Assembly: GCA_003175985.1 (NCBI GenBank)
Contig: PSRJ01000239.1
Location: 1 to 47,615, forward strand
DNA: 47,615 nucleotides
Reading direction: 5' to 3'
Source of the DNA: Terriglobia bacterium
GTDB taxonomy: Bacteria > Acidobacteriota > Terriglobia > Bryobacterales > Bryobacteraceae
In this document: one piece after another, positions 1 through 47,615 of the stretch
Layout: the number at the start of each line of letters is the position of its first letter
Numbering within the stretch: position 1 is the stretch's first letter
Program-made: the position numbers and the translations under genes
Notes under the pieces: generated by a model
Told to the model about the DNA's origin: nothing
Database searches by the model: none
The model's input: the letters and a program-made list of their open reading frames with translations, nothing else

Positions 1-1
1 G

Positions 2-166
2 GCCGCCGATATCGCGCCCGACAACGCAGCAGCGCTCGATACGCTGGCGCAGATTCTGAAACAGCGCGGGGAACGGACCGAGGCGCTCAAGTGGATGGAA
101 AAGGCCGCGCGCCTGGATTCGCGTTATCGTGCGAAACTCGACGAGTTGAAGCAGGTTGCGCGATAG
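2..166 (+). CDS. C-terminal end of a TPR-repeat protein (truncated by window start)
   Basis: Open frame from base 2 to a TAG at 164-166 reads AADIAPDNAAALDTLAQILKQRGERTEALKWMEKAARLDSRYRAKLDELKQVAR, which is TPR-like; it ends 14 nt before the next start. Confidence 0.7.
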   Translation, partial: AADIAPDNAAALDTLAQILKQRGERTEALKWMEKAARLDSRYRAKLDELKQVAR

Positions 167-180
167 GAGGGGAATCGGCG

Positions 181-1599
181 ATGAAGCCAACAGTACTGCT
201 TGCGATTCTCAGCATCTGCCTCTGCTCCGCCATTCCCGCGCGCGCCGCGGATCCATTCTTCGAACACAGTTATGCCGTTGTCATCGGAATTGACAACTAC
301 TCGCCGCCGTTTCCCAAACTGAGATACGGCGTGAAGGATGCGCAAGCCATTGCCACTTACCTGCGCAAGCAGGGTTACGAGATCATTCCCCTTTACAATC
401 AGGATGCCACCAAGCAGGGCATCCTGGCTGCCATGCAGAACATGCTGGCGCCCAAGCTCAAAAACTCCGACCGCGTTCTGTTCTTCTTTGCCGGCCATGG
501 CCATACGGAAACGCTGGGCGGCCAGGACCGGGGTTATATCGTGCCTTTCGATGGCGGTCCGCTCAGCGCCAGCTATATCTCCATGGACGAACTGGCCAAC
601 CAGTCCAGCTACATGGACAATGCCCGGCACCAGCTCTTCATCATGGATTCCTGCTATGGCGGAATCCTCGCGGGCACTCGCGCCAGCATGGTCAACACAG
701 GTATCCCCGACTATTTGCGCGAGGTCAGCCGCCGTTATGCCCGGCAGGTGATCACGGCAGGCGGCAAAGACCAGCAGGTGCTCGACGGCGGTCCGAAAGG
801 CCACAGCTACTTTGTGGATTATCTGCTGGAAGCGCTCGACGATGGTTTGGCGGATACCAACGGCGATGGCTACATCACCTTCGACGAGCTCAGCGCCTAC
901 CTGACTCCCCGCGCCTCGATTCACCAGCAGACGCCCGCGTCCGGGATTCTGCCGCGCCATGGCGCGGGCGAATACCTTTTCCGGTCGCCGCGCGCGGGTA
1001 CTCTTGTTTCCGTGTCCTCGCCGGCCCCGGCCGGTAGTGCGCTACGTGGCGCTGCAGAGCCGGCGGCCGCAGCGCTATCCCCGGTACCCGCCGCGCCGAG
1101 GCAAGCGGCTGCGGATCTGCCGCACGGCATCGAGCTGGCGACGAGTGGCAAGTGCCAGGAAGCCCTGCCCTATCTCCAGCGGGGCCTCGCCATCGATCCG
1201 CAAAATGCCGGCGCACACTCCCTGCTGGGCCGCTGTCTGGCCACGGCCGGAGATTATCGCGCGGCCTACAATGCATTCACCCAGGCGATCCGTCTCGATC
1301 AGAGGCGCGCCGAGTATTTCCTGGAACGTGCCCGCGCCGCCTACTCACTCGGCCAATATGATCTTGCCGCCGGCGACGTCGATCAAATCCTGGCGATCAA
1401 CAAGCGGGAACCGGCGGCTTATGACCTGCGGGGCGATCTCGCGATGAAAATTGCCCGCTACGGCGAGGCGGCAAACGCCTACAAACTCTCGCTCGACCTA
1501 CAAGCCGATTCCCGCGTCTGCAACAAATACGCCGATGCCATCGGCCGCAACGGGAATCGGGACTTGGCCGATGAAGTCCGCCGCAATTGCGGCCGCTAA
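181..1599 (+). CDS. Secreted caspase-family (peptidase C14) protein with EF-hand-like loop and C-terminal TPR repeats
   Basis: Signal peptide MKPTVLLAILSICLCSAIPARA; caspase fold start YAVVIGIDNY; His motif FFAGHGH; Cys motif IMDSCYGG; DTNGDGYITFDE loop; TPR-type C-terminus. The ATG at 181 with a GGAGGGG RBS is preferred over the ORF-track start at 91. Confidence 0.85.
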   Translation: MKPTVLLAILSICLCSAIPARAADPFFEHSYAVVIGIDNYSPPFPKLRYGVKDAQAIATYLRKQGYEIIPLYNQDATKQGILAAMQNMLAPKLKNSDRVLFFFAGHGHTETLGGQDRGYIVPFDGGPLSASYISMDELANQSSYMDNARHQLFIMDSCYGGILAGTRASMVNTGIPDYLREVSRRYARQVITAGGKDQQVLDGGPKGHSYFVDYLLEALDDGLADTNGDGYITFDELSAYLTPRASIHQQTPASGILPRHGAGEYLFRSPRAGTLVSVSSPAPAGSALRGAAEPAAAALSPVPAAPRQAAADLPHGIELATSGKCQEALPYLQRGLAIDPQNAGAHSLLGRCLATAGDYRAAYNAFTQAIRLDQRRAEYFLERARAAYSLGQYDLAAGDVDQILAINKREPAAYDLRGDLAMKIARYGEAANAYKLSLDLQADSRVCNKYADAIGRNGNRDLADEVRRNCGR

Positions 1600-1603
1600 C
1601 CGG

Positions 1604-2281
1604 TTAGAGCTTGCGCACGGGCCAAACCAGCGTGGTGCTGTTGCCCTGATCATCCACCGCGGTCAGCACTACATCGCGCGCGTCATCCGCCAGCGTGACC
1701 GAGCCGCGAAACTGAAACCCGGGTTGATCGGCCGAACGCGCGAGCGGTTGCTTCTGCAACGTCACGTTGACGGATTCGGACGGGCTAACCGAGCCGGCAA
1801 CGACGACGACACCACTGCCCGCCCGCACCACCGGGCCCATCGGCGCGGTAATACGAATGGAAGGCGGCAGACCGCCGTGCGAGCTGCTGACCTCAATGTA
1901 GGACCGCTCCCACCTGCTCACGCGCCACACCGCCGCGGCTGTACCCGCCTCGGCCTTTATTTCCGTTTCCGGTGCGCGCAGGAAATCTTCCAGGCTGCGG
2001 CTTTCCGCGCTGAGAACAAAACCTCCATCCGTGGATTTCGTTTCATGTTTCAGGTAATGGTCGTTCACCGAAAGGCTCAGATCCGAGGCTTTGAAGCGCG
2101 ATGAGGCCAGGCCAACCTCCAGCGAACTGCACGCCCCGCGGGGCACGTGCACGGCTCCCGGGAAGAACCATTCATCCGAGAGACAGGTCAGTTGCAGCCG
2201 GAACGGCGGAGCGCCGGGCTGCCCCAGGCAGAGCCCGACACCGGCCGCCAGCAAACAACCGATCTGTAGAGCACCCTTCAC
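1604..2281 (-). CDS. Secreted hypothetical protein (beta-rich)
   Basis: GTG start overlaps the M48 gene stop (GTGA); N-terminal signal peptide; no recognised catalytic motif. Confidence 0.7.
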   Translation of the reverse strand: MKGALQIGCLLAAGVGLCLGQPGAPPFRLQLTCLSDEWFFPGAVHVPRGACSSLEVGLASSRFKASDLSLSVNDHYLKHETKSTDGGFVLSAESRSLEDFLRAPETEIKAEAGTAAAVWRVSRWERSYIEVSSSHGGLPPSIRITAPMGPVVRAGSGVVVVAGSVSPSESVNVTLQKQPLARSADQPGFQFRGSVTLADDARDVVLTAVDDQGNSTTLVWPVRKL

Positions 2282-3945
2282 TTCGCGCCGGTCTTCTTGA
2301 CGGGGGCCGCGGCCGGACGCGCAGCCGGGCCGGCAGCGGCAGCCGTTGTGGCCGCGCCCGGAGAATCCGTCTCCTGCGCGGCGTAAGTCAGCTTAGCTTT
2401 GCTCCCGTCCACCACGTAGTTGTACTCACCTAACCGGCCGAGATAATCGTAGATAGTCTCCAGATGCGGAGGATAATTGACGGTCTCTCTCTCCTGTATT
2501 CTGGAGCGGTAATAGTCATCCAGATACTGCTTTAAGAAGGCCACTGCCTGCTGCTTGTCGGTTTCAGTGGCCTGGGGGTTCAGAAGCGCGGTTGCCCGGT
2601 GCAGGTATGCCCCGAAGTTCTGGTTACGGCGGTCGTTATCGGCGGCAAGCCGGAAGTACTTCTGCGCATCGGATCGCTCCGCGTCGGTCTTGGCGGTTAG
2701 CTGAAGAATCTTCCCGTAGAAGTAAAGCGCCGTGGGGTCCTTGTCTTTGACTTTGACCGATTTGCCCAGATTGTCCCTCGCCATTTGCAGCATGTCATAT
2801 TCGTAGGCAAGCACACCGTTATCGCGCTGGACTTCGGCCAGGAGTAAGTCAAAATCCGGATCGCTCGTAATCCATTGCTTTTTGGCAAATCCCGGATCTT
2901 TCTCTTCCTGCGCCAGCAGGTCGGCAACCCGCTTGGCGCGCTGCAGCACTCGCTCGGGACTACCCAGGAACCCCAGCGTCGTACGGTTGTCCTGAGCTCC
3001 TGCTCCCTTCAGGGCCACGTAAACGCCCGGGATTTCCTTCGGACTGAGGTTCGCCGCCTTCACCCACTGAAACGCGAGGTCATCCGCCTCGTCTTCCTCT
3101 TTCGCGTTCCAGTCCACAATCACCGGCGGTTTTGGGCCCAAAGCGGATCCCACGGCGAAACCGGCCACGCCTCCAATCACCGCTCCTTCCGCAACTCCCG
3201 TCGCCGAGCGTCCGGCGATCCCGCCGATTCCCGCTCCGATCAACCCGCCCCACAAAGCGACCCGTTGCCGGATGTGTTCTGCGTTTTGCTGGCGTTCTTT
3301 GGCATATTCCTCCGCCGCTGCCTGCAGCATGATCCGCGTCTTCCAGTGCTCCTTGTAAACGTGCGCCCCTTCATGCGCCAGAACATAGGCCAGTTGCGCC
3401 TTGTTGTCGAGCATTGCGACCAGGCCCGTGGACACATATATCGTTCCGGTCGATAGAGTCTCGGCGCTTGGAATAGGGCTCGCTTTCAATTTGAAGGCAA
3501 ACAGACGGTCCGAATTCTTGGGCACCACCGATTGGCCAATCCGGTTCACCAGGTCCTGCACCAGCAGGTTGTCGTAGAGGCCCGAAAACACACGGAACCG
3601 GTCCTCCATGATGTACTTGACTTCCGAGTGCGCCGATTGATTGGTTTCGAACGCCGTCTGGGCGTGCTCGCGCATCACCTCGCGATATTGTTTATCCACC
3701 AGTTCCTTGAATTCGCTTCCCGGCTTGTTGTACAACCCGACCGCGAATTCCTTAATCTGCTGGTAGGTTTCCTCGATGGTCTCTTCTTTTTCGGCTGCCT
3801 TGGCGTTGTCGTCCTTGTCCTTCTTGCCCCCCAGCAACTTACCGAATGTTTCCTTGGTCTGCTTTACCTGCGCTCCCAGCGGAGCCGGACCGGGCGCGAG
3901 CAGGCACAGGCCAGCCGCGGCCAATACGATACCCAGTGTCCTCAT
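2278..3945 (-). CDS. M48-family zinc metalloprotease with glycine-zipper segment and TPR-like C-terminal region
   Basis: HExxH in AHEGAHVYKEH; candidate third ligand in KEEDEADDLAF; signal peptide; Gly-zipper GGLIGAGIGGIAG...AVIGGVAGFAVGSALG between them. Confidence 0.85.
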   Translation of the reverse strand: MRTLGIVLAAAGLCLLAPGPAPLGAQVKQTKETFGKLLGGKKDKDDNAKAAEKEETIEETYQQIKEFAVGLYNKPGSEFKELVDKQYREVMREHAQTAFETNQSAHSEVKYIMEDRFRVFSGLYDNLLVQDLVNRIGQSVVPKNSDRLFAFKLKASPIPSAETLSTGTIYVSTGLVAMLDNKAQLAYVLAHEGAHVYKEHWKTRIMLQAAAEEYAKERQQNAEHIRQRVALWGGLIGAGIGGIAGRSATGVAEGAVIGGVAGFAVGSALGPKPPVIVDWNAKEEDEADDLAFQWVKAANLSPKEIPGVYVALKGAGAQDNRTTLGFLGSPERVLQRAKRVADLLAQEEKDPGFAKKQWITSDPDFDLLLAEVQRDNGVLAYEYDMLQMARDNLGKSVKVKDKDPTALYFYGKILQLTAKTDAERSDAQKYFRLAADNDRRNQNFGAYLHRATALLNPQATETDKQQAVAFLKQYLDDYYRSRIQERETVNYPPHLETIYDYLGRLGEYNYVVDGSKAKLTYAAQETDSPGAATTAAAAGPAARPAAAPVKKTGAK

Positions 3946-3957
3946 GACAACCTCCCT

Positions 3958-4578
3958 TTACGGAAGCGATTTCACGCCGAAGTATTTCGCGGTGAGCCGG
4001 CACACCACATTGCCCTCCTCGGGCGAGAAATGATGGGGCCGGAAATAGAAATCACCCTTGCGGGTTTTGAGGTAAAAGGTATTGCTGCTCTTGCCGTATC
4101 CCCGGCTGTGGCCGCACTCCTTCAGGTCGCCGCCTCCCAGGAACAGGTGATCTTCATTGCTGCTTTTAGAGGGCAGGAATTCCACGCGGTCGCGGTATAT
4201 TGTGAGGGCGCCAGGCTCGGCTTTCAGCACGTTGGGTCCTTTTACCTTATCCTTGGCCAAACCGGCCAGGAAACTCGCGCTGCCCCCTAAATCCAGGGCT
4301 TGTATATATGTGTTTTCGGCCTTTTCCGCGTTACGCGCAGAGTCGAGATTTTGCGCGGAATACAGGTACGCCATCCCCAAAAGCCCGGCGACGGTGCTGT
4401 CCTGCTTGTTCTGGGCGAAAGCTTCCTCGAGGATGGGGACCGCCTTGTCGTACGCCTGCTGCGACAGCAGATCGCGCGCCTGCTGGACGAGTTCCGAATC
4501 CGCGGCGCGCACGAGAATCACGCCGCTAAGAGCCGCGCCCACGAAGAGCGCTACGCCAAAAAACCGGTAAGTAAACAT
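3958..4578 (-). CDS. Secreted TPR-containing hypothetical protein
   Basis: N-terminal hydrophobic signal/anchor; TPR-like LVQQARDLLSQQAYDKAVPILEEAF; 12 nt upstream of the M48 gene on the same strand. Confidence 0.65.
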   Translation of the reverse strand: MFTYRFFGVALFVGAALSGVILVRAADSELVQQARDLLSQQAYDKAVPILEEAFAQNKQDSTVAGLLGMAYLYSAQNLDSARNAEKAENTYIQALDLGGSASFLAGLAKDKVKGPNVLKAEPGALTIYRDRVEFLPSKSSNEDHLFLGGGDLKECGHSRGYGKSSNTFYLKTRKGDFYFRPHHFSPEEGNVVCRLTAKYFGVKSLP

Positions 4579-4740
4579 ATATTCCGGTAGAATAATGACG
4601 CCAGTGCCAGCAAATCATACGCTCGCCACAACCTGCGGTCAAGGGGGATTTCGGGGGCGTCTCGCAGTACCGGTAATCGAGGTAATACCGCTCCACGAAA
4701 CCGGCCACCGCCATTGCCCTTTCCGCAGGCCCGAGTCCAT

Positions 4741-4769
4741 TTGTCTTTAGTCCGAGGCTGTGCTATCTA
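4741..4769 (+). promoter_or_regulatory. Candidate sigma70-type promoter for the ferredoxin gene
   Basis: TTGTCT-N17-TATCTA immediately upstream of the ATG at 4791. Confidence 0.4.
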
Positions 4770-4790
4770 TAAAGACTCGGAAGACAACTC

Positions 4791-5051
4791 ATGGCATACG
4801 TGATTGCAGAACCCTGCATTGGCACCAAGGATACGGCTTGCGTGGACGCCTGCCCGGTGGATTGCATTCATCCCAAAAAGGATGAACCCAATTACGCCGA
4901 GGCGGAGATGCTCTATATCGACCCAGTGGAATGCATCGACTGCGGAGCCTGCGTGCCGGTTTGCCCGGTTTCGGCGATTTTTGCGTTGGACGATCTGCCG
5001 GAGAAATGGTCGAGCTTCACTCCCAAGAACGCCGCGTATTACGGGCGATAG
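4791..5051 (+). CDS. 7Fe (3Fe-4S/4Fe-4S) ferredoxin
   Basis: FdxA-like pattern C-x7-C-x3-C-x3-C then CIDCGACVPVCP. Confidence 0.9.
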   Translation: MAYVIAEPCIGTKDTACVDACPVDCIHPKKDEPNYAEAEMLYIDPVECIDCGACVPVCPVSAIFALDDLPEKWSSFTPKNAAYYGR

Positions 5052-5410
5052 GTCGCACTCGAAGTATCGGTTTCCCAAAGCCGCACGGCGCCCAGCCGCA
5101 CTTCTGACCCCGCGCCAATTTGCTTGCTGACCTCGTCGTAAATGTACTTGGCGATGTTTTCGGCCGACGGGTTCAGCACATCGAAGGGCGGGAAATCGTT
5201 GAGCCACTGATGATCCAGCCGGTCAACCACGGTTTGCAGGCTCTTCTTTAACGCCACGAAGTCCATCAGCAGGCCAGTCTCATCCAGGCGCGGGCCCTGT
5301 AACGTGACTTCGCAGCGATAGTTGTGCCCGTGCACGTTTTCGCATTTGCCGCGATAGTTACGTAGCGCATGTCCGGCAGCGAATGTCTGCTCGATGGTGA
5401 CCTCAAACAT
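5039..5410 (-). CDS. queD: 6-pyruvoyl-tetrahydropterin synthase / 6-carboxytetrahydropterin synthase family (QueD-like)
   Basis: FAAGHALRNYRGKCENVHGHNYRCEV zinc-binding His pattern and catalytic Cys; DFVALKK; LDHQWLND; ENIAKYI. Confidence 0.85.
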   Translation of the reverse strand: MFEVTIEQTFAAGHALRNYRGKCENVHGHNYRCEVTLQGPRLDETGLLMDFVALKKSLQTVVDRLDHQWLNDFPPFDVLNPSAENIAKYIYDEVSKQIGAGSEVRLGAVRLWETDTSSATYRP

Positions 5411-7334
5411 TGAAAAACTTCTCCACGTCCGCGATCCGGGTGGTAAACCCGTAATCGGGGAGACTGTCGAAAAAGACCTGTCCGTATCGCTGTTTCGTGA
5501 TCCGGTGATCGAGTAGTACGAGGACTCCGCGATCCGACCGGCTACGAATGAGCCTCCCAAACCCCTGCTTCAGCGCAATGGCCGCTTGCGGGATCTGGTA
5601 CTCGTAAAAGGGATTCCCTCCAGCCTGGCGGATGCTTTCGATACGCGCATTGACCACCGGGTCGTTGGGAACCGCGAACGGCAACTTATCTATGATAACG
5701 CAGCTCAACTGCTCGCCCGGCACATCGACGCCCTGCCAGAACGACGAAGTGGCGAACAGAACGCAATGCGGCGTCGAGCGGAATTCCTCCAGCAGGGCGC
5801 GGCGCGGGCCGGTTCCCTGCATGAGCGTCGGGTAATCGATTTCCAAAGAGACCGTGTCATACACCAGGCGCATCTGTTGATAGCTGGTAAACAATACAAA
5901 CGCCCGGCCCCGGCTGTGTTTCAGGATTTCCACTACTTCGCCGGCAGCCGATTTCGGAAACGCCGGGCTGCGCGGCTCCGGGAGATGCTGCGGGACATAG
6001 AGCAGCGCCTGCTTCTGATAATTGAAATGTCCCGGGACCACCAGCGTGCGGGCGTTCTCCAGCCCCAGGCGCTTCTGAGCATAGTCGAAGCCTCCGGCCA
6101 CCGCGAGCGTGGCCGAAGTCAGCACCGCTGTATCCACCTGTTCAAATAAGCGGGAAGCGAGAATTTGCGATACGTCGATGGGTGTGGCCTGAAGAAAACA
6201 GCCCCGCCCGCGCCGCTCCAACCAGAAAACGTACCCCTCACCCTCCTCTTCCAATAGAAAGCGCAGAGCCTCACGCAGCTCGGTGGTCCGGCGGAATAGG
6301 GGAATAATCTCTTCCGGCGGATTGTGCAGCAGCTTCAGGTGCGAGCCGATCAGCTCGAGGACCGCCAGCAGGCTGGCGTAAATCTCCTCGTTCTCCTCCC
6401 GGAACGACCCACGGCCATAAAAGGCCGAGCGCCCTTCGCCCGTGCCGAACAGCCCGAAAAACCGCAGCGAAACTTCGTCCAAACGTTCCAGGATCCGGTC
6501 GAGTTCCGGACTGCCAAACTTCTTCATGCGGCCGATTGCGGCAATATCGCGGCGCAGCTCCTGAAACCGGTAATTGCTCACGGAAACGCCGAAGTATTGG
6601 CCGGCCACATCTTCCAGCTCGTGGGCTTCGTCGAAGACCACTGCGTGATATTCGGGCAGAATGCCGCCCTCGTAATTTTCGTCTTTCAGCGCCAGGTCCG
6701 CAAAGAAGAGGTGGTGATTGACGATAATGATGTCGCTCTCGAGCGCGCGCTGGTGCATGGCCGTAATGAAGCAGCGGCTGAAGTTCGCGCACTTTTGCCC
6801 CGTGCACAGGTCCGCGCGCGCGTCGATTTTGGCCCAGGCCGAGCTCGATTCGGGCAGCGTATTCAGTTCTGAGCGGTCGCCAAACTCCGTGGTCTTCTCC
6901 CACTCACGGATGATTTCGAAATCGGCAACCTCTTCCAAGCCCGAAAGCACCGGCTCTTTTTCCGCGTCGTAAATCTTCTGCCGGCACGCATAATTGCTCC
7001 GGCCTTTCATGTAGCAGACCTTCAAAGGGCGTGTGAAGTGCTGCTCCAGAAACGGAACGTCTTTGAAGAAGAGCTGCTCCTGCAGATTCTTGGTGCCGGT
7101 GGAGACAATGATCCGCTTGCCGGAAAGCAGCGCCGGAACCAGGTAAGCCAGGGTCTTTCCGGTACCCGTGCCCGCCTCAACAATCAGGTGGCGCTTCTCG
7201 GCGAGCGCAGATTCGACAGCCTCCGCCATCTCCACCTGGCCCTCTCGATATTCGTAATTGGGATGCCATTTCGAGAGTGTGCCGTGCCGCGAAAAGAAAT
7301 GGCGCGCGCCTGCGGTTCGGGCCTCGGTGGGCAT
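5403..7334 (-). CDS. dinG: ATP-dependent helicase, DinG/XPD-like with Fe-S cysteines
   Basis: Walker A EAGTGTGKT; DEAH in VFDEAHELEDV; Cys set YACRQK...CTGQKCANFSRC; C-terminal GFGRLIRSRSDRGVLVLLDHR. Confidence 0.9.
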   Translation of the reverse strand: MPTEARTAGARHFFSRHGTLSKWHPNYEYREGQVEMAEAVESALAEKRHLIVEAGTGTGKTLAYLVPALLSGKRIIVSTGTKNLQEQLFFKDVPFLEQHFTRPLKVCYMKGRSNYACRQKIYDAEKEPVLSGLEEVADFEIIREWEKTTEFGDRSELNTLPESSSAWAKIDARADLCTGQKCANFSRCFITAMHQRALESDIIIVNHHLFFADLALKDENYEGGILPEYHAVVFDEAHELEDVAGQYFGVSVSNYRFQELRRDIAAIGRMKKFGSPELDRILERLDEVSLRFFGLFGTGEGRSAFYGRGSFREENEEIYASLLAVLELIGSHLKLLHNPPEEIIPLFRRTTELREALRFLLEEEGEGYVFWLERRGRGCFLQATPIDVSQILASRLFEQVDTAVLTSATLAVAGGFDYAQKRLGLENARTLVVPGHFNYQKQALLYVPQHLPEPRSPAFPKSAAGEVVEILKHSRGRAFVLFTSYQQMRLVYDTVSLEIDYPTLMQGTGPRRALLEEFRSTPHCVLFATSSFWQGVDVPGEQLSCVIIDKLPFAVPNDPVVNARIESIRQAGGNPFYEYQIPQAAIALKQGFGRLIRSRSDRGVLVLLDHRITKQRYGQVFFDSLPDYGFTTRIADVEKFFNV

Positions 7335-7375
7335 CGGATGCTCTTGATTTTAGCAAGCGCGGCCGCGCCCCCGGA

Positions 7376-9034
7376 CTAAACGGCTTTAAGAATGGGAGGC
7401 TCCGAGCTATCACCGGAAAGGCAATGGTCACCGGCGCTTTCCCGAGCCTTGATACGCTCGGATATCCGCTTGACGCTGCCGGCTAATTGGCCAGCCGTGT
7501 AGGGCTTTTGCAAAAAACCGGCGAGGTCGGCGCCGCGAAACCGGCTCAACGCATCGGCTTCATCATATCCGCTGGTCAGAATCACTTTCACGTCCGGCCG
7601 GATACGTTGCAAGCGCTGCAGCGTCTGTTCTCCGTTCATGACCGGCATCGTGAGATCGAGCAGAACCAGCGAGATCTCGTTTGCCGCGGCGGCGTACATA
7701 TCGATCGCAATCTGGCCATTCTCCGCCAGAAGCACGCCATATCCCCAGCTTTCCAGCGCGTTCTTCGCGATCCGGCGCACGATCTCCTCATCGTCCACTA
7801 CCAGGATCGTCCCCTTCCCCCGAAGATGTTTGTACGTAACCTCCTTCGCGGGCTCGGCGCGGCGGGCGCTGGTCGCCGGAAAAAGAACGCGAAACTGGCT
7901 GCCCTCTCCGGCTTTGGTCTCTACCTTGAGCGCGCCGTGATGTCCTCGAACGATGCCCAAAACGGCCGCCAGACCCAATCCGCGACCCATAAACTTGGTG
8001 GTGAAGAAGGGGTCGAAGATGTTAGGCAGCGTATTTTCGTCAATGCCGCCACCGGTATCGCGCACTTCCAGATAGACATACTTTCCGGGACCCGCGCTTT
8101 CGGCCGCCAGGGTTCCCCGCAGGTATCCTTCATCGACCTGCGCCACGCCCGTCTCTACCACGACCAGACCATCTTTCTCCGGACCGATCGCCTCGGCGGC
8201 GTTAATGATCAGGTTCATCGCAATCTGTTGCAACTGGGTGGCATCCGCTTCCACCAGCGGCAGTCCTTCGGCCAGGTTCAGTATGACTTGAACATTCTTC
8301 GAAATGGAGGTCTGGATCAGGGCGCTGATCTGACGCACCAGCTCGGAAATGTCAATGTGCTGAATCGCAAAGCGTCCTTTACCGGAGTACGCGAGCAGTT
8401 GGCGCGTGAGATCGGCCGCTCGTTCGCTCGCGTGGATGGCATCCTGCAAATGTCTCCGGTGAGGGTTTCCCTCGGGCTCCTCATCGAGAGCCAGGCTGAT
8501 GTTGCCGATGATCCCGGTCAACAGATTATTGAAATCGTGGGCTATGCCTCCCGCCAGTATGCCCAGGCTTTCCAGTTTTTGCGTTTGCCGCAGCCGCTCT
8601 TCAGTCCGTTGCTGATCTGCCAGGCGATCCCGCAACTCATATTGCCGCTTCCGCTGGCGCAGCGCTGACCCAACCGCACTGGTCAAAGTCCGGATGCGGA
8701 CGGGCCGCTCTAAAAGAGTGATGTTGATGCCGTCATCCAACAGTTTGGAGACTTCCGAATCGGAACCCCGATTGGCGGTCATGAGAATCAGCGGGACGTC
8801 TGACCACGGAGGCTGCTCGCGTAAGACGCCCTGGAGTAGGGTGGCAGCGCCCACGGATAATGCCTCTTGCGTCAGCAGACCGGCCGATGCGCCGTTCGGC
8901 AACTGGCGGGCGAACTGCTCCAGATCGCTGCAAATCCGGGTGGGAAGTTGGACCCGTTGCAGCGCTTCCGATATCAGAATCCCGTCACGGCCGGCCGGCG
9001 CCAGCACAAGAACCGGCTCTTGCAGTTCAGGCAT
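7376..9034 (-). CDS. Hybrid histidine kinase: degenerate receiver - HisKA - HATPase - receiver
   Basis: H-box LAGGIAHDFNNLLTGIIGNISLAL; ATPase boxes RDTGGGID and GRGLGLAAVLGIV; C-terminal receiver ILVVDDEE...LVLLDLTMPVMNG; N-terminal receiver-like domain without the normal Asp. Confidence 0.9.
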   Translation of the reverse strand: MPELQEPVLVLAPAGRDGILISEALQRVQLPTRICSDLEQFARQLPNGASAGLLTQEALSVGAATLLQGVLREQPPWSDVPLILMTANRGSDSEVSKLLDDGINITLLERPVRIRTLTSAVGSALRQRKRQYELRDRLADQQRTEERLRQTQKLESLGILAGGIAHDFNNLLTGIIGNISLALDEEPEGNPHRRHLQDAIHASERAADLTRQLLAYSGKGRFAIQHIDISELVRQISALIQTSISKNVQVILNLAEGLPLVEADATQLQQIAMNLIINAAEAIGPEKDGLVVVETGVAQVDEGYLRGTLAAESAGPGKYVYLEVRDTGGGIDENTLPNIFDPFFTTKFMGRGLGLAAVLGIVRGHHGALKVETKAGEGSQFRVLFPATSARRAEPAKEVTYKHLRGKGTILVVDDEEIVRRIAKNALESWGYGVLLAENGQIAIDMYAAAANEISLVLLDLTMPVMNGEQTLQRLQRIRPDVKVILTSGYDEADALSRFRGADLAGFLQKPYTAGQLAGSVKRISERIKARESAGDHCLSGDSSEPPILKAV

Positions 9035-10559
9035 TTTCCTCCTCGGCGGCGAGCATCTGTTTGTTGGCTCCGGTGAAAACCGGGACTCCGGTGAGAATGC
9101 CTTGGAACTCGCGCAGCGGACGCCCGATGCGGATGCCTCGCGGCGTGAACTTCATCTCGCGAATCGTGCGTTCATGCCCGCCTTTGCGTTTCTTGATCAC
9201 GGAAAGGGCCTGCTTGACCTCCCCGCCCGCTTCGAAATACCGAAGCACGATTACCGTATCCGCCACGTATGTAATATCCACAGGCGTCTGCATGGACTGG
9301 CCGAGCAGGCCGTACTGAGCGACGATTAATATCGTCAACACTCCCTGCTTCCCCAGATAAGTCAACAGCTCATGCATGTGCATCAGCAGGTAGCGCTCGC
9401 TGGGCATTGCATTGAGGTATCCGTTTAAGCTGTCAATGACAACAACGGAGGTATTGTTTTTGGCAACCGCCTCCCGCACCTGTTGCGAGAACTCTCCCGG
9501 GGACATTTCCGCGGGATCGATTTGCTGGATAAGCAGGCGCTCGGCTCCCGGATTACGCTCCAGATCCATGCCGAAACCCCGCGCGCGGTCCATGAAAGTC
9601 TCCCGGTTTTCTTCGAAAAGGTAACAGGCGGCCTTTTCCCCCTGCTGGGCGGCCCGGAAAGCATATAGAGTGGCCAAGGTAGATTTGCCGCAACCCGCGG
9701 GCCCGATCACAACCGTGCTGGTAGCACGGTCCAAGCCTCCGTCGAGCAACTGATCGAGCTCGCTGACGCCGCTGGAAAACTTTTCACGGCTGGACGTGAT
9801 CCGCTCGGTGGAGTAGCTCAGCCGGGGGTACACCTGCACCCCGCCGGTGACAATGCTGAAGTCGTGATAACCATCGTAGAATTTGACTCCCCGCATCTTG
9901 AGAACGCTCAAACGGCGCCGCGCCGCGCCATACTCTGCCGATACCCTTTCCAGGAGGAGAACGCCGTGGACGATGCTGCGGACCTGTGGCTCCGGCGTCT
10001 CGTACCCGACATCGTCCAGCAGTATGGTGGTGCACTGCCGGGTCGCAAGAAATTGCTTCATGCCCAGCATTTCGCGGCGAAACCGCAGTGGATCTTCCGC
10101 CAGCAGGCGCAGCTCCGACAGGGAATCGAATACGACACGGGCCGGCTTGACCTCTTCGATGCGGCGCCTGATCTGGCTGGTGGTATAGCTCAGTTCCACT
10201 TCGCCGGGATGAAACACCGTATATTGCGTCTCGGGCTTAAACTGATCTTCGAGTTTCTCGAGTTCATAAAAGGCGATTCCATCCAGCGACCAGCCGTGAG
10301 ACCTCGCGACCAGTTCCATTTCCTCGCGATTCTCCGATAGAGAAATACATAGTCCCGCTTCACCGCAATTGCGGCCTTCGAGGAGGAATTGCAACCCCAG
10401 CGTCGTTTTTCCACTGCCGGGATGCCCCTCAATCAAGTAGACCCGATTGCGCGGAATTCCCGCTCCCAGAATGTAGTCGAGGCCATCGATCCCGGTACTG
10501 GCACGGTCGGGAGCCAGCCAGGACACCGAGTCAAAAGCTTTTGTCGCACTGCCAGACAT
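9027..10559 (-). CDS. Two-domain KaiC-like RecA-superfamily ATPase
   Basis: Two Walker A motifs (EGHPGSGKTTLG, GPAGCGKSTLA); TGIDGLDYILGAGIPRNRVYLIEG and SGVSELDQLLDGGLDRATSTVVIG match KaiC domain starts. Confidence 0.88.
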   Translation of the reverse strand: MSGSATKAFDSVSWLAPDRASTGIDGLDYILGAGIPRNRVYLIEGHPGSGKTTLGLQFLLEGRNCGEAGLCISLSENREEMELVARSHGWSLDGIAFYELEKLEDQFKPETQYTVFHPGEVELSYTTSQIRRRIEEVKPARVVFDSLSELRLLAEDPLRFRREMLGMKQFLATRQCTTILLDDVGYETPEPQVRSIVHGVLLLERVSAEYGAARRRLSVLKMRGVKFYDGYHDFSIVTGGVQVYPRLSYSTERITSSREKFSSGVSELDQLLDGGLDRATSTVVIGPAGCGKSTLATLYAFRAAQQGEKAACYLFEENRETFMDRARGFGMDLERNPGAERLLIQQIDPAEMSPGEFSQQVREAVAKNNTSVVVIDSLNGYLNAMPSERYLLMHMHELLTYLGKQGVLTILIVAQYGLLGQSMQTPVDITYVADTVIVLRYFEAGGEVKQALSVIKKRKGGHERTIREMKFTPRGIRIGRPLREFQGILTGVPVFTGANKQMLAAEEENA

Positions 10560-10762
10560 TCGTATTCTCTCCTTCGGCCGCACACAAATGACGCACGATT
10601 CCGTGGGCCGTGAAAAACTACTACGAACGAATTACCTCAAGCGGGCCGTCTGGCGTTCCGGAAAGCTCCGGCGGGCCGCAAACTTGCCCCGGCCAGACGG
10701 AATACAATCATGCAAATCTCGTGCCATTCCCGAGACAATCGGCAGGCGCGCTGCCGCGAGAT

Positions 10763-11200
10763 CTATATGATTTCTTCCAGTTTGCGGCGTAATTCCGCGG
10801 AATAGCGTGGATTTTCTCCGCCGGTCGATACCGCGATCTGTACGTGTTCGCGCCGCACGCGCGCGGGAACTACGAAATCGCATTCTTCGGCGGCATCGGC
10901 GATGTTGGCAAAAATGCCCTTGCTCTTGGCGAGAATGCCGATGCGATGGTTGGTCTGGCGGTCGTCCGTGGCCGCAAACACCAGCACCGCCCCTTCCAGG
11001 TCAGCAGCCCGGAAACGGCGGGTTACCCGGCGTACCGGCAACTGCTCAAAATCGCGCCGCCACTCCGGGGCAATCACGGTCACGCGCGCGCCCGCATCCA
11101 ACAAGTCGCGCGTTTTCCGCAGCGCCACCTTCCCCGCTCCGACTACCACTACAGGCCGGTCTCTCAGGTTGAGAAAGATCGGATAGTGCTTCAAGTCCAA
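10763..11200 (-). CDS. Stand-alone precorrin-2 dehydrogenase / sirohydrochlorin ferrochelatase domain (CysG N-terminal-like)
   Basis: YPIFLNLRDRPVVVVGAGKVALRKTRDLLDAGARVTVIAP; VFAATDDRQTN; FVVPARVRREHVQIAVSTGGENP. Confidence 0.88.
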   Translation of the reverse strand: MDLKHYPIFLNLRDRPVVVVGAGKVALRKTRDLLDAGARVTVIAPEWRRDFEQLPVRRVTRRFRAADLEGAVLVFAATDDRQTNHRIGILAKSKGIFANIADAAEECDFVVPARVRREHVQIAVSTGGENPRYSAELRRKLEEII

Positions 11201-11236
11201 AATGTATCATGGCAGGCCGCGTTATTATGGATATGC

Positions 11237-12538
11237 ATGTCGCGTCCCACACCCAGTGTGGTCATCGTGGGGCGGCCCAACGTAGGAAAGTCTACTCTCT
11301 TCAACCGGATCACTGGCCAGCGGCGCGCCATAGTCGGCGACGAGCCGGGCATCACCCGCGACCGCATCCACGGATTCGCCGAATACGCCGGCCGCCGTTT
11401 TGAGTTGATCGACACCGGGGGCATCGTCATTCACGATCAGGAGTACCTGCCCAGCCAGGTATTGCGCCAGGCTCGAGTCGCGCTGGATAATGCCGCGCAC
11501 ATCATTTTTCTGGTGGATGGCCGCAGCGAGATCACCGGTTCCGACCGCGATCTGGCGCAGATGCTGCAACGCCTGGGGAAGCCGGTGACTCTGGCGGTGA
11601 ACAAGATCGATTCCGCCTCCCGCGAGTCATTGGCACACGAATTCTATGCATTGGGAATCCCGAGCATCTATCCGGTTTCCGCCGAGCACGGCGCCGGCGT
11701 GGACGCGCTGCTCGATCGCGTAACGGCAGACCTCTCCGCCCCCGTCGCCGAGGACGCCATCGCGGCACCTCATATTAAGGTGGCGATCATTGGGCGTCCA
11801 AACGTTGGAAAATCGACGCTCTTGAACGCCTTGGCAGGCGAGGAGCGCGCCATAGTCTCACCCGTCGCCGGAACTACGCGCGACGCCGTAGATGAGAGGA
11901 TCACACACGACGGCACCGATTTCGTATTCGTCGATACCGCCGGGATCCGCCGCAAGGGCAAGACGACCAAGATGGCCGAAAAGCTGAGCGTGGTAATGGC
12001 GCGGCGCCACCTGCGTCTGGCGGACGTCGCACTGCTCGTGGTCGATGCCTCCGAAGGAGTGGTTGGCCTGGACGCCACGATTGCCGGCTATGCCCACGAA
12101 GGCGGCCGCGCGGTTATTGTCTGCGTAAATAAATGGGACCAGCACAAAGAGCGTAAGAAACAGGAATTCGAGCGCGACCTTCGCGACCAGTTTAAGTTCC
12201 TGGAATACGCTCCGGTCGCCTTCCTGTCCGCCAAGACCGGGGTAGGCGTGGAGCGTCTGTTTTCCATGATCCGGGACGTTTACGAATCCGCCACGCGGCG
12301 CATCCCGACAGGGGAGTTGAATCGTTTCCTGGAGCAACTGCGGTTTGAAGAACGCAAGATCTTCTATATCACCCAAGCTTCTGTCCGTCCCCCCACGTTT
12401 GTGCTCTTCACCGATCGGGGCGGCCCGCTACATTTCTCGCATGAGCGCTATCTGATCAACCAGATCCGGCGCCGTTTCGGATTTCGGGGAACGCCTGTAG
12501 TGCTCAAGACGCGGGCCAAAACGCGTCCGGGCGGCTGA
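11237..12538 (+). CDS. der: Ribosome-associated GTPase Der (EngA), tandem G domains
   Basis: Two GRPNVGKST P-loops; IVGDEPGITRDR; IVSPVAGTTRDAVDE; NKID and NKWD; KH-like C-terminus with VLKTRAK. The ATG at 11237 gives MSRPTPSVVIVG. Confidence 0.95.
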   Translation: MSRPTPSVVIVGRPNVGKSTLFNRITGQRRAIVGDEPGITRDRIHGFAEYAGRRFELIDTGGIVIHDQEYLPSQVLRQARVALDNAAHIIFLVDGRSEITGSDRDLAQMLQRLGKPVTLAVNKIDSASRESLAHEFYALGIPSIYPVSAEHGAGVDALLDRVTADLSAPVAEDAIAAPHIKVAIIGRPNVGKSTLLNALAGEERAIVSPVAGTTRDAVDERITHDGTDFVFVDTAGIRRKGKTTKMAEKLSVVMARRHLRLADVALLVVDASEGVVGLDATIAGYAHEGGRAVIVCVNKWDQHKERKKQEFERDLRDQFKFLEYAPVAFLSAKTGVGVERLFSMIRDVYESATRRIPTGELNRFLEQLRFEERKIFYITQASVRPPTFVLFTDRGGPLHFSHERYLINQIRRRFGFRGTPVVLKTRAKTRPGG

Positions 12539-12590
12539 TGCGGCAAAACCGCCGTCCGGACCCCTGCCAAATCCTGCCATAAAGTCCCGC

Positions 12591-12619
12591 TCGACACCGC
12601 CGTTGGAAAGACATATAAT
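12591..12619 (+). promoter_or_regulatory. Strong sigma70-like promoter for the Mo-hydroxylase operon
   Basis: TCGACA (12591-12596), 17 bp spacer, TATAAT (12614-12619); the -10 lies between GGAAAG and CTTTCC arms. Confidence 0.6.
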
Positions 12620-12710
12620 CTTTCCGAATTCCGCCAGTCCGTGGGTTCTCGCGCTACTGTGCGGTTTGGTACGCGCGCGAAGGAATTGAAGTAGCGAGAT
12701 GAGGTGATCT

Positions 12711-13337
12711 ATGGCAGACAACGATTTTCCGGAAGGCACGCCGAAAGGGTGGAGCCGGCGCGATGTGATCAAGGGCGTCATCGCCGCCGGCGCTGTCTCC
12801 TCGGCCGGTTATCTGTTCCGAAGCTCGGTGGTACGCGCTGACGTTTCCGCTCCCGGTTCCGTCGAGCGCCTGATTACCCTGAACGTCAACGGCCAGCAGC
12901 GCCGCGTCGACGTAATGAAGCAGGAGACTCTCGCCACCACGCTCCGTTATAAGCTGGGCCTCACGGGCACCAAGCTGGGTTGCGACCGTTCCGAGTGCGG
13001 CGCTTGCACGGTGTTGATCGACGACGTTCCGCATTACTCGTGTTCGATGCTCACTCATACGGCGCGCGGCAAGAAGATCGTTACCATCGAAGGACTCGCC
13101 AGCGCGGAGGGCAAGCTGCACCCGGTGCAACAAGGCGTGGTCGAAGAACAGGGCTTCCAATGCGCGTTCTGCATGTCGGGCTTCATCATGGCCACGGTGG
13201 GATTCCTGAAGGTGAATCCCAATCCGACGCGCACGGAACTGGCTCACGGTATCTCCGGCAACCTCTGCCGGTGCCAGGACTATGACAAGATCCTCACCGC
13301 GATGATGCGCGGCGCGGAACTTTCCAGGAGGGCGTAA
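12711..13337 (+). CDS. Tat-exported (2Fe-2S)2 small subunit of a xanthine-dehydrogenase-family Mo hydroxylase (PaoA-like)
   Basis: Twin-arginine leader WSRRDVIKGVIAAGAVSSAGYL; GCDRSECGACTVLIDD; CAFCMSGFIM; GNLCRCQDYDKI. Confidence 0.92.
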   Translation: MADNDFPEGTPKGWSRRDVIKGVIAAGAVSSAGYLFRSSVVRADVSAPGSVERLITLNVNGQQRRVDVMKQETLATTLRYKLGLTGTKLGCDRSECGACTVLIDDVPHYSCSMLTHTARGKKIVTIEGLASAEGKLHPVQQGVVEEQGFQCAFCMSGFIMATVGFLKVNPNPTRTELAHGISGNLCRCQDYDKILTAMMRGAELSRRA

Positions 13338-13340
13338 TCC

Positions 13341-15878
13341 ATGGCCGCCAAAATCGATAACCAGCTTCCCAAGCATCCGCCATACAAACTGATCGGCAAA
13401 AACTACACCACACCCGATCTGATCGCCAAGGTGACGGGCCGCGCCAAGTACGCGGAAGACTACCGCGCCGACGGCATGCTGTTCGCCAAACTGCTTCTCA
13501 GCCCGGTGCCGCACGGACACGTGCGCAACATCGACGCCAGCGAGGCTCTGAAAATGCCGGGGGTGAAGGCCATCCTGACCGTCGACGACATGCCCAAACC
13601 GGCCGACGCGATGACGGATCTGGGGCAGCGTATTCCCGCCAACCCGCTGGGCGAGCGGGGGCTGACGAACGATCCGGTTTATCAGGGCGAGCCGATTCTG
13701 GCGGTCTGCGCGGTGGACGAATTGACGGCCGTCGAAGCGATCGAAAAGATCAAGCTCGATATCGAGCGGCTGCCGCACGCGGTTGATCCTCTAGTAAGTC
13801 TGCGCCCCGGCGGGCCCAACGCCCGTGTGGAGGGCAATGTCTGGATGCGGCCGACGGCGGCTCCCGGACAGCCCGCTCCACCTCCCAAGGTGGCCGAAGT
13901 CAAATGGACCGACGCGGATTTCGCCGAATACAAAGACGGCAAGCTGCCTATGGGAAAGGCGACCGATCCCGAGTGGTCCTACGGAGACGTGGAAGCCGGT
14001 CTCAAGAATGCCGCGCTCGTTCTGGACGAAACGTTCGTGACTCCCAACACCAGCCACCAGACGCTGGAAACCCGCACAGCGATGGCGTACTGGCAAAACG
14101 GCAAGGTCTACGTACACTGCTCCACGCAGAGCACGGCCCAGACCGCGCCGGCGATTGCCCGCTGGCTGGGCCTGGTAGATGACAAGGGCCAGCCCGATAT
14201 CAGCAAGGTGGTAGTCATCAGCGAATACACGGGCGGGGGCTTCGGCAGCAAGATCACCAGTTCCATCGCGGCGATCATCCCATGCATCCTTTCCAAGAAG
14301 GTCGGCGCGCCGGTGATGATGCGCATCAGCCGCGAGGAAGAGCACTTCATAGGCCGGGCTCGTCCCAGCCTGCACGGGCGGCTGAAGGTCGGCTTTACCA
14401 AGGAAGGTAGAATCACCGCGGTCGACATGTTCGTAGTAATGGATAACGGACCGTACGACCCGCAGGGCGATGCCAATCAGTCAGGCCGCATGCTCTCGTT
14501 GATGTACCAGCCTCCCGCCATGCGCTGGCGCGGCATTACGGTGCTGACCAACACGCCGCCGCGGCTTTCGCAAAGCCAGCCTGGCGGTTTTCAAGGTATT
14601 GCTCTGATGGAACCGATTCTCGCCAAAGCTTCCCGCAAGCTGGGCGTGGACCAGGTAGCCATCCACCGCGTCAACGCGCCCGTGGGGAAGGCTCCGATCG
14701 GACCTCCGGGACCAAACGGAAAGCGGCTCTACGTAACCAGTGCGTATGTCCAGGAAGCGCTGGACCGCGGGATCGAGCAGTTCCAGTGGGAAAAGCGCAA
14801 AGCGATGCCCAAGAAGAGCGGCTCGAAAGCGCGCGGAATCGGCGTGGCGACGAGCTGCTTCGTCGGCGGCTCCATTGGTTTTGACGGCCTGTGTGTGATC
14901 AAGCCGGATGGCAAGGTCTACATCCAGTCTGGAATCGGAAATCTGGGCACGGCCTCTGTCAGCGACTGCCATCGCGTGACCGCCGAAATGCTGGGGGTGC
15001 CGTGGGAGAAATGCGAGATCACCTGGGGCAGCACAGCGAAAAACCTGCCGTGGAGTTGTCCCTCGGGCGGCAGCCAGACTACTCACGCCCACACCCGTGC
15101 GGCTTACGCAGTCGCTCTGGATGCCAAAGACAAGCTGACTCAAATTGCCGCCAAGGATCTGGGGGGCAAGCCGGAAGACTACGAGGTAGCCAACGAGCGC
15201 GTGTTCCACAAGGGCGGCGGCCGCGGTATGACCCTCGCTCAGGCCGCCAAGCGGGCCGTTGAACTGGGCGGCATTTACGACGGCCACGAACTGCCGAAGG
15301 GCATCAACAAAATGACAGTGGCGTCGGCACAGGCGCTGGCGGGCCAGGGCCTGGTAGCCGTGGCGCGCGATACCATGCCGCGCGACGGCCAGACGCATTC
15401 GTATGTGGCCGGCTTCGCGGAAGTGGAAGTCGATCTGGAAACCGGCAAGTACCGGATCCTCGATTTCCTGGCCGTCGCCGACGTGGGCACCATCATTCAC
15501 CCGCGTGCGCTGGGCGGGCAGGTTCTCGGCCGGTCGATGCTGGGAATCGGTCACGCCATCGGGCAGAAGTGGGTCTACGACCAGCACTACGGGCTGCCCT
15601 TGGCCAAACGCTTCCATCACAACAAACCGCCTACGATTTTGGATGCTCCCGAAAAAATGGAATGGGCGGCGCTCGATATTCCCGATCCGGAAACGCCCAT
15701 CGGCGCGCGCGGCATCGGCGAGCCGCCGGTTGGCGCCGGCTGCATGGCTATCGTGAATGCTCTTTCGGACGCGCTCGGAGATGAAATCTTCCGCCGCGCG
15801 CCCGTGACCGCGGACGTCATTCTCGCTTCTCTCGAAGCGGGCAAACCGGCCACCGAGGGCCTGACGGCCCACATCTAG
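13341..15878 (+). CDS. Molybdopterin-binding large subunit, xanthine dehydrogenase / aldehyde oxidoreductase family (PaoC-like)
   Basis: TGRAKYAEDYRADGMLFAKLLLSPVPHGHV; GGGFGSK; C-terminal GIGEPPVGAG with catalytic-type Glu. Confidence 0.92.
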   Translation: MAAKIDNQLPKHPPYKLIGKNYTTPDLIAKVTGRAKYAEDYRADGMLFAKLLLSPVPHGHVRNIDASEALKMPGVKAILTVDDMPKPADAMTDLGQRIPANPLGERGLTNDPVYQGEPILAVCAVDELTAVEAIEKIKLDIERLPHAVDPLVSLRPGGPNARVEGNVWMRPTAAPGQPAPPPKVAEVKWTDADFAEYKDGKLPMGKATDPEWSYGDVEAGLKNAALVLDETFVTPNTSHQTLETRTAMAYWQNGKVYVHCSTQSTAQTAPAIARWLGLVDDKGQPDISKVVVISEYTGGGFGSKITSSIAAIIPCILSKKVGAPVMMRISREEEHFIGRARPSLHGRLKVGFTKEGRITAVDMFVVMDNGPYDPQGDANQSGRMLSLMYQPPAMRWRGITVLTNTPPRLSQSQPGGFQGIALMEPILAKASRKLGVDQVAIHRVNAPVGKAPIGPPGPNGKRLYVTSAYVQEALDRGIEQFQWEKRKAMPKKSGSKARGIGVATSCFVGGSIGFDGLCVIKPDGKVYIQSGIGNLGTASVSDCHRVTAEMLGVPWEKCEITWGSTAKNLPWSCPSGGSQTTHAHTRAAYAVALDAKDKLTQIAAKDLGGKPEDYEVANERVFHKGGGRGMTLAQAAKRAVELGGIYDGHELPKGINKMTVASAQALAGQGLVAVARDTMPRDGQTHSYVAGFAEVEVDLETGKYRILDFLAVADVGTIIHPRALGGQVLGRSMLGIGHAIGQKWVYDQHYGLPLAKRFHHNKPPTILDAPEKMEWAALDIPDPETPIGARGIGEPPVGAGCMAIVNALSDALGDEIFRRAPVTADVILASLEAGKPATEGLTAHI

Positions 15879-15898
15879 GCAGAAAGGAGAAACGGGAT

Positions 15899-16915
15899 AT
15901 GGCGATCGTTCGCGACATCATGCCGGCATTTGAACTGTTTCAACCGGCGACCACTGACGATGCAGTCGGCCTGCTCGCAAAATACGGCAGAGATGCCTGG
16001 GTTATGGGCGGCGGCCTCGATACGTTCGACTGGCTCAAAGACCGCATCAAGCGTCCTTCGGTGGTGGTCGATCTGAGCCAGGTCAATGACCTGACCGGTA
16101 TCCGGCCAATGGGAGGAGGGCTCGAAATCGGCGCTCTCACTACGCTCACTGAAATAGTGCGGAATCCCGTGGTGAAGGAGAAGTTCGGCCTTCTCCACCA
16201 GGCTGCCGAACTGGTGGCTTCTCCCCAGATCCGCAACCAGGGCACCATCGGCGGCAATGTTTCGCAGGACGCCCGCTGCTGGTATTATCGCGGCGGCTGG
16301 AAGTGCTATCGCGCGGGCGGCAATATCTGCTTCGCCGATACGCCCTCGGCTATTAACCGCGAGCATGCCATCCTGGACGCGGATCGCTGCGTGGCGGTCA
16401 ATCCGTCCGACACGGCGCCGGCCTTGATCGCACTCGAGGCCCAGATGGTGATCCGCAACCGCAAAGGCGAACGCGTGGTGGAGGCCGAGGACTATTTCAT
16501 CGGACCCGCCACCGATATCACGCGCATGACCATCCTGAAGCCCGGTGATCTGCTGACCGCTATCCGGATTCCGGATAAATGGGCGGGAGCCACCTTCTAT
16601 TTTGAGAAGGTTCGCGACCGGCAGGTATGGGATTTCCCGCTGGTCAACGTCGCTTCGGCGGCGGTCTATTCGGGCGGTAATATCGAACGGATCCGGATTG
16701 CAGTGAACGGCGTCGCCGCGCACCCGGTGCGCTTGAAAGCCGTCGAGGATGCCGTGCGAGGGAAGCCGCGCAACGCCGCTACCGCCGATATGGCGGGACA
16801 GTTGGCGATTCAGGGCGCGGAGCCCCTGCGCTACAACGGCTATAAGGTACCGCTTCTGCGCAACCTGGTGAAGCGCTCGATTCGAGGGGTAGAGGAGGCA
16901 ACGTGGGCATCGTAG
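15899..16915 (+). CDS. FAD-binding subunit with 4Fe-4S-type Cys insertion (PaoB / 4-hydroxybenzoyl-CoA reductase beta-like)
   Basis: WVMGGGLDTFDWLKD; QIRNQGTIGGNVSQ; four Cys C-x8-C-x7-C-x19-C in the insertion. Confidence 0.9.
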   Translation: MAIVRDIMPAFELFQPATTDDAVGLLAKYGRDAWVMGGGLDTFDWLKDRIKRPSVVVDLSQVNDLTGIRPMGGGLEIGALTTLTEIVRNPVVKEKFGLLHQAAELVASPQIRNQGTIGGNVSQDARCWYYRGGWKCYRAGGNICFADTPSAINREHAILDADRCVAVNPSDTAPALIALEAQMVIRNRKGERVVEAEDYFIGPATDITRMTILKPGDLLTAIRIPDKWAGATFYFEKVRDRQVWDFPLVNVASAAVYSGGNIERIRIAVNGVAAHPVRLKAVEDAVRGKPRNAATADMAGQLAIQGAEPLRYNGYKVPLLRNLVKRSIRGVEEATWAS

Positions 16916-17745
16916 AGTGGGCGACCAGTCCTTGGGGTGAAGACGTTCCCATTCACATTTCGTTTTTCCTGTTGTGGGTCTCGGCGATCGCCGGGTTGCT
17001 GTTCCTGATTGGGCACGCCATCTGGGTGAAAGCCTTCGCCAAACCCGAGAAGTTTGCGGCGTCCGGCCCTCCCTACCGCGACGTGCACATTCCCGCGAAG
17101 GTACCGCGGCACTCTTTGGCGGCGCGGCTATTCCACTGGGTGATGGCCGCCGCCATGTTGGCGCTGCTCATCACAGCGTTTCTTCCGAAGGTCGGGGTAC
17201 AATTCCCGTGGGTCACGTACCATTGGATCGCCGGCATCGTCCTGACGGCGTCGATTCTGTTTCACATCATCCATGCCAGTTTTTACATGGATTTCTGGTC
17301 CATCTGGCCCGACAAAATCGATATCGAGGATGCCGGCCGACGGTGGCGTCGCGCTACTGGGAAGGACTCTCCCGCGCCACGCCGGTTCGCGAAATATCCG
17401 CTCGAAAACAAGATGTATCACGGCGTGATCGTGCTGGCCGGCCTTTCCGTCATGCTGACGGGCATCTTCATGATGTTCCGTGTACGTACGGTGCTCTTCC
17501 CACGCAACCCGTACCTGTTCGGCGATATGACGTGGGGGTTGATGTACGTGCTCCATGGCCTGGCAGGCGTCGGCCTGATCGCTCTGATTATGGTGCACAT
17601 CTACTTTGCGGTGCGGCCCGAAAAACTGGTCATTACCAAATCGATGATCTTCGGAACGCTCGATCGCGAGCATTACCTGGAACACCACGATCCCTCGCGC
17701 TGGGCTGCGGACGGATCCTCCGGGAGAGCGAAGGCCGCGTCCTGA
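16903..17745 (+). CDS. Membrane cytochrome b (b561 / formate dehydrogenase gamma-like) subunit
   Basis: GTG start overlaps the FAD-subunit end; multiple TM helices with His candidates LFHWVMAA, YHWIAGIVL, FHIIHASFY, MYHGVIVL, VLHGLAG, VHIYFAV. Confidence 0.85.
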   Translation: MGIVEWATSPWGEDVPIHISFFLLWVSAIAGLLFLIGHAIWVKAFAKPEKFAASGPPYRDVHIPAKVPRHSLAARLFHWVMAAAMLALLITAFLPKVGVQFPWVTYHWIAGIVLTASILFHIIHASFYMDFWSIWPDKIDIEDAGRRWRRATGKDSPAPRRFAKYPLENKMYHGVIVLAGLSVMLTGIFMMFRVRTVLFPRNPYLFGDMTWGLMYVLHGLAGVGLIALIMVHIYFAVRPEKLVITKSMIFGTLDREHYLEHHDPSRWAADGSSGRAKAAS

Positions 17746-17747
17746 AA

Positions 17748-18173
17748 ATGCTGGAGGATATCCGGCAGCGCTGCGACGCCATCGAAGAGTGCTACGAATT
17801 CATGCTGGCTTACGCCGCCCAGGGTCTGCCTGGGGACTCGGGGAGCCAGTCTGGAGGGCAACTCCGTGAACTGCTGCGCCGCGCTATTGAGGCGCTCTCC
17901 GGCCTTGCGGAAACCTATTCCGCCGAGGTGAGACGCCAGCGATTGCGCCCGGCCGAGCAATACCTGGCTTTCCTGCACGTGCTCGACCGCGATGCCCGCG
18001 ATTCGCTGGCGGCTCTCGAATTGGTGCTGGCCCAGCCTTCGCTCAGCTCCCAATTAATCGACAATCTGAACGCATCGATTCATCTGCGCGCGCTCCTCAC
18101 GGACTTGTTTCTCATCGATGAGATCTTAAAGGCGCATCACGCCGCGGCCACACCCGCCGAAGCTGAATCCTGA
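17748..18173 (+). CDS. Small alpha-helical protein of unknown function
   Basis: ATG at 17748, 2 nt after the cytochrome b stop; 141 aa (MLEDIRQRCDAIEECYEFMLAYAAQG...). The ORF-track start at 16974 lies inside the cytochrome gene and is not used. Confidence 0.65.
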   Translation: MLEDIRQRCDAIEECYEFMLAYAAQGLPGDSGSQSGGQLRELLRRAIEALSGLAETYSAEVRRQRLRPAEQYLAFLHVLDRDARDSLAALELVLAQPSLSSQLIDNLNASIHLRALLTDLFLIDEILKAHHAAATPAEAES

Positions 18174-18255
18174 GGTTCTTCCAGGCAACTGCCGCGAGGT
18201 ACTGGAACTTCCAGCCTGGATTGTAGGCGTGCGCTTCCTCTAAAATCGAGTAAAC

Positions 18256-20532
18256 GTGGTCCGAACCACTGTTCTTCTTAGCATCCTTCTGACGCTCGTT
18301 TCCTGCGCTTCCTCGCCCGAACACTACGTGGCGCGAGGCAATCAGCTCAGTGAAAGCGGCAGGTACGCCGATGCCTCGTTGCAGTACCGGAAGGCTCTCC
18401 AAAAGAACCCGCAATTCGGTGAGGCGTATTTCCGATTGGGTTTAACCGAATTGAAGCAGCAACAGGTCGCGGCGGCCATGAGGGACCTCGAGCAAGCCGT
18501 CCGGTTGATGCCGGGCCGGGATGACGTCAAGCTACACCTGGCGGATCTCTATCTTACGGCCTACCTGGCAGACAGGAGCCGGCCTCGCAGCCTGTACGAT
18601 CGGATCGCCGCTTTAGCCGGCGAACTGGCCGCGAAAAACGCGAATTCTTATGCGGCGCTGCGTCTCAAGGGATTCTTGGCCATGACGGATGCGCAGCCGG
18701 AGCAGGCGGCGGCCCTCTTCCGCCAATCGCTTACCCTCCGAGCCGAACAACCCGACGTGGTAACTGCCCTCGTTCAGAATCTGTTGCTCAGCCAGCATCC
18801 GGAGGAAGCCGAAAGCACCGCCCGGGCGTTTCTGGAATCGCACAAGACGTACGAGCCGCTTTACGACGTACTTTATGATCACTATCGCACCTGGAATCGG
18901 ATAACCGATGCGGAAAACCTTCTGCGGGCAAAGGTCGCTAACAATCCCCGGGATATCTTTCCCGTGCTGCAATTGAGCCGTCATTACTGGAACGAGGGCC
19001 GGAGCGATCTGATGGAGAAGCTGCTCTCCACGGTGCGGGAGCAGCCACAGCTTTTCCAAAGCGTGCACCTCGAACTGGGCGACTTTTACAGCGAGATCCG
19101 AAATTGGGATGCGGCTGCGCGGCAGTATCGGGAGGGCGCCGCCCAGGCGCCCGCCGAGGCACTGGTCTATCAAAAGCGAATCGCGCAAACGTTGATCGCA
19201 CAACAGAAGACCGGCGAGGCTTTGCAGCTTCTGGATGAGATCATCCGCCGCAGCCCGGAAGATGAACCGGCGCGCGCTTCCCGCGTGGGGTTGTGGTTGG
19301 GCGACGGGCAAACGGGCAGTGTCGAGAAGGCCGTTTCCGAGTTGAAGAAGCTTCTGGAAAAGGCTCCCGATAACACGAACTATCACTATCAACTGGGATA
19401 CGCTTACGCGCGCCAGGACGCCGTGCGGGAGGCTTCCGCTCAATTTCTGGCGGTCCTCACCCGGCAACCGAATCATATGGGCGCCCTGGTCGGCCTCGCT
19501 GAAATGAACATTCGCACGCAACAATACCAGGTGGCCATGAGCTATGCGGATCGTGCATTGCAGTTGAACCCTCAGGCCACTGCGGCACTGCTGGTTCGGT
19601 CGGCCAGCCTGGCTGCTTTCGGCCGCTACGACGAGACACGTTCGCTGCTCAACAAACTGATTCACGACAATCCGCAATCGCAAGAGGCCCGGCTCCAGCT
19701 CGGATTGCTGAATCTGGCGCAGAGGCGTTACGCAGAGGCAGAAGACATCTTTCACAACTACCGGCCGCAGTCCGGCGATATACGGGCAATCAAAGGGCTC
19801 GTCGAGATTTACAAAGCTCAGAACCGGCCGGGCAAAGCCATTGCGGCAATCCAGGAGGAACTGAGCAGAAATCCGCAGTCGGCCGGTTTGCACCTGCTTC
19901 TGGCGGCGACCGCGGCCGATATCGGCAATCGCGATCTTGCGGCGGCGGAGTATGAGAAGATCGCAGCCGCCGCGCCGGGCGACGCCAATGTCGCTTTATC
20001 TCTGGGCCAGATCTACGAAGGCAAGGGGGACTTTAACCGGGCCGTCCAGCAGTTCGAGAGAGCCGAAAAGAACCGGCCGCGGGATCCATCGCCTCCCGCC
20101 TTGCTTGCAAGAACTCTGGACGAGGCCGGCCGTAAGCGCGAAGCTGTAGCGGCTTACCGCAGAAGCCTGGCCGCCAAACCGGACAGCCCGGTCGTCAAGA
20201 ACAATCTGGCATACCTGCTGAGTGAAACCGGCGGCAGCCTTGACGAGGCCCTCCGATTAGCCGTGGAAGCGCGCCAGAGCGATCCGGAGAACGTGCTTTT
20301 CGCCGATACGATGGCATGGATCCAGTTGCAAAGAAAAGAAACAGTGCCGGCACTGCAAACACTGCAAGCCCTGGTCCGCAAGCAGCCCGATAACGCGACT
20401 TTGCGTCTGCATCTGGGCCAGTCGCTTATAGCTGCCGGCCAGGCGGAGGCAGCCAGGAAGGAGCTCCAGGCCGCACTCGATGCCCAGCCATCGCGCGAGG
20501 AAACCGCGGAAATTCAGCGCCTCTTGAAGTAG
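18256..20532 (+). CDS. PrsT-like TPR-repeat lipoprotein (PEP-CTERM-system associated), copy 1
   Basis: Lipobox LLTLVSCASS; TPR array over the whole length; full-length similarity by eye to the protein at 27403-29700. Confidence 0.82.
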   Translation: MVRTTVLLSILLTLVSCASSPEHYVARGNQLSESGRYADASLQYRKALQKNPQFGEAYFRLGLTELKQQQVAAAMRDLEQAVRLMPGRDDVKLHLADLYLTAYLADRSRPRSLYDRIAALAGELAAKNANSYAALRLKGFLAMTDAQPEQAAALFRQSLTLRAEQPDVVTALVQNLLLSQHPEEAESTARAFLESHKTYEPLYDVLYDHYRTWNRITDAENLLRAKVANNPRDIFPVLQLSRHYWNEGRSDLMEKLLSTVREQPQLFQSVHLELGDFYSEIRNWDAAARQYREGAAQAPAEALVYQKRIAQTLIAQQKTGEALQLLDEIIRRSPEDEPARASRVGLWLGDGQTGSVEKAVSELKKLLEKAPDNTNYHYQLGYAYARQDAVREASAQFLAVLTRQPNHMGALVGLAEMNIRTQQYQVAMSYADRALQLNPQATAALLVRSASLAAFGRYDETRSLLNKLIHDNPQSQEARLQLGLLNLAQRRYAEAEDIFHNYRPQSGDIRAIKGLVEIYKAQNRPGKAIAAIQEELSRNPQSAGLHLLLAATAADIGNRDLAAAEYEKIAAAAPGDANVALSLGQIYEGKGDFNRAVQQFERAEKNRPRDPSPPALLARTLDEAGRKREAVAAYRRSLAAKPDSPVVKNNLAYLLSETGGSLDEALRLAVEARQSDPENVLFADTMAWIQLQRKETVPALQTLQALVRKQPDNATLRLHLGQSLIAAGQAEAARKELQAALDAQPSREETAEIQRLLK

Positions 20533-20643
20533 CCTTCATGTAGGACTAAAGGCGTGCCGTACCGGTACTTTTGGCTTTTTTCGATAGCTGCAGTCTCTTG
20601 ATCCGGCGCACTCGCAAATCTAAGCTAAGAAGTCGGAGCAGAA

Positions 20644-21492
20644 ATGAAACTATCCAGGGTAGTGTACGTCTTCCTCGCGCTCACACTGGCAGCGGCGGCA
20701 TTTGGTGCGCCCGCCCCGCTTCCTACGAATCTCCTGGGTGTTCAGACCATCAACAACATACAACTGCCGAATCCAATCTGTATCTCCGGTGAATGCGGAG
20801 GCGCATTCCAGGCGGGTGTCGGCGGCGCCTCTCCACTGGCTACTTTATGGTGCGTCGATTCGCAGGAATTCGTTTCCCTGGGTCAGACATACACCGCCAA
20901 TATTGTGCTTCTCAGTGACAGCACCAAAATGGGAGACGGTACCCAGGTCCGTTACGGGAACGTCACGGGCAATGCAGGCAATACCAGCCAGACCGACGCC
21001 AGCCCCGGCAACTGGGACTTCGATATCCACGACGCGTTTAACAGTTACAACACGGCGCTCAGCCGCTACACTCTCGCGGCGTTCCTGATTAGCCAGTACA
21101 CGCCTACGCCGCAGGGACCAGCCGATACTGCGCAGAACGAGGCGATCCAGCGCGCGGTGTGGAGAATCATGTCCAACACCAATGCCCACCTGGCCGCGCA
21201 AATCAACACCGGCTTGAATCTGGGAGGCGGCGATATTTCGACAGGCGTACCCGCCAACGGCAACTGGGTCGCATATGCGGAAGCTCAGTTGCACGCCAAT
21301 CCCAACCTGATCAATCTGAATGGATGGGCCGTGGTCAGCGGCGCTTACGCAAACGGAAATTTGCTCAACGGAGCTAATGCCATCCAGACGTACCTGGTGC
21401 AGGTAGCAGTGCCGGTGCCGGAACCGGGCTTCTTTGCCCTTTTGGCGCTGGGCGTGGCCGGTGTCGTGACAAAAGCACGGCGGCGAAAGTAA
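20644..21492 (+). CDS. PEP-CTERM-anchored exported protein with thioester-domain-like Cys/Gln motifs
   Basis: Signal peptide; C-terminus VPEPGFFALLALGVAGVVTKARRRK; WCVDSQEF and EAIQRAVWRIM. Confidence 0.8.
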   Translation: MKLSRVVYVFLALTLAAAAFGAPAPLPTNLLGVQTINNIQLPNPICISGECGGAFQAGVGGASPLATLWCVDSQEFVSLGQTYTANIVLLSDSTKMGDGTQVRYGNVTGNAGNTSQTDASPGNWDFDIHDAFNSYNTALSRYTLAAFLISQYTPTPQGPADTAQNEAIQRAVWRIMSNTNAHLAAQINTGLNLGGGDISTGVPANGNWVAYAEAQLHANPNLINLNGWAVVSGAYANGNLLNGANAIQTYLVQVAVPVPEPGFFALLALGVAGVVTKARRRK

Positions 21493-21631
21493 GCCGAGTT
21501 TTCGCGCTCGTTGCCAAAGGATACCGCGGCAACACTAACCTTTAGCAATTGGAACGACCCTTCCGAAAATCCTAGGATGATAGTGTTGCGCCCGCCGGCG
21601 CAGCTAGGTCTTTTGCGAAGCGAGGTCGTTG

Positions 21632-22414
21632 ATGGAGCTCATTCTCATCCTTTTGTGTACATCGGCTGGCACCTTGATCGGTACGTCCGTTGCAGTCTAT
21701 TTGATGCAGCGCAAAACGAAGCCGCCGATTACGGATGCCGAGCTGGCCACTTTGAACGGCAGGCTGCAATCGACAGAGTCGTCTCTCGCCGCGGCCAATA
21801 CCGCCTTGGAAAGCCTGCGCAAACAGGCGGCAGAGAACGAACAAAAGACCACACTTCACGAAGAAGACTTGAAGAACAAGCAACAGCAGCTTGAGCTTGC
21901 CGCTGCCGAAGTCGCGAAGGAAGTTGAAAAGCGAAACGAGGTCGAGCAGAAGATACAGGATCTCACTCTACACGCGGCCAGCTTGACGGCGCAGCGCGCC
22001 GAGTTGGAAGCGCGCATAAAAGAGGAAAGAGATCGTTCGGCCGAAACGGCCAGCCAGTTCGCGGCCCTCCAGGAGCAACGCGAAAGCGATCAACAGCAAA
22101 TCCAGAAGTTGAGCGAGCAGGTGGAGCGCCTCAGCGAAGAAAATGGCGAACTGCGGCAAGTCCGCGAGGAAGACGGGCGAATCCGCGCCGCGCTCGACAC
22201 CCGGATGGCGGAGTTGCAGCGCCAGATAACCGATCTGGAAAACGAACGCTCGCAATTCGACACACGTCTGGATGAAGAAAGAAGATCCGCTGCGAAAGGC
22301 ATGGAGCTCCTGCTGATGGCTCAAGAGAACTTCTCGCGAGTGCTCAAGCCGCGTGCAGCGGAGACATCCAACGGGGAGAACGGACATGCGATCGCCCCGG
22401 CACTCGCCGATTAG
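21632..22414 (+). CDS. Membrane-anchored coiled-coil protein
   Basis: N-terminal TM MELILILLCTSAGTLIGTSVAVYLM followed by long Glu/Gln/Leu-rich heptads. Confidence 0.75.
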   Translation: MELILILLCTSAGTLIGTSVAVYLMQRKTKPPITDAELATLNGRLQSTESSLAAANTALESLRKQAAENEQKTTLHEEDLKNKQQQLELAAAEVAKEVEKRNEVEQKIQDLTLHAASLTAQRAELEARIKEERDRSAETASQFAALQEQRESDQQQIQKLSEQVERLSEENGELRQVREEDGRIRAALDTRMAELQRQITDLENERSQFDTRLDEERRSAAKGMELLLMAQENFSRVLKPRAAETSNGENGHAIAPALAD

Positions 22415-22424
22415 TGGATTGCGT

Positions 22425-22688
22425 TTACGATGCCTTTAGGCAGGGAGTCTCGAGCATCTCGCGAAGCTGGACGTAACTTTCGCCCAGGCGCGCGCGTTCG
22501 GAATCGCTGAGGCCGTAAATTACGGGCAGCAGGCGCGCAATCTCCGAGGAAACGGCTTCCGCGGCCGTCCAGGCTCGAGCACGGACCAACTGGCGCCCGA
22601 GTTCCAGGCGGCTTTGGACATAGGCCGCCAACTGCCGGTCGGTCCTGGCGCGCAACTCTGCGAGTTTGGAAGAACTGGTCAACGACAA
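22425..22688 (-). CDS. Small helical hypothetical protein
   Basis: 87 aa ORF with protein-like composition in the gap between flanking genes; no known motif. Confidence 0.45.
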   Translation of the reverse strand: MSLTSSSKLAELRARTDRQLAAYVQSRLELGRQLVRARAWTAAEAVSSEIARLLPVIYGLSDSERARLGESYVQLREMLETPCLKAS

Positions 22689-22802
22689 CTCCTCAACACT
22701 GCAGAAATCGTACTCGTCTGGTACTTGTCTATTAGACGGTCGAGAAGAGAATTTGGTTCAGCGAAATTGTTACGAATCGGCCGGACCGCATCTGCCCATT
22801 TG

Positions 22803-25800
22803 TCAAAAGACAAAACGCGCGATCAGCGTGCCGTTGCGGGGCACCTGCGCCCCGGTAAACCCTGGGGTTATCGTGTTCATGAACCCGAAACCGGAGGCGG
22901 CGCCGCCACTAGGTGTGCGAGTTTGCGGGGCCTTGGCATTGGTGAAAGCGGGATTCCCCCAGTACGCGCGGTTGAACACGTTGGTCAACTCGAAACGAAT
23001 GTTCAGCGTCATCTTTTCGGTAAAACGCCAGGTGCGGCCGAGGTTGATATTCTCGCCCGGACGGCGCTGTGTCCGGTAATCGGAATAGTAGGCCGCCGAC
23101 GATCCAAACTGGCCGGCTAAAGGATCGGTCCATGCCGCCGGATTCAGGAGGAATGTCTTATTGGGGTCGTAGCAGTGGCAGTTCGGGTCCACTGTGAACA
23201 GAGGCTGGCCCGGTACGCGATTGGCGAAGGTGCCGGTAGAGGACACGTTGCCTGGGATCGCATTGAGCAGCGCCGCGTTGAGATTATTGTTGGCGAACGG
23301 CACTTGAATCGGGAACCCGCTGGAATATTGCAGGAACGCGCCGAGCGTCCAGTCGCGCGCCAACCACGAGGCAACCTTATTGATTTTGATAACCGGGGTC
23401 ACATACGTCAGCGAGATGTTGAACAGGAACGGCTGATCGAACGATGACAGATACTTATTGTTTTTACGGTTAAAGACGTCGTTGACGACCGCATTGCCGG
23501 TTGTGCCCGGGTTCGGCTCGCCGATTTCCGTGCCGCTTGCCAGATTCTTCTGCCAGGTAAACGTGCTGACGAACGCGAGCCCGTGAGAAAGCCTCTTGGT
23601 GGCCTTCACCTGCAATGCGTTGTACCACGTATCGCCCAGCGGATCCCAATAAGCGTTGATCGTAGTGAATTGCGGGAAAGGCCGCAGCGATTGCGCCAGC
23701 GACTGGCCCATCGGGAAGCCCGGATACGGCGCCCTGCTGAGGCCGCGTGCGACGACTTGCGGCGAACTGAGCGCCAGCGGCAGCAGGGCCGCATCGGCCG
23801 GGTTGTTGATATCGAGGCCGACCGCGGCCAAACGGGAGGCCGGAATAGCGTTCAGGTTGAGCAAGGCCGGCGCCTGCCACCAGATTCCCCGATTGCCGAC
23901 ATAGGTAGCCTCCAGGGCGAGGTTGTGGAAGATTTCCCGCTGCAGGCCGACGCTCCACTGATATTGGCGCGGCGGGCGTCCGGCGTTCGGATCAACAAAC
24001 GGCTGCCCGGCGATGCTGACCGGCGTCGTCGTGGTGTTGAACTGGCCTGGATTCAGGTTCGGCCATGGCGCGGGATTGAAGGATGCGGGAATACCGGTTG
24101 CCAACGTCGTGACGGCAGCGCCAAAGCTCGCGGCGGTAACAGTGTTGGAAGATCCCGCCAAGCCGCCGGAAGCATTATTGTTCGATTCCGTGCTGCCGTA
24201 GATAATGCCGAAGCCGCCGCGGAATACCGTCTTGGAGTTGATCTGGTACGCGATTCCCAACCGCGGCCCGAAAGCCCACGGATAGTTCTTCGCGAGGTAG
24301 CAGTTGCAGTGACCCGGGCCGTGGCCATCGAAGATCATCGCTCCCGGAATATTGCCAACCGCCGGGTTGAGCGTCGTTGGGGAGAAGAACGGGTCGCGCC
24401 CATGCTCTTCCTGCAGATAGGTCGAGTAATCGTAGCGCAGACCATAATCGAACGTCAGTTTGCGCGTAATCTTCCAGGAATCCTGTGCGTAAAAACCGAG
24501 CTGGTGTTTTCCAAGGCGCGGATCCACCGGATTGGAGACGCTCACCGTCTTTACGAGCCCGAGCAAAAAACTGGCGTACGCAAATCCCGGCAACTGGCCC
24601 TGCAAGCTCTGGCCATTGAGGTATGGAAGGCTGGTCTGGTCCGGCGCGAACACATAACTTCCCGAAGTACCCGACTTCACGTGTGCGGGATAGCCTTCAA
24701 ACCGCGCTTCGCCTCCGAATTTGTAGGTGTGATTGTTCTTCACCCACGTCAGGCTGGCATTGAACGACGGCACCTGTGTATTTGCCGAGCTATACGCCGA
24801 GTTGCCGAAATTCTGCATTCCCCCCTGTCCTGTGCAAACGTAGGGCGTAAAGGGACCAGGGCCAGTGCACAACCCGGTAAAGGGCGGAAAGAACTGGTGC
24901 GTCGTGCCGCCGTGGAGACCCAATTCCGCCTCGGCATTATAGTTGGGAACCTGGCCTTCCTCGTTGACCGCGGGAACGAAAAACTCATTACTGCGATAGC
25001 CGGCGCCAAAATGCGCGAGCAACGTTGGCGACAGCGTATGGTCATAGTTCAACCGGTAGACCGGAGCATGCTGAAACGTGCCGTTATTGGTGGGCAGTGG
25101 GTCGGGCAAGCCGTCCACCTGCCCGAAGGTGAAGGACAGTGGCGCCGTTGTTTTCGTATTCTGCCAGAAGAAGGACAGCTTCCCTTTCGATCCCAACAGC
25201 TCGTCGATCTTCACGGATGGGATCTGCGTCACACGCGTTGTGGGGATATTCGGGACGTAGTTATTGACTACGGCATTCGCGTTTGGCCCCAGCGGCTGCG
25301 GGAACAGGTTCTGAATCTTGACGGCGACCGGATCGAACATGGTTTGCGGGATGACCTGATTCGCGAACGGATCGCGAACCACTTGGCCGTTCACCGTCCG
25401 CGTGGTGCTGGGATCGTAGATCTGACCGGCATAAATCGGCCGCGTTAGAGGGTCAGTGCCGATGGGGTTGGCGCCCGGCGGAATCGAGGTGGCGAAATTG
25501 CCCTGCCGGTAAGCCAGCGTCGGGACGGTTTCCAATTGGTTGTTAATGGCTACAGCTTCGCGATACTGCTCCCAGTTGAAGAAGAAGAAGGTCTTGTCAT
25601 GACCGTTGTACACTTTCGGAATCCACACCGGGCCGCCGATCGTGAACCCGTAATCGTTGCGGCGATTGCGCGCCCTGGGATTGCCGGGGATGAACGGCTG
25701 GCCCGCGTTGAAGGCTTCATTGACGAAATGCTCGTATGCCGTCCCGTGGAACTGATTGGTGCCCGATTTCATCGTGACATTGAACATGCCGCCGCCCGCC

Positions 25801-26495
25801 TGGCCGTATTCCGCCGCGTAATTGCTGGTCTGGATAGCGACTTCCTCGATGGCATCGACGCTGGGCTGCGTCTGCGCCTGCACGCCGGGAGTGCCGGTAT
25901 TGGATGCGTCCTGCCCTTCGATGCGAAACGACTGCGTGTTGTTCGGCGCGCCATTGATGCGGACCTGGGCGTTGGCCTGCCACATGGTCCCCGGAATCAA
26001 CTGGACCATGGCATAGGGATTGCGGATCCCGGCGCTTCCCGCCTGACCGGCGCCGATGCCCAGAATCGGCAGATCATCCATATTGTTGGCCCTGATGCTG
26101 TGGCTGATATCGCCGGTTTCGGTGCGCAACAGCGGAGCATCGGCCTGTACGGTAACCGACTCGGTGGCGCCACCAACTTCGAGCGGGATATCGATGCGTA
26201 ACACCTGCGCCACCTCGACCATGATTCCCTGGCGCACGTATTTCTTGAAGCCGGGAACCGAGACGGACACTTCGTATTGCCCGACCGGCAACTGCGGGAT
26301 CGTATAGTTGCCGGTGGCGGTGGTAGCCGCGGAATAGACCAGGCCGGTAGCCTGGTTCCTGGCTTCGATAGCGGCATTGGCGACCACAGCACCCGCCGGA
26401 TCGGAAACCGTGCCCGTGATGGTACCGCGATCGCTCTGGGCAAACGCGGCGCAGGCGGCCAGAAACGCGAAGACAACACCTGTAAACAATCGCAT
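22803..26495 (-). CDS. TonB-dependent receptor with N-terminal carboxypeptidase-regulatory-like domain (Oar-like)
   Basis: Signal peptide; DRGTITGTVSDPAGAVVANAAIEARNQATG; plug region; long beta-barrel ending in aromatic RFVF. Confidence 0.92.
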   Translation of the reverse strand: MRLFTGVVFAFLAACAAFAQSDRGTITGTVSDPAGAVVANAAIEARNQATGLVYSAATTATGNYTIPQLPVGQYEVSVSVPGFKKYVRQGIMVEVAQVLRIDIPLEVGGATESVTVQADAPLLRTETGDISHSIRANNMDDLPILGIGAGQAGSAGIRNPYAMVQLIPGTMWQANAQVRINGAPNNTQSFRIEGQDASNTGTPGVQAQTQPSVDAIEEVAIQTSNYAAEYGQAGGGMFNVTMKSGTNQFHGTAYEHFVNEAFNAGQPFIPGNPRARNRRNDYGFTIGGPVWIPKVYNGHDKTFFFFNWEQYREAVAINNQLETVPTLAYRQGNFATSIPPGANPIGTDPLTRPIYAGQIYDPSTTRTVNGQVVRDPFANQVIPQTMFDPVAVKIQNLFPQPLGPNANAVVNNYVPNIPTTRVTQIPSVKIDELLGSKGKLSFFWQNTKTTAPLSFTFGQVDGLPDPLPTNNGTFQHAPVYRLNYDHTLSPTLLAHFGAGYRSNEFFVPAVNEEGQVPNYNAEAELGLHGGTTHQFFPPFTGLCTGPGPFTPYVCTGQGGMQNFGNSAYSSANTQVPSFNASLTWVKNNHTYKFGGEARFEGYPAHVKSGTSGSYVFAPDQTSLPYLNGQSLQGQLPGFAYASFLLGLVKTVSVSNPVDPRLGKHQLGFYAQDSWKITRKLTFDYGLRYDYSTYLQEEHGRDPFFSPTTLNPAVGNIPGAMIFDGHGPGHCNCYLAKNYPWAFGPRLGIAYQINSKTVFRGGFGIIYGSTESNNNASGGLAGSSNTVTAASFGAAVTTLATGIPASFNPAPWPNLNPGQFNTTTTPVSIAGQPFVDPNAGRPPRQYQWSVGLQREIFHNLALEATYVGNRGIWWQAPALLNLNAIPASRLAAVGLDINNPADAALLPLALSSPQVVARGLSRAPYPGFPMGQSLAQSLRPFPQFTTINAYWDPLGDTWYNALQVKATKRLSHGLAFVSTFTWQKNLASGTEIGEPNPGTTGNAVVNDVFNRKNNKYLSSFDQPFLFNISLTYVTPVIKINKVASWLARDWTLGAFLQYSSGFPIQVPFANNNLNAALLNAIPGNVSSTGTFANRVPGQPLFTVDPNCHCYDPNKTFLLNPAAWTDPLAGQFGSSAAYYSDYRTQRRPGENINLGRTWRFTEKMTLNIRFELTNVFNRAYWGNPAFTNAKAPQTRTPSGGAASGFGFMNTITPGFTGAQVPRNGTLIARFVF

Positions 26496-26680
26496 CCAGA
26501 ACCCCTCAAAGGCTTCGCCAAGGAAGCGAAATTCAAGACAAGCTTATCCTCCGCGAGCCGAGACCTAAAGTCGTTTGAGTGAGTCTACACCGTGAAGCGG
26601 ACGAGGTCAAGCGACCCGCGCCACGTGTGTTCAGTGCAGTGTCACCGTGCCGGAAGTAATCCGATTAGCCCCCAAAGGCC

Positions 26681-27304
26681 ATGTGCTATGTTGTTCTCTT
26701 GAAACCAAAAGCAATTCTGCTGCTCCTCTCGTTGCCTGCCCTGGCGATGTGCCAGCAGCCACCCCCCTCTCCGCCCGCCGCCCTCTCGAATGGTCTCAAA
26801 ATCTTCGTTCTGGAAGGGGCTGGGACCACCAACAGCCTGGTCCAGCCTGTGCCTAGCATGGTGGTAGTGGAAGTGCGGGATCAGAACGATCGCCCGATTG
26901 AGGGCGCCGATGTCACTTTCGAATTACCGATGACAGGTCCCGGCGGGCAGTTCTCCGATAATCAATTTGTAAGAACTGCCAGAACCAACGCGCAGGGGCA
27001 GGCGGGGATCACTTTTCTGCCCAACCCGGTCGCCGGCCGCTTTGAGATCAAGGTATCCGCCAAACTGGCGAACCGAGCCGGGCAAACGGTGATCTATCAG
27101 TCCAACGGCGTCCCAGGCCCGGCAGAGAAACGCGGCATCGCCGGTTTGGGGAAATGGAAATTGATCCTCATTGGGGGTGGAGCCGCGGCCGTGGTGGCTT
27201 CCATACTGATTGTCACGCACGGGAGCGGCTCAAGCACTCCTGCCGCCGCTCCGCCTCCCACAATCACGGTGTCGCCGGGAACTCCTACATTCGGAGTTCC
27301 TTAA
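26681..27304 (+). CDS. Exported Ig-like (Big_1-type) domain protein with C-terminal TM anchor
   Basis: VVVEVRDQNDRPIEGADVTFELPMTGPGGQF...TNAQGQAGITFLPNPVAGRFEIKVSA; TM LILIGGGAAAVVASILIV. A TTG start at 26699 is also possible. Confidence 0.7.
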   Translation: MCYVVLLKPKAILLLLSLPALAMCQQPPPSPPAALSNGLKIFVLEGAGTTNSLVQPVPSMVVVEVRDQNDRPIEGADVTFELPMTGPGGQFSDNQFVRTARTNAQGQAGITFLPNPVAGRFEIKVSAKLANRAGQTVIYQSNGVPGPAEKRGIAGLGKWKLILIGGGAAAVVASILIVTHGSGSSTPAAAPPPTITVSPGTPTFGVP

Positions 27305-27402
27305 GCTGGTTTCCGGGGCCCGGTTCCAGTACCTCCAGGATCTTTCCCGCGAGTTTCGGGATGATATCCTTGGCGTATTCTCCGGTGTTGAGGCACCCGC
27401 AA

Positions 27403-29700
27403 ATGTCGACCAAAAGCTCTGTGATGTATATTCTGCTGGCTCTCTGCCTGGCTGGAGCCACTGCCTGTAACACCACCCGCAGCTATATCGAGCGTGGGAA
27501 TGCCAATTTCGCCAAGGCCAAGTACAACGACGCCTCGCTCAACTACAGAAAAGCGATTCAAAAGGACGACCGTTCCGGTGAGGCGTATTATCGTCTCGGT
27601 CTTACAGAGCTGAAACTCAACAATCCCCAGGAAGCCTACTCCGATCTGCATCGCGCGGCGGAATTGCTTCCCGGCAGCGACGACATCAAAATCCAGCTCG
27701 GGAACATCGCCCTCGCATTTTACTTGGCGGATAAATCCAGACCGCAGCGCCTTTATGACGAGATCGCCAGGATCTCGCAACAGCTTCTAGCCAAAGACTC
27801 GAATTCCTACGACGGACTGCGCTTCCGCGGCCACATAGCGCAAACGGATGGGAAGATTAAAGACGCCATCGCAATTTTCAACCAGGCGAACCGGGTCAAG
27901 CCTCTGCAGCCCGACGTGATCATACCGCTGGTCGAAAGTCTCTTTGCCGATGGCCAGTCCACCGAAGGCGAAAGGCTGGCTCAGGAGTTGATCCGCCAGA
28001 AAAAAGACCTCCGCCTCGCCTACGACCTTCTCTACACGCATTACACGGCACAGAAGCAAGCCGGCGAAGGGGAGAAGGTCCTATTAACCAGAATTCAGAA
28101 TAACCCCTCGGATGCCGAGGCGCTGCTCCAGTTGGGCTTTCACTACAACCATTTTAATCAGCGTGCGGAGATGGTCCGGACGCTCCAGAGGATTCTCGAT
28201 AATCCGCAGACTTTTCCCCATCCGCGCCTAACGGTCGGGGCGTTTTACGCCACGCTGCCCGAGAGGGAAGAAGCGCTTCGCCAGTTCGAGCAAGGGATGA
28301 ATGACGATCCCAAGAGTAAATCCCTCTATCTAAAGGGTATCGCGGGTGTCCAGAGCGCCATGGGGAAACGCGATGAGGCAATCGGAACTTTGGACGCAGT
28401 GCTTAAAATGGATCCCAAAGACACGGAGGCGCGTACCAGCCGGGCTGCCATGTTGCTGGATAGCGCCAAGCGCTCCAATGCAGACCTGGCCGTCCGCGAA
28501 CTGCAAAGCCTGATTAAAGAAAAGCCGGGCGACCCGGTTCTGGATTTTAACCTGGGCCGCGGCCTTGCCGCCACGGGCGATCTTGCGGGATCCAAGACCT
28601 CGCTGTTGAAGGCGGTCTCCGAAGGGCCGGCCTATCTTCCGCCGATTCTTTTACTTGCGGACATCGCATCCCGCCAGAAGAATTACGCCGAGACGCTTCG
28701 GTACGGGGAGCAGGGTCTCATTGTGGCTCCCAACAACGGTACGGCCCTTTACTGGAGGGGCGTAGGTCTCCGCGGTCTTGGGAATTACGGGGAAGCTCGT
28801 ACGGTCTTCAATCGCATCCTCGCCGCCGAACCCAAGTTTGCTGACTGCGAATTACAATTGGGTCTTATCGATCTAGCCGAGGGGAAATTCCAGGATGCTG
28901 AAACCCGATTCCGCCGGATCTACCAAAATGCCCAGGATGCGCGCTCCATGGACGGACTGGTTAAGGCGTACACTGCTGAAAGCGAACCCTCTAAAGCGAT
29001 GCAGTTTCTTCGCGCCGAGATCCAGAAGTCGCCGGAATCCATTGCCGGGCACTTCCTGCTAGCGGTCACCGCTTCCAGAGAGTCACAGTGGGATACGGCC
29101 ATTGAACAATACCAGTGGCTGGCCGGCAAGGACCCGCAGGCAGTCGCCTTGCAAATCAAACTGGCTCAGGCATATCAATCCGCCGGCAAGATTCACGATG
29201 CCCTGAGCACTTTTGAAAAGGCGCGGTCTTTGAATCCGGCGGACGGAAGAGTCAGCGCTTCCATTGCCTTCCTGCAGGACAAACTCGGCCAATCCCAGGA
29301 AGCCCAGGCGAACTATCGGCGGGCCCTCTCGTTGAACCCCGAAAATGCGGAAATCCTCAATAATCTGGCGTTCCTGATTATCGAGACCAGCGGCAACTCG
29401 GATGAGGCGCTCAGCCTGGCCCGCAAGGCCCGGGTACACGCGCCGAACAACCCAAGCCTGGATGACACTCTCGGCTGGATCTACCTCAAGAGGAATGAAA
29501 CCGATGCCGCCCTACAGGTCTTCAGCAACCTGGTCCTCAAATACCCCAAGCACTCCGTCTATCGATACCACCTCGGCGTGGCTTTTCTGAAAAAAGGAGA
29601 TGCTGCCAGAGGCAAGGCCGAGCTGCGGACCGCTTTGACTCAGGATCCTCCCCGGGAAATTGAGTCGAAGATCCGGGAACTATTGGCCAACCGCACCTAA
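27403..29700 (+). CDS. PrsT-like TPR-repeat lipoprotein, copy 2
   Basis: ATG at 27403 gives MSTKSSVMYILLALCLAGATACNTTRSYIERGNANF with lipobox ATAC; TPR array; paralog of copy 1. The ORF-track start at 27154 overlaps the previous gene and is rejected. Confidence 0.85.
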   Translation: MSTKSSVMYILLALCLAGATACNTTRSYIERGNANFAKAKYNDASLNYRKAIQKDDRSGEAYYRLGLTELKLNNPQEAYSDLHRAAELLPGSDDIKIQLGNIALAFYLADKSRPQRLYDEIARISQQLLAKDSNSYDGLRFRGHIAQTDGKIKDAIAIFNQANRVKPLQPDVIIPLVESLFADGQSTEGERLAQELIRQKKDLRLAYDLLYTHYTAQKQAGEGEKVLLTRIQNNPSDAEALLQLGFHYNHFNQRAEMVRTLQRILDNPQTFPHPRLTVGAFYATLPEREEALRQFEQGMNDDPKSKSLYLKGIAGVQSAMGKRDEAIGTLDAVLKMDPKDTEARTSRAAMLLDSAKRSNADLAVRELQSLIKEKPGDPVLDFNLGRGLAATGDLAGSKTSLLKAVSEGPAYLPPILLLADIASRQKNYAETLRYGEQGLIVAPNNGTALYWRGVGLRGLGNYGEARTVFNRILAAEPKFADCELQLGLIDLAEGKFQDAETRFRRIYQNAQDARSMDGLVKAYTAESEPSKAMQFLRAEIQKSPESIAGHFLLAVTASRESQWDTAIEQYQWLAGKDPQAVALQIKLAQAYQSAGKIHDALSTFEKARSLNPADGRVSASIAFLQDKLGQSQEAQANYRRALSLNPENAEILNNLAFLIIETSGNSDEALSLARKARVHAPNNPSLDDTLGWIYLKRNETDAALQVFSNLVLKYPKHSVYRYHLGVAFLKKGDAARGKAELRTALTQDPPREIESKIRELLANRT

Positions 29701-29982
29701 GGGATACTCCCGAAAGCCTTTCACTCCACACGTTCACGGGCCCGTGCCCGGCACCCACGCACATCGCCTTCCAGGTCCCGGACAGATTGTTAAATCTCCG
29801 ACAATCAGACAATTAAGGGAACTCCCAAGTGCCTCTAGTTCTACAGTACTTTCGAATCAAGTTGTGGTACTTTCTGGGCCGATTGAGGGGTCCAATCTTC
29901 TTGACCCTCTAGGGCTTGCATGATAACTTCGGGAAGTAATCGTACATCTGAAGTGGCATGAGATTAGGGAGGAACGGAAGAG

Positions 29983-30672
29983 ATGAAGCGGAGTTACATA
30001 TTATTGGCGCTATTCGGGGTGCTAGCGCTTGCCCAATGCGCTGTTGCGGACACCATGGTTATTAATTATGCGAGTTCAACGGGTTCAACTGTGAGCTTTA
30101 CCGACGTCTCGGGAGGCGTGGATTTCGCGTTTCCCCCGAACGGTGCGGGGGCCTCGGATTTCTTGATCTCGAGCATAGCTGGATTTCCATCTGACACGCT
30201 CTCGGGTAAGTTTGGAGACATCACGGGAACGTACCACTACAATACGGCGGACATCGTAACCAATGGCGGGGTTCAAACCGCGACCGTAAGCGGCGCCGGA
30301 ACCTTCATCATCCACGATGGAGCGGGTTTCGATTTCACCGCTTCGCTAACGTGGATTGACATTCAGACGCTTGGCGCCGGCGGCACCATCAATTCCACGG
30401 GTACGGTGAATCTGAGCGGCTTCTCCTACGGCGGGACCAACGCGGATCTTCTCCTTCTGGCGGGCGCTCCGGGTGGCATCGTCGTGGCGACGTTCCAGTT
30501 TATTCCTGGGAAGAGCCTGACAGATTTGGCTAGCGGGTGCAGCACCAGCCCTTGCACGACTTCGTTTTCGGGTAGCTTGACTACAATCCCCGAACCGAGT
30601 TTCTATGCAATCCTGGCGTTTGGCATAGTCGGAGCCATCATTAAAGCGCGTCCGCGCCGGACTGCTGCTTAA
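29983..30672 (+). CDS. PEP-CTERM-anchored exported protein
   Basis: Signal peptide MKRSYILLALFGVLALAQCAVA; C-terminus IPEPSFYAILAFGIVGAIIKARPRRTAA. Confidence 0.82.
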   Translation: MKRSYILLALFGVLALAQCAVADTMVINYASSTGSTVSFTDVSGGVDFAFPPNGAGASDFLISSIAGFPSDTLSGKFGDITGTYHYNTADIVTNGGVQTATVSGAGTFIIHDGAGFDFTASLTWIDIQTLGAGGTINSTGTVNLSGFSYGGTNADLLLLAGAPGGIVVATFQFIPGKSLTDLASGCSTSPCTTSFSGSLTTIPEPSFYAILAFGIVGAIIKARPRRTAA

Positions 30673-30697
30673 AGTCCCGTTTCCTTCGATTCAGCAT

Positions 30698-30727
30698 AAA
30701 GAGCCGCACCTTCGGGTGCGGCTCTTT
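30698..30727. terminator. Hairpin terminator between convergent genes
   Basis: AAAGAGCCGCACC-TTCG-GGTGCGGCTCTTT: perfect 13 bp stem with TTCG tetraloop, in the gap between the 30672 stop and the convergent gene at 30732. Confidence 0.88.
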
Positions 30728-30731
30728 GCAT

Positions 30732-31313
30732 TTATGACGTAGTTCGCTCGCCCTCGAATTCCTCTTCGATGCTCTGGCACAAATAGTGGTAGAGGCAAAG
30801 ATGCGCCTGCTGAATGGCCGGCGTGTTTCGCGATGGCACCGCGAACAGGTGATCGCTGAGAGCAGCGAGATCGCCTCCTCCTTCACCCGTGAGTGCCACC
30901 GTGCGCATGCCCATAGAACGGGCTTTCGCAAAGGCCTGGATCACATTGAGCGACTTTCCAGAAGTGCTCAGGCCGATCAGAACGCCGCCCGGCTGGGCAT
31001 ACGCTTCTACTTGCCGGGAAAATACGTCCTCGTAGCCGAGGTCGTTGGCCAAGGCGGTAATCACGGAGGAATTCGAGCAAAGACAGATCACATTTAACGC
31101 CCTGCGTTGGAGCAGAAATCGGCCTACCATTTCGGCCGTAATGTGCATCGCATCGGCCGCGGAACCGCCATTGCCGCACACCAGCACTGGTTTGCCCTCC
31201 CGCAATGCCAGCACCACAGTCCGGATGGCAGCCGAAACATGCGCATCACTCCAAACTTGACCCGCTGCATCGAGAACCTTGACGGCTTCGGCGAGATAAC
31301 TGGCTAGACTCAT
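30732..31313 (-). CDS. gmhA: SIS-domain sedoheptulose-7-phosphate isomerase (GmhA-like)
   Basis: VLVCGNGGSAADAMHITAEMVGRF; GLSTSGKSLNVIQAF; TGEGGGDLAALSDHLFAVPS. Confidence 0.88.
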   Translation of the reverse strand: MSLASYLAEAVKVLDAAGQVWSDAHVSAAIRTVVLALREGKPVLVCGNGGSAADAMHITAEMVGRFLLQRRALNVICLCSNSSVITALANDLGYEDVFSRQVEAYAQPGGVLIGLSTSGKSLNVIQAFAKARSMGMRTVALTGEGGGDLAALSDHLFAVPSRNTPAIQQAHLCLYHYLCQSIEEEFEGERTTS

Positions 31314-31388
31314 TCGTCACGAAGTATACACGACCAACCGGGCAACTCGCGCTCGCATTTTTCCGCAAAGCTGTGTGATACTGCTTTC

Positions 31389-32309
31389 GTGAGAAATAAG
31401 GTTCGGGCCTGGCTGCTCATCATTCCGACAGCGGCGATTTGTGCGGCCGCAGTCTGGGGAGTGGCGTGGTACCGATCCCGAGACTTCACCCCGGCAGCCA
31501 TGTTGAAACGGCTGCCGCGATCCGATGCCCTGGTGGTCTACCTCGATTTTGCCGCGCTCCGGGGCGCGGGCATTCTCGACATGCTCGACAATCCCAAGAT
31601 CGCGCAGGAACCCGAATACCAGGACTTCGTTCGCAAAATCGATTTCGATTACAAGCACGACCTGGATTCGGCCATGATCGCGTTTGCGCCCACAGGCAAG
31701 TTCCTGCTGGTGCGTGGCCAGTTCGATTGGAAGAGCCTGCGCTCTTTCGTGGAGTCGGAAAGCGGCCGCTGCTATAACTCGCTGTGCCGGATGCAAGGCA
31801 GCACGCCGCAGCGCCGCATATCCTTTTTCCCGCTGCAATCGAAATTAATGGCCCTGGCTGTGAGCGAGGATGAATCGGCGGCTCTCCGTATGCAGGAATT
31901 AGCCTCGGGGCCCGACCCGGAACTCCCGAGTGCACCCGTCTGGATGAGCGTGCCCCCTTCTGTTCTCGAGTCGAATGATCTTCCCGCCGGTACGCGTCCG
32001 TTTGCGCGAAGCATGGAACGGGCGGAGTCGGTGTTGATCTCGTTCGCTCCGGAAGGCAAACGGCTGGCTGCCACGTTGAACGTGCGTTGCCGGACAGCGC
32101 AGGACGCCGCCGACCTGGTTTCGCAGCTCTCGCGCACCACCGCGCTATTGCGGCAAATGATTGAGAGGGAAAATCATAAACCGAACCCCGGTGACCTGAG
32201 TGGTGTCCTCACTTCGGGAGCGTTCCGAAATGACGGCGTGCGGGTCTTCGGCTATTGGCCCATCGAGCGTTCCTTCATCGAAAATCTGCTGGGCAATGGG
32301 CAAAGCTGA
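31389..32309 (+). CDS. Membrane-anchored hypothetical protein
   Basis: GTG start; N-terminal TM LLIIPTAAICAAAVWGVAW; soluble domain; no known motif recognised. Confidence 0.7.
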   Translation: MRNKVRAWLLIIPTAAICAAAVWGVAWYRSRDFTPAAMLKRLPRSDALVVYLDFAALRGAGILDMLDNPKIAQEPEYQDFVRKIDFDYKHDLDSAMIAFAPTGKFLLVRGQFDWKSLRSFVESESGRCYNSLCRMQGSTPQRRISFFPLQSKLMALAVSEDESAALRMQELASGPDPELPSAPVWMSVPPSVLESNDLPAGTRPFARSMERAESVLISFAPEGKRLAATLNVRCRTAQDAADLVSQLSRTTALLRQMIERENHKPNPGDLSGVLTSGAFRNDGVRVFGYWPIERSFIENLLGNGQS

Positions 32310-32323
32310 AGCCGGTCCCGGCG

Positions 32324-32557
32324 TCAGTTGAAGTTCATGCCGCACATCCCGGGATTGCTGCACTGCCCGCTGGGGCACACGGGCGCGTCGGCTGTTTTCG
32401 CAACGCCGTTCGAGTGGGCAGCAAAAGTGGAGAGTTGCTGGGTCAGGTGTTTCTCCCCACAGGAAGGGCACGCAACTTCCGAGGTTTCCGCGGAGCGGCG
32501 CACCAGCTTCTCGAATTTCGTTCCGCAATCGTCGCAACTGTATTCGTAGATCGGCAT
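32324..32557 (-). CDS. FmdB-family zinc-ribbon protein
   Basis: MPIYEYSCDDCGTKFEKLVRRSAETSEVACPSCGEKHLTQQLSTF. Confidence 0.9.
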   Translation of the reverse strand: MPIYEYSCDDCGTKFEKLVRRSAETSEVACPSCGEKHLTQQLSTFAAHSNGVAKTADAPVCPSGQCSNPGMCGMNFN

Positions 32558-32567
32558 GAATATATCC

Positions 32568-34034
32568 CTATTCCAATAATAAGGTACAAATCCGGTCAAT
32601 GAGGCCTCGGGCTTCCGCGGCCGGGCCATTATAGTTGTTCACCATTATTGAGAATGCCAGCCAATTTCCTCCGCTGCGCTCCGCATATCCCGAGAGTGCG
32701 CTGATCCGGTTGAGGGTTCCGGTTTTGGCATGGATTCGTCCAACGGATGGCCCCTCGCCCAAACGGCCGCTGAGAGTGCCATCCTCCCCGCCCACCGGCA
32801 GCAGCCCGATCCAGTTTTCCCGCTCCGGGGAGACGTACATATGACGAAGCAGCCTGACCAGCGCATACGGCGCGACCAGGTCCGCCCGGTCGAGACCGGA
32901 GCCATCACTCAAGCTGTACGCTTCCGAGCCGATTCCGACCTCGGCCAGAAAGCTCTTCAATTCCTCCAGACCAGCCTGGCGGCTGCCGGTATTGCGGCGG
33001 GCCAACGCCACCGCGCGCAAAGCCAGCTCTGCGTGGAGATTCTGGCTGACCTTATTCGTAATCTTCAGATCTTCGATTAAGGGCGCCGAATCGCGCCGCG
33101 CCAGCTCGTAGCCGCTGGTATCGGCGCCGGAGCCCTCCTCAGCAGGGAAGCGGTGCCGCGCCTGAATGGGACCTTGCACGATGACACCGCGCTCCTCAAG
33201 GGCCTTCTGCAGGGCTTGAGCCGCATACTCGGCCGGGTCGGCGATCGCCAATGTAAACACTTCCGCCGGAGCACGCACCGGGATGCTGCCCCACAATCGC
33301 AACTGGCGGCTGCCGGCCTCGCGGTCCAGCCGGATCCGGCGTTCTCCGCCTGCAGCAGCTGTCTGCACGCGGTTATCGATGTTGTAGTATTCGACGGGAG
33401 GCGAAATGCTCACTTCGGCCAATTCGCCCGCGCGGGAAGGCCGTAGGACAAGCGTAAATATGTTGTCGTTGATGGTAAGCGCGGATACCGGAGCTCCATA
33501 GTCGTAGCGCGTGTCATCCACGGTCCAGCCCTCCGGAACGGGCTCCCAAACATATCGAGTATCGTCGCCTATGATGCCGCCGGTAACTCGTTTGACGCCT
33601 CGTGCCACGGCCTGATCCGCGAGCTCTTCGATCGGGCCCAGCGGATTACTCCTGCCGGCTCCCAACTGATAGGGCACCGCACGCCCGGAGAGATTCGGGT
33701 CTCCGCCGCCCACCAGGTGCAGGGCGCCGGAAACTGTGCCGGTGTCATCGGGCGCGGTCTCCGCGAGCAGGCGTGTGGTGAATCGAAAGCCAGGCCCCAG
33801 CCGCTCCAGTGCTAAGGCAGTTGTCAACAGCTTCGCATTCGATGCCGGGAGAAAGAGGCGATCCGCGTTGTGAGAATATAGCGTCCTGCCGTTTGCGAGA
33901 TCGACAACCTGTATGCCCCAGAAAGCGCTCCGCGCCGCGGGAGTCGATTCGAGCAAGCGTGCAATCTCCTGCGCCACTGGTGCGCCTGGCGCAGGCGCCG
34001 CAAAGAACAAGGACAATGCTGCCCACGCCTTCAT
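32568..34034 (-). CDS. dacB: D-alanyl-D-alanine carboxypeptidase/endopeptidase (peptidase S13, DacB/PBP4)
   Basis: SxxK ASNAKLL; SxN-equivalent SDGSGLDR; KTG in HAKTGTLN; signal peptide from MKAWAALS. Confidence 0.9.
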   Translation of the reverse strand: MKAWAALSLFFAAPAPGAPVAQEIARLLESTPAARSAFWGIQVVDLANGRTLYSHNADRLFLPASNAKLLTTALALERLGPGFRFTTRLLAETAPDDTGTVSGALHLVGGGDPNLSGRAVPYQLGAGRSNPLGPIEELADQAVARGVKRVTGGIIGDDTRYVWEPVPEGWTVDDTRYDYGAPVSALTINDNIFTLVLRPSRAGELAEVSISPPVEYYNIDNRVQTAAAGGERRIRLDREAGSRQLRLWGSIPVRAPAEVFTLAIADPAEYAAQALQKALEERGVIVQGPIQARHRFPAEEGSGADTSGYELARRDSAPLIEDLKITNKVSQNLHAELALRAVALARRNTGSRQAGLEELKSFLAEVGIGSEAYSLSDGSGLDRADLVAPYALVRLLRHMYVSPERENWIGLLPVGGEDGTLSGRLGEGPSVGRIHAKTGTLNRISALSGYAERSGGNWLAFSIMVNNYNGPAAEARGLIDRICTLLLE

Positions 34035-35224
34035 CGGCCCGTCACCTTCGATTCCAGCCAGATCAGCAGCAGCAGCATGACCACGATACAAGTGCCCACG
34101 AGAGGAATCCCGAGCACGACGCCGACCCCCCAGCCGGAAGCCGCGTATCCCAAGGTGGCCGGAGCGACCAGCCCACCGACCATTGCTACCGAGAAAATCC
34201 CATTGAAGAATCCGGGATGATAGTAGGGGAAGCGGCGTCCGATGGCCTCAGCCACAAGAGGGTAGATGCTCGCATACCCCGCGCCCACAAACAACACTCC
34301 GGTGACTGCTCCGAATGCATTATTCGTGAAGAAAAGGATGAGGCACCCGAACAATGCAGCCAGCCCGCTGCCCAGCAGCAGCCGGCCGTGGCGAGTGCGC
34401 GACAGGACCGCCACGGAGATGAGCCGCCCCAGCAAAAGAAAGAGCCAGTAGAGGGCCAAAATCAGCAGCGCGGCTTTTGGGCTCAGACCGACACGCCGGA
34501 TGAGGAAAAGCGGGAGCCAGCCGGCAATCGACCACTCGTTGCCGAATTGGAAGAACAACAACAGCGCGAACAGGACCGCTCCAGGACTGCGAAAATCAGT
34601 GAGCGCCTGGCGCAGACTGGGATGGGCGCTATCCGGTTCCCGGATCAAGCTCCCGCTGCGGGCGTAGAGCACCGCGAATCCCGCGGGCACCAGCGCCATG
34701 AAGACGACCATCCCTGGCACAGTGTAGGCGTAGAACGTGCCGGTGACCAGCAGCGTGGCCGTCAGGCATCCCAAACCGTACCAGATGCCGCCGCGATTCA
34801 CGGTACCCGCGGCGTCGCTGTGATAGCTCGGCGATATGGCATGGAACAGCGCCAGGTTCAGCAGGCCGGCTCCCACACCGAGCAGCAGTAAACCAGCTAC
34901 GCGCCACCATTCGGAGGCCGGAGGCGAAAAAGCGGCCAGGTACGCCAGGGCACTGCAAGAGACACAGCAGGCAAACACCAGCAGGAAGGAAATCCCGCGG
35001 CGGGCCAGCACACGCCGCGCTACAAGTGGCGAAACCACCAGACCGACCGCCAGGCTGAGAAAGTAATTCCCTACGGCGGTAAACGCCGGCGGGTCTCGAT
35101 AATATCCCCAAGCGGGAAGAATTGCCCCCAATAACGCCATCAGGAATCCCGAGAGCAGGAAGCCTGCGAGAGCTCTTCCGTCGAATGACGCATGAATCCC
35201 GGCGCTGGAGAGCGAACCCGTCAC
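34031..35224 (-). CDS. MFS transporter
   Basis: About 12 hydrophobic helices; stop overlaps the dacB start (ATGA-type coupling). Confidence 0.85.
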   Translation of the reverse strand: MTGSLSSAGIHASFDGRALAGFLLSGFLMALLGAILPAWGYYRDPPAFTAVGNYFLSLAVGLVVSPLVARRVLARRGISFLLVFACCVSCSALAYLAAFSPPASEWWRVAGLLLLGVGAGLLNLALFHAISPSYHSDAAGTVNRGGIWYGLGCLTATLLVTGTFYAYTVPGMVVFMALVPAGFAVLYARSGSLIREPDSAHPSLRQALTDFRSPGAVLFALLLFFQFGNEWSIAGWLPLFLIRRVGLSPKAALLILALYWLFLLLGRLISVAVLSRTRHGRLLLGSGLAALFGCLILFFTNNAFGAVTGVLFVGAGYASIYPLVAEAIGRRFPYYHPGFFNGIFSVAMVGGLVAPATLGYAASGWGVGVVLGIPLVGTCIVVMLLLLIWLESKVTGR

Positions 35225-35268
35225 TGGTCCGATTGTAGTATGGGGCTGAACGGCGGCCGGGAGAGAAC

Positions 35269-35868
35269 TCAGTTATCGAGGTTGACCACTTCGAAGTGAA
35301 AGCGCTCCGGCGGTAACAACCCAGGCGCTACCGGGATAAGTTGAGACCAGGTCCGGTAGGCGCTGTCGGCCATAGTGGAATTCAGATAAAGCAAAAACTG
35401 ATTGGAAAAACAGTCAATCGGAGGCGGCTGCCGGAAGGTGAGGCGCAGCCCCACGGCTCGTTCCAGTTGCACGCCGTCGGTGCGGATGTGCTTGTCGCGA
35501 AGCAGCGTCACGAAGCTGGCGCGGCTTGCGTGCGGCCAGACATCGGGGTGCAGAAGATGCCGCAGCACGTCTTCGGTCTCGAATGTGATTTCGCACTGCC
35601 GGATCCACTCCAGTACGGAATCGCCCCATTGCCAATACGACAATAAGCCGCGATATTGTTCGGCGAGTTGCAGGGCCAGATCGAATTTGCGCTGCTCCAA
35701 CAGATTTTCATCGGCATCCGTCGGAGACAGCATGTCCTCGGCTTCCAACATTACGGAATTGAGATCCGATACACCTTCTCCGGGCATATGCTCCGCCGAA
35801 TGCACCAGAAGCGGCGGCAACTCATGCGTCTTGCTTCCCGGGATCGCAATGTATCTTACGTCAGCCAT
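35269..35868 (-). CDS. Hypothetical protein
   Basis: 199 aa ORF with protein-like composition, no competing ORF of similar quality; no recognised domain. Confidence 0.55.
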   Translation of the reverse strand: MADVRYIAIPGSKTHELPPLLVHSAEHMPGEGVSDLNSVMLEAEDMLSPTDADENLLEQRKFDLALQLAEQYRGLLSYWQWGDSVLEWIRQCEITFETEDVLRHLLHPDVWPHASRASFVTLLRDKHIRTDGVQLERAVGLRLTFRQPPPIDCFSNQFLLYLNSTMADSAYRTWSQLIPVAPGLLPPERFHFEVVNLDN

Positions 35869-36122
35869 CGAACTTCCTGCCCTACTACTCTTATCGGTGC
35901 ATTCCCCTCCCTTTTAGTTTCATTTTGTAGCACAGTCGGTACCATTGTGAATGAAAGAAGTTTAAATACTCCCAATCCGATTTGCTGATCGTAGCAGTCG
36001 CCACGGAGGGCTGCTAACCGGTTTTGGCCGCGGCCCGTGCCGACACGCGGCACACCTTGTTCCCCTGCACCGGCCCTTGAAACGGGTGCCTCGGAGGAGT
36101 AATATCCATACACCCGCCCCGT

Positions 36123-37868
36123 ATGCTGGATCTTTCTTCACACGATGTTCTGCTCGTCGGAGGTGGCGCTGCAGGGTTGCGCGCCGCCATTGCGGTAGCC
36201 GAAATCAACCCCAATCTCAGCGTCGCCGTCGTTTCCAAGGTGTACCCCATGCGGAGCCACACGGTTTCCGCGGAAGGCGGCGCCGCCGGCGTGGCGCGCC
36301 AGGATGATAGCCTCGACGAGCATGCCTATGACACCATCTCGGGGGGCGATTGGCTGCCCGATCAGGATGCTGTCGAGGGCTTTGTCAAAGAAGCTCCCCA
36401 GGAATTGATGCGCCTGGAACATTGGGGGTGCCCCTGGAATCGTGAGCCCGATGGCCGTGTTGCCGTGCGTCCGTTCGGGGGCATGAAGAAGGAACGCACC
36501 TGGTTTGCAGCCGATAAGACCGGTTTCCATCTGCTGCATACGCTTTTTCAGACTTCGCTGAAGTACAACGCCGTCGCGCGATACGACGAGTTCTACGCCA
36601 CCAGGCTCCTTGCCGACGATGGACAAGTCCAGGGCGTCGTTTCCATCGAGCTGGCCAGCGGCAAGGTTCAGGCCATCACCGCCAAAGCCGTTATTCTTTG
36701 TACCGGCGGTTGCGGCCGCGTCTTCCCGTTTACGACTAATGCCGCTATCAAAACCGGCGATGGCATGGCACTGGCCTATCGCGCGGGCGCGCCGTTAAAG
36801 GACATGGAATTCGTTCAATATCACCCCACAGGACTGCCATTTACCGGAATCCTGATTACGGAGGCGGCGCGCGCCGAGGGCGGCTACATGCTGAACAAGG
36901 ACGGATATCGTTATCTTCAGGACTACAACCTTGGTAAGCCGCATCCGCAGCCGGTGCTGCGCAGCATGGAACTGGGGCCGCGCGACCGTTTGTCGCAGGC
37001 ATTCGTCAAGGAATATGAGAAGGGCAGAACCATCGAGGGACCGTACGGGGCTGTGGTTCATCTCGATCTCCGGCATTTGGGTGAGAAGAAGATTAACGCC
37101 AAGCTGCCTTTTGTCCGCGAATTGTGCCTCAAATATGAAAACCTCGATCCGGTGAAAGAACTGATCCCGGTGCGGCCGGTAGTGCATTACATGATGGGCG
37201 GTGTCCATACGGATCCCGACGGCGCGACACCACTGAAAGGCTTGTATGCCGCCGGAGAGGCTGCGTGCGTCAGCATCAACGGCGCCAATCGGCTCGGGTC
37301 GAATTCCCTCACCGAGTGCCTGGTCTTCGGGGCTCGCGCCGGACGTGCAGCGGCCCAGTTCGCGTCGGTGCAGAGAGCGCCGGAACGGCATCTGCTCGCT
37401 CAAGCCGTGGATGAAGAAGCCAGGCTGCAGGATCGATTTCTGCAGAAGTCCGGGGGGCGCGAGCGTCTCTCGAATATCCGCGACGAAATGCAGCAAACCA
37501 TGGAGCAGAGCGCGGGAATTTACCGCTCGCGCGAGTCGCTCGAGCAAGCGGCGGAAAAATTGAGCGAACTGCAGGAGCGGTTTCAGGATGCCGGTCTCGA
37601 CGATCGCAGCCACGCCTTCAATACCGAGTTAATTGCCGCACTCGAACTCTCCTGCATGCTGGATGTAGCCGAGTCGATTATCCACTCTGCGTTGCATCGC
37701 ACCGAATCGCGCGGCGCGCACCAGCGCACTGATTTCCCGGTGCGGGATGACGAAAAATTTCTGGCACACTCTCTCGTGACCCGCTGCCCGGATGGGACGC
37801 CCGAGGTAACTTATGCGCCGGTGACGATTACCCGCTGGCCGCCCGCGGAACGAGTTTACGGAAAGTAA
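36123..37868 (+). CDS. frdA: Fumarate reductase / succinate dehydrogenase flavoprotein subunit
   Basis: [11 protein letters not shown]; covalent-FAD His motif [48 protein letters not shown]. Confidence 0.93.
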
Positions 37869-37875
37869 TTCGCTT

Positions 37876-38619
37876 ATGGCTGAACAGATCGCCTTGGAAA
37901 TCACGCGTTATTCACCGGAACGGGACAAGACGCCATCCATGGAAGAGTTTGAAGTCCCGCTGCGTAAAGAGTGGGTAGTTCTGGACGCGCTGAACTATAT
38001 CAAAGACAAAGTGGATGGATCTCTGTCTTTCCGATGGTCCTGCCGCATGGGCGTTTGTGGAAGCTGCGGAATGATGGTGAACGGCGAACCCAAGCTGACA
38101 TGCGCCACCTTCCTCAACGACTATGCTCCGGGGCCGATTCGTGTAGAGCCGCTCAAAAACTTCCCCGTGATGCGCGATCTCATCGTGGAAATCTCGGATT
38201 TTCTCGCCAAACTCTCAAAGGTTAAACCCTGGCTGATCCGAAAAAAAGAAAAACCCATTTCCGAGGGCGAATATCTGCAGACGCCGGAAGAGTTGGACTC
38301 ATACCGGCAATTCAGCATGTGCATCAATTGCCTGTTGTGCTATGCGGCCTGCCCCGTCTATGGCCTGGATCCCCTTTTCGCCGGCCCTGCCGCGCTGGCG
38401 CTCGCCCAGCGGTACAACATGGATTCGCGCGACGAGGGTAAGAGCGAGCGGCTCGATGTTCTTTCGCAGCACGACGGAATCTGGGGCTGCACCTTCGTGG
38501 GCGAGTGTACGCAGGTCTGTCCCAAGCATGTGGATCCCGCGGGCGCGATCCAGCAGTATAAGCTTACGGCCGCTCAAGAGTGGGTCAAATCGCTTTTGAT
38601 GCCGTGGGGAGGAAAGTGA
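37876..38619 (+). CDS. frdB: Fumarate reductase / succinate dehydrogenase iron-sulfur subunit
   Basis: [58 protein letters not shown]. Confidence 0.93.
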
Positions 38620-39026
38620 TGCTCCGGTATACCGAATATCCTCCCAGAGGGTATCGCGTGCGCGTCTCCACTTACTGGTGGACCGGCCGGCGGGCATATT
38701 TGAGATTCATCCTTCGGGAACTCAGCAGCATCTTCGTGGCCTGGTTTGTCCTGGAGACTCTTTTCCAAATCAACGCTCTGGCCGGCGGACCCAGCGCCTA
38801 TTCCGATTTCGAACAGTTTTTGCGGAATCCGGTAGTGATCGCGTCCAACGTGATCAGCTTTCTCTTCGTGCTGTTTCACGCCGTCACCTGGTTTAATCTG
38901 TCGCCAAAGGCGATGGCCGTGCGGTTGGGCGGAAAACGTGTTCCGGCGGCGCTGATTGCCGGGCCGAATTATGTGGCATGGGTTCTGATTTCCGCCGGTG
39001 TGGCGTGGCTGATTTTGCGAGGATAA
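38619..39026 (+). CDS. frdC: Fumarate reductase membrane subunit C
   Basis: STYWWTGRRAYLRFILRELSSIFVAWFVLETLF and AVTWFNLSPKAMAVRLGGKRVP match FrdC layout, with conserved RE in helix 1. Confidence 0.85.
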   Translation: MLRYTEYPPRGYRVRVSTYWWTGRRAYLRFILRELSSIFVAWFVLETLFQINALAGGPSAYSDFEQFLRNPVVIASNVISFLFVLFHAVTWFNLSPKAMAVRLGGKRVPAALIAGPNYVAWVLISAGVAWLILRG

Positions 39027-39027
39027 C

Positions 39028-39384
39028 ATGGCCGCCAAGAGATCGAACGAACCGTTCCTTTGGTTATTGTTCAGCGCCGGCGGTGTTGTAGCTGCGCTTC
39101 TCGTTCCCGTTCATCTGTTCCTCTTCGGCCTGGCATTTCCCCTGGGCTGGTTGCCCGCGCCTGCCCACGATACGCTGCTGGCGTTGGCCCGCAGCCCGAT
39201 AGGCCGTATCTATTTATTAGTATTCTGTGTCCTGCCACTTTTTCATTGGGCGCATCGATTTCGCTATACACTTTACGATGGATTGCAAATCAAGCATTTG
39301 AACGAGCTGGTAAATACTCTTTGCTACGGAGGTGCAACTGTAGGCGCGGCGTTCGCGGTCTACCTGATCTGGCGCATACCCTAG
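39028..39384 (+). CDS. frdD: Fumarate reductase membrane subunit D
   Basis: RSNEPFLWLLFSAGGVVAALLVPVHLFLFGLAFPLG; LFHWAHRFRYTLYDGLQIKHL matches the FrdD His-rich segment. Confidence 0.85.
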   Translation: MAAKRSNEPFLWLLFSAGGVVAALLVPVHLFLFGLAFPLGWLPAPAHDTLLALARSPIGRIYLLVFCVLPLFHWAHRFRYTLYDGLQIKHLNELVNTLCYGGATVGAAFAVYLIWRIP

Positions 39385-39468
39385 CGGACCGCGTGCTTCG
39401 CGCGCGGCTCCGGAAAACTAAGGCCTGAATTCGTTGGCGTTCTCCGAAACGGAGAGAGGGAGGTACCG

Positions 39469-39702
39469 ATGCCAACAACCCGGCATGCCCCGTCAGCGGC
39501 GGGAATGAATTTCACCATCGTGTCCGACGGTAATCAGTACGAGATCGTCGAATGCGCGAACGGTAGCGAAGGAGTGGCGGCACTCAACCAAGACTATCCC
39601 GCGAGTATGGGATGGATGATTGTCGGTCATGCCGCCAGCAGAGATGAGGCCGACATCATCATTGAGGAGCATCGTAACGACGCCAGAATGGATTTCGAGT
39701 AA
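39469..39702 (+). CDS. Small hypothetical protein
   Basis: 77 aa, ATG with strong AGGGAGGT RBS; MNFTIVSDGNQYEIVECANGSEGVAALNQDYPASMGWMIVGHAASRDEADIIIEEHR. Confidence 0.55.
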   Translation: MPTTRHAPSAAGMNFTIVSDGNQYEIVECANGSEGVAALNQDYPASMGWMIVGHAASRDEADIIIEEHRNDARMDFE

Positions 39703-39721
39703 GCGATTCCCGGTGCACCCC

Positions 39722-39750
39722 TTGACTTCCGCGCCGCCGGGGTGTATCTC
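39722..39750 (+). promoter_or_regulatory. Candidate sigma70-type promoter for the xox genes
   Basis: TTGACT-N17-TATCTC, 13 nt before the ATG at 39764. Confidence 0.4.
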
Positions 39751-39763
39751 TCGGTGCACGCTA

Positions 39764-40576
39764 ATGAGACTCGGCCGCACTGCAGCTCCCGTGATTCTCA
39801 TCGCGATCGGGTGGGTTTCTGCCTTTTCGGTTCCCGCGCAGGCACTTTCCGTATGTGCCGATCCCGACTACCTGCCTTATTCCAATCGTGCCGGTGAAGG
39901 ATTTGAGAATCGGATCGCCGAAGCCGTGGCCAAGGCTCTGGGCGAATCCGTGGAGTACACGTGGGGAAGCTACCGCGGACATGGAGGGTTTCCCCAGTTC
40001 CTCTCCTCGACCCTTGATGCGAAGAAGTGCGATGTGGTGATGGACATTCCGTACGGCAGCCGCGAAGAATTGACCACGCGGCCCTATTACGTTTCGTCGT
40101 ACGTCTTTGTCTTTGACCGGAACAAGCACTTCGACATCACCAGCATGAACTCACCGGCCTTGAAGAAGCTCAAGGTCGGCTTTGAAAGGGATACGCCGGC
40201 CGAGGAAGCGTTGAAGATGCGGGGCATGGTTCCGGGCGCTGTGGCATTCGATGTCGGCGAGGACAATACCGAGTCGCCGGAGACCATGCTTGCCGCATTG
40301 AAGAAGGGGCAAATCGATGTGCTGATTACGTGGCAACCGGCGATCAGCGCGTTCCTGCGCGCTTATCCGGAGCTGGAAGTCGTGGCGGTGCCGAATGAGC
40401 GGGCTCTGGGGCCGCCGGAACAGTATTCCTTCCCAATGTCGATGGGAGTCCGTACCGGGGATCAGCCATTAAAAGCGAGGCTTGACGAAGTGATCGAAAA
40501 ACACCAGGCGGAACTGGCCGCCATCCTCAGGGAAAGGGGCGTCGTGCTCTATGCGCCGCGCCAGGAGAGTAGATGA
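39764..40576 (+). CDS. xoxJ: Quinoprotein-dehydrogenase-associated periplasmic binding protein (XoxJ/MoxJ-like)
   Basis: Signal peptide; LSVCADPDYLPYSNRAGEGFENRIAEAVAKALG; CDVVMDIPYGSREELTTRPYYVSSYVFVF; located upstream of xoxF. Confidence 0.85.
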   Translation: MRLGRTAAPVILIAIGWVSAFSVPAQALSVCADPDYLPYSNRAGEGFENRIAEAVAKALGESVEYTWGSYRGHGGFPQFLSSTLDAKKCDVVMDIPYGSREELTTRPYYVSSYVFVFDRNKHFDITSMNSPALKKLKVGFERDTPAEEALKMRGMVPGAVAFDVGEDNTESPETMLAALKKGQIDVLITWQPAISAFLRAYPELEVVAVPNERALGPPEQYSFPMSMGVRTGDQPLKARLDEVIEKHQAELAAILRERGVVLYAPRQESR

Positions 40577-41286
40577 GAGAGCGCGGAACCGTAACGGCCG
40601 CAGTACTCATCGCGCTTACCTGGTTGCCCGGAACACCCTTGGCCCAGGAACAGAATGCCGAAAAACTGATCCGGGCGAGCGACTGTTCCTCTTGTCATGC
40701 AGTGGATCGGCAAGTGGTCGGCCCCGCTTACACTGCCATCGCCATGCGCTACCGCGGACAGGACAATGCGCTCGAAACGTTGGCGGCGAAGATCCGGGAT
40801 GGCGGCTCCGGTATGACGGCTCATGCCGATCTGACAGAGCCACAACGCCGGGAAATTGCCGCTTGGATCTTGTCCCAGCGCGACGCCGCGCCAGCCGCGG
40901 GTGGGGGCGGCGCCAGGCAATACACTTATTCGCGGAAGGACGGAACGAGCGTCCAGGTGGAATTTCCCGTGTTCGTGGAAGGTAAGAATCAGAAGGTTAC
41001 CAAGGAAGTGTTCCATGGCTACCAGCTCTACAATTCCTACTGCTACCGCTGCCATGGGACGGATGCTACGGGCGGCCAGCTTGGGCCGGATTTACGCCGC
41101 TCGCTGGTAGCTGCAATGCAACAAAAGGAATTTCTGACAGTGGCGATGGAGGGGAGAAAAGAGAAGGGAATGCCCGGTTGGGCCGGGTTTCTGAGCGAGG
41201 ACGATGTGGTTCACGTCTACAGGTATGTCAAAGCCAGAAGCCTCGACCTCATCTCTTCCGGCCGCCCGCCGTCGGAGCAGGATTGA
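40573..41286 (+). CDS. Diheme c-type cytochrome (c551-like domain plus XoxG/MxaG-like domain)
   Basis: Signal peptide; CSSCH (40684-40698) in SDCSSCHAVDRQVVGPAYTAIAMRYRG; CYRCH (41041-41055) in YNSYCYRCHGTDATG; start overlaps xoxJ end. Confidence 0.88.
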   Translation: MRERGTVTAAVLIALTWLPGTPLAQEQNAEKLIRASDCSSCHAVDRQVVGPAYTAIAMRYRGQDNALETLAAKIRDGGSGMTAHADLTEPQRREIAAWILSQRDAAPAAGGGGARQYTYSRKDGTSVQVEFPVFVEGKNQKVTKEVFHGYQLYNSYCYRCHGTDATGGQLGPDLRRSLVAAMQQKEFLTVAMEGRKEKGMPGWAGFLSEDDVVHVYRYVKARSLDLISSGRPPSEQD

Positions 41287-41308
41287 AATATTCGAAGGAG
41301 ACCTCAAA

Positions 41309-43102
41309 ATGCATTCAATCAGATGGATAAGTCTGGCAACGGCGCTCGTTACAACAGCCACAATCGCTCCGGTTCTTGCGGTGGCCGATGAGGCGCTGGA
41401 AAAAGACGCACAGGACCCCAACCAGTGGGTCCTGCCGTTGGGCAGTTACAGCGGGATCCGCCACAGCAAGCTGAACCAGATCAATACCCGCAACGCCGGG
41501 AAGCTGAAGGTCGCCTGGACGATGTCAACTGGAACCCTGCGCGGCCAGGAGGGCCAACCGCTGGTGGTCGGCAATATGATGTATTTCGAGAGCTCCTACC
41601 CGAACTACGTCTATGCCGTCAACCTCGATAGCGTAGGGCAGATCGTCTGGAAATTCGCTCCGGAACAGGATAAGTTCTCACCCTCGGTTGCCTGCTGCGA
41701 TCTCGTGAATAAGGGCGTCGCTTATGCGGATGGAAAGATCGTCGTCTCCACGTTGGATACGCATGTCTATGCGCTCGACGCCAAAACCGGCAAAGTGGTT
41801 TGGAGCGCCCAGAATGGCGATCCGCAACTGGGTCAGACCATGACCATCGCTCCTTTGATCGTCCACGACAAAGTGATCGTAGGGATTTCGGGCGGCGAGT
41901 ATGGTGTCCGCGGCTTTCTCACCGCGTACGATCTCAAATCCGGCAAGATGGTCTGGCGCGCTAATAGCGTTGGCCCCGATTCGGACATTCTGTTCGATCC
42001 GGATAAAACGATCGATGGCGCAACCCAGCAGAAGGTAGGCAAAGATTCAAGTCTGAAGACGTGGACCAACGAGGAATGGAAATTGGGTGGCGGCACCACG
42101 TGGGGCTGGTATACGTACGATCCGCAACTCAACCTGGTGTATTACGGGAGTGGAAATCCGGGAACCTGGAATCCCACGCAGCGGCCCGGAGACAATAAAT
42201 GGTCCACCACTCTCTTTGCACGCAATCCCGATACGGGTGTGGCGGCGTGGGCGTATCAGATGACGCCCCATGATGCTTGGGACTACGATGGCATCAATGA
42301 AAGCGTACTCACCGACAGCGTGGTCGATGGCAATACGGTCCCGACGTTGACCCATTTCGATCGGAACGGCTTTGCCTATGTGCTCGACCGGCGCAACGGC
42401 AAGCTGGTTGCAGCGCATAAGTTCGATCCCTCCACCAACTGGGCAAATGAGATCGATTTGAAAACGGGGCGCCCGATCCTGAATCCGGACAAGATGACCA
42501 AGGAAGATGTGAATGTGAAAGACATTTGTCCGGCAGCGCAGGGCGCCAAGAATCACCAGCCTGCTTCTTACGACCCGAAGACCAAATTGTTCTATGTCGG
42601 TACAAACCACATTTGCATGGATTATCAGGCCTTCAGCGTGAAATACCGCGGCGGATTTCCGTATGTGGGGGCTACATTAAGTATGTTCCCGGCAGACCAT
42701 GGGAATACGCGCGGCCGCCTCATCGCCTTCAACCCGGTGAGCGGTGAGACAAAATGGGCCGTCAATGAAACCTTCCAGGTGTACAGCGGCCCTTTGACTA
42801 CGGATGCGGGTGTTCTTTTCTACGGCACACTGGACGGATGGTTTAAAGCCGCCGACCAGGCCACCGGGAAGATTCTATATCAGTTCCACACACCCTCAGG
42901 CATTATCGGCAATCCCATGACGTATATGCATAAAGGGAAGCAGTACGTCGCAGTTCTAACCGGCGTGGGAGGTTGGGCGGCGATCGGTCTTGCCGAGAAC
43001 CTGACAAAAGGAACCGAAGGATTGGGCGCTGTCGGTCTGACCACGTCGCTGGCAGACTACACGAATCTCGGCGGAACTCTGGTGGTCTTTTCGCTCGAAT
43101 AG
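41309..43102 (+). CDS. xoxF: PQQ-dependent methanol dehydrogenase, XoxF type (predicted lanthanide-dependent)
   Basis: Signal peptide; VACCDLVNKG vicinal Cys; SGGEYGVRGFLTAYD; GGGTTWGWYTYDPQLNLVYYGSGNPGTWN; DAWDYDG lanthanide motif; TPSGIIGNPMTYMHKGKQYVAVLTGVGGWAAIGLA. Confidence 0.92.
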   Translation: MHSIRWISLATALVTTATIAPVLAVADEALEKDAQDPNQWVLPLGSYSGIRHSKLNQINTRNAGKLKVAWTMSTGTLRGQEGQPLVVGNMMYFESSYPNYVYAVNLDSVGQIVWKFAPEQDKFSPSVACCDLVNKGVAYADGKIVVSTLDTHVYALDAKTGKVVWSAQNGDPQLGQTMTIAPLIVHDKVIVGISGGEYGVRGFLTAYDLKSGKMVWRANSVGPDSDILFDPDKTIDGATQQKVGKDSSLKTWTNEEWKLGGGTTWGWYTYDPQLNLVYYGSGNPGTWNPTQRPGDNKWSTTLFARNPDTGVAAWAYQMTPHDAWDYDGINESVLTDSVVDGNTVPTLTHFDRNGFAYVLDRRNGKLVAAHKFDPSTNWANEIDLKTGRPILNPDKMTKEDVNVKDICPAAQGAKNHQPASYDPKTKLFYVGTNHICMDYQAFSVKYRGGFPYVGATLSMFPADHGNTRGRLIAFNPVSGETKWAVNETFQVYSGPLTTDAGVLFYGTLDGWFKAADQATGKILYQFHTPSGIIGNPMTYMHKGKQYVAVLTGVGGWAAIGLAENLTKGTEGLGAVGLTTSLADYTNLGGTLVVFSLE

Positions 43103-43109
43103 TACCCCA

Positions 43110-44585
43110 CTACGCGGGAGCGCAGCACGTATCGAACAAGTTTCGTGGATACTTGGCGCGCGTGAGCACTCCGTCCCGTGCTTTGTCAATGAGACGTCTC
43201 AGCCGCTCCAGGTCGACGTTCACCAGTCTGCCCTGCCATTTCATGACTTTGCCTGCGATGAAGACCGCATCGACATTGCTGGTATCCATCAAGGTCACGA
43301 CCGTTCCCGGCACGTTATTCATTGGGAACACATTGATGCGGTCGGTGGCGAGCATGATAATGTCGGCCTCTTTACCCGGCGTTAGCGTGCCGGCCTTGCT
43401 CTCCAGGTGAGCGCTCCGCGCGCCTTCAATAGTCGCCAACTCGATGGTGTCTCGCGCAGTCAAGAGATGCGGCAGGTCCTTCTCGCCGGCGATTGCCCGA
43501 TCATTCACGAGCGCCCTTTGCAGAGTGTATGTCGCGCGCATGATGGAAAACATGTCGGCCGTCATGTTGCACTCCACATCCACGCTCAGGCTGGGCCGAA
43601 TGCCGTGGTTGAGAGCGGCCTGAAACGGAGGCATTCCGTGCCGCATCTGCATCTCGATCGCAGGTGCGATCGAAACCTTGGCGCCGGCATCCGCGATCGT
43701 CTTCCAGGCCGCCTCTTTGATCTGTGTGCAATGGATGAATTCATTGTCCGGGCCGACCATTCCCGCTACCGGCTCCAAGCCTCCGGAGATATAGTGCGAA
43801 ACGATAGGAGCGCCGGCAGAACGCGCGAGACGCCAATGATCCGCATTCAAGCCAGTGTGCAGTGCCAGAGTCAATAGCTGGTCATCGGATGAAAAATATT
43901 GTTTTCGCAAGCGCGTGAGGTCTTGCGGAAATTGGCTGGCCGGGCCCACTCCGGCGGAGTAAGCAAATACCGCGCGGCGCCCCGATTCCTTCAGGCCGGC
44001 GATGCATGCATCCGTATGAGCGGGCGAAAGCGACACCTGGGAGGTATCTACGGTCGTAGTAACCCCAGCGCTCACCTGATTGAGCGAGGCCACCAACTCC
44101 GAGATGTAGGCATCGTCCGGAAGATAGACCGGGGTGAAGATCCCCTGAATTACCGAGACGTAAGTCTTGGCTCCATCCCCCGGCGCGAAGCCTAACAGAC
44201 CGTCGGCCAGGATGCTTCGGAGCAGCGTCTCATATTGATGGTGGTGCGTATCGATGAAACCCGGCATCACGATGCGGTCCGTGGCGTTCACCACCAAAGC
44301 CGATCGGGCCGAAGCTGCCAGATTCGGTCCTACGGCTGCGATCCGTTTGCCCTCGATCAAAACATCGGCCTTCTCGAAGTCGCCGACTTTCGGATCGAGG
44401 CTCAGCACGATGCCGCCTTGCAGAAGAATGCGCCGGTTGGCGTCGGACTGCGATCGCAGTAGCCGGTCCAGAGTCGCGGCGCTACCGGCATTCTGCGCGG
44501 ACGCCGAGGCTGTCCCCGCTATCAGTCCGGCAGCCGCTTCAAAGAAGTTGCGGCGCGAGATTCCCGTGGATTCCTTCCGTTGCAT
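43110..44585 (-). CDS. Tat-exported amidohydrolase-family protein (chlorohydrolase/cytosine-deaminase-like)
   Basis: Twin-arginine leader TGISRRNFFEAAAGLIAGTASASA; GFIDTHHHQYETLL metal site; C-terminal LESKAGTLTPGKEADIIML. Confidence 0.88.
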   Translation of the reverse strand: MQRKESTGISRRNFFEAAAGLIAGTASASAQNAGSAATLDRLLRSQSDANRRILLQGGIVLSLDPKVGDFEKADVLIEGKRIAAVGPNLAASARSALVVNATDRIVMPGFIDTHHHQYETLLRSILADGLLGFAPGDGAKTYVSVIQGIFTPVYLPDDAYISELVASLNQVSAGVTTTVDTSQVSLSPAHTDACIAGLKESGRRAVFAYSAGVGPASQFPQDLTRLRKQYFSSDDQLLTLALHTGLNADHWRLARSAGAPIVSHYISGGLEPVAGMVGPDNEFIHCTQIKEAAWKTIADAGAKVSIAPAIEMQMRHGMPPFQAALNHGIRPSLSVDVECNMTADMFSIMRATYTLQRALVNDRAIAGEKDLPHLLTARDTIELATIEGARSAHLESKAGTLTPGKEADIIMLATDRINVFPMNNVPGTVVTLMDTSNVDAVFIAGKVMKWQGRLVNVDLERLRRLIDKARDGVLTRAKYPRNLFDTCCAPA

Positions 44586-44650
44586 GAAAGCCTCCCCGGC
44601 CTCCTACGATACCGCCTTCATTGGTCCCCCGCGTGCTATCCTGCCGTTCG

Positions 44651-45589
44651 ATGCCTGAGTACTCGATCGGACTCGACCTGGGAGGCACCAATCTGCGTGC
44701 CGCCGCCATCGACCAGCACGGGACCCTCCTGGATAAGATTTCCGGAGGGGTGCACTTCTCCGAGGGCCGCGAGGCTGTTCTCGCCGAGATGGTGCAGGCG
44801 ATTGGCGCGTTGCGCGAGAAGTACGGTCCCACCAGCTTGGCCGGTATCGGCATCGGGGTTCCGGGTTTCATCTCGCTCAAGGAAGGGATCATCCGTAATT
44901 CGAATAACCTGCCCTTCCTGGAGAATTTCCCGATCCGCGACGAAATCGGACGGCGGCTGGGAACTCTCGTCATTTTGGAAAACGACGCCAATGCCGCCGC
45001 TTTGGGCGAGAAATGGATGGGCGCCGGCCGCGAAGTTAACGATCTGGTGCTTCTTACCCTGGGCACGGGGATTGGAGGGGGCATCATCCACGGCGGGCGG
45101 ATTATCCGGGGTTATTTGGGGATGGCCGGCGAACTAGGTCACCTGACGGCGGTCCCCAACGGGAACCCTTGCGGTTGCGGAAGCCAGGGATGCGTCGAGA
45201 AGCATGCGTCGGCGACGGCGGTGACGGCCATGGCCCGCCTGATGCAGTTGGGCGAAAATTTGACGTCCAAAGAGGTTTATGAACTCGCGTGCGGCAATGA
45301 CGACCGGGCCGCCAAGGCGCGCGAGATCTGGCGCGTGATGGGCGAAAGCCTGGGGCTCGTGCTGGCAGGTCTGGTGAACACCTTCAATTTTCCGCTCTAC
45401 CTCCTGAGCGGCGGCATGCTCCCGGCCTGGGAGTTCTTTGCCCCGCCGATGATCCGCATGACGGAATTGCGCTCGGCCACCTACCGGCTTTCGAAGTCCA
45501 GCACGCGCATCGAACAAGCCACGCTGGGCAACGAGGCCGGACTCTACGGAGCGGCTTATCTGCCGTGGATTGAGGGAAAAGACCAATAA
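44651..45589 (+). CDS. ROK-family sugar kinase (glucokinase-like)
   Basis: IGLDLGGTNLRAAAID; ENDANAAALGE; LGTGIGGGII; ROK zinc motif GNPCGCGSQGCVEKHAS. Confidence 0.92.
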   Translation: MPEYSIGLDLGGTNLRAAAIDQHGTLLDKISGGVHFSEGREAVLAEMVQAIGALREKYGPTSLAGIGIGVPGFISLKEGIIRNSNNLPFLENFPIRDEIGRRLGTLVILENDANAAALGEKWMGAGREVNDLVLLTLGTGIGGGIIHGGRIIRGYLGMAGELGHLTAVPNGNPCGCGSQGCVEKHASATAVTAMARLMQLGENLTSKEVYELACGNDDRAAKAREIWRVMGESLGLVLAGLVNTFNFPLYLLSGGMLPAWEFFAPPMIRMTELRSATYRLSKSSTRIEQATLGNEAGLYGAAYLPWIEGKDQ

Positions 45590-45590
45590 A

Positions 45591-46772
45591 GTGTTTCCCA
45601 TTCTTTCCGGCACCGGACCCTCCCTGGCCACAGTCAGCGGGCCGGTACCCCGCATATCTTCGATTCTGATCAAGCCAGCATCGGCAGTCTGCAACCTGGA
45701 CTGTGAATACTGCTTCTACCTCGACCGCGAGGCCGACCCCTACGCCGAACTACCCCAACGGACCATGACGCTTGAGACGCTCGAGAAACTGGTCGAAGGG
45801 TATTTGCTCTATTCCTACCCGCAGTCTGTGTTCGCATTTCAGGGTGGAGAACCCACGCTCGCGGGCCTGAAGTTCTTCCAGGCGCTGGTCGAGTTTCAAC
45901 AACACCACGGGCGCAATGGCCAGAGCGTGTCCAATTCTATTCAAACCAACGGAATCCTCCTGGATCGCGAGTGGTGCGAGTTCTTTCGTAGCTACAACTT
46001 CCTGGTCGGTCTCTCGCTCGATGGGCCGGAGGACGTTCACGATCGCTACCGCTACAACAAGTCCGGCCATCGGACTTGGGCAAAGGTAGTGGAAGCGGCT
46101 GAACTACTGCGATCCACGCAGGTTGAGTTCAATGTGCTGTGCGTGATCAGCAAAGCGAACGTGGGCCGCGCACGCGATTTATATTCATTCTTCCAGAGGC
46201 TCGGGATTAAATACTTGCAATTTATCCCGCTGGCTGAGTTCGAACCCGATGGCACGCCGATGCCGTTCACCATCTCCGCCGAGGAATACGGGCGCTTTCT
46301 ATGCGAGGTCTTCGATCTGTGGTGGCCGGAGCGGCGGCAGCGGAGTATCCGCTTCTTCGAGAATATTGCGGAAGCCCTGGCGGGCAGGAGGCCAGGTACC
46401 TGCACGATGCACGCGAGTTGTGACAGTTATGCCGTGGTGGAGTACAACGGCGACGTGTATCCGTGCGATTTCTTTGTGGAGACCGCATGGAAGCTGGGCA
46501 ATATCGAACTCGATAGCTGGCCGGAGATTTCGAGGCGCCAGCGGCGGCTTCGTTTCGCGGAAAAGAAAGCGGTGCCCCATGCTGAGTGCGCGGTTTGCGA
46601 GTACAGCAACATCTGTCACGGCGGCTGCCCGAAGTTGCGCCATGCCCAATACGGGCGGTTCGCCGACCTGGACTGGTTCTGCGGAAGCTACAAGAAGATC
46701 TTCGCCAGGGCGCTGCCGCAGTTGGAAAGGGACGTTCGGAACATCCTCGCGGCGCGGCCGCGAAGCGATTAG
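45591..46772 (+). CDS. Radical SAM/SPASM protein, anaerobic sulfatase-maturating enzyme (anSME)-like
   Basis: CNLDCEYCFY CX3CX2C; SIQTNGILLDREWCEFF; SPASM cysteines CTMHASCDSYAVVEYNGDVYPCDFF...CAVCEYSNICHGGCPKLR. GTG start at 45591 or upstream TTG at 45570. Confidence 0.88.
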   Translation: MFPILSGTGPSLATVSGPVPRISSILIKPASAVCNLDCEYCFYLDREADPYAELPQRTMTLETLEKLVEGYLLYSYPQSVFAFQGGEPTLAGLKFFQALVEFQQHHGRNGQSVSNSIQTNGILLDREWCEFFRSYNFLVGLSLDGPEDVHDRYRYNKSGHRTWAKVVEAAELLRSTQVEFNVLCVISKANVGRARDLYSFFQRLGIKYLQFIPLAEFEPDGTPMPFTISAEEYGRFLCEVFDLWWPERRQRSIRFFENIAEALAGRRPGTCTMHASCDSYAVVEYNGDVYPCDFFVETAWKLGNIELDSWPEISRRQRRLRFAEKKAVPHAECAVCEYSNICHGGCPKLRHAQYGRFADLDWFCGSYKKIFARALPQLERDVRNILAARPRSD

Positions 46773-46777
46773 TCAGA

Positions 46778-47615
46778 TCATTTCGATCCGGCAGGCGGTT
46801 CGCGCCCGACGAATGCCCTGTAGAGCAGCAGATCGTAGATGATCTTGAGCGCTCCGGCTATGAAAAACGGATAGTCGATCAGTGCCGGATGAGAGAACAG
46901 CAGGCCGGCCAGCATGGGAGCGATAGCGGCCCCAGTCGTACGCGCTACGCCGGTGATGCCGGCAGCAGCCGATCGCTCGGCGGGCGCAACCACCGACATC
47001 GTATAGGATTGCCTGGTCGGCACGTCCATCTGAGAGATGCTGAACCGCAGCAGCAGAACCAGTATGGCGAGCCGCAGATTGGGCATCAGGGGGACTAGGA
47101 TCAACAGAAGGTTGGACGGCAGGTGCGTAAATACCATCGTTTTGACCAGGCCGATCCGCGACGCCAGCCGCGAAGCCATCAGCGCCGATACTCCAGCGAG
47201 CACATTAGCGCCAAAGAAGATGCCTCCCAGCGCCGCGGGTTGCACCCCGAAACGGATATAGAACCAGTAGGCGGCAAAACTCTGGACGACAAATCCTCCG
47301 CCGAATGCATCGAGCGCGAACAGGCTCGAAAGATGGAAGACTATGCGCCGCGACCCGCTGATGCCCAGCAGCCGCTTCATGTTCTTTGTTTCGTTGGTAG
47401 CTGCTTTCACCTCAGCGCCCCTGGTGAGCCGGCTAAAGGCGGCCGCCAGGAGGCATCCGGAAATGGCATAGAGCAGAACAACCATGCGTTGGCTTGCGGC
47501 CGGCATCATTCCCGACCGTTCCAACCGGCCGGTGAGCAGGCCACCAAACAGCGACCCGGCCGCCGTCGCCATCGCTCCGGTAAGCGTGTACCAGGCGAAA
47601 ACGGCCGTGCGTGCG
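46778..47615 (-). CDS. MFS transporter (N-terminus beyond window end)
   Basis: Hydrophobic helices; the frame stays open to the window edge (ARTAVFAWYTLTGAMATAAG...), so the ORF-track start at 47572 is probably internal. Confidence 0.85.
   Translation of the reverse strand, partial: ARTAVFAWYTLTGAMATAAGSLFGGLLTGRLERSGMMPAASQRMVVLLYAISGCLLAAAFSRLTRGAEVKAATNETKNMKRLLGISGSRRIVFHLSSLFALDAFGGGFVVQSFAAYWFYIRFGVQPAALGGIFFGANVLAGVSALMASRLASRIGLVKTMVFTHLPSNLLLILVPLMPNLRLAILVLLLRFSISQMDVPTRQSYTMSVVAPAERSAAAGITGVARTTGAAIAPMLAGLLFSHPALIDYPFFIAGALKIIYDLLLYRAFVGREPPAGSK

Follow-up and report, generated by a model that had tools for sequence, protein, structure and literature searches.

The window, by which we mean the whole stretch of 47,615 nucleotides analysed here from a contig of a Terriglobia bacterium (PSRJ01000239.1, assembly GCA_003175985.1), encodes a run of five tightly packed genes on the plus strand: according to the open reading frame calls, genes for an iron–sulfur (FeS) subunit, a molybdenum (Mo) subunit, an FAD subunit, a cytochrome b and a protein of 141 amino acids follow one another in that order (Table 1). 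The cytochrome b gene starts with GTG, its first 13 nt lying within the FAD gene, and the 141-aa gene follows it after a gap of 2 nt. An initial annotation of this DNA had described the same order, overlap and gap, and all five reading frames and their domains were confirmed; its span, however, began at 12591 and thus included about 120 nt of DNA upstream of the first gene, which starts at 12711. The operon is flanked by a gene for the der GTPase upstream and one for a TPR protein downstream, neither of which belongs to the conserved unit.

Table 1. Features of the five-gene operon; positions are those of the window.
Feature	Position	Strand	Evidence
Small FeS subunit, 208 aa	12711-13337	+	Fer2 and Fer2_2 above cut-off (Pfam)
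Approximate Tat signal region, small subunit residues 1-43	12711-12839	+	TIGR01409 match at residues 14-43; RR at 16-17 invariant
Mo-cofactor subunit, xanthine oxidase family, 845 aa	13341-15878	+	MoCoBD_1, MoCoBD_2 and Ald_Xan_dh_C above cut-off (Pfam)
FAD subunit, 338 aa	15899-16915	+	FAD_binding_5 and CO_deh_flav_C above cut-off (Pfam)
[4Fe-4S] insert of FAD subunit, C127/C136/C144/C164	16277-16390	+	Cys invariant in 40 sequences, aligned with PaoB Cys
Membrane cytochrome b, formate dehydrogenase gamma type, 280 aa, five predicted helices	16903-17745	+	Ni_hydr_CYTB, 76.7 bits
Helical protein, predicted cytoplasmic, 141 aa, conserved family without a name	17748-18173	+	29 homologues aligned

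The first three genes encode the subunits of the hydroxylase. The small subunit carries the motif SRRDVIK at its N-terminus and scores above the cut-off for a Tat signal (TIGR01409, 17.3 against 16.7 bits), and in an alignment of 35 homologues with E. coli PaoABC, its twin arginine and eight cysteines are invariant; the same holds for the four additional cysteines in the FAD subunit. Aligned with the same E. coli enzyme, Glu794 of the Mo subunit falls on the glutamate of the GVGE motif of PaoC and is nearly invariant. A catalytic glutamate together with MoCoBD, FAD and two [2Fe-2S] domains places the enzyme, by its sequence, among the molybdoenzymes of the xanthine oxidase family.

The closest relatives within that family are less obvious than the initial annotation, which called the enzyme PaoABC-like, had implied. 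The label fits the architecture: the set of FeS, FAD and Mo subunits, a small subunit that bears the Tat signal and the [4Fe-4S] insert in the FAD subunit are all shared with E. coli PaoABC. The gene order, however, is FeS–Mo–FAD instead of paoA–paoB–paoC, the NCBIfam equivalog cut-offs are missed for both PaoA (132.8 of 322 bits) and PaoC (236.6 of 1180 bits), and the operon holds a cytochrome b and a 141-aa protein that PaoABC lacks; among its reading frames, Pfam searches found no paoD or XdhC-type gene. On most subunits, the NCBIfam models of 4-hydroxybenzoyl-CoA reductase (HcrABC), another enzyme with a [4Fe-4S] cluster in its FAD subunit, outscore those of PaoABC and come out at or near the top, but their equivalog cut-offs are missed by a wide margin as well (152.5 of 257.8, 324.5 of 994.55 and 177.9 of 404.55 bits) and, unlike HcrABC, the enzyme here is predicted to be Tat-exported and cytochrome-linked. 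Solved structures give a similar picture: the top chain for the Mo subunit is the alpha subunit of 4-hydroxybenzoyl-CoA reductase (5e-56), with PaoC also among the best (2.5e-49), and the relatives of the FAD subunit are the AOX medium subunit (5y6q), HcrB (1rm6) and PaoB (5g5g).

The cytochrome b is of the b561 or formate dehydrogenase gamma kind, as had been proposed. It passes the cut-off of PF01292, prokaryotic cytochrome b561 and Ni-Fe hydrogenase cytochrome b (76.7 against 30.1 bits), and misses the equivalog cut-off of formate dehydrogenase gamma, TIGR01583 (44.7 against 115.85 bits). A profile of 26 cytochrome homologues has a single strong solved relative, FdnI, or cytochrome b556 (1kqf_C, E 1.8e-10), which is also the top fold match (E 1.5e-6) of the predicted model (pLDDT 85). 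Four histidines, H78, H107, H218 and H232, are invariant among the 26 homologues, even in relatives with 20–23% identity, and align with histidines that we take to be the heme ligands of FdnI; the conservation of heme ligands on which the initial annotation had made its reading depend is thus complete. Judged from sequence, the protein has the four-histidine pattern of a quinone-reducing di-heme cytochrome b of FdnI-like mechanism. It differs from FdnI in having one more N-terminal helix in the predicted model, a partner from another molybdoenzyme family and three further invariant histidines, H38, H121 and H173, at positions for which we know of no role in FdnI. Lysines and arginines average 1.0 in the N-terminal 20 residues as against 4.5 in loop 1, 6.5 in loop 3 and 6.0 in the C-terminus, a pattern that fits a topology with the N-terminus outside and loops 1 and 3 and the C-terminus in the cytoplasm; the conserved PWG segment would then face the periplasm, the compartment expected to contain the exported enzyme. 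By analogy, the extra helix may take the place of the membrane helix supplied by FdnH in formate dehydrogenase.

The five-gene operon is genuine and far from a chance arrangement, because its gene order recurs across the phylum Acidobacteriota. All five genes stand in the same order in 59 of 80 loci, the best of 458 stretches encoding a relative and as such a choice favouring near relatives, and most of the missing genes lie off a contig end; the conservation across Acidobacteria that the initial annotation had suggested looking for is therefore there. Among 396 genomes of the phylum, with FAD matches above about 400 bits and cytochrome matches above about 150 bits counted and the split FAD gene of one genome (G265) included, an orthologue of the FAD subunit occurs in 40, the cytochrome in 40 and both in 38, a co-occurrence for which Fisher's test, uncorrected for kinship, gives p of about 4e-48. 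The FAD subunit stands without the cytochrome in G308 and G440 and the cytochrome without the FAD subunit in G226 and G385, the FAD gene of the last being cut by a contig end. Within the family, 16 of the 150 genomes have the cytochrome and 17 the 141-aa protein; the seventeenth (G036) keeps the latter with only a stub of the cytochrome. Carriers are mostly metagenome-assembled genomes of Acidobacteriota, and the record titles of many name peat, soil or groundwater as the source. A few others bear the labels Binataceae, Syntrophobacteraceae or Deltaproteobacteria, and while errors of binning are an alternative, the cytochrome is found at 66–67% identity in 3 of the 41 genomes of one such family, which suggests a real transfer.

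The departures from the five-gene order are informative. In the f30 genomes and at loci L179–L182, no Mo gene lies between the FeS and FAD genes, and the three f30 genomes searched have one elsewhere; at L092 and L094 the Mo gene is truly missing locally and the same genomes carry a Mo subunit elsewhere, with 59–60% identity, and at L178 it is placed after the 141-aa gene. (The apparent loss of most of the Mo subunit at L093 was a search artefact, the full reading frame being present.) Despite these changes around the Mo gene, the block of FAD, cytochrome and 141-aa genes stays whole. There are also FeS–Mo–FAD copies without the cytochrome, nearly all in genomes that keep a full operon too. 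In the FAD tree, these copies are nested among cytochrome-bearing ones, requiring about four changes, and one of them (N_L195) is almost a twin of the full operon that its genome also carries; duplication with later loss of the cytochrome is the simplest explanation. The initial annotation's expectation that the cytochrome be conserved with the hydroxylase thus holds for the 38 genomes with both, and the cytochrome is part of the hydroxylase operon, so that the checks which the initial annotation had named as able to refute its reading did not do so; but given the copies lacking it, the link is strong rather than absolute. Conversely, some cytochrome copies have no hydroxylase neighbours (L065, L066, L075).

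The 141-aa protein had been called an orphan, and no Pfam or NCBIfam family scored above chance and no PDB sequence matched it, yet it is a member of a conserved family, in 29 sequences of which S101, Q102, D105, N108, H112, R114, T118, D119 and E125 are invariant; set apart by these searches, it is a new conserved protein family. Its model is helical and confident (pLDDT 92.3, pTM 0.84), no PDB fold matches it at E <= 0.001, and its sequence has no apparent signal peptide. Weak PDB sequence matches to a viral fusion protein and a nucleoporin and weak fold matches to a FAT domain and HepT were judged to be due to chance. The gene follows the cytochrome in 79 of the best 80 of the 458 loci, and every intact copy in the 396 genomes adjoins a cytochrome, while a remnant of 42 residues (G233) does not. 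It is absent from all cytochrome-less hydroxylase copies examined and from the operon of the f48 clade, which has four genes, and at L075 and L127 it persists with the cytochrome away from any adjacent hydroxylase genes. Together with the relocations of the Mo gene, these patterns show that the 141-aa protein travels with the cytochrome and not with the hydroxylase.

This association counts against a generic Mo-cofactor chaperone, and it makes us regard as unlikely the idea that the protein is a dedicated Mo-cofactor or Tat proofreading chaperone of the hydroxylase, replacing XdhC or PaoD. In its favour, the protein is predicted to be soluble and helical, its gene comes last in the operon much as paoD lies downstream of paoABC, and neither XdhC_CoxI nor XdhC_C domains were found in the window's own genome. 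A replacement of XdhC looked promising on that last ground, and the initial annotation had argued for an assembly factor from the lack of an XdhC/PaoD-type gene in the window. The argument proved weak, however: the window's genome (7.4 Mb, 13 MoCoBD_1 matches) is only 92% complete, whereas XdhC is found elsewhere in 138 of the 150 family genomes, including operon-bearing relatives such as the near-complete G112 and G148, and its absence here is therefore probably one of incompleteness. In the clustered flanking reading frames, moreover, XdhC and MocA genes adjoin the operon in about 5 loci each, a neighbourhood consistent with a sulfurated cofactor of the MCD type. Nor does the protein have any likeness to XdhC/PaoD or TorD/NarJ-type chaperones in Pfam and NCBIfam, and no TorD/NarJ-type fold is among the fold matches listed. 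A role in assembling or stabilising either the cytochrome or the membrane complex is more likely than one as a Mo-cofactor chaperone; judged from what the protein travels with, we would give that role close to even odds.

The reading of the enzyme itself also has its competitors. The trimer could be soluble in the periplasm like PaoABC, the cytochrome b being an independent carrier or serving another partner and their co-location reflecting shared regulation only; the cytochrome-less trimers and stand-alone cytochromes point that way, but the genes overlap, keep their order and co-occur much too consistently for an independent cytochrome, this type of cytochrome binds its FeS partner directly in formate dehydrogenase N, and most of the cytochrome-less copies are in genomes that keep a full operon, all of which leaves the idea rather improbable. 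We hold it still less probable that the enzyme works backwards, as a quinol-driven reductase (dehydroxylase) fed via the cytochrome. Its closest models and, for the Mo subunit, its closest PDB chain are those of 4-hydroxybenzoyl-CoA reductase, which shares the [4Fe-4S] insert; that reductase, however, needs a donor of very low potential, unlike quinol, and a CoA thioester is not expected in the periplasm. The same insert is also carried by PaoB, and PaoABC oxidises aldehydes (PMC3958847).

On balance, we think it likely that the operon encodes a membrane-bound, periplasm-facing Mo hydroxylase or dehydrogenase that belongs to the xanthine oxidase family and passes electrons to quinone. Conserved order, co-occurrence, the invariant histidines, cysteines and twin arginine, the fold match to FdnI and the charge pattern speak for such a complex; the hydroxylase copies without a cytochrome, the cytochromes without hydroxylase neighbours and the f48 operons without the 141-aa protein count against it. 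Since cytochrome-less copies exist, the enzyme can apparently work without a cytochrome or share one in trans, and perhaps the latter is what those copies do. By analogy with E. coli PaoABC, whose trimer is exported by means of the PaoA Tat signal (PMC4273604), the three soluble subunits would assemble with their cofactors in the cytoplasm and be exported together on the signal of the FeS subunit. The substrate then oxidised at the Mo site would be small and is probably an aldehyde or a heterocycle, and the electrons would pass through the two [2Fe-2S] clusters to the FAD and [4Fe-4S] subunit, a route whose cofactor residues are conserved and whose order is taken from homologues. The trimer could dock on the cytochrome b, plausibly via the cytochrome's first helix and its additional periplasmic segment at the N-terminus, from where hemes bP (H107/H218) and bC (H78/H232) would carry the electrons across the membrane to a quinone site that, as in FdnI, may lie on the cytoplasmic side; such a transfer would be charge-separating. 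Less certain than these steps, the 141-aa protein would remain cytoplasmic and aid the assembly or stability described above.

The best reading of the operon by analogy is that it acts like PaoABC joined to a quinone module of the FdnI type, but is not PaoABC. We found no description of the gene set in the open-access literature searched, and it is a conserved, apparently undescribed variant built of familiar modules. More tentatively, and with the odds somewhat against us, we propose a widespread, uncharacterised class of electrogenic respiratory dehydrogenases of the xanthine oxidase family, present in Acidobacteriota as well as in a few other phyla, with electrons passed to quinone by a formate dehydrogenase-type cytochrome b, possibly a third heme at the extra invariant histidines and a new helical family for membrane-complex assembly. 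The closest precedent in function comes from acetic acid bacteria, in their quinone-linked Mo aldehyde dehydrogenase, for which we know of no FAD/[4Fe-4S] subunit. That membrane-bound Mo (MCD) enzyme is similarly periplasm-side, cytochrome-bearing and ubiquinone-linked, and it uses heme c in place of the membrane cytochrome b found here (PMC9171043). According to a paper of 2014 (PMC3958847), the terminal electron acceptor of PaoABC had not been identified; for one branch of the family, a quinone-type cytochrome b in a conserved operon beside a PaoABC-similar enzyme offers a direct answer that can be tested. The operon also suggests that the abundant and mostly uncultured Acidobacteriota of soil and peat can draw energy from the oxidation of small organic compounds outside the cytoplasm, and the newly defined 141-aa family, conserved as it is, comes with a clear experimental handle.

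As for the substrate, clustering of the flanking reading frames across loci revealed no widely recurrent catabolic gene that would hint at it. The position of the arginine in the AMRAPG motif of PaoC, which we take to be a substrate-pocket residue, is occupied by serine in the window's protein and its close relatives and by arginine in many orthologues, and substrate preference may therefore differ within the family. Beside one f48 operon (L063), a reading frame at 8642-10342 looks, on reading by eye, like a TPP enzyme.

Beyond the four histidines that match the heme ligands of FdnI, the gamma subunit of formate dehydrogenase N, the operon's cytochrome b (window positions 16903-17745) carries three further invariant histidines, H38, H121 and H173, all predicted to lie towards the cytoplasmic half of the membrane; they may bind a third heme or contribute to a quinone site. 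Distant cytochromes of the same type, encoded near other Mo hydroxylase genes (L208 and L072, table), suggest that this cytochrome type has been paired a second time with the enzyme class. FeS-Mo-FAD paralogues lacking both cytochrome and small protein are found at eight loci (L194, L195, L196, L197, L200, L201, L202 and L203), in genomes that carry the full operon too; at L195, a second Mo subunit adjoins the trimer genes. Two decayed remnants were also found (table).

At L173, L168, L150 and L146, with further cases at L117 and L148, the operon is closely followed by XdhC-type chaperone genes, MocA genes or both, which are encoded on the other strand; such neighbours are consistent with a sulfurated MCD cofactor. 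In the window's own genome (G000), a domain search of the 92% complete assembly gave 13 Mo hydroxylase matches and no XdhC_CoxI or XdhC_C domains; XdhC_C was not found in a relative of the same genus (G134) either. The missing XdhC domains in G000 are probably explained by incompleteness of the assembly.

Coordinates of operon remnants and related loci
Feature	Position	Genome or family
Decayed remnant, small-protein gene and cytochrome stub	L089 3309-3893	G036
Decayed remnant of small protein, 42 residues	G233:C25:32574-32699	G233
Distant cytochrome (~25% identity) near other Mo hydroxylase genes	L208 8789-15152	f11
Distant cytochrome (~25% identity) near other Mo hydroxylase genes	L072 1-4246	f62
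Benzoylformate-decarboxylase-like ORF	L063 8642-10342	f48

Adjoining a four-gene f48 operon at L063, we identified by eye an ORF for a benzoylformate-decarboxylase-like TPP enzyme, a possible source of aldehyde.
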